NCBI RefSeq assembly: GCF_009296025.1
Contig: NZ_CP045178.1
Coordinates: 4,092,001-4,156,000 of the forward strand
Length of the DNA: 64,000 nt
Source of the DNA: Streptomyces tsukubensis
GTDB lineage: Bacteria > Actinomycetota > Actinomycetes > Streptomycetales > Streptomycetaceae
Direction: 5' to 3'
The position numbers were made by a program, and so were the translations under genes. Below, in pieces: positions 1 to 64,000 of this stretch. A model generated the notes under the pieces. The model had not been told where the DNA came from, ran no database searches, and worked only from the letters and a program-made list of their open reading frames with translations. Positions within the stretch are counted from its first letter, which is position 1. Each line of letters begins with the position of its first letter.

Positions 1-720
1 GCGACCCCCTGCCCGAACTGGTCGGTGCGGGACATCGTCTCCCATGTCATCGGCCTGGACTGCGAGATCCTGGGCGACCCCCGGCCGATCCACACGCTGC
101 CGCGCGACCTCTACCACGTGAAGACCGAGAGCCAGCGGTACATGGAGATGCAGGTCGACGTGCGCCGTCACCACACGGCGCCGGAGATGACGTCGGAGCT
201 TGAGTACACGATCATCCGCCGCACGCGTCAGCTGCGTAACGAGACGCGGGAGCCCTCCGCGATGATCCGCGGTCCGTTCGGGACGGAACAGACGCTGGAA
301 CACGCCATGCTCCAGCGGGCTTTCGACGTGTGGGTGCACGAGCAGGACCTGCGGACCGCGCTCGGCAGACCCGGAGACCTCGACTCCCCCGGCGCCCATG
401 TGACACGGGACGTACTGCTCAGCGCCCTGCCGAAGGTCGTCGCCAAGAAGGCGGGCGCCCCGGCGAGCACCGCCGTCGTCTTCGACGTCAGCGGCCCCGT
501 CGAGTTCCTGCGCACCGTACGGGTCGACGCCGACGGCCGGGGCTCGGTGGACGGCTCGCCCTCACTCGGGCCGATCGTCACGATCAGCACGGACTGGGAG
601 ACGTACGTACGGCTGGCCTGCGGGCGGGTGCAGGCGGAGCAGGTGCGGGACAAGGTGAAGACGGAGGGCGACCTCGAACTCGCCGAGGCGATCCTCCGCG
701 AGTTCGCGGTCACCCCCTGA
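1..720 (+). CDS. Maleylpyruvate isomerase family (MDMPI/DinB-like) mycothiol-dependent enzyme, 5' partial
   Basis: The reading frame is open from base 1 to the stop at 718-720, so the N-terminus lies outside the window. The first visible residues, TPCPNWSVRDIVSHVIGLD, match the conserved start of the MDMPI_N/DinB-like helical bundle, where the family usually reads TPCPGW-V-D-v-aH. The GTG at 25 lies inside this motif and is not the real start. Family members are mycothiol-dependent metalloenzymes or of unknown function; the His of SHVIG would be a metal ligand. The C-terminal ~90 residues look like the small MDMPI_C domain. The substrate cannot be told. Confidence 0.75.
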   Translation, partial: ATPCPNWSVRDIVSHVIGLDCEILGDPRPIHTLPRDLYHVKTESQRYMEMQVDVRRHHTAPEMTSELEYTIIRRTRQLRNETREPSAMIRGPFGTEQTLEHAMLQRAFDVWVHEQDLRTALGRPGDLDSPGAHVTRDVLLSALPKVVAKKAGAPASTAVVFDVSGPVEFLRTVRVDADGRGSVDGSPSLGPIVTISTDWETYVRLACGRVQAEQVRDKVKTEGDLELAEAILREFAVTP

Positions 721-759
721 CACAGCGGTCACTCCCTGACACAGCGGTCACCCCCTGAC
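706..759. repeat. 19-bp direct repeat spanning a stop codon
   Basis: A unit close to GCGGTCACCCCCTGACACA occurs nearly three times in a row, at 706, 725 and 744. The first copy includes the last codons and stop of the upstream gene, so the 3' end of that gene has been tandemly duplicated into the intergenic space. Confidence 0.8.
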
Positions 760-846
760 GCGGGGAAGCCGCCGCGCGCGGGACGGACCGCCGCGCCCCT
801 GGTGACGGGGACCTGTTGCCGGGTTGCCTGACAGCAGGTGGCGGCC

Positions 847-888
847 GACGGCTGACGGCTGACGGCTGACGGCTGACGGCTGACGGCT
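847..888. repeat. Tandem heptamer GACGGCT x6
   Basis: Six exact head-to-tail copies of the 7-bp unit GACGGCT. It lies in the 308-bp non-coding gap (721-1028) between the isomerase-like gene and a convergent transporter gene. Similar 7-bp tracts recur at 906, 11361, 36188 and 48880. Confidence 0.9.
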
Positions 889-905
889 GACCAACGGCGG
901 CGGAC

Positions 906-933
906 GAGTGGCGAGTGGCGAGTGGCGAGTGGC
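906..933. repeat. Tandem heptamer GAGTGGC x4
   Basis: Four exact copies of a second 7-bp unit, 17 bp after the GACGGCT tract. I see no gene or clear terminator in the rest of the 721-1028 gap. Confidence 0.9.
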
Positions 934-1028
934 GGTCAACGAAGCCCGCCAGACCACGCCCACCAGCCCCCTGGCGCCCCGCAGGTCCTCGCGCCCCTCA
1001 GACCCCGTGCCCATCGGGCCCTCGCCCC

Positions 1029-2348
1029 TCAGGCCTCCGCGGGCACGTGTACGGCCTCCACCCGGCTGGCGACCGGCCGTTCGCGTTCGCGCCGTACCGT
1101 GCGCCCGCGAAGGCGCAGTACCTGTGAGACGCCCACCGCCTGAAGTACGAAGATGCTGACGAACGCGATCCGGAAGTTGTCGCCCGTCGCGTCCAGCAGG
1201 AGGCCCACAGCCAGCAAGGTGGTCATGGAGGCGATGAAGCCTCCCATGTTGACGATGCCGGAGGCGGTGCCCTGCCGTTCGGGCGGGTTGGCGGGCCTCG
1301 CGAAGTCGAAGCCGATCATCGACGCGGGGCCGCAGGCGCCGAGCACCACGCAGAGCAGGACCAGCAGCCACATCGGGTCGTGCCCGCCGGGCCAGGTCAG
1401 CACGGCCACCCACAGTGCGGCGGTGACGCCGACGGTGGTGAGGACCATGGGGATCCTCGCGTTGTGGTGGCGGGCGACGATCTGACCGTAGACGAGGCCG
1501 ACCGCCATGTTCGACAGGACGACGAGGGTGAGCAGTTCGCCGGCGGTCCCGCGGCTGAGCCCCTGCGCCTCGACCAGGAACGGCAGGCCCCACAGCAGCA
1601 GGAAGACGGTCGAGGGGAACTGGGTCGTGAAGTGCACCCAGAGGCCGAGCCGGGTGCCGGGCTCACGCCACGTCTCGCGGATCTGCCTGCGGATGTGGGC
1701 CGCGCCCCGGTGTGTGGAGGCGGGTGGCGGAGGTTCGTGGCCCTCCGGGTGGTCCTTGAGGAAGACCAGCATCAGTACGAGGACAACGACACCGGCGAGG
1801 GCGCTGCCGGCGAAGGCGCCCGTCCAGCCGACGCCGTGCAGCATCCGCGCGATGACCAGGGTGGAGACGAGGTTGCCCGCCATCCCGACGAGCCCGGCGA
1901 GCTGCGCGACGAGCGGGCCGCGGCGGGCGGGGAACCAGCGGGTGCCGAGCCGCAGCACGCTGATGAACGTCATCGCGTCACCGCAGCCGAGCATGGCGCG
2001 GGAGGCGAGGGCGGAGCCGTAGGTGGGGGAGAAGGCGAAGCCGAGCTGGCCGAGGGTGAACAGTACGGCGCCGATGGCCAGCACCTTCTTGGTGCCGAGC
2101 CGGTCGACCATCAGGCCGACGGGTATCTGCATGCCCGCGTAGACCAGCAGCTGGAGTATGGAGAACGTCGACAGCGACGAGGCGTTGATGTGGAAGCGGT
2201 CGGCCGCGTCGAGCCCGGCGACGCCGAGTGAGGTCCTGAAGATGATCGCGACGAAGTAGACGGCGACGCCGACACCCCAGACGGCGAAAGCCCGCTTGCC
2301 GCCGGGCGGGTCGCCGGGCAGCGTGAGGGCAGGGGCGGAGGCGCTCAT
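1029..2348 (-). CDS. MFS transporter
   Basis: 439 aa with about twelve hydrophobic segments. The loop after TM2 contains GLMVDRLGTKKVLAIG, the MFS signature between TM2 and TM3 (normally GxxxDRxGRR/K). A hydrophilic central loop around residues 205-235 separates the two six-helix halves. The C-terminal tail is Arg-rich and cytoplasmic. The start ATG overlaps the stop of the upstream GntR gene (ATGA), so the two are cotranscribed. The transporter is probably induced by the ligand of that regulator. The substrate is unknown; the overall look recalls organic-acid or sugar-acid carriers, but that is weak. Confidence 0.85.
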   Translation of the reverse strand: MSASAPALTLPGDPPGGKRAFAVWGVGVAVYFVAIIFRTSLGVAGLDAADRFHINASSLSTFSILQLLVYAGMQIPVGLMVDRLGTKKVLAIGAVLFTLGQLGFAFSPTYGSALASRAMLGCGDAMTFISVLRLGTRWFPARRGPLVAQLAGLVGMAGNLVSTLVIARMLHGVGWTGAFAGSALAGVVVLVLMLVFLKDHPEGHEPPPPASTHRGAAHIRRQIRETWREPGTRLGLWVHFTTQFPSTVFLLLWGLPFLVEAQGLSRGTAGELLTLVVLSNMAVGLVYGQIVARHHNARIPMVLTTVGVTAALWVAVLTWPGGHDPMWLLVLLCVVLGACGPASMIGFDFARPANPPERQGTASGIVNMGGFIASMTTLLAVGLLLDATGDNFRIAFVSIFVLQAVGVSQVLRLRGRTVRRERERPVASRVEAVHVPAEA

Positions 2349-3031
2349 CGGACCTCGCCCCTGGCCAGCGTTTGGAACCAGCTGACATGCCGGTAGACGG
2401 CGGCGACCGCTTCGTCACCGTCACCCACGCGCAGCGCCCGCAGGATCTCGCCGTGCTCGGCGATGCTCTTGGCGGTGCGGTCGGGGTGCGAGTTCATGAG
2501 GGCGACGCCCATCCGGAGCTGTCGGTCACGGAGCTGGTCGTAGAGGCGGGAGAGGATCTCGTTCCCCCCGCTGCGGACGATCTCGGCGTGGAAGGACCGG
2601 TCACTCCTCGCGGCCTCGTGGTAGTTGCCGGCCTCGGCCTGCTCCTGGTGGAGCGCGAGCAGTTCCTCCAGCCGGCCGAGGAGCCGGGGGGAGGCGGGAA
2701 GGGCCTTGCGGGCGGCGTGCTGTTCGACGAGCAGCCGGGTCTCGACGACGTCGGCGATCTCCTGCGCCGATACGGGCAGGACGAGGGCGCCCTTCTTCGG
2801 ATAGAGCCGCAGCAGCCCCTCGACCTCCAACTTGAGCAACGCCTCACGCACAGGCGTCCGCGAGACCCCGACAGCCTCGGCCAGCTCCCCCTCGGTGAGC
2901 AGCGTCCCGCCCTCATAACGACGTTCGAGTACACCTCGTTTGACGTGGTCGTAGACACGGTCGGCGGCGGGCGGCTGTTTCACGGCACCGGGGGCGTGCG
3001 GGGACACCGAGGGCGTGGGTGAGGCTGGCAT
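2345..3031 (-). CDS. GntR family transcriptional regulator (FadR/FCD type)
   Basis: 228 aa from the ATG at 3031; a GTG at 3037 is also in frame. The N-terminal winged helix (about residues 25-90) carries LTEGELAEAVGVSRTPVREAL, the GntR recognition helix motif. It is followed by an all-helical FCD ligand-binding domain with the metal/ligand pattern DRSFHAEIVRSGGN and a later HGEILRAL. A TATTCT box ends six bases before the ATG, and no Shine-Dalgarno is visible, so the mRNA may be leaderless. The gene is translationally coupled to the downstream MFS gene and most likely controls it. Confidence 0.88.
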   Translation of the reverse strand: MPASPTPSVSPHAPGAVKQPPAADRVYDHVKRGVLERRYEGGTLLTEGELAEAVGVSRTPVREALLKLEVEGLLRLYPKKGALVLPVSAQEIADVVETRLLVEQHAARKALPASPRLLGRLEELLALHQEQAEAGNYHEAARSDRSFHAEIVRSGGNEILSRLYDQLRDRQLRMGVALMNSHPDRTAKSIAEHGEILRALRVGDGDEAVAAVYRHVSWFQTLARGEVR

Positions 3032-3138
3032 GCGCACAGAATAGATACAAGAGGGATACGTGCACTAGTTCGGTCCGGGATCCGGACAGGGGGTGTGGGG
3101 GTGGGGGCTCGGGGCGGTGGCTCGGGGGCTCGGGCCCG

Positions 3139-4446
3139 TCAGGGGAGCGGCGTTCGCGCCGAGCTGTCTGGAAGGTTGCTGTCTCTCCCTGCCTTGCCCT
3201 CATCGGCAACCCGATCGCCCTCTTCCCCACCTCGGGGCAGCAGGAACGGTGTCGCCAGGGAGAGGAGGCCCGCGATGGCGATGGCGGGGCGCGGTCCTGT
3301 GGCGCTGGCCAGTACTCCCCACAGGGCGGTCATTCCAGCGGTGCAGAGTTTGCTGGTGACCGACCACGCGGAGAGTGTTCTGGCGATCCGGTCGTCCGGT
3401 GTCCGCTCCAGCCGGTATGTGGAGGAGACCGGGTTGAAGACGGCCGAGCACGTGATCAGTCCCAGCTCGACCACGATGACGAGTACGAGCCCCCCGGCGC
3501 CGGGACGGATGAAGACCAGTCCGGGAAGCCAGCAGGCACGGAGCGTCCCCGAGACGAACATGACCTTCCTCCGGCCGAACCGCGCGACCAGCCCCGGCGA
3601 GAGCCGCGAGCCGACGAGCCCTCCGACGCACGGTGTGGCGAAGGCGAGGGCGTACTGCCAAGGGGCGAAGCCGAGCCGGCCGAGCATGAGGACGGCGAGA
3701 ACCGGCGCGATGGCCATGATCAGGCTGTTGTTCAGGAGGGTGTTGAGGAACAGCGGGCGCAGCGTCCTGTGGTGCAGGATGTACCGCCACCCCTCGGAGA
3801 GGTCAGCGACCCGCAGCCCCGGCGCGCTGACATGCGCGGGCTTCTGCTCCTTCCCACCGATGGCGCGGATACCGACCGCCGACAGCAGGTAGCTGACCCC
3901 GTCCGCGGCCAGGGTCACCATCGGGCCGAAGACCCCGATGGCGGCTCCGCCGAGCGGCGGCCCCGCCACAGAGGCGGTCCACATCGTGGACTCGAAGCGG
4001 GCGTTGGCGACGAGCAGGTGTTCCGGCGCCACGAGCGCCTTCATCGCCGCCCCGCTCGCCGCCCTGAAGGTGAGGTCGGCCGCGCTCACGGCGATGGATG
4101 CGATCAGTAGCTGTACGAAGCCGAGCAGCCCGAGCACGTACGCGAGGACCACGCTGATCAGCGCGGCGAACCGTACGAGGTCCATCGCGATCATCACCGG
4201 CCGCTTACGCCGGAACTCCACCCACGGCCCGAGCGGCACCGCCACGAGAGCCCCCACGGCGAGTCCGGCCGCCGCCAGCGCGGACACCTGCATCGGCCCG
4301 GCATGCAGGACGAGTACCGCGATGAGCGGAAAGGCGTCGAAGGCGATCCACGTACCGAACGTGCTGACCGCGTAGGCGGCCCAGAGCCACTCGAACCGCC
4401 GCCCCAGCCGCACCCGGCCACCCGGCGTCGCAGCGCCCTTCGCCAT
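3139..4446 (-). CDS. MFS transporter (efflux type)
   Basis: 435 aa starting at ATG 4446 behind a GGCGGGG ribosome site. The N-terminus reads RFEWLWAAYAVSTFGTWIAFDAFPL and the loop after TM2 is EFRRKRPVMIAMD, both typical of the MFS_3/enterobactin-exporter-like branch. About 11-12 membrane segments are visible, and the C-terminal tail is charged and soluble. The gene stands alone: about 100 bp separate it from the GntR operon, and the upstream 226 bp hold no gene. Likely a drug or metabolite exporter; the substrate is not predictable. Confidence 0.82.
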   Translation of the reverse strand: MAKGAATPGGRVRLGRRFEWLWAAYAVSTFGTWIAFDAFPLIAVLVLHAGPMQVSALAAAGLAVGALVAVPLGPWVEFRRKRPVMIAMDLVRFAALISVVLAYVLGLLGFVQLLIASIAVSAADLTFRAASGAAMKALVAPEHLLVANARFESTMWTASVAGPPLGGAAIGVFGPMVTLAADGVSYLLSAVGIRAIGGKEQKPAHVSAPGLRVADLSEGWRYILHHRTLRPLFLNTLLNNSLIMAIAPVLAVLMLGRLGFAPWQYALAFATPCVGGLVGSRLSPGLVARFGRRKVMFVSGTLRACWLPGLVFIRPGAGGLVLVIVVELGLITCSAVFNPVSSTYRLERTPDDRIARTLSAWSVTSKLCTAGMTALWGVLASATGPRPAIAIAGLLSLATPFLLPRGGEEGDRVADEGKAGRDSNLPDSSARTPLP

Positions 4447-4673
4447 ATCCCCGCCTCACCGGGCACCCGTCGGGCACCTGCCGATCCGTCGCCCCGTCGG
4501 GCAACCGTCGGCCACATCAAAGCGAGCGGGGCCCTGCGGGGCAAGCGACGGATGGGGCACCGGAAACGATCAGCGGCTGTCGCGGCTTCGCCGCCCGGCC
4601 GGGGTGACGGACGTCTCGGTGCCGGGGCGGCCGGCTTCGATCACGCGCGGACCGGCCCGCAGCCGCTGCACTC

Positions 4674-4868
4674 CTAGCGGGACGAGGGCCCGTCCAGCAG
4701 CCGCAAGAACGGCCCCCAGGCATGCGGGGCGACTCGCAGCAGCGGCCCACCTAGCACCTTGGAGTCACGGATCGCGACGGTGTGGGGGAGGTTGCGGGCT
4801 ATCTCTACGCACTCCTGTCCTTGGTTGCCTCCTGAGTAGCTGGACTTGTGAAACTCGAAGCCAGTCAC
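4674..4868 (-). CDS. DUF397 domain protein
   Basis: 64 aa. It contains the whole DUF397 signature: FHKSSYSGGNQGQECVEIA near the N-terminus and VAIRDSKVLGGPLL in the middle. The GTG start lies three bases after the stop of the XRE regulator gene upstream, an arrangement repeated many times in Streptomyces genomes. These small proteins act with their XRE partner, by analogy with antitoxin-like or anti-activator pairs; a precise role is not established for this copy. Confidence 0.88.
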   Translation of the reverse strand: MTGFEFHKSSYSGGNQGQECVEIARNLPHTVAIRDSKVLGGPLLRVAPHAWGPFLRLLDGPSSR

Positions 4869-4871
4869 GTA

Positions 4872-5753
4872 CTAGAACTCCTTGCGGATGGCATCGATCA
4901 AGCTGACCGTGTTCGTCTGGGCCAGCGCCTGACGAGCGATCCGATCGAATACCTGAGCGTGATGAACCGCGTCAGTCTCACTCTCCAACCACACGGTTGA
5001 CGAGGTGCTTTCGGCGAAAACCACGTCGAGCGCGCCCTGCTCGTCGAACGAGACGATACTGAAAGCGCTGGTCATGCCTGGGTGTGCCCCCGCAAGGCAC
5101 GGCAGAATCTGAAGCTTCACATTGGGCTGTCGAGCCATGTTGCTGAGATGCCCCAGTTGCTCACGCATCACCGATCTCCCGCCGACAAGCTGTCGCAACG
5201 CTCCTTCCCACAGCACGGCCCATAGCTGCAAAGGGCGCTCTCCCCTCAGACGCTCCTGCCGCGCGAGTCTCGCCTCAACGAACGGCTCGATCTCGTCCGG
5301 GTCGTCCCATGAACCAGCGCCAACGGCCAAGGCCCTCGCGTAGTCAGGTGTCTGCAAGAGGCCGGGTATGACGGCCAATTGCCAGGTACGAATATTGGTG
5401 GCGATATCCTCCAGAGCCACGTACTCCACCATGGCCTGCATCTGGGGGTACTGGTTCCACCAGCCCTTGGCCTTACGTCGGTCGCGGTCGGCTCTGGCCA
5501 GAGCAAGCAGCCTGTTAACCACGACCGGGTCCTGAACTTCGTACAGGTGACACAGCGCCCTGACATCAGGGTCACGCATCGGCACGAGGCCACGTTCCAT
5601 CTTGGCCACCTTCGCCACAGATGCGGTCAACGCTTCGGCAGACGAGGCCTGACGTAGCCCCCTACTCTCGCGCAACGCCAGCAGTTCGCCACCAAGCCGA
5701 CGACCCAGCACCGTCGAGATGGTCTTTCCACGGTCAGCACGGTCTCCGGCCAT
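4872..5753 (-). CDS. XRE family regulator with DUF5753 (Scr1-type)
   Basis: 293 aa. The start is the ATG at 5753, preceded by GAAGGAAGGG; the longer open frame to 5837 has no ribosome site. The N-terminal helix-turn-helix spans roughly residues 10-70 (RRLGGELLALRESRGLRQ). The C-terminal DUF5753 domain includes the typical pieces WQLAVIPGLLQTPDYARAL and LWEGALRQLVGG. It sits with a DUF397 gene and faces an ATPase-fold gene (5995-6426), the common XRE/DUF397/HATPase trio of Streptomyces. GC content here looks lower than in the neighbours, which suggests acquisition. Confidence 0.88.
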   Translation of the reverse strand: MAGDRADRGKTISTVLGRRLGGELLALRESRGLRQASSAEALTASVAKVAKMERGLVPMRDPDVRALCHLYEVQDPVVVNRLLALARADRDRRKAKGWWNQYPQMQAMVEYVALEDIATNIRTWQLAVIPGLLQTPDYARALAVGAGSWDDPDEIEPFVEARLARQERLRGERPLQLWAVLWEGALRQLVGGRSVMREQLGHLSNMARQPNVKLQILPCLAGAHPGMTSAFSIVSFDEQGALDVVFAESTSSTVWLESETDAVHHAQVFDRIARQALAQTNTVSLIDAIRKEF

Positions 5754-5812
5754 CGCCGCCCTTCCTTCACAGTGCTCCACAGTTTGCTGCCAAGTGGCTC
5801 CAGCACCCAATA

Positions 5813-5830
5813 CGCAGAGAATTATCTGCG
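5813..5830. promoter_or_regulatory. 18-bp palindrome in the XRE/HATPase divergent promoter
   Basis: CGCAGA-GAATTA-TCTGCG is a perfect inverted repeat with an AT-rich centre, about 60 bp upstream of the XRE start. It is a plausible autoregulatory operator of the XRE protein. There is no direct evidence beyond symmetry and position. Confidence 0.45.
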
Positions 5831-5841
5831 CAATCAACTTG

Positions 5842-6499
5842 CTGCACAGCCCAACGCGTCAGTACTCTCAGTACCCAACAGGCCACGCTGTGCAGTCCAA
5901 GTGGAAGAGCACCGTCCTGCCCCACCGCAGAACGGCGTGCCACCGCTGGGCATCGCCCGCCAAGGCTCCCGACGCTGCACAGGAGGTGCGCTCCATGTCC
6001 GCTACTCTCCCCAACTCGCGCGACCCGCAAGGTGACCGTTCCGACACCGTCAGCTACACCCCCTACCTCCCCAACGTCTCCCGCGCCCGCCAGCGCGTCG
6101 CTTGGCTCGCCAAGGAGTGGGGCGTGCCGCATCTCATGGACGATGCCGCCCTGTTGGCGAGTGAGCTGTGCAGCAACGCGCTGCTCCACGGCTGCGTACG
6201 GGACCGGCTCTTCCGGGTCGATGTCGCGCTGCGGAACGGCGCCTTCCGGGTGAGCGTCACCGATGCCAAGGGTGAGCGGATGCCCGTACTCCGACAGCCC
6301 GGCGAAGAGCGGGACGACATCGGGCAGTTCGGGCGCGGGCTCCTGCTCGTATCCGCCATCGCGCAACGGTGGGACAGCGAGCCGCTGATCGTCGGTAAGA
6401 CCGTCTGGGCCGAACTCGACGCCTAGCCACCGCACATGTGCGCAGCCTGTGCGTAACCGCTGTGCAGCGGGGCCCCGCCGGTGGGACCCTGCTGCACAG
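5842..6499. repeat. Cluster of five CTGCACAG sites
   Basis: The octamer CTGCACAG occurs at 5842-5849, 5975-5982 and 6492-6499, and as its complement CTGTGCAG at 5888-5895 and 6460-6467. Copies 1/2 and 4/5 form inverted pairs that flank the HATPase gene on both sides. Copy 3 sits next to the ribosome site of that gene. This density is far above chance for an 8-mer in 658 bp. Confidence 0.7.
5995..6426 (+). CDS. ATP-binding protein, HATPase_c_2 / RsbW-like anti-sigma factor fold
   Basis: 143 aa from ATG 5995 behind a strong AGGAGGTG; an open frame extends upstream to 5719 but is not supported. The GHKL ATPase boxes are present: the N-box ASELCSNALLHG near residue 52, and the G1-like region VTDAKGERMPVL and GRGLLLVSAIAQRW near residue 110. 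Single-domain proteins of this kind are serine kinases that act on anti-anti-sigma partners, or regulators of unknown targets that are abundant in Streptomyces. It is divergent from an XRE/DUF397 pair and surrounded by CTGCACAG repeats. Confidence 0.85.
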   Translation: MSATLPNSRDPQGDRSDTVSYTPYLPNVSRARQRVAWLAKEWGVPHLMDDAALLASELCSNALLHGCVRDRLFRVDVALRNGAFRVSVTDAKGERMPVLRQPGEERDDIGQFGRGLLLVSAIAQRWDSEPLIVGKTVWAELDA

Positions 6500-6558
6500 G
6501 TGCCGAGGAAGACGCGGCCAGACCTCCGCGACCGGTGCCACAGAGGCGGGTGGGGTCC

Positions 6559-7005
6559 ATGAGGATCCGGGGACTGACAGGGCCACGCGGCGGCACATCG
6601 CTCGCCGCCCTCGTACTCATCGTGAGTGGCGTGGCGGGGTGCGGCGACGGCTCCGGCGAGAGTCCGCCCCCGCCCAATGATCCCTCGGTCTCCCGGCCCG
6701 GCGCGGCCGAACCGATCTCGACCACACCCGGGGGCGGGCACGGTCAGCCGCCCCCGGACGACCCCGGCGGCGGCGACCCCGGTATCTCCCCGGTGAAGCC
6801 CCCGCCCTCCGACACGGGACCCCAGGGGAACCCGGGGCCGCGCATCACGGGCAGTTTCCCTGGGGAGCCCACGCTCGACCCGTGCGGTACGCCGCCGGTG
6901 GGGTTGCCCACCGACGACCCGGACTGCACTCCGACCCCCGAGACGACTCCCGTGGAGATCCCACCCGAGGCCGAGCCGTCGTCGTCGCTGGACGACGGGT
7001 TCTGA
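6559..7005 (+). CDS. Secreted proline-rich lipoprotein
   Basis: 148 aa from ATG 6559. The N-terminus has a positively charged region, a hydrophobic stretch (SLAALVLIVSGVAGC) and a lipobox VAGC, so the mature protein begins with a diacylated Cys at about residue 27. The rest is low-complexity Pro/Gly/Asp/Thr-rich sequence with two further cysteines (DPCGTPP, DPDCTPTP) and no recognisable domain. It is followed after 11 bp by a membrane-protein gene with which it is probably cotranscribed. Function unknown. Confidence 0.7.
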   Translation: MRIRGLTGPRGGTSLAALVLIVSGVAGCGDGSGESPPPPNDPSVSRPGAAEPISTTPGGGHGQPPPDDPGGGDPGISPVKPPPSDTGPQGNPGPRITGSFPGEPTLDPCGTPPVGLPTDDPDCTPTPETTPVEIPPEAEPSSSLDDGF

Positions 7006-7016
7006 GAGCCGGCGCG

Positions 7017-7964
7017 GTGGCGAGGGACACGGCGGGCACGGACAGTACGGCCGGACCCCTGGGTGCAGGAACACCCACGGGCGCCCCGCACGACGACGGG
7101 GAGGACGCCGCCGACCATCCGCGCGGCCCCGCCTCCGAACTCCTCAACTCCGTGATCGGCGCGGGCTCGTTCATCGGTGGCCTGATGCTGTACGCGGGGT
7201 TCATCCACAGCAACGCGTACTACTCCTACTTCCACCTCGACACCTTCGCCATCGGCTTCGACTCCCTGGAACTCGCCGTCAGGAGCCTCCGGCTGGCGAC
7301 CTTCCCCGTACTGATCGCGCTGGCCCTCGTGGTGGTCCTGCCCCGCGTACCGGAGTTGCTGACCGCGCTCGGCGTACGCCAGGACCTCCTCGGGAAGCTG
7401 AGCGAAGCGGGCCGGGTGGCCGCCCGCGCGTATCCGGCCTTCGTGGTCGCCGGTGTCGTCGTGATGCTGCTGTGGCGCTACGTCCAACCGTTCGGCTGGG
7501 CCGCCCCCGTACTGGTCGCGGGCGGGCTGCTGCTCGGCCAGACGCAGACCGCCAGAGCCTCGGAACCCGGCGGCGGTACACGGGGCGGCAGGGTCTGGCG
7601 GCGCGGGGTGCCCATCGTCGTCGCTGGGCTGTTCCTCATGTGGGCCGTGGCGCTCGTGGCGGGCGACCTCGGCCGCGCGGACGCCCACGGCGACGAGCAC
7701 CGGATCGTACGACGGGTGGCCGTGGTCGTCCTCAGCACCGACCGGCTGAGCATGTCGGGCTCCCCGAGCCTGCACTCCGAGGACCTGGGCGCGCGCACCC
7801 ACTACCGCTACCGGTACACGGGCCTGCGGCTGCTGGTCGAGCGCAGCGGCCGTTACTACCTGCTGCCACTGGACTGGACGCGCGCCACCGGCACCACGTA
7901 CATCATCCAGGACGACGACTCGATCCGCCTCGAACTGCTTCCCGGGGTACAGCCCCGCGAGTAG
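7017..7964 (+). CDS. Multi-pass membrane protein of unknown function
   Basis: 315 aa if the GTG at 7017 is used, which lies 12 bp after the lipoprotein stop; the frame is open further upstream but overlaps that gene. Predicted membrane segments are around residues 45-65, 90-115, 140-165, 170-190 and 205-225. A C-terminal soluble part of about 90 residues follows (VAVVVLSTDRLSMSG...YYLLPLDWTRATGTTYIIQDDDSIRLELL). I recognise no family. The pairing with a lipoprotein suggests a cell-envelope role, but this is inference. Confidence 0.7.
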   Translation: MARDTAGTDSTAGPLGAGTPTGAPHDDGEDAADHPRGPASELLNSVIGAGSFIGGLMLYAGFIHSNAYYSYFHLDTFAIGFDSLELAVRSLRLATFPVLIALALVVVLPRVPELLTALGVRQDLLGKLSEAGRVAARAYPAFVVAGVVVMLLWRYVQPFGWAAPVLVAGGLLLGQTQTARASEPGGGTRGGRVWRRGVPIVVAGLFLMWAVALVAGDLGRADAHGDEHRIVRRVAVVVLSTDRLSMSGSPSLHSEDLGARTHYRYRYTGLRLLVERSGRYYLLPLDWTRATGTTYIIQDDDSIRLELLPGVQPRE

Positions 7965-7999
7965 TTCACCCCCTCAGCTCGTCGCCGGGGAGCCACCGC

Positions 8000-8644
8000 C
8001 TACAGCAACGCCGCACGGGCCTGGTCGAGCAGCCATTGCTCCGCCCGTTCCAGTGACCATCCGTTCTCGTCCACACAGGTGAAGTACGACGCATAGCCGA
8101 AGTAGAACCACAGCACGTCGACCGCCAGATCAAGATCTGTTCCCTGGCGCAGCCCGTCGATATCGGCGAGCCGCCGGGCGGTACGGACGAAGCCCTTGCG
8201 GTAGACGTCGGTCGCCTCGGCGAGGGCCTGCGCGGCCCGCGCGTCGTGCGGCGCGGTGGCCAGCACCACTCGCATGACGTCACCCCACTCGGCGCGCACC
8301 TCGCGCGTACCGGAAGCCGTCGCGCGCAGGATCGCCTCCGCGTCGGTGAGCACCGCCACGTGTGCGTAGGTGGACGCGATGACCGGGGCGGTTGTCCACT
8401 GCTGGATCAGCGTGTGCAAGAGGCCGTGTTTGCCGCCGCCGACCGCGTAGACCGTCGCCGGGGCCACTCGGGCCTCGGCGGCGATGTCCTCGACCCTGGT
8501 GGCGAAGAACCCGTTGGAGCTGAAGAGCTTCCTCGCCGCGTCGATGATCGCCTGGCGGGTGAGTGCGGCGTACTCAGCTCTTCTGTTGTTGCTGGCGCCG
8601 CCCTTGTCGCCGGCCCCGCTCTTGTCGCCGGTGCTGCCCTTCAT
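8000..8644 (-). CDS. TetR family transcriptional regulator
   Basis: 214 aa. After a 25-residue hydrophilic N-terminus comes a TetR_N helix-turn-helix: TRQAIIDAARKLFSSNGFFATRVEDIAAEARVAPATVYAV. The usual Tyr after the recognition helix is followed by GGGKHGLLH, a variant of F.sKe.LL. The C-terminal domain contains the pattern VLWFYFGYASYFTCVDENGWSLERAEQWL seen in solvent-exposed TetR regulators of oxidoreductases. It is divergent from an FAD-dependent oxidase gene, with a 19-bp palindrome between them, so it most likely represses that gene and itself. Confidence 0.88.
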   Translation of the reverse strand: MKGSTGDKSGAGDKGGASNNRRAEYAALTRQAIIDAARKLFSSNGFFATRVEDIAAEARVAPATVYAVGGGKHGLLHTLIQQWTTAPVIASTYAHVAVLTDAEAILRATASGTREVRAEWGDVMRVVLATAPHDARAAQALAEATDVYRKGFVRTARRLADIDGLRQGTDLDLAVDVLWFYFGYASYFTCVDENGWSLERAEQWLLDQARAALL

Positions 8645-8710
8645 CTTCTGCTTCCGCCTCTCATCTCGGTGACGGTATCAGGCTCCGCTGAGGCGAGACC
8701 CGCTCTTTTC

Positions 8711-8729
8711 ATCAGAGTCAAGCTCTGAT
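8711..8729. promoter_or_regulatory. Probable TetR operator
   Basis: ATCAGAG-TCAAG-CTCTGAT is a perfect inverted repeat with 7-bp arms. It lies in the 96-bp divergent region, 11 bp before the ATG of the FAD oxidase gene. Length, symmetry and location fit a TetR-family operator. Confidence 0.6.
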
Positions 8730-8740
8730 TGACTGCCGCC

Positions 8741-10069
8741 ATGGACGACGACGAACTGATGCTCTGGAACGGGGCGGTGACCCACCGGGCGGCGGCGGTC
8801 GCACGGTGCCGCAGCGCGGATGAGGTGAGCGCGGCCGTTCGGCGAGCACGCGCCGACGGGCTTCCCCTGTCCGTGCTCGGCGGGGGTCACGACTGGACGG
8901 GACGCGCGATCCGTCCCGACGCAATGGTCATCGACCTCCGCGGCATGCGGACCGTCACGGTGGACGGCGACGTCGCGGTCGTGGGCGGAGGCGCGACGGC
9001 GGCCGACCTGGTCGCCGGGGCGGCCGAACACGGCCGGTCCGCGGCGACCGGCACCGTCGGCGCGGTCGGGATGGCAGGACTCACCCTCGGCGGAGGGTAC
9101 GGGCCCCTGTGCGGAGTCGCGGGGCTGGCCCTCGACAACCTCCTGAGCGCCGAAGTCGTCCTGGCCGACGGCAGCATCGTCACCACCGACGAGGACACGC
9201 TGCCCGACCTCTTCTGGGCCTTGCGAGGCGGCGGCGGGAACTTCGGCGTGGTGACATCGACGCGCATACGACTGCACCGCATACCGCGCGTGTACGCCGG
9301 GTTCGTGTTCTTCCCCCTGACCGCCGCGACCGACGTACTGGACGGCTTCGCCGAGCTGTCCGGTGCGGCGCCCGACGAACTCACCGCACAGACCGGTGTC
9401 ATCAGCGGCCAGGACGGCACACCCACGCTGTTCGTCAACCCGACCTGGAGCGGCCCCCTCGCGGACGGCGCGTACTGGGTGAATCGGATCGCGAAGCTCG
9501 GCACGCCGGCCATGGTCCACGCCGGCCCGGTCGACTACGCCGAGCCGCTGCGCCGCGGCGACCAGAAGTTCGCCGCCGACGGACGGCACTACGCCATCAG
9601 GACCCGCACGCTCGCGGCGCTCACGCCGGACGCGAACCAGGCCATCGTGGCCGCGGGCGCCGACCGTACCTCTCCACTCAGCGCGGTGAGCATCCACCAC
9701 TTCCACGGAGCGGCGACGCGCGTACCTTTGGAGGCCACGGCGTTCGGGCTGCGCCAGGATCACTTCATGGTCGAGATCCTCGCGTCCTGGCGCCCGGGGG
9801 CCGGTGACGAAGGAGCACACCGGCGGTGGGCCGACGAGACAGCCGACATGCTCAGGCCGTTCGCGCTGCCCGGCGGCTACCCGAACCTCCTCGCCGACAG
9901 CCACCACGACCAGATCGCCCACGCCTACGGCCCCCACACCGGTCGACTGCTCAAGGCCAAGGCGCGGTTCGACCCTGACGGAATCTTCTCCGCCATCCCG
10001 CTGCCGGTTCCGGTCCCCGTCCCGGTCCCGAGCCGCGCTACGTACCCAGCAAAAACGGGTGAAGCATGA
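8741..10069 (+). CDS. FAD-binding oxidoreductase (BBE/PCMH type)
   Basis: 442 aa from ATG 8741. The N-terminal PCMH FAD-binding domain contains LSVLGGGHDWTGRAI; its GGGH motif carries the His that usually binds FAD covalently. It continues with GAVGMAGLTLGGGYGPLCGVAGLALDN and LRGGGGNFGVVTS. The usual second attachment Cys would fall in GPLCG, so bicovalent flavinylation is possible. The C-terminal berberine-bridge element is reduced to AKARFDPDGIFSAIPLP. Members oxidise sugars, alkaloids or secondary-metabolite alcohols; the substrate here is unknown. The C-terminus has a PVPVPVPVP repeat. Likely repressed by the divergent TetR. Confidence 0.85.
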   Translation: MDDDELMLWNGAVTHRAAAVARCRSADEVSAAVRRARADGLPLSVLGGGHDWTGRAIRPDAMVIDLRGMRTVTVDGDVAVVGGGATAADLVAGAAEHGRSAATGTVGAVGMAGLTLGGGYGPLCGVAGLALDNLLSAEVVLADGSIVTTDEDTLPDLFWALRGGGGNFGVVTSTRIRLHRIPRVYAGFVFFPLTAATDVLDGFAELSGAAPDELTAQTGVISGQDGTPTLFVNPTWSGPLADGAYWVNRIAKLGTPAMVHAGPVDYAEPLRRGDQKFAADGRHYAIRTRTLAALTPDANQAIVAAGADRTSPLSAVSIHHFHGAATRVPLEATAFGLRQDHFMVEILASWRPGAGDEGAHRRWADETADMLRPFALPGGYPNLLADSHHDQIAHAYGPHTGRLLKAKARFDPDGIFSAIPLPVPVPVPVPSRATYPAKTGEA

Positions 10070-10604
10070 GCGACGACAACAGCAAGCAGGACACGGCCAC
10101 CTCGCCGAGCACCCCAAAGAGAAGCACGGCGTTCACGTCATTGCCGAGACGCTCGACCAGGCCGGCGACACGATCGGTTCGCGCAAGGAGTTCCGGGGGC
10201 ACGTCACCGCCGGGGCGGCCCTGCTGCGCCCCGACGGCCGCGTACTCACCATCGAACACCGAGCGTTGCGCAAGTGGCTGCTGCCAGGTGGGCACGTCGA
10301 GGACAGCGACACAACGCTCGTCGACGCAGCCCTGCGGGAACTGGCCGAAGAAACCGGCATCAGCCTCGACCAGGTCGAGCCTGACAGCGGCCTGCCCCTC
10401 CACGTCGACGTGCACGCGATCCCGGCCAACGACGCCAAAGGCGAGCCGGAGCATCTCCACTTCGACTTCCGGTACCTGTTCCGTACCACGGCCGACACGG
10501 TCGAACTGCAAGAGGAAGAGGTGACGGCGTACTCGTGGCAGTTCGCCGACACACTGACGGCCGAACCCCTGCGCTCACGGCTGATGGCCGCAGCGCGACC
10601 GTAG
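10059..10604 (+). CDS. Nudix hydrolase, N-terminus probably frameshifted
   Basis: The Nudix domain is clear: LLPGGHVEDSDTTLVDAALRELAEETGI matches GX5EX7REUXEEXGU, with Asp replacing the first Glu and one extra residue. In this frame the only nearby start is the GTG at 10059, which gives an odd VKHERRQQQAGHGHLAEHPKEKHG beginning. In the +1 frame an ATG at 10066 overlaps the upstream stop (ATGA) and gives MSDDNSKQDTAT, a much more natural N-terminus. An indel near 10098-10103 would join it to LAEHPKEKHG. So the gene is either a real frameshift, a sequence error, or uses the poor GTG. The substrate of the hydrolase is unknown. Confidence 0.7.
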   Translation: MKHERRQQQAGHGHLAEHPKEKHGVHVIAETLDQAGDTIGSRKEFRGHVTAGAALLRPDGRVLTIEHRALRKWLLPGGHVEDSDTTLVDAALRELAEETGISLDQVEPDSGLPLHVDVHAIPANDAKGEPEHLHFDFRYLFRTTADTVELQEEEVTAYSWQFADTLTAEPLRSRLMAAARP

Positions 10605-10623
10605 CTCCTGAATACGGCGAAGG

Positions 10624-10652
10624 CCCCGCGCACCCCTGAAGGGGCGGCGGGG
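10624..10652. terminator. Rho-independent-type hairpin after the Nudix gene
   Basis: CCCCGC-gca-CCCCT-ga-AGGGG-cg-GCGGGG can fold into a long GC hairpin 20 bp after the Nudix stop. It has no U-tract, as is usual in Streptomyces. Confidence 0.55.
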
Positions 10653-10754
10653 ACTCCGTGCGGGATCCGCTGCCGGTACGTCAGATCCTGGCTTCGTCTT
10701 CCGGCACTTCGCGTGCGCGCCCGTCGGAGGAAGCCGGTTGAGACGGGGGTCGGC

Positions 10755-10991
10755 CTAGTACAGCGCCCAGAGGTCGAACCGCCCCTTGTTCTCGACGCAG
10801 GTGGCATCCTTGTAGTGCTTCTTCGCCTCAGGAATGTCCGCCTTGCACGCGGCCATGGTGGGGTAGAACACAGGACCACCGGCGACATTGTGCCAACTGG
10901 CGGCGGAGGCGGAACCAGCCGTCAGCGGAATCGCGACCACAGCGGCAGCGACGGCGAGACCGTAGGGCACACGCTTGCGCCACGACTTCAT
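10755..10991 (-). CDS. Small secreted protein
   Basis: 78 aa. The start is the ATG at 10991, because AAGGAG lies six bases upstream; an ATG six bases earlier abuts the ribosome site. The signal peptide is MKSWRKRVPYGLAVAAAVVA with cleavage likely after GSASA. The mature part is about 46 residues with two cysteines (MAACKADI and DATCVENKG), which could form one disulfide, and ends in WALY. I recognise no family. It is an isolated gene. Confidence 0.75.
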   Translation of the reverse strand: MKSWRKRVPYGLAVAAAVVAIPLTAGSASAASWHNVAGGPVFYPTMAACKADIPEAKKHYKDATCVENKGRFDLWALY

Positions 10992-11443
10992 ATACATCTC
11001 CTTACGTGCACGGCCGGACCCGCGCCGGGCCGGCCGCTTCGGGGTGGATCGGGTTGTGTCGGGGCTGATGTACGGTCCACCACCCGCCTGGGACGCGACC
11101 GGCTTCGCTTTGCACGGTTGCGGAAGTGGGGGGGGGGACCTGAAGCGGCGGACCCTGACAGCTCGCCGCCCAGCACTGTTCCCGTACCGGTGGCAGCCGA
11201 GGCATTACGTACACCGGGCACGCGTCCGCGTCCGGTGCTGCGCCTCGACCCCCCAACAGGACAACATGAATGATCGTTTGCGATCAATAATTGCCTGACC
11301 CTGTTACTGGTCCCTTACAAAAAGATCAACATTTACCAGGGGTCAGCCATGCCTCCATTTCTCCGCCCTCCGTCCTCCGCCCTGCGCTTTCCGTCCTCCG
11401 TCCTCCGTGCAGCTCACCACGAGCACGTCGATAACCTGCCCCG
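10992..11443. other. Non-coding gap with an AT-rich island and a palindrome
   Basis: These 452 bases hold no convincing gene. A GC-rich part includes a run of nine or more G at about 11128. An AT-rich stretch at 11270-11340 starts with the palindrome TGATCG-TTTG-CGATCA (11271-11286) and looks like a promoter/operator region for the HD-domain gene. A heptamer repeat follows. Confidence 0.5.
11361..11409. repeat. Heptamer repeat CTCCGTC-like x7
   Basis: Seven consecutive 7-bp units of the form CTCCGYC, with two units degenerate (CTGCGCT, TTCCGTC). The tract ends 34 bp before the HD-domain ATG. Confidence 0.8.
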
Positions 11444-12055
11444 ATGAGGATTCCCACCCCCGAAGAGATCCGCGACCTGCACAGGAATTACGCGCCCAGC
11501 GCCGACGTGTTCGACCGCGTCCACACCCACTGCGAGATCGTCGCCGACATCGCGCAGCAGCTCATCGCGAGCGGCTCACTCACTTCCGGTCCGCACGCCG
11601 TCGACGCCGAACTCGTGCGCGCCGGCTGTTTGCTCCACGACATCGGGGTCTACCGGCTCTTCGACGAGGACGGGCGGCTGGACGGCAGGAACTACGTCCG
11701 CCACGGGGTGCTGGGGTACGGCATCCTCACGGAGGAAGGGTTCCCCGAGGCGCTGCGCCGGTTCTGCTCCTGCCACACGGGGGTGGGGATCACCAGGGAG
11801 GACGTCGTACGCCAAGGGCTGCCGCTGCCGCCCGCCGACTACCTCGCGGTGAGCGAGGAGGAGCGGCTGGTGATGTACGCGGACAAGTTCCACTCCAAGA
11901 CGACCCCGCCCAGGTTCAACTCGCCCGCCTCCTACAGCGCCACCATCGGCCGCTACGGCACGGAGAAGAGCGCGGCCTTCGACGCGCTGCGCGCCGACTT
12001 CGGCGTCCCCGACCTGGAAGCTCTTGCCGCCACCCACGGGCATCGAATCGTCTGA
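11444..12055 (+). CDS. HD domain phosphohydrolase
   Basis: 203 aa. Metal-binding HD motifs are visible: VFDRVHTHCEIVADIA near residue 22, AGCLLHDIGVYRL near residue 60 (the HD pair), and CSCHTGVGI near residue 110. A late D in YADKFHSKT completes the usual set. HD proteins of this size hydrolyse phosphodiesters or nucleotides; the substrate is unknown. There is no Shine-Dalgarno before the ATG. The gene appears to be monocistronic. Confidence 0.82.
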   Translation: MRIPTPEEIRDLHRNYAPSADVFDRVHTHCEIVADIAQQLIASGSLTSGPHAVDAELVRAGCLLHDIGVYRLFDEDGRLDGRNYVRHGVLGYGILTEEGFPEALRRFCSCHTGVGITREDVVRQGLPLPPADYLAVSEEERLVMYADKFHSKTTPPRFNSPASYSATIGRYGTEKSAAFDALRADFGVPDLEALAATHGHRIV

Positions 12056-12246
12056 CGCCACTGGTGACCATGACCGGTATGCAGACAATTCGCCCCGTAC
12101 GGCGAACATTTGTGTGACAAGACGGACTGATTCACCCCTGGGGGTGTACAACCCCACCCGAGGTTCAGGAGTCTCGTGAGCGAGCGTCCGCACGCAAGGC
12201 CGCGCTCAACCTCATTCTTCATTTCTCGCCCATTTCGGAGCGTTCA

Positions 12247-13182
12247 GTGAACAACGGCACCAAAGGCGCACGCCGCGCCGCCACCCTTCTCGTCACCGCG
12301 GGCGCGGTCCTCGCCGCCTCCGCCCTGACCACGCCCGCGCAGGCGGCCACATCGACGCCGTCCGTCAAGGCCAAGGGTGCCTTCCTGCTGAACACGGCGT
12401 CGGGCGCGACCCTGTACAGCAAGGCTGCCGACACGAAGCGGCAGATGGCGAGCACCACCAAGATGATGACGGCCACCGTCGTCCTCGACACCAAGGGCTT
12501 GAACCTCAACCGCAAGGTCACCGTCAAGAAGACCTACCGCGACTACGTCACCAAGGAGGGCGCGTCCACCGCCGACCTCCGCACGGGCGACAAGCTGACC
12601 GTCAAGCAGCTGCTGTACGCGACGATGCTCCCCTCGGGTTGCGACGCGGCGTACGCGCTGGCGGACGCCTTCGGCTCGGGCAAGACCGTCGCCGCGCGCA
12701 AGAGCTCGTTCATCGGCAAGATGAACGCGAAGGCCGGCTCCCTCGGCATGAAGAACACCAAGTACGACTCCTTCGACGGCATCTCGTCGAAGGGCAAGAA
12801 CTACACCACCCCGCGTGACATGTCGAAGCTCGCCAGGCACGCGCTGAAGAGTTCCACGTTCAAGACCGTCGTCGCGACGAAGAGCACCAAGCAGAAGGCG
12901 ACCGCGAGCAGCGGCAAGTCCCGTACGTACACCTGGTACAACACCAACAAGCTGCTCGGTTCCTACAAGGGCGCCATCGGCATCAAGACCGGCACGGGCA
13001 CCGCGGCCGGACCCTGCCTCGTCTTCGCCGCCAGCCGCGGTGGCAAGACCGTCGCGGGTGTCATCCTCAACGACGCCAACCGCTACCAGGACGCGGCGAA
13101 GATCATGGACGCGGCCTTCAAGTCGAAGAGCGCCAAGAGCATGAAGCTGCGCGTGCTGCCGCCCACCGCCCAGCGCGACTGA
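12247..13182 (+). CDS. D-alanyl-D-alanine carboxypeptidase (penicillin-binding protein, S11 family)
   Basis: 311 aa from GTG 12247 behind GGAG. A signal peptide (MNNGTKGARRAATLLVTAGA... cleaved near TPAQAA) exports it. The active-site motifs are in order: MASTTKMMT (SxxK) near residue 69, PSGCDAAYAL (SxN variant, with Cys instead of Asn) near residue 128, and GIKTGTG (KTG) near residue 245. It trims the terminal D-Ala of peptidoglycan pentapeptides outside the membrane. It is lysine-rich. There is no C-terminal amphipathic anchor, so it may be released or weakly attached. Confidence 0.9.
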   Translation: MNNGTKGARRAATLLVTAGAVLAASALTTPAQAATSTPSVKAKGAFLLNTASGATLYSKAADTKRQMASTTKMMTATVVLDTKGLNLNRKVTVKKTYRDYVTKEGASTADLRTGDKLTVKQLLYATMLPSGCDAAYALADAFGSGKTVAARKSSFIGKMNAKAGSLGMKNTKYDSFDGISSKGKNYTTPRDMSKLARHALKSSTFKTVVATKSTKQKATASSGKSRTYTWYNTNKLLGSYKGAIGIKTGTGTAAGPCLVFAASRGGKTVAGVILNDANRYQDAAKIMDAAFKSKSAKSMKLRVLPPTAQRD

Positions 13183-13235
13183 TCGGACCGGATCGGATCG
13201 ACCGATCCGACTCGGCACCCGGCACAGTTACGGCA

Positions 13236-13268
13236 GGAGCCCGCGGCCAGTGGTTGGCCGCGGGCTCC
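13236..13268. terminator. Bidirectional terminator between dac and bkdC1
   Basis: GGAGCCCGCGGCC and GGCCGCGGGCTCC form a perfect 13-bp stem with a 7-base loop, between two convergent genes. Confidence 0.85.
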
Positions 13269-13321
13269 CGCCGTTCTCGGTATGGGTATGGGTATCGGTC
13301 CAGGACCCGGCAGCCGCTACG

Positions 13322-14947
13322 TCAGCCCCACGTGATCAGCCGCTTCGGCCGCTCCAGCACCGCCGCCACATCCGCGAGTGCCTTGGAGCCCAACTCACCG
13401 TCGACCAACCGGTGGTCGAAGGAGAGCGCGAGAGTGGTGACCTGGCGCGGCTTCACCTTGCCCTTGTGCACCCACGGCTGAAGCTTGATCGCCCCGACCG
13501 CGAGGATCGCGGACTCGCCCGGGTTGAGGATCGGCGTCCCCGTGTCGATGCCGAAGACACCGACGTTGGTGATCGTGACGGACCCGCCCTGCATCGCGGC
13601 GGGGGTCGTCCTGCCCTCCCTGGCCGTCGACACCAGGTCGCCGAGCGCGTCGGCCAGTTCCGGCAGGGCCTTGTCCTGGGCGTCCTTGATGTTGGGGACG
13701 AGGAGGCCACGCGGGGTGGCCGCCGCGATACCCAGGTTCACGTAGTGCTTCTGGACGATCTCCTGGGCCGCCTCGTCCCAGGACGCGTTGATCCCGGGGT
13801 TCCGCTTGATCGCGACGAGGAACGCCTTGGCGATCAGCAGCAGCGGGTTGACCCGCACCCCCGCCATGTCGGGGTCGGCCTTCAGCTCCTGGACGAGCTT
13901 CATCGTGCGCGTCACATCGACCGTCACGAACTCCGTGACATGCGGCGCCGTGAACGCCGAGCCCACCATCGCCTGCGCGGTCGCCTTGCGTACACCCTTC
14001 ACGGGGATACGGGTCTCGCGCGCGCCGTTCACCGCCGCGGGGGCCTGCGCCACCGGCTCGGGGGCGGGGACAGAGACGGGAGCGGAGGGAGCCGCGGGCT
14101 GCCGCCCCTCGGGAACGGTCACCGCCGCGTGCACGTCGTCGCGGGTGATGACCCCGTCGGCGCCGGTCGGGGTGACCGTGTACAGGTCCACGCCCAGGTC
14201 CTTGGCCAGCTTGCGCACCGGGGGCTTCGCGAGGGGGCGTGCGCCCGGCGGTGTCGCCGTACCGGACGCGTGACCGTTGAGCTCGTACGCGGCCGACGCC
14301 TGAGCCGGACGCTCCGCCTGCGGCGCGGGCTGCTCGGGCGGGGCGGGCGGCGCGTAATAAGTACCCTCGGACGCCGTACCCGTGGACGCCGTACCCGTGG
14401 ACGCCGTACCCGTCTCCCCGGCGGCAGCCCCCCGGCCACCCGGCTCCGTCCCCTTACGGGGCCTCCGCTTGGTGGAGGACTCCGCCACGCCATAGCCGAC
14501 CAGCACCGGAGTGCGGCCTTCCTTGACGGCGGGCTCGGCGGGCTCGGCGGGCTCGGCGGGCTGAGCGGGCTCGGCGGGCTGGGTGGACTCAGCGGGCCCG
14601 GCAGACCCGGCAGACCCAGGAGTCACAGCCGCCTCGTCGGCACCGTCGGCACCGTCGGCACCACTGGCGCCGCCCGCCTCCCCCGCCACATCGATCGCGA
14701 TGATCACCTGGCCGACATCGACCGTCGTGCCCTCGGGGAAGCGCAGCTCCCGCACCACCCCGTCAAACGGGATCGGCAGCTCGACCGCGGCCTTCGCCGT
14801 CTCGACCTCGCACACCACCTGGCCGTCGGTGACCGTGTCACCCGGCGCCACATGCCACTTCAGGATCTCGGCCTCGGTGAGCCCTTCGCCCACGTCCGGC
14901 ATCTTGAACTCGCGGAAACGAGCCGTTTGCTGCGTCATCGTCGTCAC
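13322..14947 (-). CDS. bkdC1: Dihydrolipoamide acyltransferase E2 of branched-chain keto-acid dehydrogenase, cluster 1
   Basis: 541 aa from GTG 14947 behind GAGAGGGG. Domain order: lipoyl domain (residues ~12-88, lipoylated Lys in EVETAKAAVE), a long Ala/Pro/Glu/Thr linker with repeated AEPAEPAEP units, a peripheral-subunit-binding domain (KPPVRKLAKDLGVDL, ~residue 225) and the catalytic core ending in FDHRLVDGELG (HRxxDG active site). It transfers acyl groups from lipoamide to CoA and forms the core of the complex. It is third in an A-B-C operon. The products (isobutyryl-, isovaleryl-, 2-methylbutyryl-CoA) start branched fatty acid and polyketide synthesis. Assignment as BKD rather than PDH rests on operon type. 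Confidence 0.85.
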   Translation of the reverse strand: MTTMTQQTARFREFKMPDVGEGLTEAEILKWHVAPGDTVTDGQVVCEVETAKAAVELPIPFDGVVRELRFPEGTTVDVGQVIIAIDVAGEAGGASGADGADGADEAAVTPGSAGSAGPAESTQPAEPAQPAEPAEPAEPAVKEGRTPVLVGYGVAESSTKRRPRKGTEPGGRGAAAGETGTASTGTASTGTASEGTYYAPPAPPEQPAPQAERPAQASAAYELNGHASGTATPPGARPLAKPPVRKLAKDLGVDLYTVTPTGADGVITRDDVHAAVTVPEGRQPAAPSAPVSVPAPEPVAQAPAAVNGARETRIPVKGVRKATAQAMVGSAFTAPHVTEFVTVDVTRTMKLVQELKADPDMAGVRVNPLLLIAKAFLVAIKRNPGINASWDEAAQEIVQKHYVNLGIAAATPRGLLVPNIKDAQDKALPELADALGDLVSTAREGRTTPAAMQGGSVTITNVGVFGIDTGTPILNPGESAILAVGAIKLQPWVHKGKVKPRQVTTLALSFDHRLVDGELGSKALADVAAVLERPKRLITWG

Positions 14948-14962
14948 GACCCCTCTCCCTCT

Positions 14963-15949
14963 TCAGTAGGCCAGCGAGCGGTCGACGGCGTCGAGCACCC
15001 GGTCGAGTCCCGGCAGGTATTCGTCCTCAAGACGGGCCGGCGGATACGGGGCGTGGTAGCCGCCGACCCGCAGCACCGGGGCCTCAAGGTGGTAGAAGGA
15101 GCGCTCGGTGATCCGCGCGGCGATCTCCGCGCCCGTGCCGAGGAAGACGGGCGCCTCGTGCACCACGACCAGCCTGCCGGTCTTCTCCGCCGACGCCTGG
15201 ACCGTGTCGAAGTCGATGGGGGACATCGAGCGCAGGTCGACCACCTCGACCGACGTGCCCTCCTCGGCCGCCGCCGCTGCCGCCTCCTGGCAGACCTTCA
15301 CCATCGGGCCGTAGGCGGCGAGCGCCACATCCGTGCCCTCCCGCACCACCCGCGCCCTGTGCAGCGGGGCGGGGATGGCTTCCTTGTCGACCTCGCTCTT
15401 GTCCCAGTACCGCCGCTTGGGCTCGAAGAAGATCACCGGGTCGTCGCTCTGGATGGCCTGCTGCATCATCCAGTAGGCGTCCTGAGCGTTCGAGGGGGAG
15501 ACCACCTTGAGCCCCGCCACGTGGGCGAAGAGCGTCTCGGGCGACTCACTGTGGTGCTCGACCGCGCCGATGCCGCCGCCGTAGGGAATCCGGATGACGA
15601 CCGGCATCTTGACCTTGCCGAGCGCCCTCGCGTGCATCTTCGCGAGCTGCGTGACGATCTGGTCGTACGCGGGGAAGACGAAGCCGTCGAACTGGATCTC
15701 CACCACCGGCCTGTACCCCCGCAGGGCCAGCCCGATCGCGGTGCCGACGATGCCGGACTCGGCGAGCGGGGTGTCCACCACGCGGCCCTCGCCGAAGTCC
15801 TTGTGCAGGCCGTCCGTCACACGGAAGACACCGCCGAGCTTTCCGACGTCCTCACCCATGATGAGAACCTTCGGGTCCGACTCCAGCGCGGTGCGCAGCG
15901 ACGCGTTGATCGCTTTGGCGATCGCCAACTTCTCCACGGTCATCGTCAC
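14963..15949 (-). CDS. bkdB1: Branched-chain keto-acid dehydrogenase E1 beta subunit, cluster 1
   Basis: 328 aa. Transketolase-type pyrimidine-binding domain (MGEDVGKLGGVFRVTDGLHKDFG ... PLAESGIVGTAIGLALRGYRPVVEIQF) followed by the transketolase C-terminal domain (VEVVDLRSMSPIDFDTV). It pairs with E1 alpha to form the thiamine-diphosphate-dependent decarboxylase. The GTG start at 15949 overlaps the stop of the alpha gene (GTGA), and 15 bp separate its stop from the E2 start, so the three genes form one operon. An ATG at 15943 is an alternative start. Confidence 0.9.
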   Translation of the reverse strand: MTMTVEKLAIAKAINASLRTALESDPKVLIMGEDVGKLGGVFRVTDGLHKDFGEGRVVDTPLAESGIVGTAIGLALRGYRPVVEIQFDGFVFPAYDQIVTQLAKMHARALGKVKMPVVIRIPYGGGIGAVEHHSESPETLFAHVAGLKVVSPSNAQDAYWMMQQAIQSDDPVIFFEPKRRYWDKSEVDKEAIPAPLHRARVVREGTDVALAAYGPMVKVCQEAAAAAAEEGTSVEVVDLRSMSPIDFDTVQASAEKTGRLVVVHEAPVFLGTGAEIAARITERSFYHLEAPVLRVGGYHAPYPPARLEDEYLPGLDRVLDAVDRSLAY

Positions 15950-17361
15950 TCACCCTCTCCGCTGGCCGGAGCGTCCGCGAACGAGGCCTGATAGGCCCGG
16001 AACTGGGCGCGCTCCTCGTCCACCAGCGCGTGTCCGTCCGCGTACACGTTCTCGAAGATCGCCAACCGGTCCGGCTCGGGCATCGACCGCACCACCTCAC
16101 GTACTCGTTTGCCCAACGCTTCGCTCTCCGTCTCCAGTTCCCCGAAGAACGATTCGTCGGCGAACCCCTCAGCGAGGAGGTAGGAACGCAGCCGGAGCAG
16201 CGGGTCCTTCGCCTCCCACGCCTCGCGCTCCTCGTCCGCCCGGTACTTCGTCGGGTCGTCGGAGGTGGTGTGCGCGCCCATCCGGTACGTGAACGCCTCG
16301 ACCAGCATCGGTCCCTCGCCGTTCCTCGCGTGTTCGAGGGCGGCCCTCGTCACCGCCAGACACGCCAGTACGTCATTGCCGTCCACCCGTACGCCGGGGA
16401 AGCCGAAGCCCCGCGCGCGCTGGTAGAGCGGCACGCGGGTCTGCTTCTCCGTCGGCTCGGAGATGGCCCACTGGTTGTTCTGGCAGAAGAAGACGACCGG
16501 GGCGTTGTAGACGGCGGAGAAGGTGAACGCCTCCGCTACATCGCCCTGGCTGGAGGCGCCGTCACCGAAGTACGCGATCACCGCCGAGTCGGCCCCGTCC
16601 TTGGCCACCCCCATGGCGTAGCCGGTGGCGTGCAGGGTCTGCGAGCCGATGACGATCGTGTACAGGTGGAAGTTGTTGCTGTTCGGGTCCCAGCCGCCGT
16701 GGTTGACCCCGCGGAACATGCCGAGGAGGTTGGCCGGGTCGACCCCGCGGCACCAGGCCACACCGTGCTCGCGGTAGGTCGGGAAGACGTAGTCGTCGTC
16801 GCGCAGCGCCCGCCCCGAGCCGATCTGGGCGGCCTCCTGGCCGAGCAGCGAGGCCCACAGGCCCAGCTCGCCCTGGCGCTGGAGCGCTGTCGCCTCCGCG
16901 TCGAAACGGCGGGTGAGCAGCATGTCCCGGTAGAGACCGCGCAGCTCCTCGGGGGTGATGGCGTCGACGTACGCGTCGTACGCCGGGTCGGAGATCCGCT
17001 CGCCCTCGGGAGTGAGGAGCTGGATGAGCTGGCCGCCCTCGGCGGCGGAGGCGGGGGCCTCTGCGTGCGCGGTGGGCCGCGGGGACCCGGCCGCCGAGGT
17101 GCGCGCGGGCGCCTTCTTGGCGGCGGTCTTCTTGGCGGCGGTCTTCGGGGCGGTCTTCTTCGCGGCGGGGCCCGCGGACTTCTTGGCCGCGGGACCAGCG
17201 GCCTTCTTCCCGGCAGGACCGGCCGACTTGGCCACAGCCGTCTTCTTCCCCGGCGCCTTACTCGCGGGTGCCTTCTTCGCCGGTGCGCCGTCCCCTGCGG
17301 CGCTCCCGCGCTCGGTGCTGGCACCGCGCGGTGTACGCGCGGTAGTGCTCTCCACGGTCAC
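15946..17361 (-). CDS. bkdA1: Branched-chain keto-acid dehydrogenase E1 alpha subunit, cluster 1, with histone-H1-like N-terminus
   Basis: 471 aa. The start is the GTG at 17361 with GGAGGAG five bases upstream; the frame is open for 270 bp further but has no support. The first ~100 residues are a Lys/Ala/Pro tail (AKKTAAKKAPA-type repeats) resembling a histone H1 C-terminus. The E1 domain then shows the ThDP-binding loop IAYFGDGASSQGDVAEAFTFSAVYNAPVVFFCQNNQ and the phosphorylation-loop-like YRMGAHTTSDDPTKYR. It decarboxylates branched 2-oxo acids from Val, Leu and Ile. A 22-bp palindrome lies upstream. Confidence 0.88.
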   Translation of the reverse strand: MTVESTTARTPRGASTERGSAAGDGAPAKKAPASKAPGKKTAVAKSAGPAGKKAAGPAAKKSAGPAAKKTAPKTAAKKTAAKKAPARTSAAGSPRPTAHAEAPASAAEGGQLIQLLTPEGERISDPAYDAYVDAITPEELRGLYRDMLLTRRFDAEATALQRQGELGLWASLLGQEAAQIGSGRALRDDDYVFPTYREHGVAWCRGVDPANLLGMFRGVNHGGWDPNSNNFHLYTIVIGSQTLHATGYAMGVAKDGADSAVIAYFGDGASSQGDVAEAFTFSAVYNAPVVFFCQNNQWAISEPTEKQTRVPLYQRARGFGFPGVRVDGNDVLACLAVTRAALEHARNGEGPMLVEAFTYRMGAHTTSDDPTKYRADEEREAWEAKDPLLRLRSYLLAEGFADESFFGELETESEALGKRVREVVRSMPEPDRLAIFENVYADGHALVDEERAQFRAYQASFADAPASGEGE

Positions 17362-17577
17362 GTGTGCTCCTCCGTCGATCCGGCCCCCGGGATCCGCCGG
17401 GAGCTGGGGGTCCCCCTGCCCCTCTGAGGTAGGGGGAGAAGGCTCGCCTGGTCCCGCCCGCGCACGGGGTGGGTGCGGCTCGGCCGGAACAGGCGTGACA
17501 GCGTTCCGGCGAGTTCCCTGCAAAGTGCACGTTACCCAGAGGTTCGCATATCCGCGAAACCCCACTTGACCTGCAAT

Positions 17578-17599
17578 TTTGCTTGGATTTCCAAGTAAA
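17578..17599. promoter_or_regulatory. 22-bp AT-rich palindrome upstream of bkdA1
   Basis: Arms TTTGCTTGGA (17578-17587) and TCCAAGTAAA (17590-17599) are complementary at 9 of 10 positions around a TT centre. The site lies in the 361-bp divergent gap between bkdA1 and the response regulator gene, close to a TTGACC promoter-like hexamer. An AT-rich palindrome of this size suits an Lrp/AsnC-family protein such as BkdR. No other feature is evident in the gap 17362-17722. Confidence 0.5.
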
Positions 17600-17722
17600 T
17601 CGAGAAAGCGGGACACACGAAGGCGAACAGCCACTGGTCACAGCCTCGCAGGGGGCCGGAACACCGGCACGTTATCCCGTGCACCTCGGGCACGGGAAGA
17701 GTTGGTGTGTGACACTGACCCC

Positions 17723-18382
17723 GTGCGCGAAGATGGAAAAATCACTGTATTTCTTGTCGACGACCATGAAGTCGTGCGACGGGGCGTTCACGAACTGTTG
17801 TCCGTCGAATCGGACATCGAAGTCGTCGGAGAAGCGGGCACCTCGGCCGACGCACTGGTCCGCATTCCCGCCACCCGGCCCGACGTGGCCGTACTCGACG
17901 TACGCCTCCCCGACGGCAGCGGAGTGGAGGTGTGCAGGGAGATCAGGTCCCGCGACGAGGAGATCAAATGCCTCATGCTCACCTCTTTCGCCGACGACGA
18001 AGCCCTTTTCGACGCGATCATGGCGGGGGCTTCCGGATATGTGCTGAAGGCCATCAGAGGTAATGAACTCCTCACCGCGGTACGCGATGTGGCCGCGGGG
18101 AAATCCCTGCTCGACCCGGTGGCCACCGCCCGGGTACTGGAGCGGCTGCGGGACGGGAACACCGCGAAGGGCGATTCCAGACTCGCCAATCTCACCGAAC
18201 AGGAACGCAAGATCCTGGACCTGATCGGAGAGGGGCTGACCAACCGGGTGATCGGTGAGCGACTGCACCTCGCCGAGAAGACCATCAAGAATTACGTGTC
18301 GAGTCTCCTGTCGAAGCTGGGCATGGAGCGCCGCTCCCAGGCCGCCGCCTATGTGGCCAGGATGCAGGCGGAGAAGCGCTGA
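17723..18382 (+). CDS. Response regulator, NarL/LuxR (DevR/DosR-like) family
   Basis: 219 aa from GTG 17723 (VREDGKITVFLVDDHEVV); a TTG/GTG at 17702/17705 with GGAAGAG just upstream is an alternative. The receiver domain has the acidic pair DD near residue 13, the phospho-acceptor in VAVLDVRLPDGSG near residue 58 and the Lys of GYVLKAIRG. The C-terminal GerE/LuxR helix-turn-helix is LTEQERKILDLIGEGLTNRVIGERLHLAEKTIKNYVSSLLSKLG. No sensor kinase is adjacent, so it is an orphan regulator. It resembles DevR/DosR, the hypoxia/NO regulator, but the input is unknown. Confidence 0.88.
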   Translation: MREDGKITVFLVDDHEVVRRGVHELLSVESDIEVVGEAGTSADALVRIPATRPDVAVLDVRLPDGSGVEVCREIRSRDEEIKCLMLTSFADDEALFDAIMAGASGYVLKAIRGNELLTAVRDVAAGKSLLDPVATARVLERLRDGNTAKGDSRLANLTEQERKILDLIGEGLTNRVIGERLHLAEKTIKNYVSSLLSKLGMERRSQAAAYVARMQAEKR

Positions 18383-18530
18383 CACCGAGGGCCAGGGCCC
18401 GCCCCCGGCCCGCCGCAGGTCCACGCGGTGCACGTACGACCGCGCACGACCGCGTACGACCGCGCGAGGGCCTTTGGTCCCGCGCTCCGGGGGCGTGCTC
18501 CTCTTTTGCGGCGTTCCACCGGCGGGAACC

Positions 18531-19097
18531 ATGGACGCCATGTCCACCCATCTCCCCGAGGAACAGCGCGCGCTCGACCTGCTCGGCCGCGTCGGCCACG
18601 GCCGGGTGGCGACCAGCATGCACGCCCTGCCACTGCTCGCCGTCGCCAGGCACATCGTGACCGAGGACGGCCGCGTACTGCTGCGGATGCACCGGGGACC
18701 TGGCTATCACGAGGCCATCGCGGGAGCTGTCATCGCCTATGGCGCCGACAACCTCGGCGCCCACACACTCGGCGCCCGCGCCCTCGCCCCCGGAAACCCC
18801 GGCGCCCATACCCTCTGCCCCGGGGGCCCCGGGGGCCCCGGGGGCCCCGGCGCCCGCGCTCTCTGCCCCGGAAGCCCCGGGGGCGGAGATCCCGTCGGCG
18901 GCCTCCCCGACGACCTCTGGGCTGTGCAGCTCATCGGGGTCTGCGCCATGGTCGAGCCGGACTCCGCCGAGGTGCGCGGGTTCGGCCCCGCCCCGGTCAC
19001 CGTGGACGGCGAACGCTACGACCCGGTCTTCCTCCGCGTACAGCCGCAGTTCGCCACCGTCCACAGCCTGGACCACGGGTACCGGGCCGTCGGCTGA
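18531..19097 (+). CDS. PNPOx-fold (pyridoxamine 5'-phosphate oxidase-like) protein with a low-complexity insertion
   Basis: 188 aa from ATG 18531 (a second ATG at 18540 is equally possible). The start EEQRALDLLGRVGHGRVATSMHALPLLAVARHIVTEDGRVLLRM and the end DLWAVQLIGVCAMVEPDSAEV...PVFLRVQ fit flavin- or F420-binding split beta-barrel proteins. Between them about 50 residues are a Gly/Ala/Pro repeat (GAHTLGARALAP, GGPGGPGGPG), encoded partly by a tandem GGGGGCCCC DNA repeat. The insert falls between core strands and may be a loop expansion. The substrate is unknown. Confidence 0.7.
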   Translation: MDAMSTHLPEEQRALDLLGRVGHGRVATSMHALPLLAVARHIVTEDGRVLLRMHRGPGYHEAIAGAVIAYGADNLGAHTLGARALAPGNPGAHTLCPGGPGGPGGPGARALCPGSPGGGDPVGGLPDDLWAVQLIGVCAMVEPDSAEVRGFGPAPVTVDGERYDPVFLRVQPQFATVHSLDHGYRAVG

Positions 19098-19153
19098 CTT
19101 CGACCACGCGGCAGGCTCGTAACGCCGGGCTCGTACGCCGGGGGTCACACGGA

Positions 19154-19190
19154 GGAGGGCCGGCCCCGGATGATCCGGGGCCGGCCCTCC
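19154..19190. terminator. Bidirectional terminator
   Basis: A perfect 17-bp stem with loop TGA (arm GGAGGGCCGGCCCCGGA and its complement) lies between the convergent PNPOx-like and kinase genes. Confidence 0.85.
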
Positions 19191-19236
19191 TACGGACGTG
19201 CGGCAGGCGCCTCAGTGGCTCCCGCGGGCGGCGGGG

Positions 19237-20874
19237 TCAGTCCTCGCCGCCCGGCAGGTCGATCCCGGTGTCGCCGTCGCCACCACCGTCGCCGTCGCCG
19301 CCACCGCCGTTGTTGCCACCGGACGCCGTATCGCCGCCGGTCTGGGTCGGGTCCGGGGGCGGGGCCGGAGAGGTGTTCTCATCCCCGCCGTCACCGGTGT
19401 CCGTGGGCGTGGGGTTGCCCGGCTGCTGGGGCACCCCGCCGGTGTTCGTGGGCCTGGGCTGCGTCCCGCCACCCGTGTACTGCGGCGAGGAGGGCACGTA
19501 GTCGCTGGAACCGCCGCTGTCGCTCGTACCCGGGTCGGTCTCGGTCTCCTCGCTCGCGTCGTCGGACGGCTTCTTGGAGTGCTTCTCCTTGTGGGAAGGA
19601 GAGCTGTCCGACGTCTTGGTGTTGCCGGTACCGGGTTCCTCGGAACCGCCGGTGCCCTTGATCGCGAAGGCGGCGCCGACCCCGATGGCGATCACCGCGA
19701 GGACGGCCACGATCCACATTCTCCCGCGGCCCCCACCGCCGCGGCCGGCTCTGGTGTGCCCGCCCTCGAACCCGCCGTCGTCGCCCGGCGGGCGCAGCAT
19801 GGGCTGCTGGGGGATCTGCGCCGTACCCGAGTCGCTGGAGTGCGGCATCATCGCGGTCGCCCCCGCGGCGCCCATGCCCATCGCCGGGGTGTTGGACTGC
19901 TGTACGTCGACGGGGCCCGTGTTCCAGGTCCCGGTGTGGCTGCCCTGCTCCTGGAGCATCTGCAAGCCGTACTGGACGAGCCCGCGCATCTCCTCGGCGC
20001 TCTGGAACCGGTCGTCCGGGTCCTTGGCGAGCGAGCGCATGACAAGCCCGTCAAGTTCTGGCGGAGCGCCCTCCGACATCTGCGACGGCGGGACGGGCGT
20101 GTCCTGGACGTGCTGATAGACCACGGAGAGCGGCGTCTCACCCGTGAAGGGAGGACGCAGCGCGAGCAGTTCGTAGAGGAGGCAGCCCGTGGCGTACAGG
20201 TCGCTCCTGTGGTCGACGGCCTTGCCGAGCGCCTGCTCGGGCGAGAGGTACTGCGGGGTGCCCATGACCATGCCGGTCTGGGTCATCGTCGACTGCGCGC
20301 CGTGCAGAGCGCGCGCGATGCCGAAGTCCATCACCTTGACCGCGCCGGTGTGGGTGATGATCACGTTGGCCGGCTTGATGTCGCGGTGCACGATGCCGTG
20401 CTGGTGCGAGTAGGCGAGCGCCTCCAGCACCCCCGCGACGATGATCAACGCCTGCTCGGGGCCGGGCGGCTCCGCGGTGAGCAGCAGATCACGGATGGTC
20501 CGGCCCTCGACCAGCTCCATCACGATGTAGGGGACGACACTCGGGCCGACCACGTCCTCGCCCGAGTCGTAGACCGCCACCACCGCGTGGTGGTTGAGCC
20601 CCGCCACGGACTGTGCCTCACGGGTGAACCTGGCCTTGGAGACCGGGTCCTCCGCGAGATCGGAACGGAGCAGCTTGACCGCGACCGTCCTGCCGAGCCG
20701 TACATCCTCCGCGGCGAATACTTCCGCCATACCGCCCCGGCCGAGCCGGTGTGTCAGCCGGTAACGACCATCCCCGACAAGTCCGCCATTGCCCCACAAT
20801 TCCGGCGCGTCTGACATACCGCCGCCAGTCGCCTCGGGGTCGGACGGGCCCTGAGCGCGCTGCGTCTGTGCCAT
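19237..20874 (-). CDS. Membrane Ser/Thr protein kinase (PknB-like), without PASTA domains
   Basis: 545 aa. A Hanks-type kinase domain occupies about residues 38-300: Gly loop LGRGGMAEVF, catalytic Lys in VAVKLL, HRDIKPANV catalytic loop, DFGIA, and activation loop MTQTGMVMGTPQYLSPEQ. A juxtamembrane region rich in Gln/Gly and one transmembrane helix (MWIVAVLAVIAIGVGAAFAI, ~residues 395-415) follow. The extracellular tail is Ser/Thr/Pro/Gly-rich with no recognised sensor fold. The kinase is divergent from a second Ser/Thr kinase across a 293-bp promoter region. Its targets are unknown. Confidence 0.9.
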   Translation of the reverse strand: MAQTQRAQGPSDPEATGGGMSDAPELWGNGGLVGDGRYRLTHRLGRGGMAEVFAAEDVRLGRTVAVKLLRSDLAEDPVSKARFTREAQSVAGLNHHAVVAVYDSGEDVVGPSVVPYIVMELVEGRTIRDLLLTAEPPGPEQALIIVAGVLEALAYSHQHGIVHRDIKPANVIITHTGAVKVMDFGIARALHGAQSTMTQTGMVMGTPQYLSPEQALGKAVDHRSDLYATGCLLYELLALRPPFTGETPLSVVYQHVQDTPVPPSQMSEGAPPELDGLVMRSLAKDPDDRFQSAEEMRGLVQYGLQMLQEQGSHTGTWNTGPVDVQQSNTPAMGMGAAGATAMMPHSSDSGTAQIPQQPMLRPPGDDGGFEGGHTRAGRGGGGRGRMWIVAVLAVIAIGVGAAFAIKGTGGSEEPGTGNTKTSDSSPSHKEKHSKKPSDDASEETETDPGTSDSGGSSDYVPSSPQYTGGGTQPRPTNTGGVPQQPGNPTPTDTGDGGDENTSPAPPPDPTQTGGDTASGGNNGGGGDGDGGGDGDTGIDLPGGED

Positions 20875-21167
20875 CGGTCCTCGCCGTCGTTTCTGTCCGC
20901 GTCCGCGCGGTGGTTGTTACGGTCCTCCGTCGGTCACGCTACAGCCTCTCCGCAACGCGCCGGTCCGCGATGGACCGGTCATGAAACCCGCTGCGGTCGG
21001 CGCCGCGCAAATCCCGACCGACCTGGCGATCAAGCGGTAACGCTTACGAGAAGCTTCTTGCGCGTACGGTCACGGATCGGGCACCCGGCTTGACGTGTCT
21101 GCGCCCTCGGGCAGACTTGGCCGATATATACGGGGTGGATCACTGGAGATCGCGGGGGACGCGGAAA

Positions 21168-22862
21168 ATGAGCCAGGACGGCGGCGCACAGGGCCGGTAC
21201 GCGGGGCGTTCTGTCGCCGGTGGCCGATATCAGCTCATCGACCTTCTCGGTGAGGGGGGCATGGCGTCGGTGCATCTCGCTCACGACTCGGCCCTCGACC
21301 GGCACGTCGCGATCAAGACCCTCCACACCGAGCTGGGGCGCGAACCGGCCTTCAGGGAGCGGTTCCGCCGTGAGGCCCAGTCCGTGGCCAAGCTCACGCA
21401 CCCCAACATCGTCTCGGTCTACGACACCGGCGAGGACATCGTCGACGGTACGACGACGCCGTACATCGTCATGGAGTACGTGGAGGGCGAGCCGCTCGGC
21501 TCGGTGCTCGACGCGGACATCGCGCGTTTCGGGGCGGTCCCCGCCGACCAGGCAATAAAGATCACCGGGGACGTGCTGGCCGCTCTGGAGATCAGCCACG
21601 AGATGGGCCTCGTCCACCGGGACATCAAGCCGGGCAACGTCATGATGAGCAAGCGCGGCACGGTCAAGGTGATGGACTTCGGTATCGCCCGTGCGATGCA
21701 GTCCGGTGTCAGCTCGATGACGCAGACCGGCATGGTCGTCGGAACCCCGCAGTACCTCTCGCCCGAGCAGGCCCTCGGCCGAGGGGTGGACGCGCGCAGC
21801 GACCTCTACTCGGTCGGGATCATGCTGTTCCAACTCGTCACCGGGCGGCTGCCGTTCGACGCCGAGTCACCGCTCGCCATCGCCTACGCCCACGTCCAGG
21901 AGGAGCCGGTCGCTCCCTCCTCGCTCAACCGGTCGCTGCCACCCGCCGTGGACGCCCTGATCGCGCGGGCGCTGAAGAAGAATCCGAACGAGCGCTTCCC
22001 GACCGCGGAGGCGATGCGCGCCGAGTGCCTCCGCGTCGCCCAGTCCCTGCACGGGGTGGCGCCGAGCATCGTGCCGGGCGCGCGGACGGGCGACGGAGCG
22101 GGCGTCGGCGCCGCCGTCTTCGCCCCGGTCGACCAGCGGGCGGCCCCGCCGCCCGCCCACCAGGCGCAGACCCCGTACCAGCAGCCCGCCCCGCCGTACG
22201 GTCCCCCGCAGCAGCAACCACAGCAGCAGCACCCGCAACAACAGCACCCACAACAGCAGCCACCGCAGTCCTACGGCTATCCGCAGCAGGGCGGTTACCG
22301 CACCCCGCCGCCCGGCCCCTATCAGCAGCACGGGCACCCGCAGCAGGTGTCGACGCCACCGCCGTACACCATCGCGCCCGGCCCGAGCGGCGCGGAGAGC
22401 CGTCGACGCAGGGGCGGTATGCCGGTGGTCGTCGGCTCCATCGTGGTCGCGGTGCTGGCCGTGGGCGGTCTCGTCGCCGCTCTCCTGATGGACGGCGACG
22501 ACTACAAGGGCAGCGGCGGCAAGAGCGACAGCGACAAGGGCGGCGGGGAGGCGGTGGCCGCGTCCCCGTCGTACCGGGGCCCCGACACGTCGAAGACCAT
22601 CGACCCGGAAGAGTGCACCGAGCCGCACGACGCGTACGACGACAAGACCAAGGTCCAGGTGCCGGACTTCCAGTACAAGTACATCGATTCGGTGAAATCC
22701 TGCCTCAAGGCGGCCGGCTGGGGCTACGACGTCGTCAACGTTCCCGAGAACACCTTCGGCAAGGGCTCGATCATCGACCAGTGGCCCAAGGCGGGCACCG
22801 ACGTCGACAAGAAGGACCGCGACAGGATCAAGCTGAACGTGTCGACGGGCTACCCGGAGTAA
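21168..22862 (+). CDS. Membrane Ser/Thr protein kinase with one PASTA-like domain
   Basis: 564 aa from ATG 21168. Kinase domain at about residues 20-285 (LGEGGMASVH, VAIKTL, HRDIKPGNVM, DFGIARAM, GTPQYLSPEQALGRG). A Gln/Pro-rich cytoplasmic linker (repeated PQQQ/HPQQ units, ~345-420) leads to one transmembrane helix (VVVGSIVVAVLAVGGLVAALL). The extracellular end contains a divergent PASTA-like unit (VQVPDFQYKYIDSVKSCLKAAGW ... DRIKLNVSTG). PASTA domains bind muropeptides or lipid II, so it may sense cell-wall state. It is divergently oriented to the other kinase, possibly a duplicated pair. Confidence 0.9.
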   Translation: MSQDGGAQGRYAGRSVAGGRYQLIDLLGEGGMASVHLAHDSALDRHVAIKTLHTELGREPAFRERFRREAQSVAKLTHPNIVSVYDTGEDIVDGTTTPYIVMEYVEGEPLGSVLDADIARFGAVPADQAIKITGDVLAALEISHEMGLVHRDIKPGNVMMSKRGTVKVMDFGIARAMQSGVSSMTQTGMVVGTPQYLSPEQALGRGVDARSDLYSVGIMLFQLVTGRLPFDAESPLAIAYAHVQEEPVAPSSLNRSLPPAVDALIARALKKNPNERFPTAEAMRAECLRVAQSLHGVAPSIVPGARTGDGAGVGAAVFAPVDQRAAPPPAHQAQTPYQQPAPPYGPPQQQPQQQHPQQQHPQQQPPQSYGYPQQGGYRTPPPGPYQQHGHPQQVSTPPPYTIAPGPSGAESRRRRGGMPVVVGSIVVAVLAVGGLVAALLMDGDDYKGSGGKSDSDKGGGEAVAASPSYRGPDTSKTIDPEECTEPHDAYDDKTKVQVPDFQYKYIDSVKSCLKAAGWGYDVVNVPENTFGKGSIIDQWPKAGTDVDKKDRDRIKLNVSTGYPE

Positions 22863-22937
22863 CGGCTCCCTGAGCAGCGGCTCCCGGCGACGGGCCCCGG
22901 GACGGAACGGCCGGAACGGAACGACCGGGACGGGCAA

Positions 22938-22975
22938 GAAGGAGGGGCCCGGTCGCGCGACCGGGCCCCTCCTTC
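22938..22975. terminator. 38-bp perfect palindromic terminator
   Basis: The two 19-base halves starting at GAAGGAGGGGCCCGG are exact complements with no unpaired loop in the DNA. It lies between the convergent kinase gene and bpa. Confidence 0.9.
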
Positions 22976-23010
22976 ACGTATCCACAGGCCCGCAGGCCGT
23001 ACAGCCGGCC

Positions 23011-23544
23011 CTACAGGTACGGGCCGCCCGTGCGTCCGCCGAGGCCGGAGTCCTCTTCCTCCTCGCCGCCGCCCACACCGGGCGGCAGCGCGCGCCTCAT
23101 CTGTTCGAGCTGGGCCCGCGCGGCCATCTGCTGGGCGAAGAGCGTGGTCTGGATACCGTGGAAGAGCCCTTCCAGCCAGCCGACCAGCTGCGCCTGCGCG
23201 ATGCGCAGCTCCGCGTCGCTCGGGGTCACGTGATCCGTGAACGGCAACGAGATCCGCTCAAGTTCCTCGACCAGTTCCGGAGCGAGGCCGTCCTCCAGCT
23301 CCTTCACGGAACTGGCGTGGATCTCCCGCAGCCGGGCCCGACTCGCCTCGTCCAGAGGAGCGGCGCGCACTTCTTCGAGCAGCTGCTTGATCATGCTCCC
23401 GATACGCATGACCTTCGCCGGCTGCGCGACCATCTCGGTCACCGGGGTCTCGCCGGACTCGTCATCTCCCCCACCGAGCGCCATGCCGTCCTGCCCTACG
23501 ACCAGGACCTGGGGGGTCTCCTGCGACCTTTGGTTCCTCGGCAT
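23011..23544 (-). CDS. bpa: Bacterial proteasome activator (Bpa/PafE family)
   Basis: 177 aa from ATG 23544 (GGGGGA six bases upstream); an ATG at 23550 is also possible. The core VMRIGSMIKQLLEEVRAAPLDEASRARLREIHASSVKELEDGL and PSDAELRIAQAQLVGWLEGLFHGIQTTLFAQQMAARAQL matches the four-helix ring-forming activator. It ends in GGPYL, close to the C-terminal GQYL-type motif by which the Mycobacterium protein docks into the 20S proteasome and opens its gate without ATP. It would feed unfolded proteins to the proteasome in the cytoplasm. The proteasome genes are not in this window. Confidence 0.9.
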   Translation of the reverse strand: MPRNQRSQETPQVLVVGQDGMALGGGDDESGETPVTEMVAQPAKVMRIGSMIKQLLEEVRAAPLDEASRARLREIHASSVKELEDGLAPELVEELERISLPFTDHVTPSDAELRIAQAQLVGWLEGLFHGIQTTLFAQQMAARAQLEQMRRALPPGVGGGEEEEDSGLGGRTGGPYL

Positions 23545-23646
23545 CTCCATTCCCCCATTGTCTCGTACACGTCCTTCACACCACGGCGGTGCCCCCCTTC
23601 GGTGCTGATCCACCCTCCTCGGCTCCACCAATCGCCGGGGACCGTC

Positions 23647-24627
23647 TCAGCTCCAGCGCATCCGCAGCGCGAAGAAGGCCACCCCGAGCCCCAGCCCGAC
23701 GCAGATCAGGCCCGTACCCAGCGGCAGGACCCGGAAGAGATGGGCATCGGGGCGCACCACGGTCCGGCTGCGGCGCTCCGCCTCCCGCCCTGTCCCCTCC
23801 GGGCGTCCCACCCGCGTGGAGGCATCGGCAGCGGGCGTGTCGCCCTGCCGGAGGTGCGGCGAACGGGGCGCCAGGGGGACAGCCGCGCCGCCTCCGGCGG
23901 GCCCCGACCTCTTCGGCGAGGGAGACGGAGAGGGCGAGGCCGAAGGAGAGGACGAGGCCGAGGTCGAAGTCGCGGTCGCGGTCGCGGTCGCGGCCGAAGT
24001 CGAGGTCGAGGGAGACGGGGGAGGCACTGAGGAGGAGAGGGAGGGCGACGAGGAGCCGGTGGACGCGCCGGTGGTGGCCGGCTCCGTCACGGGGACGGTG
24101 GGATCGAACGGGTCGGCGTCCGGGACCGGCAGCCCCGGCTCCGGGGGAACCGCGTCCTGCGGGTCTCCGCCACCCGATGAAGGCTCGGGCGGATCGACGT
24201 GCCCGGCGGGGGGCCGCTGCGGCTCGGACGGTGAGAGGGGCGGCGGTTCCTGACCGGACGGCGAGGCCGGAGAGGGCGGCGGTCCTTCGCCCCGGCCCGC
24301 CGGGGGTCTGCCCCCGGAGGGTCTGCCCGCCGAAGGTCTGCCCGCGCTGGACCGACTGCCCGGCCGTGACCGATCAGGGCCCGGCGGGTCCGCCACTCGG
24401 GGCACGGTGCGCCGACGGACCGGGGCGGAGCCCACGCGCGGTGCTTGGCCGACACCGTACGAGGAGGAGGCCGCGGCGTGCGAGGAGGAAGTGGCGGCGT
24501 ACGCGGAGGGGGCGAGGCCGTACGCGGAGGGAGTGAGGGGCAGCAGGAGAGCTGACGTCAGGGCGGTCACCGAAGCCGCCCCCGCCCAGGACAGCGCTCC
24601 GGGCGGGCGCCGCAGCCATGGAGTCAC
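23647..24627 (-). CDS. Secreted Pro/Ser-rich protein with a C-terminal membrane anchor
   Basis: 326 aa from GTG 24627, which has GGAGGGG nine bases upstream; a GTG at 24666 is also in frame. A signal sequence (LSWAGAASVTALTSALLLPLTPSAYG) precedes about 220 residues of Pro/Ser/Thr/Gly/Ala low complexity, including a TATATATATSTSAS stretch. The C-terminus has one hydrophobic helix (VLPLGTGLICVGLGLGVAFFAL) followed by RMRWS, like a tail anchor. No sortase LPxTG motif is visible. It is probably a wall-spanning stalk; function unknown. Confidence 0.65.
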   Translation of the reverse strand: MTPWLRRPPGALSWAGAASVTALTSALLLPLTPSAYGLAPSAYAATSSSHAAASSSYGVGQAPRVGSAPVRRRTVPRVADPPGPDRSRPGSRSSAGRPSAGRPSGGRPPAGRGEGPPPSPASPSGQEPPPLSPSEPQRPPAGHVDPPEPSSGGGDPQDAVPPEPGLPVPDADPFDPTVPVTEPATTGASTGSSSPSLSSSVPPPSPSTSTSAATATATATSTSASSSPSASPSPSPSPKRSGPAGGGAAVPLAPRSPHLRQGDTPAADASTRVGRPEGTGREAERRSRTVVRPDAHLFRVLPLGTGLICVGLGLGVAFFALRMRWS

Positions 24628-24767
24628 GCGGGTGACCCCCTCCCGGTGCCGAGTAGCCCAGATCACTACGGTTCAGACGCACTCAGACTCACACGGCCTG
24701 ACAATTCCGGCATCTTGGCTACCCACTCCCAGCGACGGGGAAGCGCCCAGGCAGGACCGCCACACGC

Positions 24768-24804
24768 ACGAGGGGGCGCCCACTGTGCGCGGACGCCCCC
24801 TCGT
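24768..24804. terminator. Terminator hairpin downstream of the quinone oxidoreductase gene
   Basis: ACGAGGGGGCG and CGCCCCCTCGT form an 11-bp stem. It lies in the 321-bp gap 24628-24948, where no gene is visible. The gap also contains near-repeats of gcacgtccc and ggcgcgctcgggg. Confidence 0.7.
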
Positions 24805-24948
24805 CGATCTCTGCGCTTCCCTTCACTCCTCGCGCGCCCCATCGCACGTCCCGCCTCTCACCCGCCCCTCGCACGTCCCACCGCACGTCGGGACGTCGGC
24901 GCGCTCGGGGCGTCGGCGCGCTCGGGGGCTACGGGGTCTTCGAGGCGT

Positions 24949-25926
24949 TCAGAGCGTGAGCAGTACCTTGCCGATGTGACCGCTCTCCTCAAGGACCCGG
25001 TGGGCGGCGGCCGCCTCGGACATGGGCAGCGTCCTGTCGATGATCGGACGGACCTTGCCCGCGGCGATGAGGGGCCAGACGTGTTCACGGACCGCCGCGA
25101 CGATCGACGTCTTCTCGCTGAGCGGCCGCGCACGGAGCGAAGCCGCGGTGACGGCCGCGCGCTTCATCAGCAGCGCGTTCAGGTTCAGCTCGCCCTTGAT
25201 TCCACCCTGGAGACCGATGATGGCGAGCCTGCCGTTGACGGCCAGGGCCTGGACGTTCCTGTCCAGGTACTTGGCGCCCATGTTGTCGAGGATGACATCG
25301 GCGCCCGCTCCCTCGGTGGCCTTCTTCAGCTCCTCCACGAAGTCCTGCTCGCGGTAGTTGATGAGGATGTCCGCGCCCAGCTCACCGCAGTAGCGCAGCT
25401 TGTCCTCCGTGCCCGCGGTGACCGCGACCCGCGCCCCGACGGCCTTGGCGAGCTGGATCGCCATCGTGCCGATACCGCTGGAGCCACCGTGCACCAGCAG
25501 CGTCTCACCGGGACGCAGGTGAGAAATCAAAAAGACGTTGGACCACACCGTCGAGACCACCTCGGGCAGCCCCGCCGCGTCGACGAGGCCCACGCCCTCG
25601 GGGACCGGCAGCAGCTGCCCCGCGGGGACGGCGACCTTCTCCGCGTACCCGCCGCCGCCGAGCAGCGCGCACACCTCGTCGCCGACGGACCAGCCGCTCA
25701 CCCCGGTGCCGAGGGCGGCGATACGCCCCGACACCTCAAGGCCGGGGTAGGCGGAAGCGCCCGGCGGCGGCTCGTAGAAACCCTGCCGCTGCATCAGATC
25801 GGCCCGGTTGACGGCGCTCGCCGCCACCTCGACCAGAACTTCGCCCGGCCCCGGGACGGGGTCCGGCACATCTGTCCATGTGAGCACTTCCGGCCCACCC
25901 GGTTCGGTGATCGTGATTGCCTTCAT
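24949..25926 (-). CDS. NAD(P)H-quinone oxidoreductase, zinc-less MDR family
   Basis: 325 aa, full length for the family. Starts MKAITITEPGGPEVLTW; GroES-like N-terminal half (PGLEVSGRIAALGTGVSGWSVGDEVCALL), Rossmann half with ETLLVHGGSSGIGTMAIQLAKAVGARV (NADPH site), and the quinone-reductase-like block GADVILDNMGAKYLDRNVQALAVNGRLAIIGLQGG. It probably reduces quinones or enones with NADPH. Bases 25538-25846 are repeated almost exactly at 29737-30045. The first 26 codons differ from those of the truncated copy, so this gene seems to be a chimera of an incoming 5' end and the resident 3' part. Confidence 0.88.
   Translation of the reverse strand: MKAITITEPGGPEVLTWTDVPDPVPGPGEVLVEVAASAVNRADLMQRQGFYEPPPGASAYPGLEVSGRIAALGTGVSGWSVGDEVCALLGGGGYAEKVAVPAGQLLPVPEGVGLVDAAGLPEVVSTVWSNVFLISHLRPGETLLVHGGSSGIGTMAIQLAKAVGARVAVTAGTEDKLRYCGELGADILINYREQDFVEELKKATEGAGADVILDNMGAKYLDRNVQALAVNGRLAIIGLQGGIKGELNLNALLMKRAAVTAASLRARPLSEKTSIVAAVREHVWPLIAAGKVRPIIDRTLPMSEAAAAHRVLEESGHIGKVLLTL
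25538..25846. repeat. 309-bp direct repeat, copy 1
   Basis: Matches 29737-30045 with one mismatch that I can see (25694, C versus T, giving Val or Met). It lies inside the quinone oxidoreductase gene. Identity stops abruptly at both ends. Confidence 0.9.
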
Positions 25927-25996
25927 AACCTCACGCTACCCACGACGAAGGCCCCGCCCATGCGCCACGGGGGGGGGAGCACACAGACGGGGCCGC

Positions 25997-26803
25997 TCAG
26001 GCGGCTTTCCGATGCTCCGCCCAGCGTCGGGAGGCATCACGGATTCCAGCCGTCCACGGGTCCGGGTCAGTGCCCGCAATCTCTTCCCACATGTTCACGG
26101 TCGCCAGCGCGAAAGCCGTGACGGCTGCGGGTGGTGCCGCTTGCCACGCCGGAATTCGGGCCGCCCACCTCTCCGCCGACCGGGGGTCGTGCTTGCCCGC
26201 TGCCATGAGCCACACGACCCAATAGGCAGCGTCCAGCCATGCCGCACCGCGTGAAGCCCACGCCCAGTCAACGAGATAGGCGGGGCCGTCCACCATGGCG
26301 TTCTCGTTGTTCAGGTCCGAGTGAACCAGCGAGTTGCCCGCGAAATGAGCCACGTCAGACGGCTTGGCCACGTAGGACGCTAGGCGCTGTTCCATGTGCC
26401 GCAACTCGATATCGGGGCAGGCGACCTCCCCGAGTCGGCAGAGAAGGTCAGCCACCTTCGGAAGGTCCGGGGATGCGGGCGAGTAGTCCGCGTGGTGGCC
26501 GTCCAGCGCTTCAAAGCCCAAGAGCACCCATCCGGCTTCTTCCAGCTGCCAGCGAAGGGCGGGCGCGATGCCGCGAAGATATGGGTTGACCTCAGCTTCT
26601 CGGCGCTGCGTCCATACGCGTTTGTGGTCGGATCGCAGACCCTTCACGAAAAAGGACCCGTTGCCTGTGAATACGCGCGCAGCGATTTCGCTATTGAACC
26701 CCTGGCTTACCGTCTCGGCTTTGCTGATTTCTCCGGCGCGAGACTCGACGCCAGCCAGCACGGCGGGCGGTAGATCATCGAATGACATTCGCTCAGTTGC
26801 CAC
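25997..26803 (-). CDS. Aminoglycoside-phosphotransferase (APH)-fold kinase, probable RiPP tailoring or self-protection enzyme
   Basis: 268 aa from GTG 26803 (ATG 26788 is an alternative). APH family hallmarks: ATP-binding Lys in FFVKGLRSD (~K54), catalytic loop LVHSDLNNEN (H161, D163, N168; usual form HGDLxxxN) and the metal-binding VDWAWA (D179). A WVLLGFEALDGHHADYSP hinge is typical. It is the last gene of a run transcribed with the radical SAM and peptide genes, 84 bp after the peptide stop. In this context it may phosphorylate the modified peptide or its maturation intermediate; it could also be a resistance kinase. Substrate not known. Confidence 0.82.
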   Translation of the reverse strand: MATERMSFDDLPPAVLAGVESRAGEISKAETVSQGFNSEIAARVFTGNGSFFVKGLRSDHKRVWTQRREAEVNPYLRGIAPALRWQLEEAGWVLLGFEALDGHHADYSPASPDLPKVADLLCRLGEVACPDIELRHMEQRLASYVAKPSDVAHFAGNSLVHSDLNNENAMVDGPAYLVDWAWASRGAAWLDAAYWVVWLMAAGKHDPRSAERWAARIPAWQAAPPAAVTAFALATVNMWEEIAGTDPDPWTAGIRDASRRWAEHRKAA

Positions 26804-26887
26804 GGTCCCCAGACTACGACGCCCGTACGGGTCCCGCAGCGGCGAACGCCGCGAGATCCGTACGGAGTTGAACAGACCACCCGCACC

Positions 26888-27064
26888 CTACTGGTACGGG
26901 TTGTCGTCGTTGCACCCCGGCGTGGTGCCTTCGGTCAGCGACTCCACGTCATCCACGATGACCAGCCCTGCCGGTTCCGGGGCCTTCGGCGGGACAGCCG
27001 GGACCGGAACCAGTCCGAGAGCAGGGAAGGGACGGGGCTCGATTTCGACGGCTACAGCGCTCAC
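26888..27064 (-). CDS. Candidate RiPP precursor peptide (58 aa)
   Basis: Read directly from the minus strand. The GTG start (27064-27062) overlaps the TGA of the radical SAM gene as GTGA, with GGAG about ten bases upstream, so it is translationally coupled. The peptide begins MSAVAVEIEPRPFPALGL, has a Pro/Val/Ala-rich middle (residues 10-33), an acidic stretch VIVDDVESLTEG (35-46) and ends TTPGCNDDNPYQ with a single Cys51. Size, leader-like N-terminus, compact polar C-terminus with Cys/Asn/Asp/Tyr, and position next to a SPASM enzyme fit a precursor. I do not recognise the core motif. It is easily missed by gene callers. Confidence 0.8.
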   Translation of the reverse strand: MSAVAVEIEPRPFPALGLVPVPAVPPKAPEPAGLVIVDDVESLTEGTTPGCNDDNPYQ

Positions 27065-28182
27065 GCTGCATCATCTCCATTTCCGTGTTGGCAGTAGGTA
27101 TTCAGTGGTGCCTTCGCTTCCTGGTAAGCCTTGGCTAGCGGCCGACAGACCCGGCACGAAGCCGAGAGTTGGCAGCCGCTACAGCCACCGGAGCGAAGCA
27201 TTTGGGCATCTGCGATATCGGGCAGACGCAATAGACCGCCCAGACCCTCAGCCATAAGGCTTATGGGATTCTCCCGTCCGATCTTGCACATGGTGGCGAA
27301 CCCGTGGGGGTCCACATGGAAAAAGGTGTGCCCTGCCGGGCATCCTTGGAAGACCGTGGACTTGTCCAGCAGTCCGGGCGCTTGAGCGGCGAGCGGTTCG
27401 GCGCTACCGTCATAGGTCGGGGAAATGTTCGAGTATTCCGTGTACGCCTGTGCGTACTCCTCCGCGATTTCCCGCATTGCGGCTATCTCGTGGGCATTGT
27501 GCTTGGTGATGATCAGCACAAGCTCAAGGGGGATGCCTGATTCTTTGGCGTCCTTGATCCCCTTCATGAGCAGTTTGTACGCACCGGGCTTGCGTGTAAG
27601 GGAATCGAAGCTCTCAGCGGTCGCACCGTAGAGAGATACCGCAACCTTGTGCGGCCTCATTGACGAGAGCAGTTCGATTACGTCCGGCCGGTGCAGACGA
27701 GATCCGTTCGTCAGAATCTCGATGAGCATTCCGAGACCGTAGGCGTAGCGGTAGGAGTGCGCGAAGTCCCGGTCAATGGTGGGCTCCCCACCCGTGAATT
27801 GCAGCCACAACACACCCGCATCCCGGAGCATCAAGAGCAGCCGCTCTTTCTCCTCGCGCGGAAGCCCTTCAAATTTGCGCTCCGCCAAATAGCAGTGCTC
27901 GCAATTGAAGTTGCACCCCTTGTTGATCTCCCACGTGGCGCGGCTGTAGTTCAGCGGAGTGAGGGGGCGAACCAGCACGTTGCCGTTGGCGCGCTGCCCG
28001 GCAAGGTCGATGCCCCATGCCTGTCGGGCAGCGTCGGCCAGCCAACCGGGCACCTCACGGCGGTCGTCCACGGCACCGGCTAGCTCTTGGTGCATGGCGC
28101 GCGGGATCTGCATTCCCTTACGCGCACCTGGGCGCGCAATGACGAACTTCTCGCCCTGCGGACTGGCGATCACCTGGTGCAT
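27061..28182 (-). CDS. Radical SAM/SPASM peptide-modifying enzyme
   Basis: 373 aa from ATG 28182 with GGAGG seven bases upstream. The 4Fe-4S/SAM motif is C90-NFN-C94-EH-C97, followed by FTGGEP (131-134). The C-terminal SPASM domain is complete: C281-x12-G-x4-C299, then C334-x2-C337-x5-C343-x2-C346 and C364, enough for two auxiliary clusters. About 85 residues precede the core and could hold a peptide-recognition fold. Enzymes of this architecture install thioether, C-C or other crosslinks in RiPPs or mature enzymes. It is the first gene of a run with the peptide and APH genes. The crosslink type cannot be predicted. Confidence 0.92.
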   Translation of the reverse strand: MHQVIASPQGEKFVIARPGARKGMQIPRAMHQELAGAVDDRREVPGWLADAARQAWGIDLAGQRANGNVLVRPLTPLNYSRATWEINKGCNFNCEHCYLAERKFEGLPREEKERLLLMLRDAGVLWLQFTGGEPTIDRDFAHSYRYAYGLGMLIEILTNGSRLHRPDVIELLSSMRPHKVAVSLYGATAESFDSLTRKPGAYKLLMKGIKDAKESGIPLELVLIITKHNAHEIAAMREIAEEYAQAYTEYSNISPTYDGSAEPLAAQAPGLLDKSTVFQGCPAGHTFFHVDPHGFATMCKIGRENPISLMAEGLGGLLRLPDIADAQMLRSGGCSGCQLSASCRVCRPLAKAYQEAKAPLNTYCQHGNGDDAA

Positions 28183-28510
28183 AAAGGATCCTCCGTCGCT
28201 GGTTCCCCACTCGGCTTCGGCTGTCCAGTTACGCAGCCGGGCGGGCGTTTGTTGCCAGACTTCGCTTTTCCGTCACGCGAAGTCGGGCCCCGCTGTCGGT
28301 TGAGTTCCGGCCGTGATGGTGATGAGCGCGACCAGCTCGGCAACGCCGTCCGTGGTCCGGGGCTCCTTGGTGCCTGATCCATCGCTGTGAGTCCTTCGTG
28401 CCGTCGTGGTGCAGTGCAACCGGAACTACACCCACAGTGACCCGACAGGCGTACGCTCAACAGGCCTGGAGGCTTTCCAAACCATCTGGAAAGACAGGGA
28501 GTTGGGACAC
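28183..28510. other. Divergent promoter region between radical SAM and XRE genes
   Basis: 328 bases with no gene on either strand that I can support. It should hold the promoters of both the peptide operon and the XRE/DUF397 operon. The clearest element is the palindrome at 28473-28493. Confidence 0.6.
28473..28493. promoter_or_regulatory. Probable XRE operator
   Basis: CTTTCCA-AACCATC-TGGAAAG is a perfect 7-bp inverted repeat ending 17 bp before the XRE start codon. Binding there would block translation initiation or transcription of the regulator gene, so autoregulation is likely. Confidence 0.5.
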
Positions 28511-29341
28511 ATGAGCGAACTGCCGTCCGATCGGGGCAGCGAGCCCGCCAACGGCCTTGAGTGGTTCGGGCGAGAGCTTGAGGCCGCCTTGATCCACCAG
28601 GGGGCTAGCCAGCGCCAACTAGCCGATGCCACCGGCTACAAAGAGCCGTACGTGAGCAAGGTCAAGAACGGCAAGGCCATGCCGTCCCCAGCCTTCGCCG
28701 AAGGCTGTGACCGCTTCTTCAACACCTCGGGGTACTTCGCCCGGCTTCTCATCCGGATCAGCGAAAACGGGCACCCTGGCTGGTTCGTCCCGTACATCAA
28801 CTTGGAGAAGCAGGCCAGCCAGATTGAGGACTACTCCAACGGTCTGATCATGGGCATGTTGCAGACGTGGGAGTACGCGGAAGCTACGTTCCGGGCCACC
28901 TTCCCGTACGAGGCTGACGACCAGATCAAGACCAGAGTGGAAGCCCGCTTGGCCCGACGTGAGGTCCTGGAGCGCGAGGCTCCGCCCCTGCTCTGGGTAA
29001 TCCTTCACGAAGCGACCTTGCGCACGGTGGTCGGCAGCCGGGCCGTCATGGCTGACCAGCTCCGCCAGCTTGCCGCCGACGCAGGAAAACCCCACGTCAC
29101 GGTTCAAGTTCTTCGCTCCAAGACGGGTGCCCCCGCGTCCGGTACACCCTTTACGCTGCTTACACCAGACGACGGGGCAACAGTCCTGTACACAGAGGCC
29201 ATGGGGCAGGGACACGTGACGGACTCCGCGCAGTCGGTCAGCCACGGACGCGCAACGTTTGAGCGTCTGCGGGCATCCGCACGCGACCCCGAAGAGTCCG
29301 TGGCTCTGATTCGTGAGATCGCGGAGGAGTACCACAAATGA
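28511..29341 (+). CDS. XRE family regulator with DUF5753
   Basis: 276 aa from ATG 28511; a GTG-initiated extension upstream lacks a ribosome site. The HTH is GRELEAALIHQGASQRQLADATGYKEPYVSKVKNGKAMPSPAFAEGCDRFF (residues ~20-70). The DUF5753 part has SNGLIMGMLQTWEYAEATF and LLWVILHEATLRTVVGSRAVMADQL. Its stop overlaps the DUF397 start (ATGA). It is divergent from the radical SAM/peptide operon and is the obvious candidate regulator for it. It is only distantly similar to the XRE protein at 4872-5753. Confidence 0.88.
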   Translation: MSELPSDRGSEPANGLEWFGRELEAALIHQGASQRQLADATGYKEPYVSKVKNGKAMPSPAFAEGCDRFFNTSGYFARLLIRISENGHPGWFVPYINLEKQASQIEDYSNGLIMGMLQTWEYAEATFRATFPYEADDQIKTRVEARLARREVLEREAPPLLWVILHEATLRTVVGSRAVMADQLRQLAADAGKPHVTVQVLRSKTGAPASGTPFTLLTPDDGATVLYTEAMGQGHVTDSAQSVSHGRATFERLRASARDPEESVALIREIAEEYHK

Positions 29342-29550
29342 GCAGCACGCACGGCCCCCAGCCTGACCAGTGGGTCAAGAGCACGTACAGCGACGGAAAC
29401 GGCGGCCAGTGCATCGAGTGGGCCCCGGAGCACACGGCCGTCACGGGTGAGTTCCTGGTCCGTGACTCCAAGGACCCGAACGGGCCTCACCTGAACCTGA
29501 CCCGCGAAGGCTTCGCCGGACTGGTCGCCTTCGCCAAGGACCACGGCTGA
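29338..29550 (+). CDS. DUF397 domain protein
   Basis: 70 aa. Contains WVKSTYSDGNGGQCIEWAPE and FLVRDSKDPNGPHLNLTREGFAGLVAFAKDHG, the complete DUF397 pattern. Start overlaps the XRE stop by four bases, so it is translationally coupled. It is the partner of the XRE regulator, as at 4674-4868. Confidence 0.9.
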   Translation: MSSTHGPQPDQWVKSTYSDGNGGQCIEWAPEHTAVTGEFLVRDSKDPNGPHLNLTREGFAGLVAFAKDHG

Positions 29551-29574
29551 CCTGCCGACCGGCAACCCGGACCT

Positions 29575-29612
29575 GAGCCCGGCCATTCCTCCTTTTCGGA
29601 GCGGCGGGGCTC
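29575..29612. terminator. Probable terminator after the DUF397 gene
   Basis: GAGCCC-GGCC ... GCGGCGGGGCTC can pair as an imperfect GC-rich hairpin 24 bp after the stop. Confidence 0.45.
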
Positions 29613-29674
29613 TTCGCTACCCAGCGTGAAATTTTTGGGGCTCGCCGGCGAAAAATCCTTAGTAGGGTCGGGAA

Positions 29675-29714
29675 GGGGGAGCGCGACGGTTGCCTATGCG
29701 ACGAGCGCTCCCCC
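29675..29714. repeat. Inverted repeat at the insertion junction
   Basis: GGGGGAGCGC (29675-29684) and GCGCTCCCCC (29705-29714) are perfect complements around a 20-bp centre. It lies 23 bp from the edge of the 309-bp direct repeat, inside the 3' extension of the truncated gene. It could be a terminator, a crossover site or the recombinase-binding arms of an old attachment site. Confidence 0.55.
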
Positions 29715-30125
29715 TGGGGGAGTCGTCACAAGCTCTTTGGACCACACCGTCGAGACCACCTCGGGCAGCCCCGCCGCGTCGACGAGGCCCACGCCCTCGG
29801 GGACCGGCAGCAGCTGCCCCGCGGGGACGGCGACCTTCTCCGCGTACCCGCCGCCGCCGAGCAGCGCGCACATCTCGTCGCCGACGGACCAGCCGCTCAC
29901 CCCGGTGCCGAGGGCGGCGATACGCCCCGACACCTCAAGGCCGGGGTAGGCGGAAGCGCCCGGCGGCGGCTCGTAGAAACCCTGCCGCTGCATCAGATCG
30001 GCCCGGTTGACGGCGCTCGCCGCCACCTCGACCAGAACTTCGCCCTCGGCGGGCACCGGCTCGGGCACCTCGGACCAGACGAGTACGTCGGGTCCGCCAG
30101 GTTCGGAAATCGTGATCGCATACAT
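29694..30125 (-). pseudogene. Truncated quinone oxidoreductase (5' copy)
   Basis: 143 codons. Residues 1-26 (MYAITISEPGGPDVLVWSEV...) are related to but different from the intact copy at 24949-25926. Residues about 27-129 are the same DNA apart from one base. After STVWS the frame runs into unrelated sequence (KELVTTPPGGALVA) and stops. The NADPH-binding half is missing, so it should be inactive. It sits 21 bp from the K+ channel gene, probably the original position of the resident gene's 5' end. Confidence 0.88.
29737..30045. repeat. 309-bp direct repeat, copy 2
   Basis: Second copy of 25538-25846 at a constant offset of 4199 bp, with one mismatch. Both copies are in the same orientation within homologous reading frames. 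Confidence 0.9.
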
Positions 30126-30146
30126 ATCCGCGAGGCTACTCGGACC

Positions 30147-31238
30147 TCACGGAAGCGGCCGGATGTGCGGAGCCATGGGGGAATTCGGAGTGGCCCTGAC
30201 GATGGTGATGAGCCGGTCGGTCAACTGGAGTTTCTCGACCGCGGGATCGTCGTAGCCGAGCACCCTGTGCCCCCGGATGACACTGACCACCAGGTCGCTG
30301 GTGTCCCTGGCACGCAACCCCACCTCGGCCTTTATGACCGGGCGTTCGACCAGGTCGAGCCCCGTGCCCTGCTGGATCAGGTCCTCAAGCACCATGCCCG
30401 CGCTCGGGCTGAGCACCGAGAGCCCCAGCAGCCGCCCCGCGGCGCTCGCACTGGTGATGACGGCGTCGGCGCCCGACTGGCGCAGCAGCGGCGCGTTCTC
30501 CTCCTCGCGCACCGCGGCGACGATGTGCGCGGTCCGGTTGAGCTGACGTGCGGTGAGCGCCACCAGTACCGCCGTGTCGTCGCGCTGCGTGGCGATGATT
30601 ATCTGCCGTGCCTTGCTGACCTCCGCGCGGACGAGGACGTCGCTGCGGGTGGCATCGCCTATGACCCCGACGAACCCCTCCGCTGTGGCCACCTCGATGA
30701 CCTTGCCGCTGGGGTCGACCACGACCACCTGTTCCTTCGACAGACCGGTGGCGAGGACGGTCTGAATAGCCGAGCGGCCCTTCGTACCGAAGCCGACGAC
30801 GACGGTGTGATCGCGCAAGTTGGACCTCCAGCGGTTCAGCCGCCATTCCTCCCGGGTGCGTTCGGTGAGGACTTCGAGAGTGGTACCGACCAGGATGATC
30901 AGGAAGATCACGCGTAGCGGTGTGACCACGAGGATATTGATGAGCCTGGCGCCGTCGCTGACCGGGACGATGTCGCCGTACCCCGTGGTGGAGAGGGTGA
31001 CGGTCGCGTAGTAGAACGCGTCCAGCATGTCGACGTGGTGGTCGGAGTTGTCGCCGTAGCCGTCCCGTCCGAAGTAGACGAGGAAGGCCGTGGCCAGCAG
31101 GACGGCACCGGCCATCAGCAGCCGTTTGGCGACCTGGCGCAGCGGCTTCTCCACCACCCGGCGCGGGAGCTTCACCCGGGTCGTGACCAGTTGTTCTTCC
31201 GCCTTGCGCGCGATGGCGTCATGTCCGGGGAGTTTCAC
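30147..31238 (-). CDS. Potassium channel with RCK/TrkA-N domain
   Basis: 363 aa from GTG 31238, which overlaps the moeA stop as GTGA. Two transmembrane helices flank a pore with the selectivity filter TTGYGD (LSTTGYGDIVP). The second helix VTPLRVIFLIILVGTTLEVL is followed by a cytoplasmic RCK domain (HTVVVGFGTKGRSAI ... VVVDPSGKVIEVATAEGFVGVIGDATRSDVL) that binds nucleotides or ions and gates the pore, and a second TrkA_C-like part. Similar in layout to MthK-type 2TM channels. The start codon lies inside a parS site. Confidence 0.92.
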   Translation of the reverse strand: MKLPGHDAIARKAEEQLVTTRVKLPRRVVEKPLRQVAKRLLMAGAVLLATAFLVYFGRDGYGDNSDHHVDMLDAFYYATVTLSTTGYGDIVPVSDGARLINILVVTPLRVIFLIILVGTTLEVLTERTREEWRLNRWRSNLRDHTVVVGFGTKGRSAIQTVLATGLSKEQVVVVDPSGKVIEVATAEGFVGVIGDATRSDVLVRAEVSKARQIIIATQRDDTAVLVALTARQLNRTAHIVAAVREEENAPLLRQSGADAVITSASAAGRLLGLSVLSPSAGMVLEDLIQQGTGLDLVERPVIKAEVGLRARDTSDLVVSVIRGHRVLGYDDPAVEKLQLTDRLITIVRATPNSPMAPHIRPLP

Positions 31239-31245
31239 GTGAAAC
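31232..31245. other. parS: parS centromere site
   Basis: GTTTCACGTGAAAC is a perfect 14-bp palindrome identical to the Streptomyces parS consensus. It is bound by ParB for origin segregation and is normally clustered around oriC. Here it overlaps the moeA stop and the GTG start of the channel gene. It independently places the window in the origin-proximal part of the chromosome. Confidence 0.9.
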
Positions 31246-33199
31246 CACCGCCGATCCAGGGCAGATCGAGGATCTCCAGCGCCCGACCCGCCGGTGCCCC
31301 GCCGCGCGGCACCACCGCGAGCCCTTCGGCGACCGCGATACCGCGCAGCATGGCGGGACCGTTGTAGCGCAGAACCTCGGCCTCGTCGGCACGGAACGTG
31401 ACAGGTACGAGCCGGGTGTCGTACGGGTGCCCGTGCGTGCCCTCGCGCACCACGGCCCGGTACGGCTCCGCCGGGGCGCGCCCCGCCAGCCGCCGCAGCA
31501 GCGGTTCCGCCAGCGTCAGCAGCCCCGATACGGCCGCCAGCGGATTCCCGGGCAGACCGACCAGGTGCTGTCCTGGCGCGACGGCCGCCAGCAGCATCGG
31601 GTGCCCCGGCCGTACCGCGACCCCGTCGACCAGCAGCTCCGCGCCGATGCGGCGCAACACCGGGTGGACATGGTCGAGCGGACCGGCCGCGGTGCCGCCG
31701 GTGGTGACGATCAAATCGGCCTCGCTCTCCGTGATGGCCCGGTGCAGGAGCTCCGCGTCGTCGCCGAGCCGGCGTACGGCGGTGACCTCCGCGCCCAGCG
31801 CCCGCAGCCACGGCGGGAGCATCGGGCCGAGAGCGTCCCTGATCAGGCCGTCCTCCGGCAGACCCGAGGTCAGCAGCTCGTCGCCGAGTACGAGGATCTC
31901 AGCCGTGGGGCGCGGGAACACCGCGAGGGTGTCGTAACCGGCCGCGGCGGCGAGCCCCAGCACGGCCGGGGTCACCAGCGCTCCGTCGGACAGCAGTTGG
32001 TCGCCCGAGCGGCACTCCTGCCCGCGCAGCCTGATCTCCTGCCCCTGCACCACGTCCCGGCGGGCGTGCAGCCTGCCATTGTCATCGGCGAGACCGTGTT
32101 CGCTGCGGATGACGGCGGTCGCCTCGGCGGGGATGCGCGCACCGGTCGCGATCCGTACGGCCTCCCCGTCGGCGAGCGGCAGCGGCTTGGTCTGCCCCGC
32201 CAGCACACCGCCGCCGTCCCTGACCGCCCAGGGGCCGGGACCCGCGACGGCCCAGCCGTCCATGGCGGAGGTGTCGAAGGGCGGCAGATCGGTGAGGGCG
32301 GTGAGCGGCGCGGCCAGCACCAGGCCGAGGGTCGACTCCAGCGGGCGCGGGGGCGGGGTACGTACCGAGGCGGTCCGTGCGACCACGCGCCTGGCGGCCA
32401 GGTCCGCGATGTCCCGCGCCTCGTCCCAGGGGACGGCACGGTGGGTCGTCTCCGGGCGGGGCTTTTCCGAGTCTGTCTTTTCGGGGTCTGTCGTTTCGGG
32501 GACTGTCTTTTCCGGGCGGGTCTTCTCCGGCTGGCCCTTCTCCGGGCGGGTCTTCTCCGGGCGGGTCTTTTCCGACTGGTGGCCCGCCGGATCATCCGGG
32601 GTCGCCGATACGCCCTGTGCGCCCTGTGTGCCTGGTGCGCCTGGTGCGCCCTGTGCGCCTGGTGCCGGGGGCTCGTCGGATGTTTGCGATGTCCTCGGTG
32701 TTCGTGATGGACCCGGCCTGCGGTCGCCCCGCCGGTCGTCGGGGGTTGGCCCTTCGGGGGCGCCGGAGTCATGGGCCCGGGGGCCGGGAGCCCCGGTGGC
32801 GTCATTGTCCCGACCGGGCTTGGCGGCCGCGTCGGGGCGCACCCCGGCATCGCCCGCGCCCAGGTTCATGTCGTACCAACCGTCGTCCCAGTCGTGCCAA
32901 CCGTCGCGGCCATCACGGTCGCCGCGACCACTGCGGTCACCGCGGTCACTGCGGTCACTGCGGTCACTGCGGTCATGGTGGTCACCGCGGTCACTGCGGT
33001 CATGGTGGTCACCGCGGTCCGCTCCGGGTGCCGGGCTCGCGTCGGTCGGCGCCCCGTCGGACTGACGGGTGCCGTCGGACTGACGGGTGCCGTCGGACCG
33101 CGAGGTGGCGGCGCCCCGCGTGGAGCGCCCCGTTCCGTTGGCCAGGGCCAACGCCTGCTCAAGCTCGGCTTCGGTGTCCCGGGCGCCTGGGCCGCTCAT
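31235..33199 (-). CDS. moeA: Molybdopterin molybdenumtransferase MoeA with a long low-complexity N-terminus
   Basis: 654 aa, about 250 more than usual. The canonical part starts near residue 255 (VPWDEARDIADLAARRVV) and includes DLPPFDTSAMDGWAV, VRIATGARIPAEATAVI, the MoCF motif ADLIVTTGGTAAGPLDHVHPVLRRIGAE and LVGLPGNPLAAVSGLLTL. It inserts molybdate into adenylated molybdopterin. The extension holds His/Asp/Arg/Ser repeats (DRSDRGDHHDRSD) and a PEKTR-type tandem array. ATGA and GTGA overlaps link it to the mobA-like gene upstream and the channel gene downstream. Confidence 0.88.
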   Translation of the reverse strand: MSGPGARDTEAELEQALALANGTGRSTRGAATSRSDGTRQSDGTRQSDGAPTDASPAPGADRGDHHDRSDRGDHHDRSDRSDRSDRGDRSGRGDRDGRDGWHDWDDGWYDMNLGAGDAGVRPDAAAKPGRDNDATGAPGPRAHDSGAPEGPTPDDRRGDRRPGPSRTPRTSQTSDEPPAPGAQGAPGAPGTQGAQGVSATPDDPAGHQSEKTRPEKTRPEKGQPEKTRPEKTVPETTDPEKTDSEKPRPETTHRAVPWDEARDIADLAARRVVARTASVRTPPPRPLESTLGLVLAAPLTALTDLPPFDTSAMDGWAVAGPGPWAVRDGGGVLAGQTKPLPLADGEAVRIATGARIPAEATAVIRSEHGLADDNGRLHARRDVVQGQEIRLRGQECRSGDQLLSDGALVTPAVLGLAAAAGYDTLAVFPRPTAEILVLGDELLTSGLPEDGLIRDALGPMLPPWLRALGAEVTAVRRLGDDAELLHRAITESEADLIVTTGGTAAGPLDHVHPVLRRIGAELLVDGVAVRPGHPMLLAAVAPGQHLVGLPGNPLAAVSGLLTLAEPLLRRLAGRAPAEPYRAVVREGTHGHPYDTRLVPVTFRADEAEVLRYNGPAMLRGIAVAEGLAVVPRGGAPAGRALEILDLPWIGGGFT

Positions 33200-34092
33200 T
33201 CCGTGCCCGGAGCCGTGCCGGGCGTGTCACCGGTGGCGGCCGGCGTGTCACCGGAAGCGGCGGGATCCTGCTCCTGTGCCCACCGGCCGGCGAGCGCGGC
33301 CGCCCTGTTCGCCGCCGCGGCCACCGCCTCGGGGCCGCCCTCGGCACGGGCCGCCGCGTACCCCACGAGGAACGTCGTCAGCGGGGCGGCGGGCCTGGCC
33401 ACACCGTGCGCGGCGTCCCTGGCCAGATCGAGCAGTACGCCGGTGTCGACGTCCAGATCGATGCCCAGTTCTTCCTTGACTGCGGAAATCCATTGATCCA
33501 ACACGTGCCCATGCTCTCTGATGCGGGCTCGGGCCGTGGCGATGTCCTGCCAGGTGTCGCAGTCGAAGGAGGCCACGTCGTCGGCGAGCCGGACGAGTTT
33601 CAGTCGCGCGGTGAGGTGTCGCAGGGGCAGCCCGGTCAGAGCGCCGTGGTCATCGGCGAGCCGGCCGAGCTCCCGGCGCAGTGCGGCGCTCCGGTAGGCG
33701 GCGACCAGTGGCTGGTCCCTGCCGTCCCCGTCAGTGAGGAGCACGCCGTCGGACGTGGACTCCGCGAGGGCCGAAAGGATCCGTTCGACGGTGGCCGCGT
33801 CCAGGAAGGGCAGATCGGCGGAGAGCGCCAGGACCTGTTCCTGACCTGTACGGCGCAGCCCGGCGTCGAGCGCGGCGAGCGGACCGCCACCGCGCGGTTC
33901 CTCGGCTGCCCAGATCACCGGCCGTGCGGTCGGCCGGGGTGCGGCCACCACGACGGTGGTCCGCGCCCCCGAACAGGCGGCGAGCACCCGGTCGAGCAGG
34001 GACCTGCCGCCGACCCGGACGCCCGGTTTGTCGGCGCCGCCGAGCCGTTTCGCCGCGCCACCGGCGAGAACTACGGCGTCATACGCGCTCAC
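33196..34092 (-). CDS. MobA-like NTP transferase fused to a DUF6457-like domain
   Basis: 298 aa from GTG 34092; a longer open frame to 34302 runs through repeat DNA and is rejected. The first ~190 residues are a nucleotidyltransferase: VVLAGGAAKRLGGADKPGVRVGGRSLLDRVL and LALSADLPFLDA (metal-binding Asp). The last ~100 residues form a helical domain (VLDQWISAVKEELGIDLDVDTGVLLDLARDAAHGVARPAAPLTTFLVGYAAAR) often found alone or fused to MobA in actinomycetes. It should attach GMP to molybdopterin in MGD cofactor synthesis. It overlaps moeA by ATGA, which supports the pathway. Confidence 0.85.
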   Translation of the reverse strand: MSAYDAVVLAGGAAKRLGGADKPGVRVGGRSLLDRVLAACSGARTTVVVAAPRPTARPVIWAAEEPRGGGPLAALDAGLRRTGQEQVLALSADLPFLDAATVERILSALAESTSDGVLLTDGDGRDQPLVAAYRSAALRRELGRLADDHGALTGLPLRHLTARLKLVRLADDVASFDCDTWQDIATARARIREHGHVLDQWISAVKEELGIDLDVDTGVLLDLARDAAHGVARPAAPLTTFLVGYAAARAEGGPEAVAAAANRAAALAGRWAQEQDPAASGDTPAATGDTPGTAPGTE

Positions 34093-34455
34093 CCCCTGAG
34101 TATGAACAACAGGACGATCAATGACACCCCTGTACGCACACCTCTTGGGGAGACAAGGCCGCAGGCCGCTGGAGAACCGGGCCGCAGGCCACCCGCGAAT
34201 CGGGCCAGAGGCCACCCGAGAACCGGGACCACAAGCCGCTGGAGCACCAGGCCGCCGACCGCCGAAAACCCAGGTCGCGGCAGCCCGGAAGACCCGGGCC
34301 ACCGGGTGCCGGAGAACCGGGGCTCGGGGTGCCGGAGAGCCTGTGCCACGGGGTGCCGGAGAACCGGGCCACGGCGGAACCCCGGCCGGGCGCTGTGACG
34401 AAACCGTCCTACGACGAACTCACAGCGCGCTCAACAGCCGGGCACAGTACGGCAC
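34093..34455. repeat. Intergenic region with degenerate GGAGAACCGGG repeats
   Basis: This 363-bp gap between divergent genes is filled from about 34160 to 34380 by imperfect repeats built around GGAGAACCGGG (34171, 34217, 34311, 34358) and related GCCGGAGAAC units. I see no gene. The last ~70 bp must carry the protease promoter. Confidence 0.65.
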
Positions 34456-36018
34456 ATGCGTAATCGATCTCTACTGTTCTGCGTCATGCTCGCGGTGGCC
34501 GCGCCGCTGCTCGGCGCCGCCCCGGCCCAGGCCATAGTGGGTGGCACAGAGTCGGAGCAGGCCTACTCGTTCATGGGCTCGTTCCAGCCGTCCTACCCAG
34601 CGCCACCACGCCCCGACAAGCACGGCTGCGGGGTGGAGGTCCTCGCGCCGCAGTGGGTGCTGACCGCCGGCCACTGCGCGGGCCGCAACCCGACCGGGGC
34701 GAAAACGGGTGTCCCGCGCGGATGGAAGGTCCGCGTCGGGTCACTCGACACCACCTCAGGAGGTGAGGTCGCCGAGGTCGATCACTACTACCGACTGGCG
34801 ACCAACAACGACGAGGGTGGCTTCTGGGGCAAGGACCTCTCGTTGCTGCACCTGCGGACCCCGGTCAAGACCAAACCCGTACGAATCGCCTCGACCACGC
34901 CCCGGGACAACGCCCCCGTCCGCATCATGGGCTGGGGCACGACCTGCGCCGACAGCAACGATCCCGCGTGTCTCCCCACACGGCTGCGGGAGGCCGACAC
35001 CGTGGTGCAGCCGACCTCGGTCTGTGAGAAGGCATCCCCCGGAGAGCTGTGCGTCGGCAGCCGCGACGGCAGCGTCGCCGCGGCCAACATGGACTCCGGC
35101 GGGCCCGCGCTGGTCCGCGAGGACGGCGAATGGGCGTTGGCCGGTACGGTCAGCGGGCCCGACGGCGACAACGCCCCGACCCTCTACACCGATGTCACCA
35201 AGCACGCCGACTGGATCAACGGCATCATCACCGGCACCGACGTACCCCCCGACGACCACGTCCCGAACGTGGAAGGCGCGGTGGACCTGGGCGTCTGCGC
35301 GGGCTCCGTGGTCCGCGCGCCGGCCTCCCGGCCCAAGGACCCGGCGCTGCTGCTGACCAACGGCCACTGCGTGGAGGGCGAGCAGCCCGCACCGGGCGCC
35401 GCGCTGGTGGACCGGCCCGCCGACCGCGAGGTGCCCATCGCCGACCGCCAGGGCTACCCCCGGGCCACCGCCCACGCGAACCGGCTGCTCTACGCGACGA
35501 TGACCGGCACCGACATCGCGCTCTACCGTCTGGACAAGAGCTACGCGCGGCTGAAGGCGGAGGGCGCGAAGGTCTTCCAGCTCACCTCCACCCCCGTACG
35601 CGCGGGCGCCCCGCTGACCATGGCCTACACCAGCGAGCGCCTGAACTGCACCGCGCAGGCCGTGGTCGCACACGTACGTGAGGGCCGCTACCAGCAGGAC
35701 GAGTCGATCCGTTACGCCACCGAAGCGGAGTGCGCCCCCTGGCCCGGCACATCCGGTTCGGCGCTGCTCGCCGCCGACGGCAACACCGTCGTGGGGATCC
35801 ACAACACCCACAACCAGGCCGGCGAGCAGTGCACCGACAACAACCCCTGCGAGGTGGACCGCGCCGGGGACGTGACCTCCGTGCAGGGGCGTGGCTACGG
35901 CCAGCAGGTCAACATGGTCCCGGCCTGCCTGGCCAAGGGATCGAAGCTGGACCTGTCCCACAAGGGCTGCACCCTCGCCCTCACCGGCGCCACGACCCGC
36001 TCCGCCGAAGGCCGTTGA
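34456..36018 (+). CDS. Secreted trypsin-like serine protease with two protease domains
   Basis: 520 aa. Signal peptide MRNRSLLFCVMLAVAAPLLG... cleaved near APAQA. Domain 1 (residues ~27-255) begins IVGGTESE as in mature trypsins and has the triad VLTAGHC, GKDLSLLHL and AANMDSGGPAL (Gly of GDSGGP replaced by Met). Domain 2 (residues ~270-500) has its own triad-like set: LLLTNGHCVEG, GTDIALYRLD and PWPGTSGSALL. Even cysteine pairs suggest several disulfides. There is no wall anchor, so it is extracellular. A tandem double protease is unusual. Substrate unknown. Confidence 0.87.
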   Translation: MRNRSLLFCVMLAVAAPLLGAAPAQAIVGGTESEQAYSFMGSFQPSYPAPPRPDKHGCGVEVLAPQWVLTAGHCAGRNPTGAKTGVPRGWKVRVGSLDTTSGGEVAEVDHYYRLATNNDEGGFWGKDLSLLHLRTPVKTKPVRIASTTPRDNAPVRIMGWGTTCADSNDPACLPTRLREADTVVQPTSVCEKASPGELCVGSRDGSVAAANMDSGGPALVREDGEWALAGTVSGPDGDNAPTLYTDVTKHADWINGIITGTDVPPDDHVPNVEGAVDLGVCAGSVVRAPASRPKDPALLLTNGHCVEGEQPAPGAALVDRPADREVPIADRQGYPRATAHANRLLYATMTGTDIALYRLDKSYARLKAEGAKVFQLTSTPVRAGAPLTMAYTSERLNCTAQAVVAHVREGRYQQDESIRYATEAECAPWPGTSGSALLAADGNTVVGIHNTHNQAGEQCTDNNPCEVDRAGDVTSVQGRGYGQQVNMVPACLAKGSKLDLSHKGCTLALTGATTRSAEGR

Positions 36019-36060
36019 TCCGACAGCCGTTGATCCGATACGTGGCCCCCACGACGCAAG

Positions 36061-36114
36061 CGCCGGAAGCGCCGGACGCACCGGACTCACCGGACTCACC
36101 GGACTCACCCGTCG
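36061..36114. repeat. 9-bp repeat CACCGGACT-like x6
   Basis: Six 9-bp units from CGCCGGAAG to CACCGGACT, the last three exact. They follow the protease stop by about 40 bp. The 320-bp gap 36019-36338 otherwise holds only the heptamer tract and no gene. Confidence 0.75.
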
Positions 36115-36187
36115 CAGGGGCCACGGTCGCTACGGATACCGTCCGCCTCCGCCGTCCCCCGTCGCCCTCAGCCGTCATCGTTTGCGG

Positions 36188-36269
36188 CCCTCCGCCCTCC
36201 ACCCTCCACCCGCCACCCGCCGACTGCCGACTTCCGACTTCCGACTTCCGACTGACGACTGACGACTGA
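36188..36269. repeat. Heptamer repeats CCCTCCA and CGACTTC/CGACTGA
   Basis: Four to five units of CCCTCCA/CCCGCCA pass directly into seven units of CGACTNN: CGACTGC, then CGACTTC x3, then CGACTGA x3. The 7-bp phase is unbroken. It lies between the convergent protease and bkdC2 genes. Confidence 0.85.
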
Positions 36270-36338
36270 CGGGGGTGACGGGGGTATACGGCGGCAGCGG
36301 CAGTGGCCAAGCGCCCCTCCCGTTCCTCTCCCCACCCC

Positions 36339-38147
36339 TCACACCGAACGCAACAGCACCGCCGGCTGCTCGACACAGTCCGCCACGTACCGCAGGAACC
36401 CGCCCGCCGTGCCGCCGTCGCACACCCGGTGGTCGAAGGTCAGCGAGAGCTGCACGACCTGGCGTACCGCCAACTCCCCATCGTGGACCCAAGGTTTGGC
36501 AGTGATCCTGCCGACGCCGAGCATCGCGGCCTCGGGGTGGTTGATGATCGGTGTGGAGCCGTCGACGCCGAACACCCCGTAGTTGTTCAGGGTGAAGGTG
36601 GAGCCCGTCAGTTGGGCCGGGGCGAGCCGGCCCTCCCTGCCCGCCTCGGTCAGCCGGGCGAACTCCGCCGTCAGGGACTCCACGTCCCGCCCCCGCGCGT
36701 CCCTGACCACGGGTACGACGAGCCCCCGAGGGGTCTGCGCGGCGAAACCGAGGTGCACCGCGTCAAGGCGGACTATCTCCCGCGCCTCCATGTCGACCCG
36801 GGAGTTCAGCTCGGGGAAACGGACGAGAGCCGCGACGGTGATCCTGGCGAGCAGCGCCAGCAGCGAGACCTTGGGACCGCCCGCCGCGTTCATGGCCGAC
36901 CTGGCCAGGGTCAGTTCGGTGGCGTCGGCATCCACCCAGCAGGTGGCGTCCGGGATCTCCCTGCGGCTGCGGGAGAGCCGGTCGGCGGCGGCGCCCAGCA
37001 TCCCCCGCAACGGGACCCGTGTCCCCTCACTCTCGGCATACGATCCCGCGACCGTCTCCCGCCGCTGGTCAAAGGCGGCCCCCGCCCCAGCGCCGACACC
37101 GACACCGACACCGTTGTTGGTCTGGGCCCTCTGCTCTTCTGCGTCGTGCGCCGGTACGGCCGCCCGTCCGTCACCGTCGGCCCCGTACCGGGCGTCTTCC
37201 GTCGTACGCACCGCACGCGTACGCATCGCGCTCTCGACGTCCCCGCGCAGAATCAGCCCCTCAGGTCCGGTACCGGTCACGTCGCGGAGCTCGACACCGT
37301 TGTGGCGGGCCAGCCTGCGTACGAGCGGCGAGATGACCGGCACGGGTCCATCCAACGGCCGTCCCGACCGAACACCTTCACCCGCACGGGCACCACTGGC
37401 CACACGGGCACCTTCACTCGCGCGGGAACCACCCGCCATTCGGACACCATTGGCCTCGTGAGCACCACTGGCCTCGTGAGCACCACTGGCCTCGTGAGCG
37501 CCGCTGGCCTCATAAGGACCACTGCCCGCATGGCCCCGCGTCTTCGGCTCACCGTGCGACGCACCGCCACCCGCCGACGCACCGCCCCCAAAAGCCCCAC
37601 CGATCAGCGGCCCCTGTCGTACCCTGCGCCGCCGCGCGGGGGCCGCGCCCGTCCCGTACCCGACAAGGACGTTGCCCGAGGAGTCGGCCGCGGCCTCACC
37701 CGAGGTGACCTCGGGGGCCGCTGACCGTCCATCCAGCTCCCCGACCACACCGGGCTCGTCCCCTCCGACCCCAGCCGCTCCACCACCGTCGGGGCCCATC
37801 CCCTCGGCGCCGATCCCGTCGACACCGCTCCCCTCCGAGCTGATCCCCTCCGAGCCATTCCCTTCCGAGCCGCCCCCGTCAGCCCCATTCCCGTCCGCCG
37901 CACTCCCGACCGCGACGGTCAACAGCGGCGCCCCCACGGGAAGCTCCTTGCCCTCCTCGCCGAACCGGGCCGTGACCACGCCCGCGTACGGACAGGGCAC
38001 CTCGACCATCGCCTTGGCCGTCTCCACCTCGACCACCGGTTGGTCGGTCTCGACGATGTCCCCGACCTCCACCAGCCAGCGGACGACCTCCGCCTCCGTC
38101 AGCCCCTCGCCGAGGTCGGGCAGTTTGAATTCGTGTACCCGCGCCAT
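36339..38147 (-). CDS. bkdC2: Dihydrolipoamide acyltransferase E2 of branched-chain keto-acid dehydrogenase, cluster 2
   Basis: 602 aa from ATG 38147; the stop of the E1 beta gene overlaps it as TGATG. Lipoyl domain (residues 1-80, lipoyl-Lys in EVETAKAMVEVP), a very long linker rich in Gly/Ser/Glu with tandem repeats (EASGAHEASGAH; SEGISSEGSG), a peripheral-subunit-binding domain (PVISPLVRRLARHNGVELRDV, ~residue 290) and the acyltransferase core ending LTFDHRVCDGGTAGGFL (HRxxDG). The linker is longer than in cluster 1 and is extended by in-frame repeats. Role as for bkdC1. Confidence 0.87.
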   Translation of the reverse strand: MARVHEFKLPDLGEGLTEAEVVRWLVEVGDIVETDQPVVEVETAKAMVEVPCPYAGVVTARFGEEGKELPVGAPLLTVAVGSAADGNGADGGGSEGNGSEGISSEGSGVDGIGAEGMGPDGGGAAGVGGDEPGVVGELDGRSAAPEVTSGEAAADSSGNVLVGYGTGAAPARRRRVRQGPLIGGAFGGGASAGGGASHGEPKTRGHAGSGPYEASGAHEASGAHEASGAHEANGVRMAGGSRASEGARVASGARAGEGVRSGRPLDGPVPVISPLVRRLARHNGVELRDVTGTGPEGLILRGDVESAMRTRAVRTTEDARYGADGDGRAAVPAHDAEEQRAQTNNGVGVGVGAGAGAAFDQRRETVAGSYAESEGTRVPLRGMLGAAADRLSRSRREIPDATCWVDADATELTLARSAMNAAGGPKVSLLALLARITVAALVRFPELNSRVDMEAREIVRLDAVHLGFAAQTPRGLVVPVVRDARGRDVESLTAEFARLTEAGREGRLAPAQLTGSTFTLNNYGVFGVDGSTPIINHPEAAMLGVGRITAKPWVHDGELAVRQVVQLSLTFDHRVCDGGTAGGFLRYVADCVEQPAVLLRSV

Positions 38148-39175
38148 CAGTTCGCCGCCTCCCACTGGAGCCGGGCCACCGCGTCGAGGACCCTGTCCAC
38201 GCCCGGCAGATGGCTGCGTTCGAGCATCGGCGGCGGATACGGGATGTCGAAGCCGGAGACCCGCAGCACCGGCGCCTCCAGGTGGTGGAAGCAGCGCTCG
38301 GTGACCCGCGCGACGATCTCACCGCCGGGACCCGCGAAGCCGCCCGACTCGTGCACCACGACCGCGCGCCCGGTCCTGCGTACCGAAGCGCAGACCGTCT
38401 CGTCGTCGAACGGCACCAACGACCGCAGATCCACGACCTCCAGGTCCCACCCCTCGGCCCGCGCGGCCTCGGCCGCTTCGAGACAGACCGGCACGGAGGG
38501 GCCGTAGGTGATGAGGGTGGCGCTGCGCCCCGGCCGCCGGACCACGGCCCGGCCCACCGGTGGCACCGCCTCAGGGTCCTGCGGCGACCAGGGCGCCTTC
38601 GACCAGTAGAGACGCTTGGGCTCAAGGAAGACGACCGGGTCGTCGGAGGCGATGGCCGCTCTCAGCAGCCCGTACGCGTCGGGGACCGTGGCCGGGGTGA
38701 CGACGTGCAGGCCGGGCGTGGCCATGTAGTAGATCTCCGAGGAGTCGCTGTGGTGCTCGACTCCGCCGATACCCCCGCCGTAGGGGACACGGATGGTGAG
38801 GGGCAGCGGCAGGGCGCCCCCCGTGCGGTTGCGCATCTTGGCCACGTGGCTGATCAACTGCTCGAACGCCGGGTAGGCGAAGGCGTCGAACTGCATCTCG
38901 ACCACCGGCCGCAGCCCGTACATCGCCATGCCCACGGCGGCACCGAGGATGCCGGCCTCGGCGAGCGGTGTGTCCGTACAGCGGTCGTCGCCGAACTCTG
39001 CGGCGAGGCCGTCGGTGACGCGGAAGACACCGCCGAGCGTCCCCACGTCCTCACCCATCACATGGACGGCCGGGTCCTCGGCCATCGCGTCACGCATGGC
39101 ACGGCCGAGCGCCTGGGCCATGGTGGCCGGTTTCGCCCCCGCCGCACTCGCGGGCCCCGCGGTCACGGTCGTCAT
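38147..39175 (-). CDS. bkdB2: Branched-chain keto-acid dehydrogenase E1 beta subunit, cluster 2
   Basis: 342 aa from ATG 39175, overlapping the E1 alpha stop (ATGA); the frame stays open to 39622 but that part lies within bkdA2. Pyrimidine-binding domain VHVMGEDVGTLGGVFRVTDGLAAEFG, then VEHHSDSSEIYYMATPGLHVVTPA, and the C-terminal transketolase domain LEVVDLRSLVPFDDETV. It parallels bkdB1 in length and motifs. Part of the A2-B2-C2 operon, whose three genes overlap one another. Confidence 0.9.
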   Translation of the reverse strand: MTTVTAGPASAAGAKPATMAQALGRAMRDAMAEDPAVHVMGEDVGTLGGVFRVTDGLAAEFGDDRCTDTPLAEAGILGAAVGMAMYGLRPVVEMQFDAFAYPAFEQLISHVAKMRNRTGGALPLPLTIRVPYGGGIGGVEHHSDSSEIYYMATPGLHVVTPATVPDAYGLLRAAIASDDPVVFLEPKRLYWSKAPWSPQDPEAVPPVGRAVVRRPGRSATLITYGPSVPVCLEAAEAARAEGWDLEVVDLRSLVPFDDETVCASVRRTGRAVVVHESGGFAGPGGEIVARVTERCFHHLEAPVLRVSGFDIPYPPPMLERSHLPGVDRVLDAVARLQWEAAN

Positions 39176-40497
39176 CGTGTCTCCCCTCCGCCACGGCCGG
39201 ACGCGCCGGACACCGTACGCACCGAGCTGTCCTGTCCCCCCGAGCCACCCCGGCCGGTCGGACCGGCCCCCACAGCCGGCTCCGTCTGCACACCGGCGGA
39301 CGGTCCCCTCTCCGACCCGGCGGACGGTCCCGTCTCCGACCCGGCGGACGGTCCCGTCTCCGACCCGGCGGACGGTTCCGTCTCCGCCTCCAGCTCGGCG
39401 CCGAGCATCGCCGCCTGCTCCATGAGCTGTGTGGTCCTGTCCGCGTAGACATGGCCGAAGAGGTCCAGGGGCCGCAGCTCGGGGTCGGTGTTCATCCGCT
39501 CCCGCAGACCGGCCGCGAAACGCTCGGCCCGGTCCCGCTCGGCCTCGACGCCGGCCTCGTCCAGCAGCCCCCTGGCGGTCAGCGCGCGTTCCATGAGGGC
39601 GACGGGGTCGTGCCCGCGCCACGCCTCGATCTCTTCGTCCTTCCGGTAGCGCGTCGCGTCGTCCGCGTTGGTGTGTGCGTCGAGGCGGTAGGTCACCGCC
39701 TCCACGACGGTCGGGCCACCGCCCTCCGATGCCCTGCGCACGGCCTGCGAAAGCACTTCGTGGACGGCGACCGCGTCATTGCCGTCCACGAGCCTGCCCG
39801 GTATCCCGTACCCCACGGCCTTGTGGGCCAGCGAGGGGGCGGCGGTCTGCTTGGCGAGGGGGACGGAAATGGCGAAGCCGTTGTTCTGCACGAGGAAGAC
39901 GACGGGCGCCCGCCATACGGCGGCGAAGTTCAGTGCTTCGTGGAAGTCGCCCTCACTGGTGCCGCCGTCGCCGACGAGGGCGAGCGCGACGACATCGTCA
40001 CCCTTGAGCCGCGCCGCGTGAGCGAGCCCGACCGCGTGCGGAAGGTGAGTGGCGAGGGGGGTGCAGAGCGGGGCGACGCGGTGGGCACGCGAGTCGTATC
40101 CGGTGTGCCTGTCACCGCGCAGCAGCGTCAGCGCCTCCACGGGGTCGACACCCCTGGCCACCAGCGCGAGTGTGTCGCGATAGGTCGGAAAGAGCCAGTC
40201 CTGTTCCCTCAGCACCAGCGCGGCGGCGACCTCGCAGGCCTCCTGACCGGTGCTCGACGGATAGACGGCGAGCCTTCCCTGCCTGGTCAGAGCTGTGGCC
40301 TGGGTATTGAACCGGCGACCGCGCACCAGCTCCGCGTACAGCCGCAGCAGCAGCTTCTCTTCGGCCTCCTCCTGCGCCGGGGTGCCGAGAACCCGGTAGG
40401 GCTCGTCATCGGGCAGCAGCGGGCCGGGGTCGGTGGCGGGCCGCCAGGCGGGTGGCGGGGCGGGCCGGTAGGCGCCGCGCTCATCCATCACCGTCAT
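39172..40497 (-). CDS. bkdA2: Branched-chain keto-acid dehydrogenase E1 alpha subunit, cluster 2
   Basis: 441 aa from ATG 40497 with GGAGGTG six bases upstream. ThDP motif VALALVGDGGTSEGDFHEALNFAAVWRAPVVFLVQNN; phospho-loop-like YRLDAHTNADDATRYRKDEE; start DEPYRVLGTPAQEEAEEKLLLRLYAELVRGRRFNTQATAL. The last ~60 residues are a variable tail with three to four PSAGSETG units, encoded by DNA repeats and absent from the catalytic fold. It is first gene of the operon, divergent from an Lrp/AsnC regulator, as expected for BKD controlled by BkdR. Confidence 0.9.
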   Translation of the reverse strand: MTVMDERGAYRPAPPPAWRPATDPGPLLPDDEPYRVLGTPAQEEAEEKLLLRLYAELVRGRRFNTQATALTRQGRLAVYPSSTGQEACEVAAALVLREQDWLFPTYRDTLALVARGVDPVEALTLLRGDRHTGYDSRAHRVAPLCTPLATHLPHAVGLAHAARLKGDDVVALALVGDGGTSEGDFHEALNFAAVWRAPVVFLVQNNGFAISVPLAKQTAAPSLAHKAVGYGIPGRLVDGNDAVAVHEVLSQAVRRASEGGGPTVVEAVTYRLDAHTNADDATRYRKDEEIEAWRGHDPVALMERALTARGLLDEAGVEAERDRAERFAAGLRERMNTDPELRPLDLFGHVYADRTTQLMEQAAMLGAELEAETEPSAGSETGPSAGSETGPSAGSERGPSAGVQTEPAVGAGPTGRGGSGGQDSSVRTVSGASGRGGGETR

Positions 40498-40553
40498 ATC
40501 GAGCACCTCCGTGAGAGCGGCGGGAAGACGCGAATGAGTGACGCGTCTCACCT

Positions 40554-40567
40554 ACCGATTGTTCGGT
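40554..40567. promoter_or_regulatory. Palindrome ACCGATTGTTCGGT upstream of bkdA2/bkdR
   Basis: A near-palindrome in the 171-bp divergent region. It differs at one base from ACCGATCGTTCGGT at 42288-42301 upstream of paaN. Probably a regulator site shared by the two promoters. Confidence 0.55.
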
Positions 40568-40568
40568 C

Positions 40569-40597
40569 GAAGGCGCATTTTGGCTACACGCGCCTTC
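40569..40597. promoter_or_regulatory. Inverted repeat GAAGGCGC-N13-GCGCCTTC
   Basis: Perfect 8-bp arms right after the ACCGATTGTTCGGT element; the spacer contains an AT-rich ATTTTGG. A candidate BkdR (Lrp-type) or promoter-overlapping operator. Confidence 0.45.
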
Positions 40598-40601
40598 AGC
40601 C

Positions 40602-40610
40602 TGTGGACAA
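40602..40610 (-). other. DnaA-box-like nonamer
   Basis: TGTGGACAA, complement TTGTCCACA, the preferred Streptomyces DnaA box. It is also the left part of an inverted repeat CTGTGGA-N10-TCCACAG (40601-40624), so it may instead belong to an operator. Confidence 0.4.
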
Positions 40611-40668
40611 ACGGTTCTCCACAGCCTGGGATGGTCACCGCGTGTCCAAAGAGAAGAGGCAGGGGAAC

Positions 40669-41181
40669 ATGGGGCCTGAACGAATGGCCGACGCGGCCGA
40701 TCCGCGGCCTCTCGACGCCATAGACAAGGACATCCTGCGGATCCTCCAGTCGGACGGCAGGGCCTCGATACGCTCCGTGGCCGAGGCAGTCCACGTGTCA
40801 CGCGCCAACGCCTACGCCCGTATCAACCGGCTGATCGACGACGGCGTGATCCGCGGCTTCGGGGCCCGCGTCAACCACGAACGCGCAGGCCAGGGGGCAT
40901 CCGCCTACATCACTCTGAAGATCGTCCAGAACTCGTGGCGCACCGTGCGCGACCAGTTGCGCGCACTCCCAGGCGCCTCGCACATCGCTCTGGTGAGCGG
41001 CGATTTCGATGTCCTGCTCCTGGTGCACTCACCCGACAACCGCGCGCTGCGCGAGCTGGTGCTCACCCGCCTCCAGGCCATCCCCGAAGTACTGAGCACC
41101 CGCACCCTGCTGGTCTTCGAGGAGGAGGACCCACAACCACAGCCCGGCGGTACGCGCGGTACGGGCGGCGGTACGGACTGA
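40669..41181 (+). CDS. bkdR: Lrp/AsnC family regulator of bkd genes
   Basis: 170 aa from ATG 40669 (AGGGGAA upstream); ATG 40684 is an alternative. N-terminal HTH: LDAIDKDILRILQSDGRASIRSVAEAVHVSRANAYARINRLIDDGVIRGF. C-terminal AsnC ligand domain with VSGDFDVLLLVHSPDNRALRELVLTRLQAIPEVLSTRT. Divergent from bkdA2, the arrangement known for BkdR of Streptomyces and Pseudomonas, where branched-chain amino or keto acids act as effectors. The last 15 residues (PQPQPGGTRGTGGGTD) are low complexity. Confidence 0.88.
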   Translation: MGPERMADAADPRPLDAIDKDILRILQSDGRASIRSVAEAVHVSRANAYARINRLIDDGVIRGFGARVNHERAGQGASAYITLKIVQNSWRTVRDQLRALPGASHIALVSGDFDVLLLVHSPDNRALRELVLTRLQAIPEVLSTRTLLVFEEEDPQPQPGGTRGTGGGTD

Positions 41182-41203
41182 CGGGTCCGCGTGGATCGAG
41201 TCC

Positions 41204-41259
41204 GCGGGCTTGCGGGCTTGCGGGCTTGCGGGCTTGCGGGCTTGCGGGCTTGCGGGCTC
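41204..41259. repeat. 8-bp tandem repeat GCGGGCTT x7
   Basis: Six exact copies and one variant (GCGGGCTC) of an octamer, 22 bp after the bkdR stop. From 41300 to 41400 follow irregular repeats of GGTCGGCAG and GACCGATAG. No gene is visible in 41182-41427. Confidence 0.9.
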
Positions 41260-41427
41260 AGGGCCTGCGAGCCTCGGCCTTTCCGGGCTCCGCCGGGCAC
41301 CCGACCGGCGGCGGTCGGCAGTGGTCGGCAGCGACCGATAGCGACCGCGGTGGTCGACGGTGGTCGATAACGACCGACGGCGGTCGGCAGCGGTCGGTAA
41401 AGCGGCCAGTGCCGCCACCGCCCGTCC

Positions 41428-42027
41428 TCAGCCCCGCTGCCGCCGCAGACCGTCGAAGGCGAGCCGTACGACGGCGTCGGAGACCTCCTGGTTGTCGACC
41501 GCGCCCCGCCCTTCCGGCCGGTACCACTCGACCACCGAATTGATCATGCCGAAGAGCAGCCGGGTCGCCAGCCTGATCTCGACGTCCGTACGCAGATCCC
41601 CCTCGGCGACGGCGGCCTTGAGGAGTTCGGCGACCTGGTGGTCGAAGTCCCGCCGCCGTTCCATCGCCCACCGCTCGGTGTCCGTGTTTCCGCGTACCCG
41701 CAACAGCAGCGTCACGTAGGGGAGTTCCGCCATCAGCAGCTCGACGGTCCTACGGGTCACGTACTCCAGCCGCTCCACCGCCCGCCCCTCGCGTGCGCGC
41801 TCCTCGCCGAGGATGCCGAAGAGCCCGTCCAGAGCGCGGCTCACCGCCCTGCGCAGCAGTTCCTCCTTGCCCGACACGTGGTGGTAGATCGAGGACTTGG
41901 AGATTCCGGCGGCCTTGGAGAGGTGCTCCATGGAGGTTCCGTCGTAGCCACGGTCGTTGAAGACGCGCACGGCGACGGAGAGCAGGGTCTCGGGCGTGTA
42001 GGTGTCGCGCTTGGCAGCAGCCACCAT
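41428..42027 (-). CDS. TetR family regulator, probably of phenylacetate/fatty-acid catabolism
   Basis: 199 aa from ATG 42027 (GTG 42039 is also possible). HTH: TPETLLSVAVRVFNDRGYDGTSMEHLSKAAGISKSSIYHHVSGKEELL. The C-terminal domain includes ELPYVTLLLRVRGNTDTERWAMERRRDFDHQVAELLKAAVAEGDLRTDVEIRLATRLLFGMINSVVEWYRPEG, typical of FadR/PaaR-like actinobacterial TetR proteins that sense acyl- or phenylacetyl-CoA. It is divergent from paaN, with the palindrome ACCGATCGTTCGGT in between, and is likely the repressor acting there. Confidence 0.87.
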   Translation of the reverse strand: MVAAAKRDTYTPETLLSVAVRVFNDRGYDGTSMEHLSKAAGISKSSIYHHVSGKEELLRRAVSRALDGLFGILGEERAREGRAVERLEYVTRRTVELLMAELPYVTLLLRVRGNTDTERWAMERRRDFDHQVAELLKAAVAEGDLRTDVEIRLATRLLFGMINSVVEWYRPEGRGAVDNQEVSDAVVRLAFDGLRRQRG

Positions 42028-42198
42028 GGTCAGGACCACCGTTCTTCGAGGGGTGCGCCGGGTGCGCGCCGGTCGCGGGGAGGGCGCGCGGGCGAGGCGC
42101 GGGAGGTGCGACCGCGATCCTCCCCCGGAGGGTCAGAACCGCGTTACCCGGGGTCGCCGGGGCGGGCCACCGGGGTCGCGCCAGTGAGTGGGACGGAG

Positions 42199-42207
42199 TT
42201 GTCCACA
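42199..42207 (+). other. DnaA-box-like nonamer TTGTCCACA
   Basis: Exact match to the preferred Streptomyces DnaA box, in the 349-bp gap 42028-42376 between the divergent TetR and paaN genes. A second box follows 48 bp later in the same orientation. Confidence 0.5.
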
Positions 42208-42254
42208 GGCGCGTCATCCCCACGCCGTCCCGCGTCACCCCGTGTCACTCCGCG

Positions 42255-42263
42255 TTATCCACA
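42255..42263 (+). other. DnaA-box-like nonamer TTATCCACA
   Basis: Matches the classical DnaA box; second of the pair in the TetR/paaN gap. Confidence 0.5.
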
Positions 42264-42287
42264 GGTTCGGCGGACACCCTTGCCCCG

Positions 42288-42301
42288 ACCGATCGTTCGG
42301 T
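42288..42301. promoter_or_regulatory. PaaR-like operator upstream of paaN
   Basis: ACCGATCGTTCGGT fits ACCG-N2-CG-N2-CGGT, which I recall as the core of TetR-type PaaR sites in actinobacteria. It is 75 bp before the paaN start. The adjacent TetR (41428-42027) is the likely binder. Confidence 0.6.
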
Positions 42302-42376
42302 TACTCTAACCCTGTCCGCACGTCCCTGCCCAGTGCCGGTCGACGAAGATCCGGTACGCCGAGGAGCTGGTCCGAG

Positions 42377-44095
42377 ATGGCCGCAGAACTCACCGTGCCC
42401 CACCTGGTCGGCAAGTACAGGCCGGTACTCGACCAGGCCCTGGAGTCGATCCGTACGCGGGCGTACTGGTCACCCCACCCGGAACACCCCAAGGCGTACG
42501 GCGAGAACGGCACGCTGAGCGCGGCGGAGGGCAAGGCCGCCTTCGACGCGGTCCTCGGCAGCCGCCTCGACCTCGGCCAGCCGGGCACCGACGACTGGTG
42601 CGGCGCCGAGACCTCGCCCTACGGGCCGGAGCTCGGCGTCACCTACCCGCATGTGGACCCCGACGTCCTGCTGCCCGCCATGCGCGCCGCGATGACCGCC
42701 TGGCGCGACGCGGGACCCGAGACACGGGCCGTGGTCTGTCTGGAGATCCTGGCCCGTATCAGCGCCCGCACGCACGAGTTCGCACACGCCGTCATGCACA
42801 CCAGCGGTCAGGCGTTCATGATGGCGTTCCAGGCGGGCGGCCCGCACGCACAGGACCGCGGCCTCGAAGCGGTCGCCCACGCCTTCGCGGAGCAGGACCG
42901 CACCCCGGCCTCCGCGCCCTGGAGCAAGCCGCAGGGCAAGCGCGACCCGTTGACGCTGGAGAAGAGTTTCACCCCCGTGCCACGCGGTATCGCGCTGCTG
43001 ATCGGCTGCAACACCTTCCCCACCTGGAACGGCTACCCGGGCCTCTTCGCCTCCCTGGCCACCGGCAACGCGGTGCTCGTCAAACCGCACCCCCGAGCGG
43101 TGCTGCCCCTGGCGCTCACCGTCCAGGTGGCGCGCGAGGTCCTCACCGAGGCGGGCTTCAGCCCCGACCTGGTCGCCCTGGCGGCCGAGCGCGAGGGCGA
43201 GGGCATCGCCAAGGAGCTGGCCCCGCGCCCCGAGATCCGCATCATCGACTACACCGGCTCCACCGCCTTCGGCACCTGGCTGGAGACCAACGCCCACCAG
43301 GCGCAGGTGTACACGGAGAAGGCCGGGGTCAACACCGTCGTCATCGACTCCACCGACGACTACAAGGGCATGCTCGCCAACCTCGCGTTCTCCCTCTCGC
43401 TCTACAGCGGCCAGATGTGCACGACCCCGCAGAATCTGCTCATCCCCCGCGACGGCATCTCCACCGACGCGGGCGCCAAGAGCTTCGACGAGGTGGTCAC
43501 CGATCTGTCGGCGGCGGTCACCGGTCTCCTGAGCGACGACACCCGCGCCGCGGGGCTGCTGGGCGCCCTGGTCAACCCCGGCGTCAAGGGGCGTCTGGAC
43601 GCGGCCCCCGAATACGGCGAAGTCGCCCTGGCTTCCCGGACGGTAGACCTCCCGGAGTTCCCGGGGGCCACGGTCCGTACACCTGCCGTCGTCAAGCAGG
43701 ACGCGGCGAAGCCCGTCACCGGCCAGGACGGCGAACCGGCCTATCTGTCGGAGTGCTTCGGCCCCGTCTCGTTCGCCGTCGCCGTCGACTCCTCCGCGCA
43801 CGCTGTGGACCTGCTGCGCCGCACCATCCGCGAGAAGGGCGCGATGACCGTCGCCGCGTACACCACATCGCCCGAGGTCGAGAAGGCGGTCGAGGAGGCG
43901 TGCTTCGACGAGTGCGCCCAGCTCTCCCTCAACCTCACCGGCGGGGTGTATGTCAACCAGACGGCCGCCTTCTCGGACTTCCACGGTTCCGGTGGCAACC
44001 CGGCGGCCAACTCGGCACTGACGGACGGGGCCTTCGTCGCGAACCGCTTCCGCGTGATCGAGGTCCGCAGGGAGGCCGCCGCCGGGACGGCATAG
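42377..44095 (+). CDS. paaN: Phenylacetic acid degradation aldehyde dehydrogenase PaaN
   Basis: 572 aa from ATG 42377 with GAGGAG ten bases upstream. Aldehyde dehydrogenase superfamily of the PaaN/PaaZ-N type: substrate/NAD region VPRGIALLIGCNTFPTWNGYPGLFASLATGNAVLVKPHPRAVLPLAL, IDYTGSTAFGTWL, nucleophile region LYSGQMCTTPQNLLIP (catalytic Cys), and ECFGPVSFAVAV near the end. It would oxidise the ring-opened semialdehyde CoA thioester of phenylacetate, or a related aldehyde. No other paa genes are in the window. The promoter has a PaaR-like site. Confidence 0.88.
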   Translation: MAAELTVPHLVGKYRPVLDQALESIRTRAYWSPHPEHPKAYGENGTLSAAEGKAAFDAVLGSRLDLGQPGTDDWCGAETSPYGPELGVTYPHVDPDVLLPAMRAAMTAWRDAGPETRAVVCLEILARISARTHEFAHAVMHTSGQAFMMAFQAGGPHAQDRGLEAVAHAFAEQDRTPASAPWSKPQGKRDPLTLEKSFTPVPRGIALLIGCNTFPTWNGYPGLFASLATGNAVLVKPHPRAVLPLALTVQVAREVLTEAGFSPDLVALAAEREGEGIAKELAPRPEIRIIDYTGSTAFGTWLETNAHQAQVYTEKAGVNTVVIDSTDDYKGMLANLAFSLSLYSGQMCTTPQNLLIPRDGISTDAGAKSFDEVVTDLSAAVTGLLSDDTRAAGLLGALVNPGVKGRLDAAPEYGEVALASRTVDLPEFPGATVRTPAVVKQDAAKPVTGQDGEPAYLSECFGPVSFAVAVDSSAHAVDLLRRTIREKGAMTVAAYTTSPEVEKAVEEACFDECAQLSLNLTGGVYVNQTAAFSDFHGSGGNPAANSALTDGAFVANRFRVIEVRREAAAGTA

Positions 44096-44238
44096 GTCAG
44101 CCGGCGGCGTAGCCGGTCAACCCCGGTCAACCCAGCGACGTGGCCGCCGCGCGCAGCGCCTCCAGGGCCGCCAGGGCGTAGGGCACGAGCCCCTCCGCAT
44201 CACCCTGGCCGCCCTGGTCACCGTCCCGGCCGTCCTGG

Positions 44239-45159
44239 TCACCGTCCCGACCGCCCCCCGGCCCCGCTTCCGGTCCCAGTCGCGGTCGCGGTCCCGGCCC
44301 CGGTCTCGATCCCGGTTGCGGTCTCGATCCCGGTTGCGGTCTCGATCCCGGCCGCGGTCCCCGAGGACCAGTGAAAGAGAGCCATCCCCACGCTGGTCGC
44401 GAGGTTGTAGCTGGACACCTGCGGGCGCATCGGCAGCGACACCAGCGCGTCGGCACGGTCCCGCAGCGCGTCCGAGATGCCGTGCCGCTCCGAGCCGAAG
44501 GCGAGCAACGCCTCGTCGGGCAACGTGAGCCCGCGGATGTCGGCGCCCTCGGGGTCGAGCGCGTAGACCGGGCCAGGCGGCAGCTCGTCCACCGCGAGCT
44601 GTTCGACACAGGTCGCGAAGTGCAGCCCGGCACCGCCCCGTACGACCGTCGGGTGCCACGGGTCGAGGGTGCCCGTGGTCACCACGCCGGTGGCACCGAA
44701 TCCGGCGGCGAGCCTGATGACCGCGCCCGCGTTCCCGAGGTTACGAGGATTGTCGAGGACGACGACCGGCGCCGTCCGCGGAGCCCGCCGCAGCGTCTTG
44801 AGCGCGGCTTGGCGGTCCGGCCGATCCGCGAGCGCGGCGACCCCTGTCGGGTGGGCGCGCGGTACGAGTTCCCGCAGCACGGCGGCGGGGACCTCGGTCA
44901 GGAGGTCGGCGAGTGACGGGACCACGTCGGGGGCGAGTTCGGCGGCGAGCGCGAGCACCGCCGTCCGGTCCGCGGTGACGGCCACGGGGATCCGCGCGCC
45001 GAACCGTACCGCGTGCTTGATCGCGTGGAACCCGTCGAGCAGCACGGCTCCGGGCTCGCCGGTACGCCCGCGCCAGAGCCCCACGGCCGCCTGCCACGCC
45101 CCGTCCGGGGTGGCAGACCCCGCTCCGGACGCGGTGGCGCCCGTCTCGTCCACGTTCAT
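44239..45159 (-). CDS. TrmH/SpoU family RNA 2'-O-methyltransferase
   Basis: 306 aa. SPOUT knot motifs in order: VVVLDNPRNLGNAGAVIRLAAGFGATGVV (motif 1, with Asn/Arg), LLAFGSERHGISDAL (motif 2) and SLPMRPQVSSYNLATSVGMALFHW (motif 3, SAM-binding knot). It methylates ribose in tRNA or rRNA. The last ~40 residues are a repeat tail (GIETATGIETATG) encoded by an 18-bp DNA repeat, with no function likely. Its start lies 10 bp after the HTTM gene stop, so it is at the end of a run of minus-strand genes. Confidence 0.88.
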   Translation of the reverse strand: MNVDETGATASGAGSATPDGAWQAAVGLWRGRTGEPGAVLLDGFHAIKHAVRFGARIPVAVTADRTAVLALAAELAPDVVPSLADLLTEVPAAVLRELVPRAHPTGVAALADRPDRQAALKTLRRAPRTAPVVVLDNPRNLGNAGAVIRLAAGFGATGVVTTGTLDPWHPTVVRGGAGLHFATCVEQLAVDELPPGPVYALDPEGADIRGLTLPDEALLAFGSERHGISDALRDRADALVSLPMRPQVSSYNLATSVGMALFHWSSGTAAGIETATGIETATGIETGAGTATATGTGSGAGGRSGR

Positions 45160-45169
45160 GCCGAGCAGC

Positions 45170-47191
45170 CTACGCGGGGCCGTCAGCGCCCTTCCCGCTC
45201 ACTGAGTCGGGGCGGGTGGCAGCGCCGGTGACGGGGCCTTCGGCCAGGTCTCCGGCGGGCTCTTCGGCGGGCTCTTCGGTGGCCCGACCCGAACCGACCG
45301 TGTCGAACTCCGCGTCGGCGGCCTCGCGCTCCAAGGGCGCCTCACCGGAGGTGGACACTCCTCGGTCGCGAACACGATCGGGAGCGCCGTCGGGAGCGCC
45401 GTCGGGAGCGCCGTCGGGAGCGAGACCGTAAGCACTGTCGGGAGCGCCGTCGGGAGCGAGACCGTAAGCACTGTCGGGAGCGCCGTCGGGAGCGAGACCG
45501 TAAGCACTGTCGGAAGCGCGGTCGGGAGCGAGATCGTAAGCACTGTCGGAAGCGCGGGCGCGAACACGGTCGGAAGCGAGATCGGAAGCGAGATCATGAG
45601 CACGGCCGTGAGAGGAACCGGCCTGGTCCGACTCGGACGGTCGCGGCCCGTCGGAGGCCGGACGGGCAGCCGTCGCCCGCCCAATCTCCCCACCGAGCAG
45701 ATCCGCGGTCTCGTGCTGGTCGGTCAAGCCCTCCCCGTGCGCCGAGGAGCCTTCCCACTCGGCCGAACCCTCCCTGTGCGCCGAGCCCTTCTCACCCCTC
45801 ACTCCCTGCCTGGGTACGAGCCCAGACCCCCGAGCCGCCGGGACCGCCACCCCCGTACCCGGCACGGTCCCTCCGACCGGCTGGTTTACGGCCGACACGC
45901 CAGACGCACGGTCCAAGGCCGTAACCCCACCGGGCACATCCGACGCACCCCCGTATCCCCGGCCCTCGTGCCCAGGACGCCGGAGAACCCTGATCCGCTC
46001 GCCCAGACGCCTCACGCGCCGGCCCACCCGGAGCAGGAAGACCGTCGGCAGGAAGACCGAGTCCGCCGCGATCATCGCGAGGGAGAAGAACGGCAGCCCG
46101 AGGACGACGGCGATCACCGCGTGCTCGGTCATCATGGCCACGAGCAGCACGTTCTTCACCCGCCTGTTGAAGAGGGTGAAGGGGAAGGCGACCTGCATGA
46201 AGACGGTTCCGTACGTCACGAGCAGCACGATCGGCCCGTACGAGGAGAGCAGTTCGGAGAGGGCGGGCCAGGGTGAGAAGTAGTCGAGGTTCAGGGGGTA
46301 GTAGACGGCGGTGCCGTCCTGCCAGCGGCTGCCCTGGATCTTGTACCAGCCGGCCGTCGCGTAGATCAGACACGCCTCGGCCATGATGACGAGCAACCCG
46401 GCGTTGTGCACGACGTTGGCGACCACGTCGAGCAGTGCCCGCGCCTCGCTCCTTGGCGCGCGCCGCCCCACCGCCCACCAGAGGCCCTGCACCGCCCAGA
46501 GCACCCAGAAGGCGATGCGCCAGCCTCCTTCGAGCACACCCATGAGGCTCACGACGGCGAGGACGGCCCCGAGAACCGTCCACAGCACGGGCCCCACCCG
46601 GTCGGGCGCCAAGCCCCTCTCGGACACCAGGCCCTTGTCCGGCACCAGGCCCTTGTCCGGCACCAGGTCCCGGTCGAGCACCAGGCCCTGGTCGGGGGCC
46701 GCGCGGCCCCCGCGCGCGTCGAGCGACCACACCTGCCCGCAGCGGGTGAGGACGAGATAGACCGCCATGAGATGGATGACGTTGTCCCCGCCGTCGCCGA
46801 CGAAGATGGAGCGGTTCTGCAGGGAGAGCACGCCGACCATGAAGAGCACAGAGGCGGTACGGGTACGCCAGCCGAGCAGCAGCATGACGCTCGACAGGAC
46901 GGCGACCGCGTAGACGGTGTCGAACCAGAAGCCGCTGTCGGACCACATCAGCGCGGAGAAGGCGCCGTTGCCCGAGGTGAGCCGCTGGGCCATGTCCCAG
47001 CCCCAGGGGCCGTCGGGCCCGTACAGCTCGGCTCGGTGCGGTAGTTCACGCAGCAGGAAGACGAGCCAGGTGAAGGAGAAGCCGATCCTGACGGTCGCGC
47101 TCTGATACGGCGCGAGCGCGGACCCGGTGACGGCGGTGAGTCCCCGCCCCATCGGGCGGACGGCTCGCGCGACAAGGGCGGAGGGGTTCAC
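45170..47191 (-). CDS. HTTM domain membrane protein (vitamin-K-dependent carboxylase-like) with a long repeat tail
   Basis: 673 aa from GTG 47191, overlapping the DUF5819 stop (GTGA). Residues 1-400 form a multi-helix HTTM domain: SATVRIGFSFTWLVFLLRELPHR, WSDSGFWFDTVYAVAVLSSVMLLLGWRTRTASVLFMV, LSLQNRSIFVGDGGDNVIHLMAVYLV, and ATAGWYKIQGSRWQDGTAVYYPLNLDYFSPWP. Such proteins resemble gamma-glutamyl carboxylase membrane parts; bacterial roles are mostly unknown. The remaining ~270 residues are hydrophilic with tandem DSAYGLAPDGAP repeats. HTTM-DUF5819 gene pairs are widespread in actinomycetes. Confidence 0.85.
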   Translation of the reverse strand: MNPSALVARAVRPMGRGLTAVTGSALAPYQSATVRIGFSFTWLVFLLRELPHRAELYGPDGPWGWDMAQRLTSGNGAFSALMWSDSGFWFDTVYAVAVLSSVMLLLGWRTRTASVLFMVGVLSLQNRSIFVGDGGDNVIHLMAVYLVLTRCGQVWSLDARGGRAAPDQGLVLDRDLVPDKGLVPDKGLVSERGLAPDRVGPVLWTVLGAVLAVVSLMGVLEGGWRIAFWVLWAVQGLWWAVGRRAPRSEARALLDVVANVVHNAGLLVIMAEACLIYATAGWYKIQGSRWQDGTAVYYPLNLDYFSPWPALSELLSSYGPIVLLVTYGTVFMQVAFPFTLFNRRVKNVLLVAMMTEHAVIAVVLGLPFFSLAMIAADSVFLPTVFLLRVGRRVRRLGERIRVLRRPGHEGRGYGGASDVPGGVTALDRASGVSAVNQPVGGTVPGTGVAVPAARGSGLVPRQGVRGEKGSAHREGSAEWEGSSAHGEGLTDQHETADLLGGEIGRATAARPASDGPRPSESDQAGSSHGRAHDLASDLASDRVRARASDSAYDLAPDRASDSAYGLAPDGAPDSAYGLAPDGAPDSAYGLAPDGAPDGAPDGAPDRVRDRGVSTSGEAPLEREAADAEFDTVGSGRATEEPAEEPAGDLAEGPVTGAATRPDSVSGKGADGPA

Positions 47192-48045
47192 TCGGTACCC
47201 GCCCCCGCCCCTGCCGCCTTGGCGGTCCGCGCTCGGCCGGGCAGCGGCATGTCACCGGGGCGTACGGTCCACCAGGACAACTGCCGGTACACGGGTGAAC
47301 CTTCCGTCTTCTCGTCGCTCCAGGGCGGCGGCCGCACGACGGTCGTCCGCGAACGCACCTGTATCTCCTCGACGGTGGCGCGCGCCCTCTCAGGCAGCGC
47401 CCGGTCCACCCGCATGAGCGCGATGCGGTGGATGTAGCGCCCCGACAGGTCGCCGCGCGCCCCCTTCGGGTGTTCGCGTACGTCGTGCGAGGCCGTGTAG
47501 AAGTCCCAGGCCCTGCGCAGTTCGTTCTGCTGTGTGTGGCTCGGGAGGAGGCTGCCCTCGATGTCGGCGCCGTCCATGGCCGACAGGTCGTACCAGCCCG
47601 TGGTCCTGAACGCCCCGTCCACGGTCCTGACCCGCGCACGGGCCTGCACCGCGACGTTCTGCTGGAGCGGGTTGGGGGCGAAGAGCTTCCAGTTCTGCTC
47701 GAACTCCGGGTAGATCCAGTCGTTGAGGACCCCGCTGTGCCGTTTGGAGACGGTGTTCGCGGGAGCGACATGCAGGAAGACAGCGGCGATGTGGAAACAG
47801 GCGACTACGGAGACGAACGCCAGCGCGAGCGCGGCGGCGACCCGGTAGCGGGGCGAGAGACCCGCGATACCCGGGCGCGCGGCGGGACGGGACACCTCGG
47901 CCCGAACGCCGACGCCGCAGCCGTCGTACGCGCGAGCCCCGTCGTCATACGCGCCGGTCCCGCCGTCGGACGCACGGCTGCCCTTGTCGTCATACGCACG
48001 GGCGCCCTTGTCGTACGCGTCCGTGCCGTCGTCGTACGCGTCCAT
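47188..48045 (-). CDS. DUF5819 family membrane protein
   Basis: 285 aa. A repetitive acidic N-terminus (DAYDDGTDAYDKGARAYDD) precedes one transmembrane helix (VAAALALAFVSVVACFHIAAVFL, ~residue 70-92). The outside domain has WIYPEFEQNWKLFAPNPLQQNVAVQARARV, the DUF5819 hallmark, and a late SPVYRQLSWWTVRPGDMPLP. It overlaps the HTTM gene and probably forms a complex with its product in the membrane. Function unknown. Confidence 0.85.
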   Translation of the reverse strand: MDAYDDGTDAYDKGARAYDDKGSRASDGGTGAYDDGARAYDGCGVGVRAEVSRPAARPGIAGLSPRYRVAAALALAFVSVVACFHIAAVFLHVAPANTVSKRHSGVLNDWIYPEFEQNWKLFAPNPLQQNVAVQARARVRTVDGAFRTTGWYDLSAMDGADIEGSLLPSHTQQNELRRAWDFYTASHDVREHPKGARGDLSGRYIHRIALMRVDRALPERARATVEEIQVRSRTTVVRPPPWSDEKTEGSPVYRQLSWWTVRPGDMPLPGRARTAKAAGAGAGTE

Positions 48046-48354
48046 ACCGCCCGTCCCCGCTCCCGATCTGCCCCGTTGTTCACCACCGCCGACGCGGCCC
48101 TACGGTCGTCGACCGACCGTTCGCCGTCGGGAACGGTACCGAGAACGGCCGTCCCGGCGCAGCGGCCAAGAAGTTCTGCACAGAGTCGACACGACGACGC
48201 TCCGAAGCCGGACACCGACAAAAACGCACGAACCGCGCACGGAGGGAGGCAGAGGGGAAGAGAAAGGGGAGGGGGAAGAGGCAATGGGAGCAAGGGCAAA
48301 GGGATCAGGGGCAAAGGGAGCGGGGCGAAGCGCGAAGGGAAAAGCGGTTGAGGA
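48046..48354. other. Non-coding gap with a purine-rich stretch
   Basis: 309 bases between two minus-strand genes. From about 48238 to 48345 the plus strand is almost pure purine (GGAGGGAGGCAGAGGGGAAG type). No gene or clear hairpin. It should contain the promoter of the DUF5819 operon. Confidence 0.5.
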
Positions 48355-48699
48355 TCAGGCCACGAAGCCCGCCCCGCCCTTCTCGTCCACGATCGGGCGG
48401 CCCGCGGCCTCCCACGCCTGCATGCCACCGTCGACGTTGACCGCGTCGACGCCCTGCTGGACGAGGAACATGGTGACCTGCGCGGAACGGCCGCCCGAGC
48501 GGCAGATGACGTTGACCTTGCCGTCCTGCGGCGCCGCCTCGGTCAGCTCACCGACGCGCGAGACGAAGTCACTCATCGGGATGTGCAACGCGCCTTCGGC
48601 ATGGCCCGCCTGCCATTCGTCGTCCTCGCGGACGTCCAGGAGGAAATCCTCGTCCGAGAGCTCACTGACAGCGGTGGTGGGCACAGATCCAGAATGCAT
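48355..48699 (-). CDS. Rhodanese-like sulfurtransferase
   Basis: 114 aa from ATG 48699. Single rhodanese domain: FLLDVREDDEWQAGHAEGALHIPMSDF, then VNVICRSGGRSAQVTMFLVQQG with the active-site loop CRSGGR (catalytic Cys), and VNVDGGMQAWEAAGRPIV. It transfers sulfane sulfur via a persulfide, with an unknown physiological acceptor. It is a cytoplasmic single-domain type, with no clear operon partner. A further open frame upstream of the ATG overlaps repeat-bearing DNA and is rejected. Confidence 0.88.
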   Translation of the reverse strand: MHSGSVPTTAVSELSDEDFLLDVREDDEWQAGHAEGALHIPMSDFVSRVGELTEAAPQDGKVNVICRSGGRSAQVTMFLVQQGVDAVNVDGGMQAWEAAGRPIVDEKGGAGFVA

Positions 48700-48879
48700 G
48701 GTTATGACGCTACCCGAAGGGGCAGCGGGGCACACGAGCCGCCACAGCCCCCGACCCGCCACAGCCCCTGAACCCGGCGCCGACGGCCGGACCGGACCGG
48801 GCCGAACCGGACAGAGCGAGACAATGAACAAGGGCCCAGAAGGCCGACCAGAAAGCTGGTACCCGCAACCAGGTTCCAG

Positions 48880-49019
48880 GCACCAGCCATCCGGCATCAG
48901 GCATCAGGCATCAGACATCCGGCACCAGCCATCCGGCACCAGCCATCCGGCATCAGACATCAGGCATCAGACATCAGACATCAGACATCCGGCATCCGGC
49001 ATCCGGCATCCGGCGTCAG
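48880..49019. repeat. Heptamer tandem array, 20 units (GCATCAG / CATCCGG family)
   Basis: Twenty consecutive 7-bp units of types GCATCAG, ACATCAG, GCATCCG, CCATCCG and GCACCAG, in a fixed 7-bp phase. It fills most of the gap 48700-49026, ending 7 bp before the J-domain gene stop. The rest of that gap is GC-rich with no gene. Confidence 0.9.
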
Positions 49020-49026
49020 GAACCGC

Positions 49027-49878
49027 TTACTCCGCAGCCGTACCGGGCGCCTGCGAGGACGTGCTGCCCGGCACCTGCGCGACCAGCTCCGCCAGCTCGT
49101 GCTCCCGCTCGGAAACCGTGGTGAGCAGTTGCTCCGCGATCTCGTCGAGCAGCCGGTCGGGATCGTCGGGCGCCATCCTGAGCATGGAGCCGATCGCGCT
49201 CTCCTCAAGGTCCTTGGCGACCATGGCGAGGAGTTCCTTGCGCTGGGCCAGCCATTCGAGCCGTACGTACAGCTCCTCGCTCTTGGTCGGCTGCTGCTCC
49301 TCGGGGGCCGGCCCCGCCTCCCACTCCGCGGAGAGTTCCCGGAGCAGCGCCTCGTCGCCTCGGCCGTAGGCATTGTTGACCCGCGAGATGAACTCGTCGC
49401 GCCGGTCCCGCTCCTTGTCCTCCTGGGCGAGGTCCGGGTGGGCCTTGCGCACAAGGTCGCGGTAGAGCCTGCGGGCCTCGTCACTGGGCCGCACGCGCTG
49501 CGGCGGGCGTACCGACTGATCGGTGAGCATGGCAGCGGCCTCGGGGAAGAGACCGTCGGAGTCCATCCAGCCGTGGAAAAGCTCCTCGACACCCGGCATC
49601 GGCATCACCCTGGCCCGCGCCTCCTGGGCCAGGCGCGCATCCTCGGGATCTCCCGTGAGAGCCGCCCTGGCCTCGGCGATGCCGGCGTCCAGCTCGTCCA
49701 GGCGCGCGTACATCGGGCCGAGTTTCTGGTGGTGGAGGCGGGAGAAGTTCTCCACCTCGACACGGAAGGTCTCGACGGCGATCTCGTACTCGATCAGCGC
49801 CTGCTCGGCCGCCCGCACCGCCTTTTCGAGGCGGTCCTCTGGGCGGGACTGCGTGGGCTCGGCTTCCGGGGTCGTCAC
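49027..49878 (-). CDS. J-domain (DnaJ-like) protein
   Basis: 283 aa from GTG 49878. An N-terminal coiled-coil (residues ~15-75, EKAVRAAEQALIEYEIAVETFRVEVENFSRLHHQKLGPMYARLDELDAGIAEARAAL) precedes a J-domain with the essential HPD: ARRLYRDLVRKAHPDLAQEDKERDRRDEFISRVNNAYGRGD (~residues 135-180). A C-terminal helical part, KSEELYVRLEWLAQRKELLAMVAKDLEES, follows. It should stimulate a DnaK-type Hsp70; the client is unknown. Same-strand spacing of 39 bp to the DUF2252 gene suggests a shared transcript. Confidence 0.87.
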   Translation of the reverse strand: MTTPEAEPTQSRPEDRLEKAVRAAEQALIEYEIAVETFRVEVENFSRLHHQKLGPMYARLDELDAGIAEARAALTGDPEDARLAQEARARVMPMPGVEELFHGWMDSDGLFPEAAAMLTDQSVRPPQRVRPSDEARRLYRDLVRKAHPDLAQEDKERDRRDEFISRVNNAYGRGDEALLRELSAEWEAGPAPEEQQPTKSEELYVRLEWLAQRKELLAMVAKDLEESAIGSMLRMAPDDPDRLLDEIAEQLLTTVSEREHELAELVAQVPGSTSSQAPGTAAE

Positions 49879-49917
49879 CCGTCCAGCGTAGGGCACGGTA
49901 CGCCCGCCCCTTGGCGC

Positions 49918-51375
49918 TCACACCCCCGTCTCGGCCGCGATCCTGCCCCTGGCCACCGCCTTGGACAGCTGCTCGTGGTCGGCCTCCGTACGGTCCGCGC
50001 AGGCCACGGCGAACTCGGCGACCGCTCGGTCGAGGACGTCGCTCTTACCGCAGTACCCCGCTATGACCCGCGGATCGGCGCTGTGCGCGTGGGCGCGGGC
50101 GAGCAGGGCGCCGGTCATCCTGCCGTAGTCGTCCAGCTGACCAGTGGCCAGCTCCGCCGGGTCGACGCTGCCCTTGCGGTTCCGGAACTGGCGTACCTGG
50201 AAGGGCAGACCGTCCACCGTGGTCCAGCCGAGCAATGTGTCACTGACCACTTGCATCCGCTTCTGACCGAGTACGACCCTGCGGCCCTCGTGCGGTACGT
50301 CGGCCGCAGGGAAACCGGCGCGCCCCAGATGCGGCACCAGGACCGAGGGACGGGCCTCCTTCACCTGGAGGACGAGCGCCTCGCCCCGGTGGTCGAGGAG
50401 CAGTGCCACGTACGAGCGGGTGCCGACGCTCCCCGTGCCGACGACGCGAAAGGCTATGTCGTGGACGGCGTAGCGGGCGAGCAGCGGCAGCCGGTCCTCG
50501 GGGAGGCTGCGCAGGTACTCCCCAAGGGCGGCGGCCACGGCGGCGGCCTCAGCGTCGGGGACCCGGCGCAGCACGGGCGGCGCGTCCACGAACCGCCGCC
50601 CGCCGCCCGGGAGCTCCCGGGTCGACCTGGCGGCGAACCGTGCGCCGGTATTGCGCCTGGCCTTCTCCGACACCTTCTCCAGAGTGCCGAGCAGATCGCG
50701 GGCGTCGGCGTGCGAGACGAGCCTCTCGTCGGCGATGGCGTTCCACGCCTCGGACACCGGCATCCGGGAGAGCAGCCGCATCGTGCGCCGGTAGGCGCCG
50801 ACCGCGTCGCGTGCGGCCTCCGCGCAGTCCGCCTCTCCGGCCCCGGCCTCCCGTCCGGCGAGGACCAGGGAGACCGCGAGCCGTTTCACGTCCCACTCCC
50901 AGGGGCCCCACGCGGTCTCGTCGAAGTCGTTGAGGTCGATGATGAGGCCGCCGCGGGCGTCGGCGTACAACCCGAAATTCCCCGCGTGCGCGTCCCCGCA
51001 GATCTGCGCGCCCGTACCGCTCGCCGGGGTCTTGGCCAGGTCGTACGCCATGAGCCCGGCCGAGCCGCGCAGGAAGGCGAACGGGCTGGCGGCCATCCTG
51101 CCCACCCGGATGGGAGCCAGTTCCTGGAGCCGGCCCCGGTTCGACTCCTCGACGGCACGCAGGGCGTCGGGCCGTCCCGCGTCGAGCGTGTACTCCGCGT
51201 GGGCCGCCCGCGGTATCTGTGCGCGCAGCGCCTTGCCCGCCTTCTTGGGTGACCCCTCCGACGGCCACCCGGCGAAGCCCGGCACGACCGGCAGCCGCCG
51301 CGCACGCCGGCCGGGCGTCGCGCTCACGGTGGCCCGGCCCCTTGTCCCCGTCGACTTCCCCTCCGCACCGGTCAT
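49918..51375 (-). CDS. DUF2252 family protein (kinase-like fold)
   Basis: 485 aa from ATG 51375 with GGAGG nine bases upstream. DUF2252 landmarks: RVGRMAASPFAFLRGSAGLMAYDLAKTPASG, QICGDAHAGNFGLYADARGGLIIDLNDFDETAWGPWEWDVKRLAVSL, and late GYCGKSDVLDRAVAEFAVAYADRTEADH-like. GDAHAGNFG and DFDE resemble the HGDLHxGN and D-x-D catalytic motifs of aminoglycoside-phosphotransferase/kinase folds, so it may phosphorylate a small molecule. Biological role not established. Confidence 0.87.
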   Translation of the reverse strand: MTGAEGKSTGTRGRATVSATPGRRARRLPVVPGFAGWPSEGSPKKAGKALRAQIPRAAHAEYTLDAGRPDALRAVEESNRGRLQELAPIRVGRMAASPFAFLRGSAGLMAYDLAKTPASGTGAQICGDAHAGNFGLYADARGGLIIDLNDFDETAWGPWEWDVKRLAVSLVLAGREAGAGEADCAEAARDAVGAYRRTMRLLSRMPVSEAWNAIADERLVSHADARDLLGTLEKVSEKARRNTGARFAARSTRELPGGGRRFVDAPPVLRRVPDAEAAAVAAALGEYLRSLPEDRLPLLARYAVHDIAFRVVGTGSVGTRSYVALLLDHRGEALVLQVKEARPSVLVPHLGRAGFPAADVPHEGRRVVLGQKRMQVVSDTLLGWTTVDGLPFQVRQFRNRKGSVDPAELATGQLDDYGRMTGALLARAHAHSADPRVIAGYCGKSDVLDRAVAEFAVACADRTEADHEQLSKAVARGRIAAETGV

Positions 51376-51482
51376 CAGGACCGCCTCCCCTCGCCCGTAC
51401 GCGGACAGCTCCCGCGTACGGGCGACTCCATCAAGCGGGACCCGACGGAGCAAGCCCCGGGGAAGGAGTCTCGGGAGGTCTC

Positions 51483-51543
51483 AGGGGTCCTTGCAATAGG
51501 GGAGTCCGATCAGGCCGCGGGCGCCCATAGTGCAAGGACCCCT
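51483..51543. repeat. 13-bp perfect inverted repeat with 35-bp spacer
   Basis: AGGGGTCCTTGCA (51483-51495) and TGCAAGGACCCCT (51531-51543). The right arm touches the HxlR stop codon. The arms are long and GC/AT-balanced, with TTGCA at each inner end. It may be a terminator or a dimeric operator for the DUF2252 promoter. Confidence 0.6.
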
Positions 51544-51938
51544 TACGCCTCCGTACGGAGCGGCTCTTCCCCTCGCATCGACTCGGTGCACACGTTGTCC
51601 CCCACGAGGTGCTTGTCGGCCCACTTGGCCAACTCGTCGAGAGCGGGCCGCAGTTCCGCGCCCGCGGGCGTCAGGCGGTACGCGACGCGCAGGGGTGGCC
51701 CCTCGTTCACCTCACGCACCACGAGCCCCGCCCCTCCCAGCTCGGTCAGCCGGTCGGACAGCATGCGTTCACTGATCCCGGGGACGGCCCGCCGCAGGTC
51801 GGCGAAGTGCACGGGCCGCTGGAGCAGCACCGAGACGATCGGTCCCGTCCAGCGCTTACCGAGCAGCGCGAAGACGCGCGTGATGCTGATGTCGACGCTG
51901 CTGCACGCCTGCTCGCTCTCGTCCCCAGTGCCGGCCAT
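51543..51938 (-). CDS. HxlR family transcriptional regulator
   Basis: 131 aa. Winged-helix HxlR domain: CSSVDISITRVFALLGKRWTGPIVSVLLQRPVHFADLRRAVPGISERMLSDRLTELGGAGLVVREVNEGPPLRVAYRLTPAGAELRPALDELAKWADKHL. A Cys near residue 12 (QACSSVDI) is the usual redox-sensing position in this family. It is divergent from an azoreductase gene, the common HxlR-oxidoreductase pairing, and most likely represses it until electrophile or oxidant stress. Confidence 0.9.
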   Translation of the reverse strand: MAGTGDESEQACSSVDISITRVFALLGKRWTGPIVSVLLQRPVHFADLRRAVPGISERMLSDRLTELGGAGLVVREVNEGPPLRVAYRLTPAGAELRPALDELAKWADKHLVGDNVCTESMRGEEPLRTEA

Positions 51939-51963
51939 GGGACCAGGCTACTGCCTCGAATCC

Positions 51964-51986
51964 AGTAGGTGAAAAAAAGTAAGTGA
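51964..51986. promoter_or_regulatory. Direct repeats AGTAGGTGA / AGTAAGTGA
   Basis: Two 9-bp near-identical half-sites 14 bp apart in the AT-rich divergent HxlR/azoR promoter. Probable HxlR operator. Confidence 0.5.
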
Positions 51987-52067
51987 CTGTGCTATCAATA
52001 GCTACGTACGAAAAACATGGCGCCGTTCCCGCGCCTCGCTCCCCGCGCCTCGCACCTGGAGATCCAC

Positions 52068-52727
52068 ATGGCCACGCTCCTGCACATCGACTCCGCCCTG
52101 GCCCCACAGGGCTCCGCCTCCCGCGAGATCACCGCCCTCTTCGTGAAGTCCTGGCAGGAGGCGCACCCCGAGGGCGTCGTCGTCTACCGCGACCTGAACG
52201 CCGACCCTGTACCGCACCTGGACATCCACGGCTTCACGTCCAGCTTCACCGACCCGTCCGAGCAGACCGCCGAGCAGAAGGCCCGCGCGGCCGTCCGGGA
52301 CGAGCTGGCCTCGGAGCTGGAGAACGCCGACGCGGTCCTGATCGGCGCCCCGATGTACAACTTCACGATCCCATCGACGCTCAAGGCGTGGCTCGACCAG
52401 GTGATCATCGTCGGCCGCACCGGCGGCGAGAACGGCACGATCGCGGGCAAGCCCGTCACCGTCGTGGCCAGCCGCGGCGGCTCCTATGCCCCCGGAACCC
52501 CGCGCGAGAGCTTCGAGTTCGTCCAGAACTACCTGGACAAGGTCTTCACCGGGATGCTCGGCGCCGAGGTCGACTTCATCGTCCCCGAGCTGACCCTCGC
52601 CAAGACGAACCCCGCGATGGCCGACCTGATCCCGCTCGCGGAAGCGGCCTCCACCAAGGCCCGCGAGGACGCCGACACCAAGGCCCGAGCCCTCGCGGCC
52701 CGCCTGACATCAAAGACAGCGGCCTGA
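52068..52727 (+). CDS. azoR: FMN-dependent NADH-azoreductase
   Basis: 219 aa from ATG 52068 (GGAG eight bases upstream); the frame is open to 52017 but lacks a start signal. Flavodoxin-like fold: MATLLHIDSALAPQGSASREITALFVKSWQ (FMN phosphate loop), IGAPMYNFTIPSTLKAWLDQVIIVGRTGG and VVASRGGSYAPGTPRESFEFVQNYLDKVFTG. It reduces quinones and azo compounds with NADH, protecting against quinone stress. Regulated by the divergent HxlR. Confidence 0.9.
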   Translation: MATLLHIDSALAPQGSASREITALFVKSWQEAHPEGVVVYRDLNADPVPHLDIHGFTSSFTDPSEQTAEQKARAAVRDELASELENADAVLIGAPMYNFTIPSTLKAWLDQVIIVGRTGGENGTIAGKPVTVVASRGGSYAPGTPRESFEFVQNYLDKVFTGMLGAEVDFIVPELTLAKTNPAMADLIPLAEAASTKAREDADTKARALAARLTSKTAA

Positions 52728-52745
52728 CCCACCCCGCACACCACC

Positions 52746-52785
52746 AGGCCCGGCCCCTGTGACCACCTCCACAGGGACCGGGCCT
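52746..52785. terminator. Terminator after azoR
   Basis: AGGCCCGG-c-CCCTGTG and CACAGGG-a-CCGGGCCT flank a short loop, giving a strong stem 19 bp after the stop. Confidence 0.8.
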
Positions 52786-52946
52786 TCCGGCGCTCCGGTC
52801 CGACGGCGCATTTCGGTGACCTATGTCACGGACGACGTGAGCGGGGTGACGGAGAGCGCGATCGGATATACCCGAGCACAACGAAAAACGGGCCCCGGCC
52901 CGTACTTTCGTACTGGCCGAGACCCGTTTTACCGGTATCTCTACGG

Positions 52947-53030
52947 TGCGCGAGGGGGGAGTTGAACCCCCACGCCCTTTCGGGCACTGGAACCTGAATC
53001 CAGCGCGTCTGCCTATTCCGCCACTCGCGC
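52947..53030 (-). tRNA. tRNA-Leu (CAG)
   Basis: On the minus strand the acceptor stem GCGCGAG pairs with CTCGCGC, followed by discriminator A; CC is encoded next. The anticodon arm is CTGGA-TTCAGGT-TCCAG, giving anticodon CAG. The long variable arm (TGCCCGAAAGGGCG) and the T-arm GGGGG-TTCAACT-CCCCC complete a class II leucine tRNA. Length 84 nt. Confidence 0.95.
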
Positions 53031-53610
53031 ATGAGTGCCGCCGTTCCGCTTCCCGCCTGGTTGTGCGGGCGCCTTCCGACATGCAGAAGATTAGCACGGG
53101 GCCAAGGGTGGATTCACACCCGTATTCGGAGGGCACCAGGTCACCCTGACGTCTCGCGGGCCGCCTCTCCGAGCGCCCCGGATCCCGTCCCCCGCAGCGG
53201 AAGCGGCCCCCGTGACAAGGGCCGGGGCACCGCCCGTGGCTCCCCGCACAGCCAGGTACGGGACACTGGCCCGGAGGCACCTCTACGATCCCCGTAGGAA
53301 CGCGCGGACGGGTCGAGGGAACCGGCGGGGGACAGGACGGCGGATCCGGCCCCACCCCGAGGGGGCAGCCCCTGGAAGCCGCCCGTGCGCGGGAGGGAAG
53401 CGGACGGGAAGTGGAAAGGGACCGGGGGACGAGTCCAAGGGGAGGGACCGGGGGAAGGATCGCCCGGTCCCGTGCGGGGCAGGTACGGGACGTGCCCTGT
53501 GAGAGGCGACACTCGTCGGCCGGGCCGACAGGGGGAACCAGCCGAATTCCCGGCGCGTGGATACGATCAGTAAGCAGTACCAGGACGGCAACGAAGGAGG
53601 AGGTGCCCCC
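53031..53610. other. Non-coding gap upstream of the fhaA operon
   Basis: 580 bases between divergent tRNA-Leu and fhaA. The first ~60 bp must contain the tRNA promoter. The rest is very GC-rich, with purine-rich stretches (GGGGAAGGATCG, GGGACGAG) and open frames that look like composition artefacts. I see no gene. Confidence 0.5.
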
Positions 53611-54459
53611 ATGGGAGTCATGAAGCGTTTCGAGCAGCGTCTCGAAGGTCTGGTCAACGGCACCTTCGCCAAGGTCTTCAAGTCCGAGGTCCAGCCCGTG
53701 GAGATCGCCGGCGCGCTCCAGCGCGAGTGCGACAACAACGCGACGATCTGGAACCGCGAGCGGACCGTTGTCCCCAACGACTTCATCGTCGAGCTGAGCA
53801 CCCCCGACTTCGAACGGCTGAGCCCCTACTCCGGTCAGCTCGGTGACGAGCTCTCCGGCATGGTGACCGACTACGCGAAGCAGCAGCGCTACACCTTCAT
53901 GGGCCCCGTGAAGGTCCATCTGGAGAAGGCCGACGACCTCGACACGGGCCTCTACCGGGTCCGCAGCCGTACCCTCGCCTCCAGCACGTCACAGGGGCCG
54001 GACCAGGCGCCCCCCAGAGCGAACGGCCAGAACGCCGGAGGCGGCTACGGATACCCCCAGGCGCCCTCAGGGCCTCCGCCCATGCCCGCGGGCCCGCCCC
54101 CGGGCCGTCCGGGGGGCGGTCACGCCGCCCCGCCGCAGCGGCCCCAGCAGGGCCCCTCGGCCGGGCAGTCCGGGTCCAGGACGAAGCACTGGATCGAGAT
54201 CAACAACAATCGGCACCAGATCACCCGCCCGACGCTGGTGCTGGGCCGCAGCACCGAAGCCGACGTGCGGATCGACGACCCCGGCGTATCGCGCCGGCAC
54301 TGTGAGATCCGGACCGGAACGCCCTCGACGATCCAGGATCTGGGGTCCACCAACGGCATCGTGGTGGACGGGCAGCACACCACCCGCGCTACGCTCCGCG
54401 ACGGCTCGCGGATCGTCGTGGGCAAAACCACCATCATTTTCCGGCAAGCCGAAGGGTGA
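53611..54459 (+). CDS. fhaA: FHA domain protein FhaA (DUF3662 + FHA)
   Basis: 282 aa from ATG 53611 behind GGAGGAGGTG. The N-terminal DUF3662 domain (VMKRFEQRLEGLVNGTFAKVFKSEVQPVEIAGALQRECDNNATIWNRERTVVPNDFIVELS) is followed by a Pro/Gly-rich linker (~130-185) and a C-terminal FHA domain (LVLGRSTEADVRIDDPGVSRRHCEIRT ... DLGSTNGIVVDGQ). FHA binds phosphothreonine, so it recruits phosphorylated targets of PknB. First gene of the fhaA-fhaB-pstP-ftsW-pbpA-pknB cluster that coordinates cell-wall growth. Confidence 0.93.
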   Translation: MGVMKRFEQRLEGLVNGTFAKVFKSEVQPVEIAGALQRECDNNATIWNRERTVVPNDFIVELSTPDFERLSPYSGQLGDELSGMVTDYAKQQRYTFMGPVKVHLEKADDLDTGLYRVRSRTLASSTSQGPDQAPPRANGQNAGGGYGYPQAPSGPPPMPAGPPPGRPGGGHAAPPQRPQQGPSAGQSGSRTKHWIEINNNRHQITRPTLVLGRSTEADVRIDDPGVSRRHCEIRTGTPSTIQDLGSTNGIVVDGQHTTRATLRDGSRIVVGKTTIIFRQAEG

Positions 54460-54469
54460 AGCGGGGGCA

Positions 54470-55003
54470 ATGTCAGAGCTGACCCTGACGGTCATGCGGC
54501 TGGGTTTCCTGGCCGTCCTGTGGCTGTTCGTGATCGTGGCAGTCCAGGTCATCAGAAGTGACCTGTTCGGCACACGTGTCACACAGCGCGGTTCGCGCCG
54601 CGACAACGGCGCATCCGCCGCACGCGCACAGCAGAATTCCGGGCGCGGCACACCGCCGCCCCAGCGCCAGCAGGGCGGCCGCCAGCAGGGCGGCCGTCAG
54701 CGTCGTGGCGCACCCACCAAGCTCGTCGTCTCCGAGGGCACGCTCACCGGCACCACGGTCGCCCTTCAGGGCCAGACCATCTCGCTCGGCCGGGCCCACG
54801 ATTCGACGATCGTGCTGGACGACGACTACGCGTCCAGCAGGCATGCCAGGATCTACCCGGACCGGGACGGTCAGTGGATCGTCGAGGATCTCGGGTCCAC
54901 CAACGGCACGTATCTCGACCGGACTCGGCTCACCACGGCGACCCCTGTTCCGCTGGGCGCGCCGATCCGCATCGGCAAGACCGTCATCGAGCTGCGGAAG
55001 TAG
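54470..55003 (+). CDS. fhaB: FHA domain protein FhaB (FipA-type)
   Basis: 177 aa from ATG 54470, ten bases after the fhaA stop. One N-terminal transmembrane helix (VMRLGFLAVLWLFVIVAVQVI), a Gln/Arg-rich linker with RQQGG repeats, and a C-terminal FHA domain (ISLGRAHDSTIVLDDDYASSRHARIYPDRDGQWIVEDLGSTNGTYLDR). Membrane-tethered phosphothreonine-binding adaptor; the mycobacterial homologue links PknB signalling to septal proteins. Confidence 0.92.
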   Translation: MSELTLTVMRLGFLAVLWLFVIVAVQVIRSDLFGTRVTQRGSRRDNGASAARAQQNSGRGTPPPQRQQGGRQQGGRQRRGAPTKLVVSEGTLTGTTVALQGQTISLGRAHDSTIVLDDDYASSRHARIYPDRDGQWIVEDLGSTNGTYLDRTRLTTATPVPLGAPIRIGKTVIELRK

Positions 55004-55135
55004 TACGACAATGAGCGAGCGGAGCGAGCGAGCCGCGGCGGTCCACTCGGCGGACCCGGCCGTGCTCCCGACCGGAGGGTGGGCAGTGTGGCTCGACAAG
55101 ACCGGCTGTACCCGGAGCCGACGGGCGAGGTGCGC

Positions 55136-56641
55136 ATGAGTCTGTCCCTGCGCTTCGCCGCCGGATCGCACAAAGGCATGATCCGCGAGGGCAACGAGGA
55201 CTCGGGATACGCGGGCCCACGCCTGCTCGCCATCGCCGACGGCATGGGGGGGCAGGCAGCGGGTGAGGTCGCCAGTTCCGAGGTGATCTCCACCCTCGTG
55301 GACCTCGACGACGAGATCCCCGGCTCCGACATCCTCACCTCGCTCGGCGCCGCGGTCCAGCGCGCCAACGACCAGCTTCGCGTCATGGTCGAGGAGGACC
55401 CGCAGCTCGAAGGGATGGGCACCACGCTCACCGCGCTGCTCTGGACCGGGCAGCGGCTCGGCCTCGTGCACGTCGGTGACTCACGGGCCTATCTGCTGCG
55501 CGACGGCGTCCTGACGCAGATCACCCAGGACCACACCTGGGTGCAGCGCCTCGTCGACGAGGGCAGGATCACCGAGGAAGAGGCCACCACCCACCCGCAG
55601 CGCTCCCTGCTGATGCGCGCGCTGGGCAGCGGCGACCACGTCGAACCCGACCTCTCCATCCGTGAGGTGCGGGCGGGCGACCGCTATCTGATCTGCTCCG
55701 ACGGGCTCTCCGGCGTCGTCAGCCACCAGACGATGGAAGAGACGCTGGCCAGCTACCAGGGCCCGCAGGAGACCGTCCAGGACCTGATCCAGCTCGCGCT
55801 GCGCGGCGGCGGACCCGACAACATCACGGTGATCATCGCGGACGTCCTCGACGTCGACAGCGGCGACACCCTCGCCGGAGCCCTCAACGACACCCCCGTC
55901 GTCGTAGGCGCCGTCGCGGAGAACCAGCACCAGGCGCACGACGAGGGCGCCATGCAGACGCCCGCGGGCCGCGCCTCGGGGCTCGGCAGGCCCGCCTCCC
56001 CGCAGGACCACGGCGGGGGCGGCTTCGGCCCGCCCGGCGGGGCCACTCCGGCGTACGCCCCCGAGGGCGGCAGCTTCGACTCGTACTCGGAGGACGACTT
56101 CGTCAAGCGCGGCGGACGCAGGTGGCTGAAGCGTTCGCTGTGGACGGTGGTCGTGCTGGCCGTGATCGCCGGTGGTCTCTACGGCGGCTACCGCTGGACG
56201 CAGACCCAGTACTACGTCGGCTCCGAGGGCTCGCACGTCGCGCTCTACCGGGGCATCAGCCAGGACCTGGGGTGGGTGAACCTGTCGAAGGTGGACAGCC
56301 ACCACCGTGACATCGAACTCAAGTACCTTCCGCCGTACCAGCGCAAGCAGGTCGAGTCGACGATCACCGAAGGCGACCGCGACTCCGCGCGGAAGAAGAT
56401 CGACGAACTCAAGGTCCAGGCGTCCGCCTGCGAGAAGGACTCCCAGCGTCGCGCGGCCGCGGAGAAGCAGAAGGACGCCGAGAAGGACAAGAACGCGCGC
56501 ACCGGGGAGGACCAGGCCGGAGGAACCGGCCAGTCCGCCACCGAACCCACCAAGTCGTCCAAGAACGCACCCACTCCTACGCCCGGCCCCAGCCTCTCGG
56601 AGGATGAGCAGAAGCTGGTCCCGCTGTGCGGTAAGCAGTAA
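55136..56641 (+). CDS. pstP: PP2C-family Ser/Thr phosphatase PstP
   Basis: 501 aa from ATG 55136 with GAGGTG close by; upstream in-frame GTG codons have weaker sites. PP2C catalytic domain at 1-235: IREGNEDSGYAG, LLAIADGMGGQAAGEVAS (metal-binding DGMGG), VHVGDSRAYLLRDG, and ICSDGLSGVVS ... GGGPDNITVI. A linker, one transmembrane helix (VVVLAVIAGGLYGGYRW, ~residue 340) and an extracellular Lys/Glu/Ala/Pro-rich tail follow. It removes phosphates placed by PknB-type kinases. Confidence 0.93.
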   Translation: MSLSLRFAAGSHKGMIREGNEDSGYAGPRLLAIADGMGGQAAGEVASSEVISTLVDLDDEIPGSDILTSLGAAVQRANDQLRVMVEEDPQLEGMGTTLTALLWTGQRLGLVHVGDSRAYLLRDGVLTQITQDHTWVQRLVDEGRITEEEATTHPQRSLLMRALGSGDHVEPDLSIREVRAGDRYLICSDGLSGVVSHQTMEETLASYQGPQETVQDLIQLALRGGGPDNITVIIADVLDVDSGDTLAGALNDTPVVVGAVAENQHQAHDEGAMQTPAGRASGLGRPASPQDHGGGGFGPPGGATPAYAPEGGSFDSYSEDDFVKRGGRRWLKRSLWTVVVLAVIAGGLYGGYRWTQTQYYVGSEGSHVALYRGISQDLGWVNLSKVDSHHRDIELKYLPPYQRKQVESTITEGDRDSARKKIDELKVQASACEKDSQRRAAAEKQKDAEKDKNARTGEDQAGGTGQSATEPTKSSKNAPTPTPGPSLSEDEQKLVPLCGKQ

Positions 56642-56667
56642 GCAGCCGTTGGGGGCCATTTCACGCC

Positions 56668-58089
56668 ATGAGCAGTAGCAATACACACACGTCCACCATC
56701 GGGGCGATCGGGGCGCCGAGCCGGCGCAACACCGAACTTGCCCTCCTGGTGTTCGCCGTTGTCATCCCAGTCTTCGCTTACGCCAACGTGGGCCTCTCCA
56801 TCGGCGGCGAGCTGCCCTCCGGCATGCTCGGATACGGTCTCGGCCTCGGTCTGCTGGCCGGCGTCGCCCACCTGGTGGTCCGTAAATTCGCCCGCTACGC
56901 GGACCCGTTGCTGCTGCCTCTGGCCACCCTGCTCAACGGGCTGGGCCTGGTGCTCATCTGGCGGCTCGACCAGTCACCGCGGCTCAAGCAGCGCGCGGAG
57001 AGCGCGTTCGGCTCGTACAGCCCGGACGCTCCCAAGCAGCTGCTGTACTCCGCCATCGCCATCGCGATGTTCGTCGGCGTACTCATGCTGCTCAAGGACC
57101 ACCGCATCCTCCAGCGTTACACGTACATCTCGATGGCCGTGGCGCTCGTCCTGCTGATCATCCCGATGTTCTTCCCCGCGGTGAACGGCGCGAAGATCTG
57201 GATCAACCTCGGTGGATTCACCATCCAGCCAGGAGAGTTCGCGAAAATCATCATCGCGATCTTCTTCTCCGGCTATTTGATGGTGAAACGCGACGCGCTG
57301 GCTCTCGCGAGCCGGCGCTTCATGGGCATCTACCTGCCGCGCGGTCGTGACCTCGGGCCGATCATCACCATCTGGGCGCTGAGCCTGCTCATCCTCGTCT
57401 TCGAGACCGACCTCGGTACGTCACTGCTGTTCTTCGGCATGTTCGTGGTGATGCTGTACGTGGCGACCGAGCGCACCAGCTGGATCGTCTTCGGCCTGGT
57501 GATGTCGGCCGCGGGCGCGGTCGGTGTCGCCACCTTCGAACCGCACGTCCAGTCCCGTGTGACGGCCTGGCTCGACCCGTTCGACTGCTACCAGTCGGAC
57601 GTGACCGGCGCCTGCCAGCAGATCGCCGACGGCCTGATGTCGTTCGGCGCGGGCGGCACCCTTGGTGCCGGGCTCGGCCAGGGCAACTCGGACCTGATCG
57701 GCTTCGCCGCCAACGCGGACTTCATCCTCACCACCGTCGGTGAGGAGCTGGGCCTCGCGGGAATGATGGCGATGCTGCTGCTCTACGGGCTGATCGTGGA
57801 GCGCGGTCTGCGGACGGCCCTCGCCGCCCGTGACCCCTTCGGCAAGCTGCTGGCCGCCGGCCTCTCCGGCGCCTTCGCCATCCAGGTCTTCGTGGTCGCC
57901 GGTGGTGTCCTAGGACTCATCCCGCTGACCGGTATGACGATGCCGTTCCTCGCGTACGGCGGTTCCTCGGTGCTCGCCAACTGGGTACTGATCGCCATCC
58001 TGATCAGGATCAGCGACACCGCGCGCAGGCCCGCCCCCGCGCCCGCACCCACCTCAGACGCCGAGATGACCCAGGTGGTCCGCCCGTGA
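56668..58089 (+). CDS. SEDS peptidoglycan glycosyltransferase (FtsW/RodA family)
   Basis: 473 aa, about ten membrane helices. SEDS hallmarks: AKIWINLGGFTIQPGEFAKI, DLGTSLLFFGMFVVMLYVA, GEELGLAGMMAMLLLYGLIVERGL and PLTGMTMPFLAYGGSSVLANWV. It polymerises lipid II glycan strands in the membrane together with the class B PBP encoded directly downstream. Cluster position suits the RodA-like member rather than divisome FtsW, so I leave the symbol open. Confidence 0.93.
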   Translation: MSSSNTHTSTIGAIGAPSRRNTELALLVFAVVIPVFAYANVGLSIGGELPSGMLGYGLGLGLLAGVAHLVVRKFARYADPLLLPLATLLNGLGLVLIWRLDQSPRLKQRAESAFGSYSPDAPKQLLYSAIAIAMFVGVLMLLKDHRILQRYTYISMAVALVLLIIPMFFPAVNGAKIWINLGGFTIQPGEFAKIIIAIFFSGYLMVKRDALALASRRFMGIYLPRGRDLGPIITIWALSLLILVFETDLGTSLLFFGMFVVMLYVATERTSWIVFGLVMSAAGAVGVATFEPHVQSRVTAWLDPFDCYQSDVTGACQQIADGLMSFGAGGTLGAGLGQGNSDLIGFAANADFILTTVGEELGLAGMMAMLLLYGLIVERGLRTALAARDPFGKLLAAGLSGAFAIQVFVVAGGVLGLIPLTGMTMPFLAYGGSSVLANWVLIAILIRISDTARRPAPAPAPTSDAEMTQVVRP

Positions 58090-59543
58090 ACAAGCCCCTG
58101 CGCCGGATCGCGATCTTCTGCGGTCTGCTGGTCCTCGCCCTGCTCGTGCGGACCAACTGGATCCAGTACGTCCAGGCAGACAGTCTCCAGACCGACGAGA
58201 AGAATCAGCGCATCCGGATCGAGCGCTACAGCGAGCCGCGCGGCAACATCATCGTGGACGGCGATCCGATCACCGGTTCCAAGAAGACCGACGACCCGTA
58301 CCTGACGTACAAGCGGACCTACAAGGACGGCCCGATGTGGGCGCCCGTCACCGGTTTCGCCTCACAGATCTACGGCGCCACCCAGATCGAGCAGCTTGAG
58401 GACAAGATCCTCACGGGCAACGACGACCGGCTGTTCTTCCGCAACACCATGGACATGGTGACGGGCAAGAAGAAGCAGGGCGGCAACGTCGTCACCACGC
58501 TGAACGCGGCGGCGCAGAAGGCCGCGTTCAAGGGTCTCGGTGACAACAAGGGCGCCGTCGCGGCCCTCGACCCCTCCACCGGCGCGATCCTGGCGCTGGC
58601 CTCCGCCCCCTCGTACGACCCGGCGAAGATCGCGGGTCAGTCCAAGGCGGACGCGACGGAGTGGAAGAAGCTCCTGGACGACCCGGACAAGGCGAGCGTG
58701 AACCGCGCCCTGCGCGAGACGTACCCGCCGGGCTCGACCTTCAAGGTCGTCACCGCCGCCGCGGCCATGGAGCACGGGCTGTACGACGACCCGGACGGCA
58801 AGACCGACTCGCCGCTGCCGTACACGCTTCCCAACACCTCGCAGGACTTGCCGAACGAGGGCAACCTCCCCTGCAAGGACGCGTCGCTACGGGTGGCGCT
58901 CCAGTACTCCTGCAACACCGTCTTCGGCAAGATCGGCGCCGACCTCGGCAGGGACAAGATGCTGGAGACCGCCGGCAAGTTCGGTTTCAACAAGCCGGTC
59001 GACACCCCGGTCCGCGCCTACCCCTCGGTCTTCCCGAAGAAGATGGACAAGCCGCAGACGGCGCTCTCCTCCATCGGGCAGTTCGAGACGGCGGCCACCC
59101 CGCTCCAGATGGCCATGGTCGCCTCCGCGGTCGCCAACAACGGCACGCTGATGGAGCCGTACATGGTCCAGCAGCTACAGGCCCCGAACCTCGACACCAT
59201 CGAGAAGCACGAGCCGAAGAAGATGAGCGAGCCCCTCTCCGAGGAGAACGCGCAGAAGCTCCAGTCGATGATGGAGACGGTCGTGAACAAGGGCACGGGC
59301 ACCTCGGCGCGTATCCCCGGTGTCACGGTCGGCGGCAAGACCGGTACCGCCCAGCACGGTGTCGACAACAGCGAGAAGCCCTACGCCTGGTTCGTCAGCT
59401 ACGCCAAGACCGACGAGGGCTCGCCCGTGGCGGTCGCCGTGGTGGTCGAGGACAGCAAGGCGGCCCGCCAGGACATCTCCGGTGGCGGTCTCGCCGCCCC
59501 GATCGCCAAGTCCGTCATGCAGGCGGTCCTGGACAAGAAGTGA
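58086..59543 (+). CDS. pbpA: Class B penicillin-binding protein PbpA
   Basis: 485 aa; GTG start overlaps the SEDS stop (GTGA). One membrane anchor (IAIFCGLLVLALLVRTNWIQY), a short dimerisation domain (IRIERYSEPRGNIIVDGDPI), and the transpeptidase domain with PPGSTFKVV (SxxK), YSCNTVFG (SxN) and VGGKTGTAQ (KTG). It crosslinks peptidoglycan as partner of the upstream SEDS protein. Its extracellular part is the target of beta-lactams. Confidence 0.94.
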   Translation: MNKPLRRIAIFCGLLVLALLVRTNWIQYVQADSLQTDEKNQRIRIERYSEPRGNIIVDGDPITGSKKTDDPYLTYKRTYKDGPMWAPVTGFASQIYGATQIEQLEDKILTGNDDRLFFRNTMDMVTGKKKQGGNVVTTLNAAAQKAAFKGLGDNKGAVAALDPSTGAILALASAPSYDPAKIAGQSKADATEWKKLLDDPDKASVNRALRETYPPGSTFKVVTAAAAMEHGLYDDPDGKTDSPLPYTLPNTSQDLPNEGNLPCKDASLRVALQYSCNTVFGKIGADLGRDKMLETAGKFGFNKPVDTPVRAYPSVFPKKMDKPQTALSSIGQFETAATPLQMAMVASAVANNGTLMEPYMVQQLQAPNLDTIEKHEPKKMSEPLSEENAQKLQSMMETVVNKGTGTSARIPGVTVGGKTGTAQHGVDNSEKPYAWFVSYAKTDEGSPVAVAVVVEDSKAARQDISGGGLAAPIAKSVMQAVLDKK

Positions 59544-59777
59544 TCGGCGTCCTGGCGTAAGCGGTACATATACGGGGGAACGGGGGACCCGGCGCGAAGG
59601 CGCGGGTGAGGCCCGTCACGCCCCCTTCATATCGGTGCACGTGGCGGTACCGGTCCGATATCAGGTGAAGGTCCGGGCCGGGACGGATGGGGCAGGCCGG
59701 GTACGGTATGCCCCGACAGCACACCGCCGGACCACACATGGGTGCGGTCGGGATCGACGGAGAGGGCTGGATTAGCT

Positions 59778-61778
59778 ATGGAAGAGCCGCGTCGCCTCGG
59801 CGGGCGGTACGAGCTGGGCCAGGTGCTCGGCCGCGGTGGCATGGCCGAGGTCTACCTCGCCCACGACACCCGGCTCGGCCGCACCGTGGCGGTGAAGACG
59901 CTCCGGGTCGATCTGGCCCGCGACCCGTCGTTCCAGGCCCGGTTCCGCCGTGAGGCCCAGTCGGCCGCCTCGCTCAACCACCCGGCGATCGTCGCGGTGT
60001 ACGACACCGGCGAGGACTACGTCGACCAGGTCTCCATCCCGTACATCGTGATGGAGTACGTCGACGGCTCGACCCTCCGCGAGCTGCTGCACTCGGGGCG
60101 CAAGCTGCTGCCGGAGCGCTCGATGGAGATGACCATCGGCATCCTCCAGGCGCTGGAGTACTCGCACCGGGCCGGCATCGTCCACCGGGACATCAAGCCC
60201 GCCAACGTGATGCTGAACCGGGGCGGCCAGGTCAAGGTCATGGACTTCGGTATCGCCCGCGCGATGGGCGACTCCGGGATGACCATGACGCAGACGGCCG
60301 CCGTCATAGGGACCGCCCAGTACCTCTCCCCCGAGCAGGCCAAGGGCGAGACCGTCGACGCCCGCTCCGACCTGTACTCCACCGGCTGTCTGCTCTACGA
60401 GCTGCTGACGGTGCGGCCCCCTTTCGTCGGTGACTCGCCCGTCGCCGTCGCCTACCAGCACGTACGGGAGGAGCCGCAGCCGCCGAGCGTCTTCGACTCC
60501 GAGATCACGCCCGACATGGACGCGATCGTCCTCAAGGCGCTGACCAAGGACCCCGACTACCGCTACCAGTCGGCCGACGAGATGCGCGCCGACATCGAGG
60601 CGCTGCTCGACGGCCGTCCCGTCGGCGCCACCGCCGCCATGGGCGCGGCCCTGGGCTCCGTCGGCTACGGCGGTGGTTACGGCGGCCACGAGGACCAGGC
60701 GACCACGGCCATGCGCCAGCAGGACGGCGGCGGCCAGACGTCGATGCTGCCGCCCGTCAACCCCGACGACGGCGGTTACGGCTACGACGACAGGCCCGGC
60801 CGGCGCAGGCAGCCGAAGAAACGCAACACCTCCACGATCCTGCTGGTCGTGGCCGGTGTGCTGGTCCTGGTCGGCGCCATCCTCATCGGCAGCTATCTCG
60901 CGACCGACAGCGGCGACGACAACTCCAAGGTGTCCACCCCGAACTTCGTCGGAGAGTCGGTCGCCAATTCCAAGCGGCTGGCCGACAACGCCGACGTGCA
61001 GGTCACCACCACCAAGAAGCCCTGCGACGACCAGCCCAAGAACCGGGTCTGCAAGCAGAGCCCCGCCGCGCAGACCGAGATCAAGAAGGGTGACACGGTC
61101 AAGCTCACGGTCTCCACCGGAGCACCGAAGGTCACCGTTCCCGATGTACGGGGTCTCTCCTACGACAAGGCGGAGAGCCAGCTCACCGACAAGGGCTTCA
61201 AGGTCGAGCGGGACAGCAAGGAGTCCGAGCAGGAGCCGGACACCGTCATCGCGCAGGACCCGGGCGGCGACACCGACCTGAAGAAGGGCGGCACGATCAC
61301 GCTGACCGTCGCCAGGGAGAAGTCACTGGTCACCGTCCCCGACGTCAGCAACAAGTCCTGCGAAGAGGCCACCGCCCAGCTCAAGGGCAACGACCTGGAG
61401 GCCAGTTGCTCCGAGGAGGAGACCGACGCTGCCGAGGCGGGCAAGGTCTTCGAGCAGAGCCTCGCGCCCAACACCAAGGCCGAGCCGGGATCGACCGTCA
61501 CCCTGAAGGTCGCCAAGGCGCCCGCGAAGCCGGAGAAGGTCACCATCCCCGGTGACATCGGCGGCAAGAAGCTCGGGGACGTCCAGAAGCAGCTCGGTGA
61601 CGCGGGGCTCCAGGTGACCGTGCAGGGGCCCGGCGACGGGAACGCGAAGGTCCTCACCAGCAACCCCGGCCCCAACAGCGAGGTGGACAAGGGCAGCTCG
61701 GTCACCCTGATCACCGTCGCGGGCGGCGGCGACAACGGGAACGACGGCGGCGGGATCTTCGGAGGCTGGCACCACTGA
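59778..61778 (+). CDS. pknB: Ser/Thr protein kinase PknB with four PASTA domains
   Basis: 666 aa from ATG 59778. Kinase domain (~10-275): LGRGGMAEVYLAHD, VAVKTLR, GIVHRDIKPANVML, VMDFGIARAM, activation loop with MTQTAAVIGTAQYLSPEQAKGE. One transmembrane helix (TILLVVAGVLVLVGAILIGSYL, ~residue 350) and four extracellular PASTA repeats (from ~385, 455, 520 and 590, e.g. VPDVRGLSYDKAESQLTDKGF). PASTA domains sense lipid II or muropeptides. It phosphorylates cell-wall and division proteins and is opposed by PstP. Confidence 0.94.
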   Translation: MEEPRRLGGRYELGQVLGRGGMAEVYLAHDTRLGRTVAVKTLRVDLARDPSFQARFRREAQSAASLNHPAIVAVYDTGEDYVDQVSIPYIVMEYVDGSTLRELLHSGRKLLPERSMEMTIGILQALEYSHRAGIVHRDIKPANVMLNRGGQVKVMDFGIARAMGDSGMTMTQTAAVIGTAQYLSPEQAKGETVDARSDLYSTGCLLYELLTVRPPFVGDSPVAVAYQHVREEPQPPSVFDSEITPDMDAIVLKALTKDPDYRYQSADEMRADIEALLDGRPVGATAAMGAALGSVGYGGGYGGHEDQATTAMRQQDGGGQTSMLPPVNPDDGGYGYDDRPGRRRQPKKRNTSTILLVVAGVLVLVGAILIGSYLATDSGDDNSKVSTPNFVGESVANSKRLADNADVQVTTTKKPCDDQPKNRVCKQSPAAQTEIKKGDTVKLTVSTGAPKVTVPDVRGLSYDKAESQLTDKGFKVERDSKESEQEPDTVIAQDPGGDTDLKKGGTITLTVAREKSLVTVPDVSNKSCEEATAQLKGNDLEASCSEEETDAAEAGKVFEQSLAPNTKAEPGSTVTLKVAKAPAKPEKVTIPGDIGGKKLGDVQKQLGDAGLQVTVQGPGDGNAKVLTSNPGPNSEVDKGSSVTLITVAGGGDNGNDGGGIFGGWHH

Positions 61779-61820
61779 CGGCCGCCGATCCGCCGGCCGG
61801 CCAGCGCCGGCCGACCGCGT

Positions 61821-61868
61821 GAGAGAGCCCCGGTCCGGAATCCTGCGATTCCGGGCCGGGGCTCTCTC
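61821..61868. terminator. Bidirectional terminator
   Basis: GAGAGAGCCCCGG and CCGGGGCTCTCTC with inner CCGGAATC/GATTCCGG arms form a long near-perfect hairpin between the convergent pknB and sortase genes. Confidence 0.9.
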
Positions 61869-61900
61869 GTGGGACAACTACCGGGGATTGGGGTTCGCGT

Positions 61901-62629
61901 TCAGCGCAGCTCGGGCGGCGGGGTCCGCTCGGCGTCGACCTTGTCGACCCGCTCCAGCTTTCCCCAGACGATGTAGCGGTAGGTCGAGGTGTAGACAGGG
62001 GTGCACGTCGTCAGGGTGATGTAACGCCCAGGACCTTTCGCCCCCGACTTCTCAGGGACATCGCCCAGTACCTTCACGTCGTACTTCGAGGTCTGCGGAA
62101 GGGTCGCGAACACCTTGTACACGTACCACTTGTCGGCGGATTCGAAGACGACCGTGTCGCCCTTCTTCACCTTGTCGATGTTGTGGAATTTGGCGCCGTG
62201 CCCGTCACGGTGGGCGGCGAGCGAGAAATTCCCCTTGTCGTCCTGCGGCAGCGCCGACTTCACGGGATCCGTGTAGTAACCGGCCACACCGTCATTGAGG
62301 ATCTTCGTGTCGGTGCCCTTCTCCACGAGCACCTCCCCGTTCTTCATCGCGGGTACGTGCAGGAAGCCGACACCGCCCTTGGTGTCGAGGCGCCCGGGTC
62401 CGCTCGCCCAGTGGTCGCGGACCGCGTCGCCCCGCCGGTCCGCCGCACGGTCGGCGACGACGTTGGTCCACCACAGCGAGTAGACGACGAAGAGACCGAG
62501 CACGAGCCCCGCCGTGATCAGCAGTTCCCCGAAGACACTGACGACCCGTGCGAACGCGCCCCTGCCCCCGCGCGGCGTGGGAGCGGCCCGCTCGCCGCTC
62601 CGGCTGTCCTGGTCCTTCGTCACTGACAC
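61901..62629 (-). CDS. srtE2: Class E sortase
   Basis: 242 aa from GTG 62629. N-terminal transmembrane helix (ELLITAGLVLGLFVVYSLWWTN), then the sortase beta-barrel: FSLAAHRDGHGAKFHNI (catalytic His), and YITLTTCTPVYTSTYRYIVWGKL (catalytic Cys in TLTTC, Arg shortly after). Class E sortases anchor LAxTG-type proteins, such as chaplins, to peptidoglycan. It lies next to a second class E sortase gene, as srtE1/srtE2 do in S. coelicolor; the numeral follows that order from memory. Confidence 0.9.
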   Translation of the reverse strand: MSVTKDQDSRSGERAAPTPRGGRGAFARVVSVFGELLITAGLVLGLFVVYSLWWTNVVADRAADRRGDAVRDHWASGPGRLDTKGGVGFLHVPAMKNGEVLVEKGTDTKILNDGVAGYYTDPVKSALPQDDKGNFSLAAHRDGHGAKFHNIDKVKKGDTVVFESADKWYVYKVFATLPQTSKYDVKVLGDVPEKSGAKGPGRYITLTTCTPVYTSTYRYIVWGKLERVDKVDAERTPPPELR

Positions 62630-62677
62630 TGCCCTGCCCCGTTCCTGTGCCTGCCCGTGATCCGCTTTCCCTCGCGG

Positions 62678-63994
62678 TCACTTGGGGACGAGCGCCCTCG
62701 GCTTGCCCTCGCTGCGCGGCCGTTCCTCGACCATCTTGCCCCAGACGATCATTCGGTAGGTACTGGTGAATTCCGGGGTACAGGTCGTCAGCGTGATGTA
62801 TCGGCCTGTCTTGGTGAACCCGGATCCCGTCGGTATCGGCTTCAGTACGTCCGTATTGCTGGGAGGCGTCTGCGGGAGAATGCTCGTCATTTTGTAGACG
62901 TAATACGTGTCCCGCGTCTCCACGACGACGGGATCACCCGGTTTGAGCTGATTGATGTATCTGAAAGGCTCGCCGTGTGTATTGCGGTGGCCGGCCACGG
63001 CGAAATTGCCGGTCTTCGCGTCCGGCATGGGCGTCCTCAGACTTCCCTCGCCGTAATGGCCGACCATTCCCCGGTCGAGCACCCGGTGTTTGTCGATGCC
63101 CTCCGCGATCGGGACGACCACGTCGAGCTTCGGAATGGACATGATGGCGAACCCCTTGCCGGGTTCGAACACCCCCGGCTTGCCCTTGCCGTCGGCCCAG
63201 TCGTGCTGAAGGTTGCTCGTCGCGCCGTTGGCCTGCGCGTGCGCCCTTATGTTGGTCCACCACAGCTGGTACGTGACGAAGAGCAGCATGACGACGCCGA
63301 GGGTGATGAACAGTTCCCCGACGACACCGCTGATCACGGCGGCCGGACCCGGCTTACGGGCCCGTTGAGCGGCCCTCCGGCGCGCCGCACGCCCCTCACC
63401 GGGCGGTACGGACGCGCCGGAACCGGCCGGCAGGGACCCGCCGAGCGGTGCTCCCGTCGTCCCGCCGCCCCGTTCCCCGCCCTGCCTCCTGCCCCGTCCC
63501 GCTATTCGCCGTACGTCGTCGCGGCGCAGAGCCACGGTCTCGTCGTCCGCCGGAGCCGGGGCCAAGGGGACGGCGGAGGCCGCAGGGGGGCCGGGGGTCA
63601 CGACGGGGAGCGGCGCGGTCGCCTCCAGCCCCGTCGGCGGCCGGGCCGTGGGCCGGGCGTGCGGGGCCCCCGCGTACGGAGCCTGGACATGCGGGGCCTG
63701 GACGTGCGGGGCTCCCGCGTACGGGGCCTCGGCGTGCGGCGGCCGGGCGAGCGGCGGCATCGGGCCCGGCGGGCGCAGGCTCGGAGGCCCCACGTCCTGG
63801 CGCGGGGCCTCCCGCTCGTGGTCCGGCCCCCCGGGCGGATCGCCCAGCGGACCGGAGAGGTGCCCGGCCGCGTCCTCGTGCGCGCCGGTGTCCTCGTACG
63901 ACCGCCCGTGCCGCCCCTGCCGATACGGCTGACCGGGGTGCTCGTCGTGCGGCGGGTCGTAGCCGGATTCGCGCTCGGGGCGCAGGGCGGTCAC
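62678..63994 (-). CDS. srtE1: Class E sortase with long Pro-rich N-terminus
   Basis: 438 aa if it begins at GTG 63994, six bases from the window edge; it could start further out. The first ~215 residues are a cytoplasmic Pro/His/Ala/Gly-rich region with repeats (AGAPHVQAPHVQAPYAGAP). Then one transmembrane helix (GVVGELFITLGVVMLLFVTYQLWWTN) and the sortase fold: GNFAVAGHRNTHGEPFRYI (His) and YITLTTCTPEFTSTYRMIVWGKM (Cys, Arg). Same LAxTG-type surface-protein anchoring as its neighbour, 48 bp downstream. Confidence 0.88.
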   Translation of the reverse strand: MTALRPERESGYDPPHDEHPGQPYRQGRHGRSYEDTGAHEDAAGHLSGPLGDPPGGPDHEREAPRQDVGPPSLRPPGPMPPLARPPHAEAPYAGAPHVQAPHVQAPYAGAPHARPTARPPTGLEATAPLPVVTPGPPAASAVPLAPAPADDETVALRRDDVRRIAGRGRRQGGERGGGTTGAPLGGSLPAGSGASVPPGEGRAARRRAAQRARKPGPAAVISGVVGELFITLGVVMLLFVTYQLWWTNIRAHAQANGATSNLQHDWADGKGKPGVFEPGKGFAIMSIPKLDVVVPIAEGIDKHRVLDRGMVGHYGEGSLRTPMPDAKTGNFAVAGHRNTHGEPFRYINQLKPGDPVVVETRDTYYVYKMTSILPQTPPSNTDVLKPIPTGSGFTKTGRYITLTTCTPEFTSTYRMIVWGKMVEERPRSEGKPRALVPK

Positions 63995-64000
63995 GCCGTG

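Follow-up and report, generated by a model that had tools for sequence, protein, structure and literature searches.

Gene content and occurrence of the cassette

The window, a stretch of 64,000 nucleotides from the Streptomyces tsukubensis contig NZ_CP045178.1, contains a cassette encoding a radical SAM/SPASM maturase (rSAM), a short precursor peptide and an APH-fold kinase, with a divergent regulator pair alongside (Table 1). The TGA stop of the rSAM gene (27061-27063) overlaps the GTG start of the precursor gene (27062-27064), whose ORF ends in TTPGCNDDNPYQ. The original prediction had described this set of an rSAM gene, a 58-codon peptide gene and an APH-like gene, and all three are present where it had placed them, GTGA overlap included.

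Table 1. Features of the cassette and its surroundings, with positions in the window.
Feature	Position	Strand	Basis
APH-fold kinase, 268 aa	25997..26803	-	invariant catalytic residues, AF2 model, PDB matches
Precursor peptide, 58 aa, GTG start	26888..27064	-	recurs in relatives, purifying selection
Predicted core PGCNDDNPYQ, residues 49-58	26891..26920	-	column counts, 118 non-redundant precursors
Tyr57 codon	26894-26896	-	
Cys51 codon	26912-26914	-	
Radical SAM/SPASM maturase (rSAM), 373 aa	27061..28182	-	ORF list
SPASM region, C281 to C364, CX12GX4C ... CX2CX5CX2C ... C	27091..27342	-	sequence, alignment
RRE-like N-terminal domain of rSAM, residues 1-70	27973..28182	-	predicted fold
Divergent HTH-DUF5753 regulator	28511..29341	+	Pfam DUF5753 164.5 bits, HTH_31
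DUF397 protein	29338..29550	+	Pfam DUF397 62.7 bits
Direct repeat, left copy: 5' part of intact quinone-oxidoreductase gene (24949-25926, -)	25538..25930		
Direct repeat, right copy: 5' part of truncated oxidoreductase copy (29694-30125, -)	29737..30129		

Among 8000 candidates scored, 671 relatives of the rSAM were found at E <= 1e-40. A small ORF with a conserved tail lies directly behind the rSAM gene in 118 of the 122 related loci compared (11 of these rows repeat the first 200 rSAM residues of another row), and because of this recurrence the pairing is beyond chance. The remaining four rows have broken frames (L045), a contig that ends 158 bp past the stop (L088) or an incomplete rSAM match (L155 and L156). 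The original prediction had named homologous rSAM genes lacking the small ORF as evidence that would speak against it, and the opposite is seen. As in the window, the precursor and rSAM genes overlap by 4 bp in at least 74 of the 118 non-redundant rows, a lower bound since offsets are wrong where the rSAM end was misread. The cassette is confirmed as real and widespread.

Precursor peptide and predicted core

The precursors share the tail GC..DDNPY behind a variable leader and middle, the pattern that had been proposed as a check on the RiPP reading. A Cys is present at P-5 or P-7 in all of the 118 non-redundant precursors, a count to be read with the locus filter in mind, which itself required a Cys; CSC is likewise seen in L181, which the filter missed and visual inspection recovered. 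Asp occupies P-2 in 115/118 and Asn or Gln P-1 in 117/118. Two core types can be distinguished, a PGC-type with C at P-5 and a CSC-type with CxC at P-9/P-7. The latter has a Ser at P-8 (64/118 precursors), and no Ser/Thr column is common to both types.

The peptide frame is under purifying selection, contrary to the second outcome that had been named as counting against the prediction. In three clades picked for equal length (11, 7 and 6 sequences), pN/pS as uncorrected proportions was 0.09, 0.00 and 0.12 over the last 12 codons and 0.42, 0.36 and 0.32 over the remaining codons. Between the window and L021, the last 24 codons gave a pS of 0.22 and a pN of 0.06. Recurrence behind the rSAM gene, the conserved tail and the variable middle together strongly support, at the level of sequence comparison, the reading of the peptide as the precursor of the rSAM/SPASM maturase.

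The suggestion that Tyr57 could be the cross-link partner of the rSAM has lost ground. Its position is taken by His, Phe or Asn in 29/118 loci (Asn in three) while Cys, Asp and Pro stay, so Tyr57 is probably not required as a partner; conservation makes Cys51 paired with Asp/Asn the more plausible choice.

The rSAM/SPASM enzyme

The ten cysteines that had been listed for the enzyme are correct and invariant in all 57 aligned relatives. C90, C94 and C97 form the CX3CX2C rSAM motif, and C281, C299, C334, C337, C343, C346 and C364 belong to the SPASM region, where model confidence is low in parts. The SPASM seven-Cys pattern is CX9-15GX4C-CX2CX5CX3C-C; the first block of the cassette enzyme, CX12GX4C, matches it, and the second, CX2CX5CX2C, is one residue shorter. 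The predicted N-terminal domain (E4-9 E12-16 E23-26 H28-39 H46-56 H65-68; block pLDDT >=91) agrees in its modelled fold with an RRE-like leader-binding domain. In a whole-model search, residues 1/2-366 aligned with SuiB chains and 3-350 with SkfB, and the predicted fold is nearest to these two RiPP maturases.

None of the best 25 of 48 matched NCBIfam rSAM subfamily models reached its curated cut-off (best, 85.2 bits versus 500). Among the matches listed, the best neighbours were AhbD, MftC and NirJ, and the sactipeptide models StsB, SkfB and AlbA were among the weaker ones. The PADLOC profile pVip (prokaryotic viperin), for which PADLOC gives no cut-off, scored 57.5 bits on the rSAM core only, and the NCBIfam viperin model 46.9 bits against a cut-off of 180; the precursor gene and the SPASM region argue against viperin membership.

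The APH-fold kinase and its covariation with the core tyrosine

Catalytic residues and the predicted structure support the APH-fold assignment. K53 (catalytic Lys), E68, H160, D162 and N167 (HxDxxxxN) and D178 (metal-binding Asp), numbered without the start codon, are invariant in 46/46 kinases, and the AF2 model (pLDDT 94.4) has an APH-like predicted fold. Its PDB matches comprise choline kinases, homoserine kinase, corramycin phosphotransferase, APHs and lexapeptide LxmKY; the top two, a choline/ethanolamine kinase family protein and homoserine kinase, are metabolic enzymes; matches within 1 Z of one another count as tied. The window kinase had no Pfam match at E 0.01. The Pfam APH model (cut-off 23.2) gave, among four relatives, 23.3 bits for P0137, 24.7 for P0182 and 19.9 for P0209 and did not match P0250; gp1 of phage Success scored 21.9 bits. 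A second kinase-like gene in the window's own genome, 37% identical, has no rSAM gene within the 15 kb read around it. Many of the cassette kinases carry the annotation 'aminoglycoside phosphotransferase', which could lead surveys of resistance genes astray.

The kinase and the core Tyr covary. Across the 118 non-redundant loci, all 87 with the kinase have Tyr, and 29 of the 31 without it have His, Phe or Asn. The original prediction had proposed that the kinase acts on the product, which gains evidence from this covariation. Core class (PGC or CSC) was rejected as a hidden cause: in CSC-type cores alone, Tyr is found in 37/37 rows with the kinase and a non-Tyr residue in 28/30 without it.

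On a quick tree, the Tyr position changed seven times, never on a branch with the kinase at both ends; such branches account for 23.4 branch-length units out of a total of about 31.1 (naive p 6e-5). The Mk likelihood-ratio for kinase-Tyr coupling was 33.95 (df 2), from a fit to this single quick tree with rates at their bounds. On a careful tree of 83 rows, five independent pairs differed in Tyr, and the kinase changed the same way in 4.9/5 of them (mean over random pairings) and never in the opposite way. There are about five independent Tyr losses, all with kinase absence, and with so few independent events the sign test goes no lower than p 0.06. Two of seven independent kinase changes were not accompanied by a Tyr change.

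Nine later phage, viral and plasmid records, fetched after the rule had been noted, all agree with it, although not all are new events because L207 is kin of L099 (tail and next gene). Seven have kinase and Tyr (L197, L198, L199, L200, L201, L206 and L210; the rSAM of L199 is shortened, with 942 bp matched), and two have neither (L207, Phe; L208, His). The kinase-less genomes G010, G130 and G255 gave no kinase match anywhere in the genome. The two exceptions with Tyr and no adjacent kinase are L070 and L161/L191; a kinase acting in trans does not explain both, since the L070 genome (G061) gave no match and that of L161/L191 (G824) only a weak one (E 3e-6). The covariation may also reflect recognition of Tyr by the kinase rather than its phosphorylation.

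A GNAT acetyltransferase occupies the kinase slot in 29 loci, and both enzymes occur in three, counting GNAT only above 100 bits and thus leaving out a 54-bit match beside the kinase in L180. The core of one GNAT-type locus ends in CSCDAGDDNPH. GNAT presence was rejected as the cause of Tyr loss, as the three loci with both enzymes keep Tyr.

Proposed mechanism and alternatives

We conclude, with a probability of about 0.68, that the locus is an unnamed, mobile rSAM RiPP cassette in which the core Tyr is phosphorylated by the cassette's own kinase, as tailoring or for self-protection. We infer the reaction, the order of steps, the kinase substrate and the role of the product as follows. The HTH/DUF397 pair probably controls expression. 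The rSAM/SPASM enzyme would bind the leader of the coupled peptide through its RRE-like domain and act on the conserved core (P)GC..DDNPY at the C-terminus. Conservation suggests a cross-link centred on the Cys as the likeliest chemistry, for example a thioether joining Cys51 to a carbon of Asp or Asn. The kinase would then act on the rSAM product, most likely at the Tyr57 hydroxyl, because loci without the kinase nearly always lack the Tyr as well. In this way a bioactive peptide would be covalently capped, giving self-protection. APH and GNAT classes are typical of antibiotic-modifying enzymes; because of this, and because GNAT replaces the kinase in other lineages, we slightly favour self-protective capping over obligatory tailoring.

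A serious contender, at somewhat less than even odds, is that phosphorylation is an obligatory tailoring step, phospho-Tyr belonging to the active molecule, as a signal or for binding a metal or a target, and that the His/Phe/Asn lineages have another product, either acetylated or plain. The tightness of the covariation fits this, as do the match of the kinase model to a RiPP pathway component, the lexapeptide dehydratase complex LxmKY, and a core that, unlike many bacteriocins, is conserved rather than diversifying. The GNAT swap in the same slot and the three loci with both enzymes suit interchangeable capping enzymes better, and two loci keep Tyr without the kinase.

Comparable weight is due to the view that the rSAM makes no Cys cross-link and performs other chemistry on Asp, Asn or Pro (dehydrogenation, epimerisation or decarboxylation), the Cys being a redox or metal ligand; we hold it to be a substantial minority possibility. 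A fixed ring would predict a constant Cys-Asp spacing, which differs between C at P-5 and CxC at P-9/P-7, and the best NCBIfam neighbours among the matches listed (AhbD, MftC, NirJ) are not thioether enzymes. The Cys present in every filtered core and in L181 argues for a Cys-centred cross-link, as do fold and profile matches: SkfB, a thioether maturase, is among the top fold matches, and StsB, SkfB and AlbA are among the weaker NCBIfam ones.

Mobility and regulation

The regulator pair probably belongs to the cassette unit, because the complete tailed Streptomyces phage Success carries the cassette at its genome end together with a pair of the window's type. The pair is also present, by annotation, in phiDSM40276. 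A megablast search for Success relatives lacking the cassette returned Success itself only. The cassette further occurs on one phage-like linear plasmid, and eight plasmid records contain it, two representing one replicon and another being chromosome-sized. In the window it sits between the two copies of a direct repeat (393 columns, 28 mismatches: one in the first 309 bp, 27 beyond). The oxidoreductase repeat is single-copy in 18 of 19 other matching relatives and two-copy in G065.

This carriage, the flanking duplication of a gene 5' end, the two IS-like ORFs that flank the cassette in L067 and a patchy occurrence in 72/392 same-genus genomes would suit a fitness module borne by phages or plasmids, be it a toxin-antidote pair, a means of superinfection exclusion or a weapon between strains, with the kinase or GNAT as antidote. 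We consider this possible at slightly longer odds than the two preceding alternatives, as many of the copies sit on chromosomes, with various kinds of regulator, and PADLOC gave only viperin-like matches to the rSAM core. In PADLOC and PHROGs together, all matches were of generic types (rSAM, viperin, regulator, DUF397). Slightly more doubtful still is a broader version of the phosphorylation reading: a phage/plasmid RiPP class in which the APH-fold enzyme is a dedicated core-Tyr kinase serving as an on/off or antidote switch, kinase loss leads to Tyr loss, most such lineages then rely on the acetyltransferase, and mobile elements exchange warhead and capping enzyme as matched pairs.

Comparison with known systems

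That the small ORF encodes a protein which regulates or assists the rSAM, and no RiPP precursor, is very improbable: its C-terminus is more strongly conserved than many RiPP cores, and no conserved protease or transporter/exporter was recognised in the 45 largest neighbour clusters (simple ORF calling, mostly by eye), a result that also weighs against the main reading, but a variable leader with a conserved tail, a partner with a predicted RRE-like domain and a SPASM region, and the coupling of the Tyr-position residue to the kinase speak for a precursor.

SuiB (streptide) and SkfB (sporulation killing factor), the best fold matches of the cassette rSAM, likewise combine an N-terminal RRE-like domain with rSAM and SPASM regions, but identity is 16-18% in VIA alignments and the precursor motif differs; we know of no kinase at their loci. 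Mycofactocin offers another likeness: the cassette precursors, like MftA, have Tyr at or near the C-terminus, and MftC (TIGR03962) was the second-best NCBIfam neighbour among the matches listed (76 bits versus a cut-off of 265). Decarboxylation of a C-terminal Tyr was rejected, as a residue follows the Tyr in 48/118 precursors and Tyr is absent in 29.

On the kinase side, LxmK of the class V lanthipeptide lexapeptide (PDB 9dk3) works with LxmY on Ser/Thr; the cassette differs in the lack of a shared Ser/Thr column and in Tyr being the coupled residue, and its cores lack the conserved Ser/Thr plus Cys of class V. Corramycin phosphotransferase (8agy), the amicoumacin kinase AmiN (6sv5) and APH enzymes act on substrates that do not derive from a neighbouring pair of rSAM and precursor genes, whereas the cassette kinase adjoins such a pair.

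In ranthipeptides such as freyrasin, PapB forms Cys-Asp thioethers (PMC11002830). The cassette likewise has Cys and Asp/Asn in the core and an rSAM/SPASM enzyme, and differs in its single short C-terminal core, its DxP-aromatic tail and its kinase or GNAT partner, its own linkage being predicted. Triceptides are three-residue cyclophanes, for example Tyr-Asp of YxdB, with the aromatic residue linked to the residue two positions on (PMC11002830). They share with the cassette a SPASM rSAM and a short motif with an aromatic residue and Asx; such a cyclophane was rejected, since the aromatic position is last or next-to-last in 117/118 precursors (the remaining row has two residues beyond it) and is Asn in three.

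Searches of PMC open-access text found no description of the precursor motif, the gene set or a Tyr-phosphorylated RiPP; a SPECO-type survey may include the rSAM-peptide pair unnamed.

Significance

Sequence alone thus delineates a predicted rSAM RiPP family that is uncharted and whose core is conserved. The tracking of the core Tyr by the kinase is new relative to the earlier sequence-only reading and yields a residue-level prediction for the kinase, Tyr57 of the core; we know of no RiPP kinase acting on Tyr. The presence of the precursor-maturase-kinase set in a tailed phage raises the question of how such peptides benefit Streptomyces phages and plasmids. The cassette thus points to a new modified-peptide family with a predicted built-in phosphorylation step.

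Enzyme, precursor and distribution

The original prediction comprised a radical SAM (rSAM)/SPASM enzyme, a 58-residue precursor peptide and an APH-fold kinase; the positions of the three genes were borne out on the window sequence, and the cysteines of the enzyme and the GTGA overlap of its stop codon with the peptide start were confirmed. Pfam classifies the enzyme no more precisely than as radical SAM, none of the best 25 of the 48 matching NCBIfam models reached its cut-off, and relatives in public records (at least 120 listed) are mostly labelled 'radical SAM protein'. All ten cysteines are invariant in 57/57 aligned relatives. The AlphaFold model (mean pLDDT 83, SPASM part weak) has an N-terminal strand-strand-strand-helix-helix-helix domain, and its top PDB matches, the nearest folds to this predicted structure, are SkfB and SuiB, the latter across residues 1/2-366. 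RiPP maturases with an RRE have this architecture.

Among 8000 candidates scored, 671 were rSAM relatives at E ≤ 1e-40. At E ≤ 1e-60, relatives occur in 72/392 same-genus genomes and, in three other families, in 16/200, 6/35 and 3/14 genomes (some of the latter matches had been found by earlier searches); at E ≤ 1e-40, they occur in 17/394 class-level genomes, that of the window included. The genome-contig search yielded 28 named records (L021-L048; 26 Streptomyces, one Actinacidiphila and one Dactylosporangium), and 18 further loci with distant rSAMs were excluded. A small ORF followed the rSAM gene in 118 of 122 loci examined, the remaining four being broken or cut and 11 of the 122 duplicating the rSAM of another row. 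Two merged locus samples gave 137 loci; removal of 19 (11 repeats, one short, three with stops and four without precursor) left 118 non-redundant loci, a different set of coincidentally equal number.

Aligned at the last proline (P), these 118 precursors have cysteine at P-5 (51) or as CxC at P-9/P-7 (67); P-2 is Asp in 115, P-1 is Asn or Gln in 117, and P+1 is Tyr (89), His (19), Phe (7) or Asn (3). The filter required Cys and Pro near the end, so that the counts of these two residues are partly selected. The L172/L181 precursor, found by eye outside this filter, ends in CSCSASDSQPY. Non-synonymous change is moderate in the leader and rare in the core.

Genomic context and mobility

The window cassette is flanked on one side by an intact quinone-oxidoreductase gene and on the other by a truncated duplicate of the 5' part of that gene. 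The repeat copies have one mismatch over 309 bp and then diverge sharply up to the start codon; no integrase ORF was recognised between them. Of 20 relatives searched, 19 matched, 18 with one copy and one genome (G065) with two. The repeat looks like the result of an integration that gave the oxidoreductase gene a new 5' end. The layout of L021 is similar.

The cassette is also present in Streptomyces phage Success, whose 57,163-bp sequence has annotated genes for terminase, capsid, tail, endolysin and a tyrosine recombinase. Because its precursor leader keeps VVLVDDVEAL and lacks the MTAVxVEI start common elsewhere, the sequence suggests that VVLVDDVEAL would be the stretch bound by the enzyme. 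Two IMG/VR contigs carry the cassette, and the rSAM occurs in eight plasmid records, of which two are the same S. cattleyicolor replicon and one is an 11.85-Mb Nonomuraea record; phiDSM40276, a phage-like linear plasmid, is another. In another genome, an 86%-identical cassette (L067) is flanked by two inverted 348-residue ORFs, which we read as putative transposases.

Ahead of the rSAM gene in numerous loci (such as L029, L033, L069, L073 and L075), the adjacent regulator varies (HTH-DUF5753/DUF397, HTH-TPR and others), and some loci have a HATPase, NUDIX-, GNAT- or YdcF-like gene nearby (some labels by eye). The neighbour genes common to the loci included no recognisable protease or exporter.

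Coordinates and properties of the features discussed
Feature	Record	Position or product	Remarks
rSAM/SPASM gene	window	27061-28182 (-)	
Precursor gene	window	26888-27064 (-)	58 aa
Kinase gene	window	25997-26803 (-)	
Direct repeat, 5' part of quinone-oxidoreductase gene	window	25538-25930 and 29737-30129	
Kinase	phage Success	gp1	
Precursor	phage Success	gp2	38 aa; tail PGCGDDNPYN
rSAM	phage Success	gp3	59% identical
Regulators	phage Success		divergent HTH-DUF5753/DUF397 pair
Flanking ORFs	L067	5472-6518 (+) and 12613-13659 (-)	alike over the 120 residues compared
Second kinase	L178 (G000:C2)	3518947-3519672	37% identical
Third gene	L207	7578-8090	no Pfam match
Third gene	L159	about 8105-8580	

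Coupling of the kinase to the core tyrosine

An APH-like kinase gene lies downstream within a few kilobases in 87/118 loci, and all 87 have Tyr at P+1; the 31 kinase-less loci have His (19), Phe (7), Asn (3) or Tyr (2). A GNAT acetyltransferase takes the kinase's place in 29 loci (Pfam Acetyltransf_1 matched both of two proteins tested); three loci have both genes and two neither. Dropped rows with a readable state also follow the pattern of Tyr with a kinase and another residue without one (e.g. L044, kinase and Tyr; L096, GNAT and His; L174, GNAT and Phe), as do all nine records read later from phage, viral and plasmid collections, which are not all new events and include one shortened rSAM (L199); a tenth, L209, was excluded as identical in coordinates to L090.

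A quick rSAM tree placed seven changes at the Tyr position, three on branches of kinase loss, four on kinase-less branches and none where the kinase was kept. Making Tyr change dependent on the kinase in an Mk model raised twice the log-likelihood by 34 over that of the independent model, although the fitted rates lay at their bounds. A second, careful tree comprised 83 rows after thinning at 90% identity; on it, the kinase differed in the same direction in an average of 4.9 of five independent Tyr-differing pairs, a number of events with which a sign test cannot reach 0.05; among seven kinase-differing pairs, Tyr differed in the same direction in five and not at all in two.

The catalytic residues of the kinase are invariant in 46/46 relatives. 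Structural matches of its model (pLDDT 94) are choline and homoserine kinases, corramycin phosphotransferase, APH enzymes, amicoumacin kinase and the lexapeptide LxmKY complex. We read the association with Tyr as the kinase probably acting on the Tyr hydroxyl; it may instead recognise the tyrosine without phosphorylating it.

The genome of the window has a second kinase of the same family (L178), which adjoins two small ORFs; no rSAM was found in the 15 kb read around it. L207 and L159 have NPF cores and lack both the kinase and GNAT genes; each has a third gene of about 160-170 residues after the precursor, and these two genes resemble each other by eye.

Neither titles and abstract openings of open-access PMC texts nor passages of PMC11002830 and PMC11118758 described the motif, the gene set or a RiPP phosphorylated on Tyr. 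We slightly prefer covalent capping, which may serve as self-protection, over obligatory tailoring, given that one slot is occupied by two unrelated enzyme classes.
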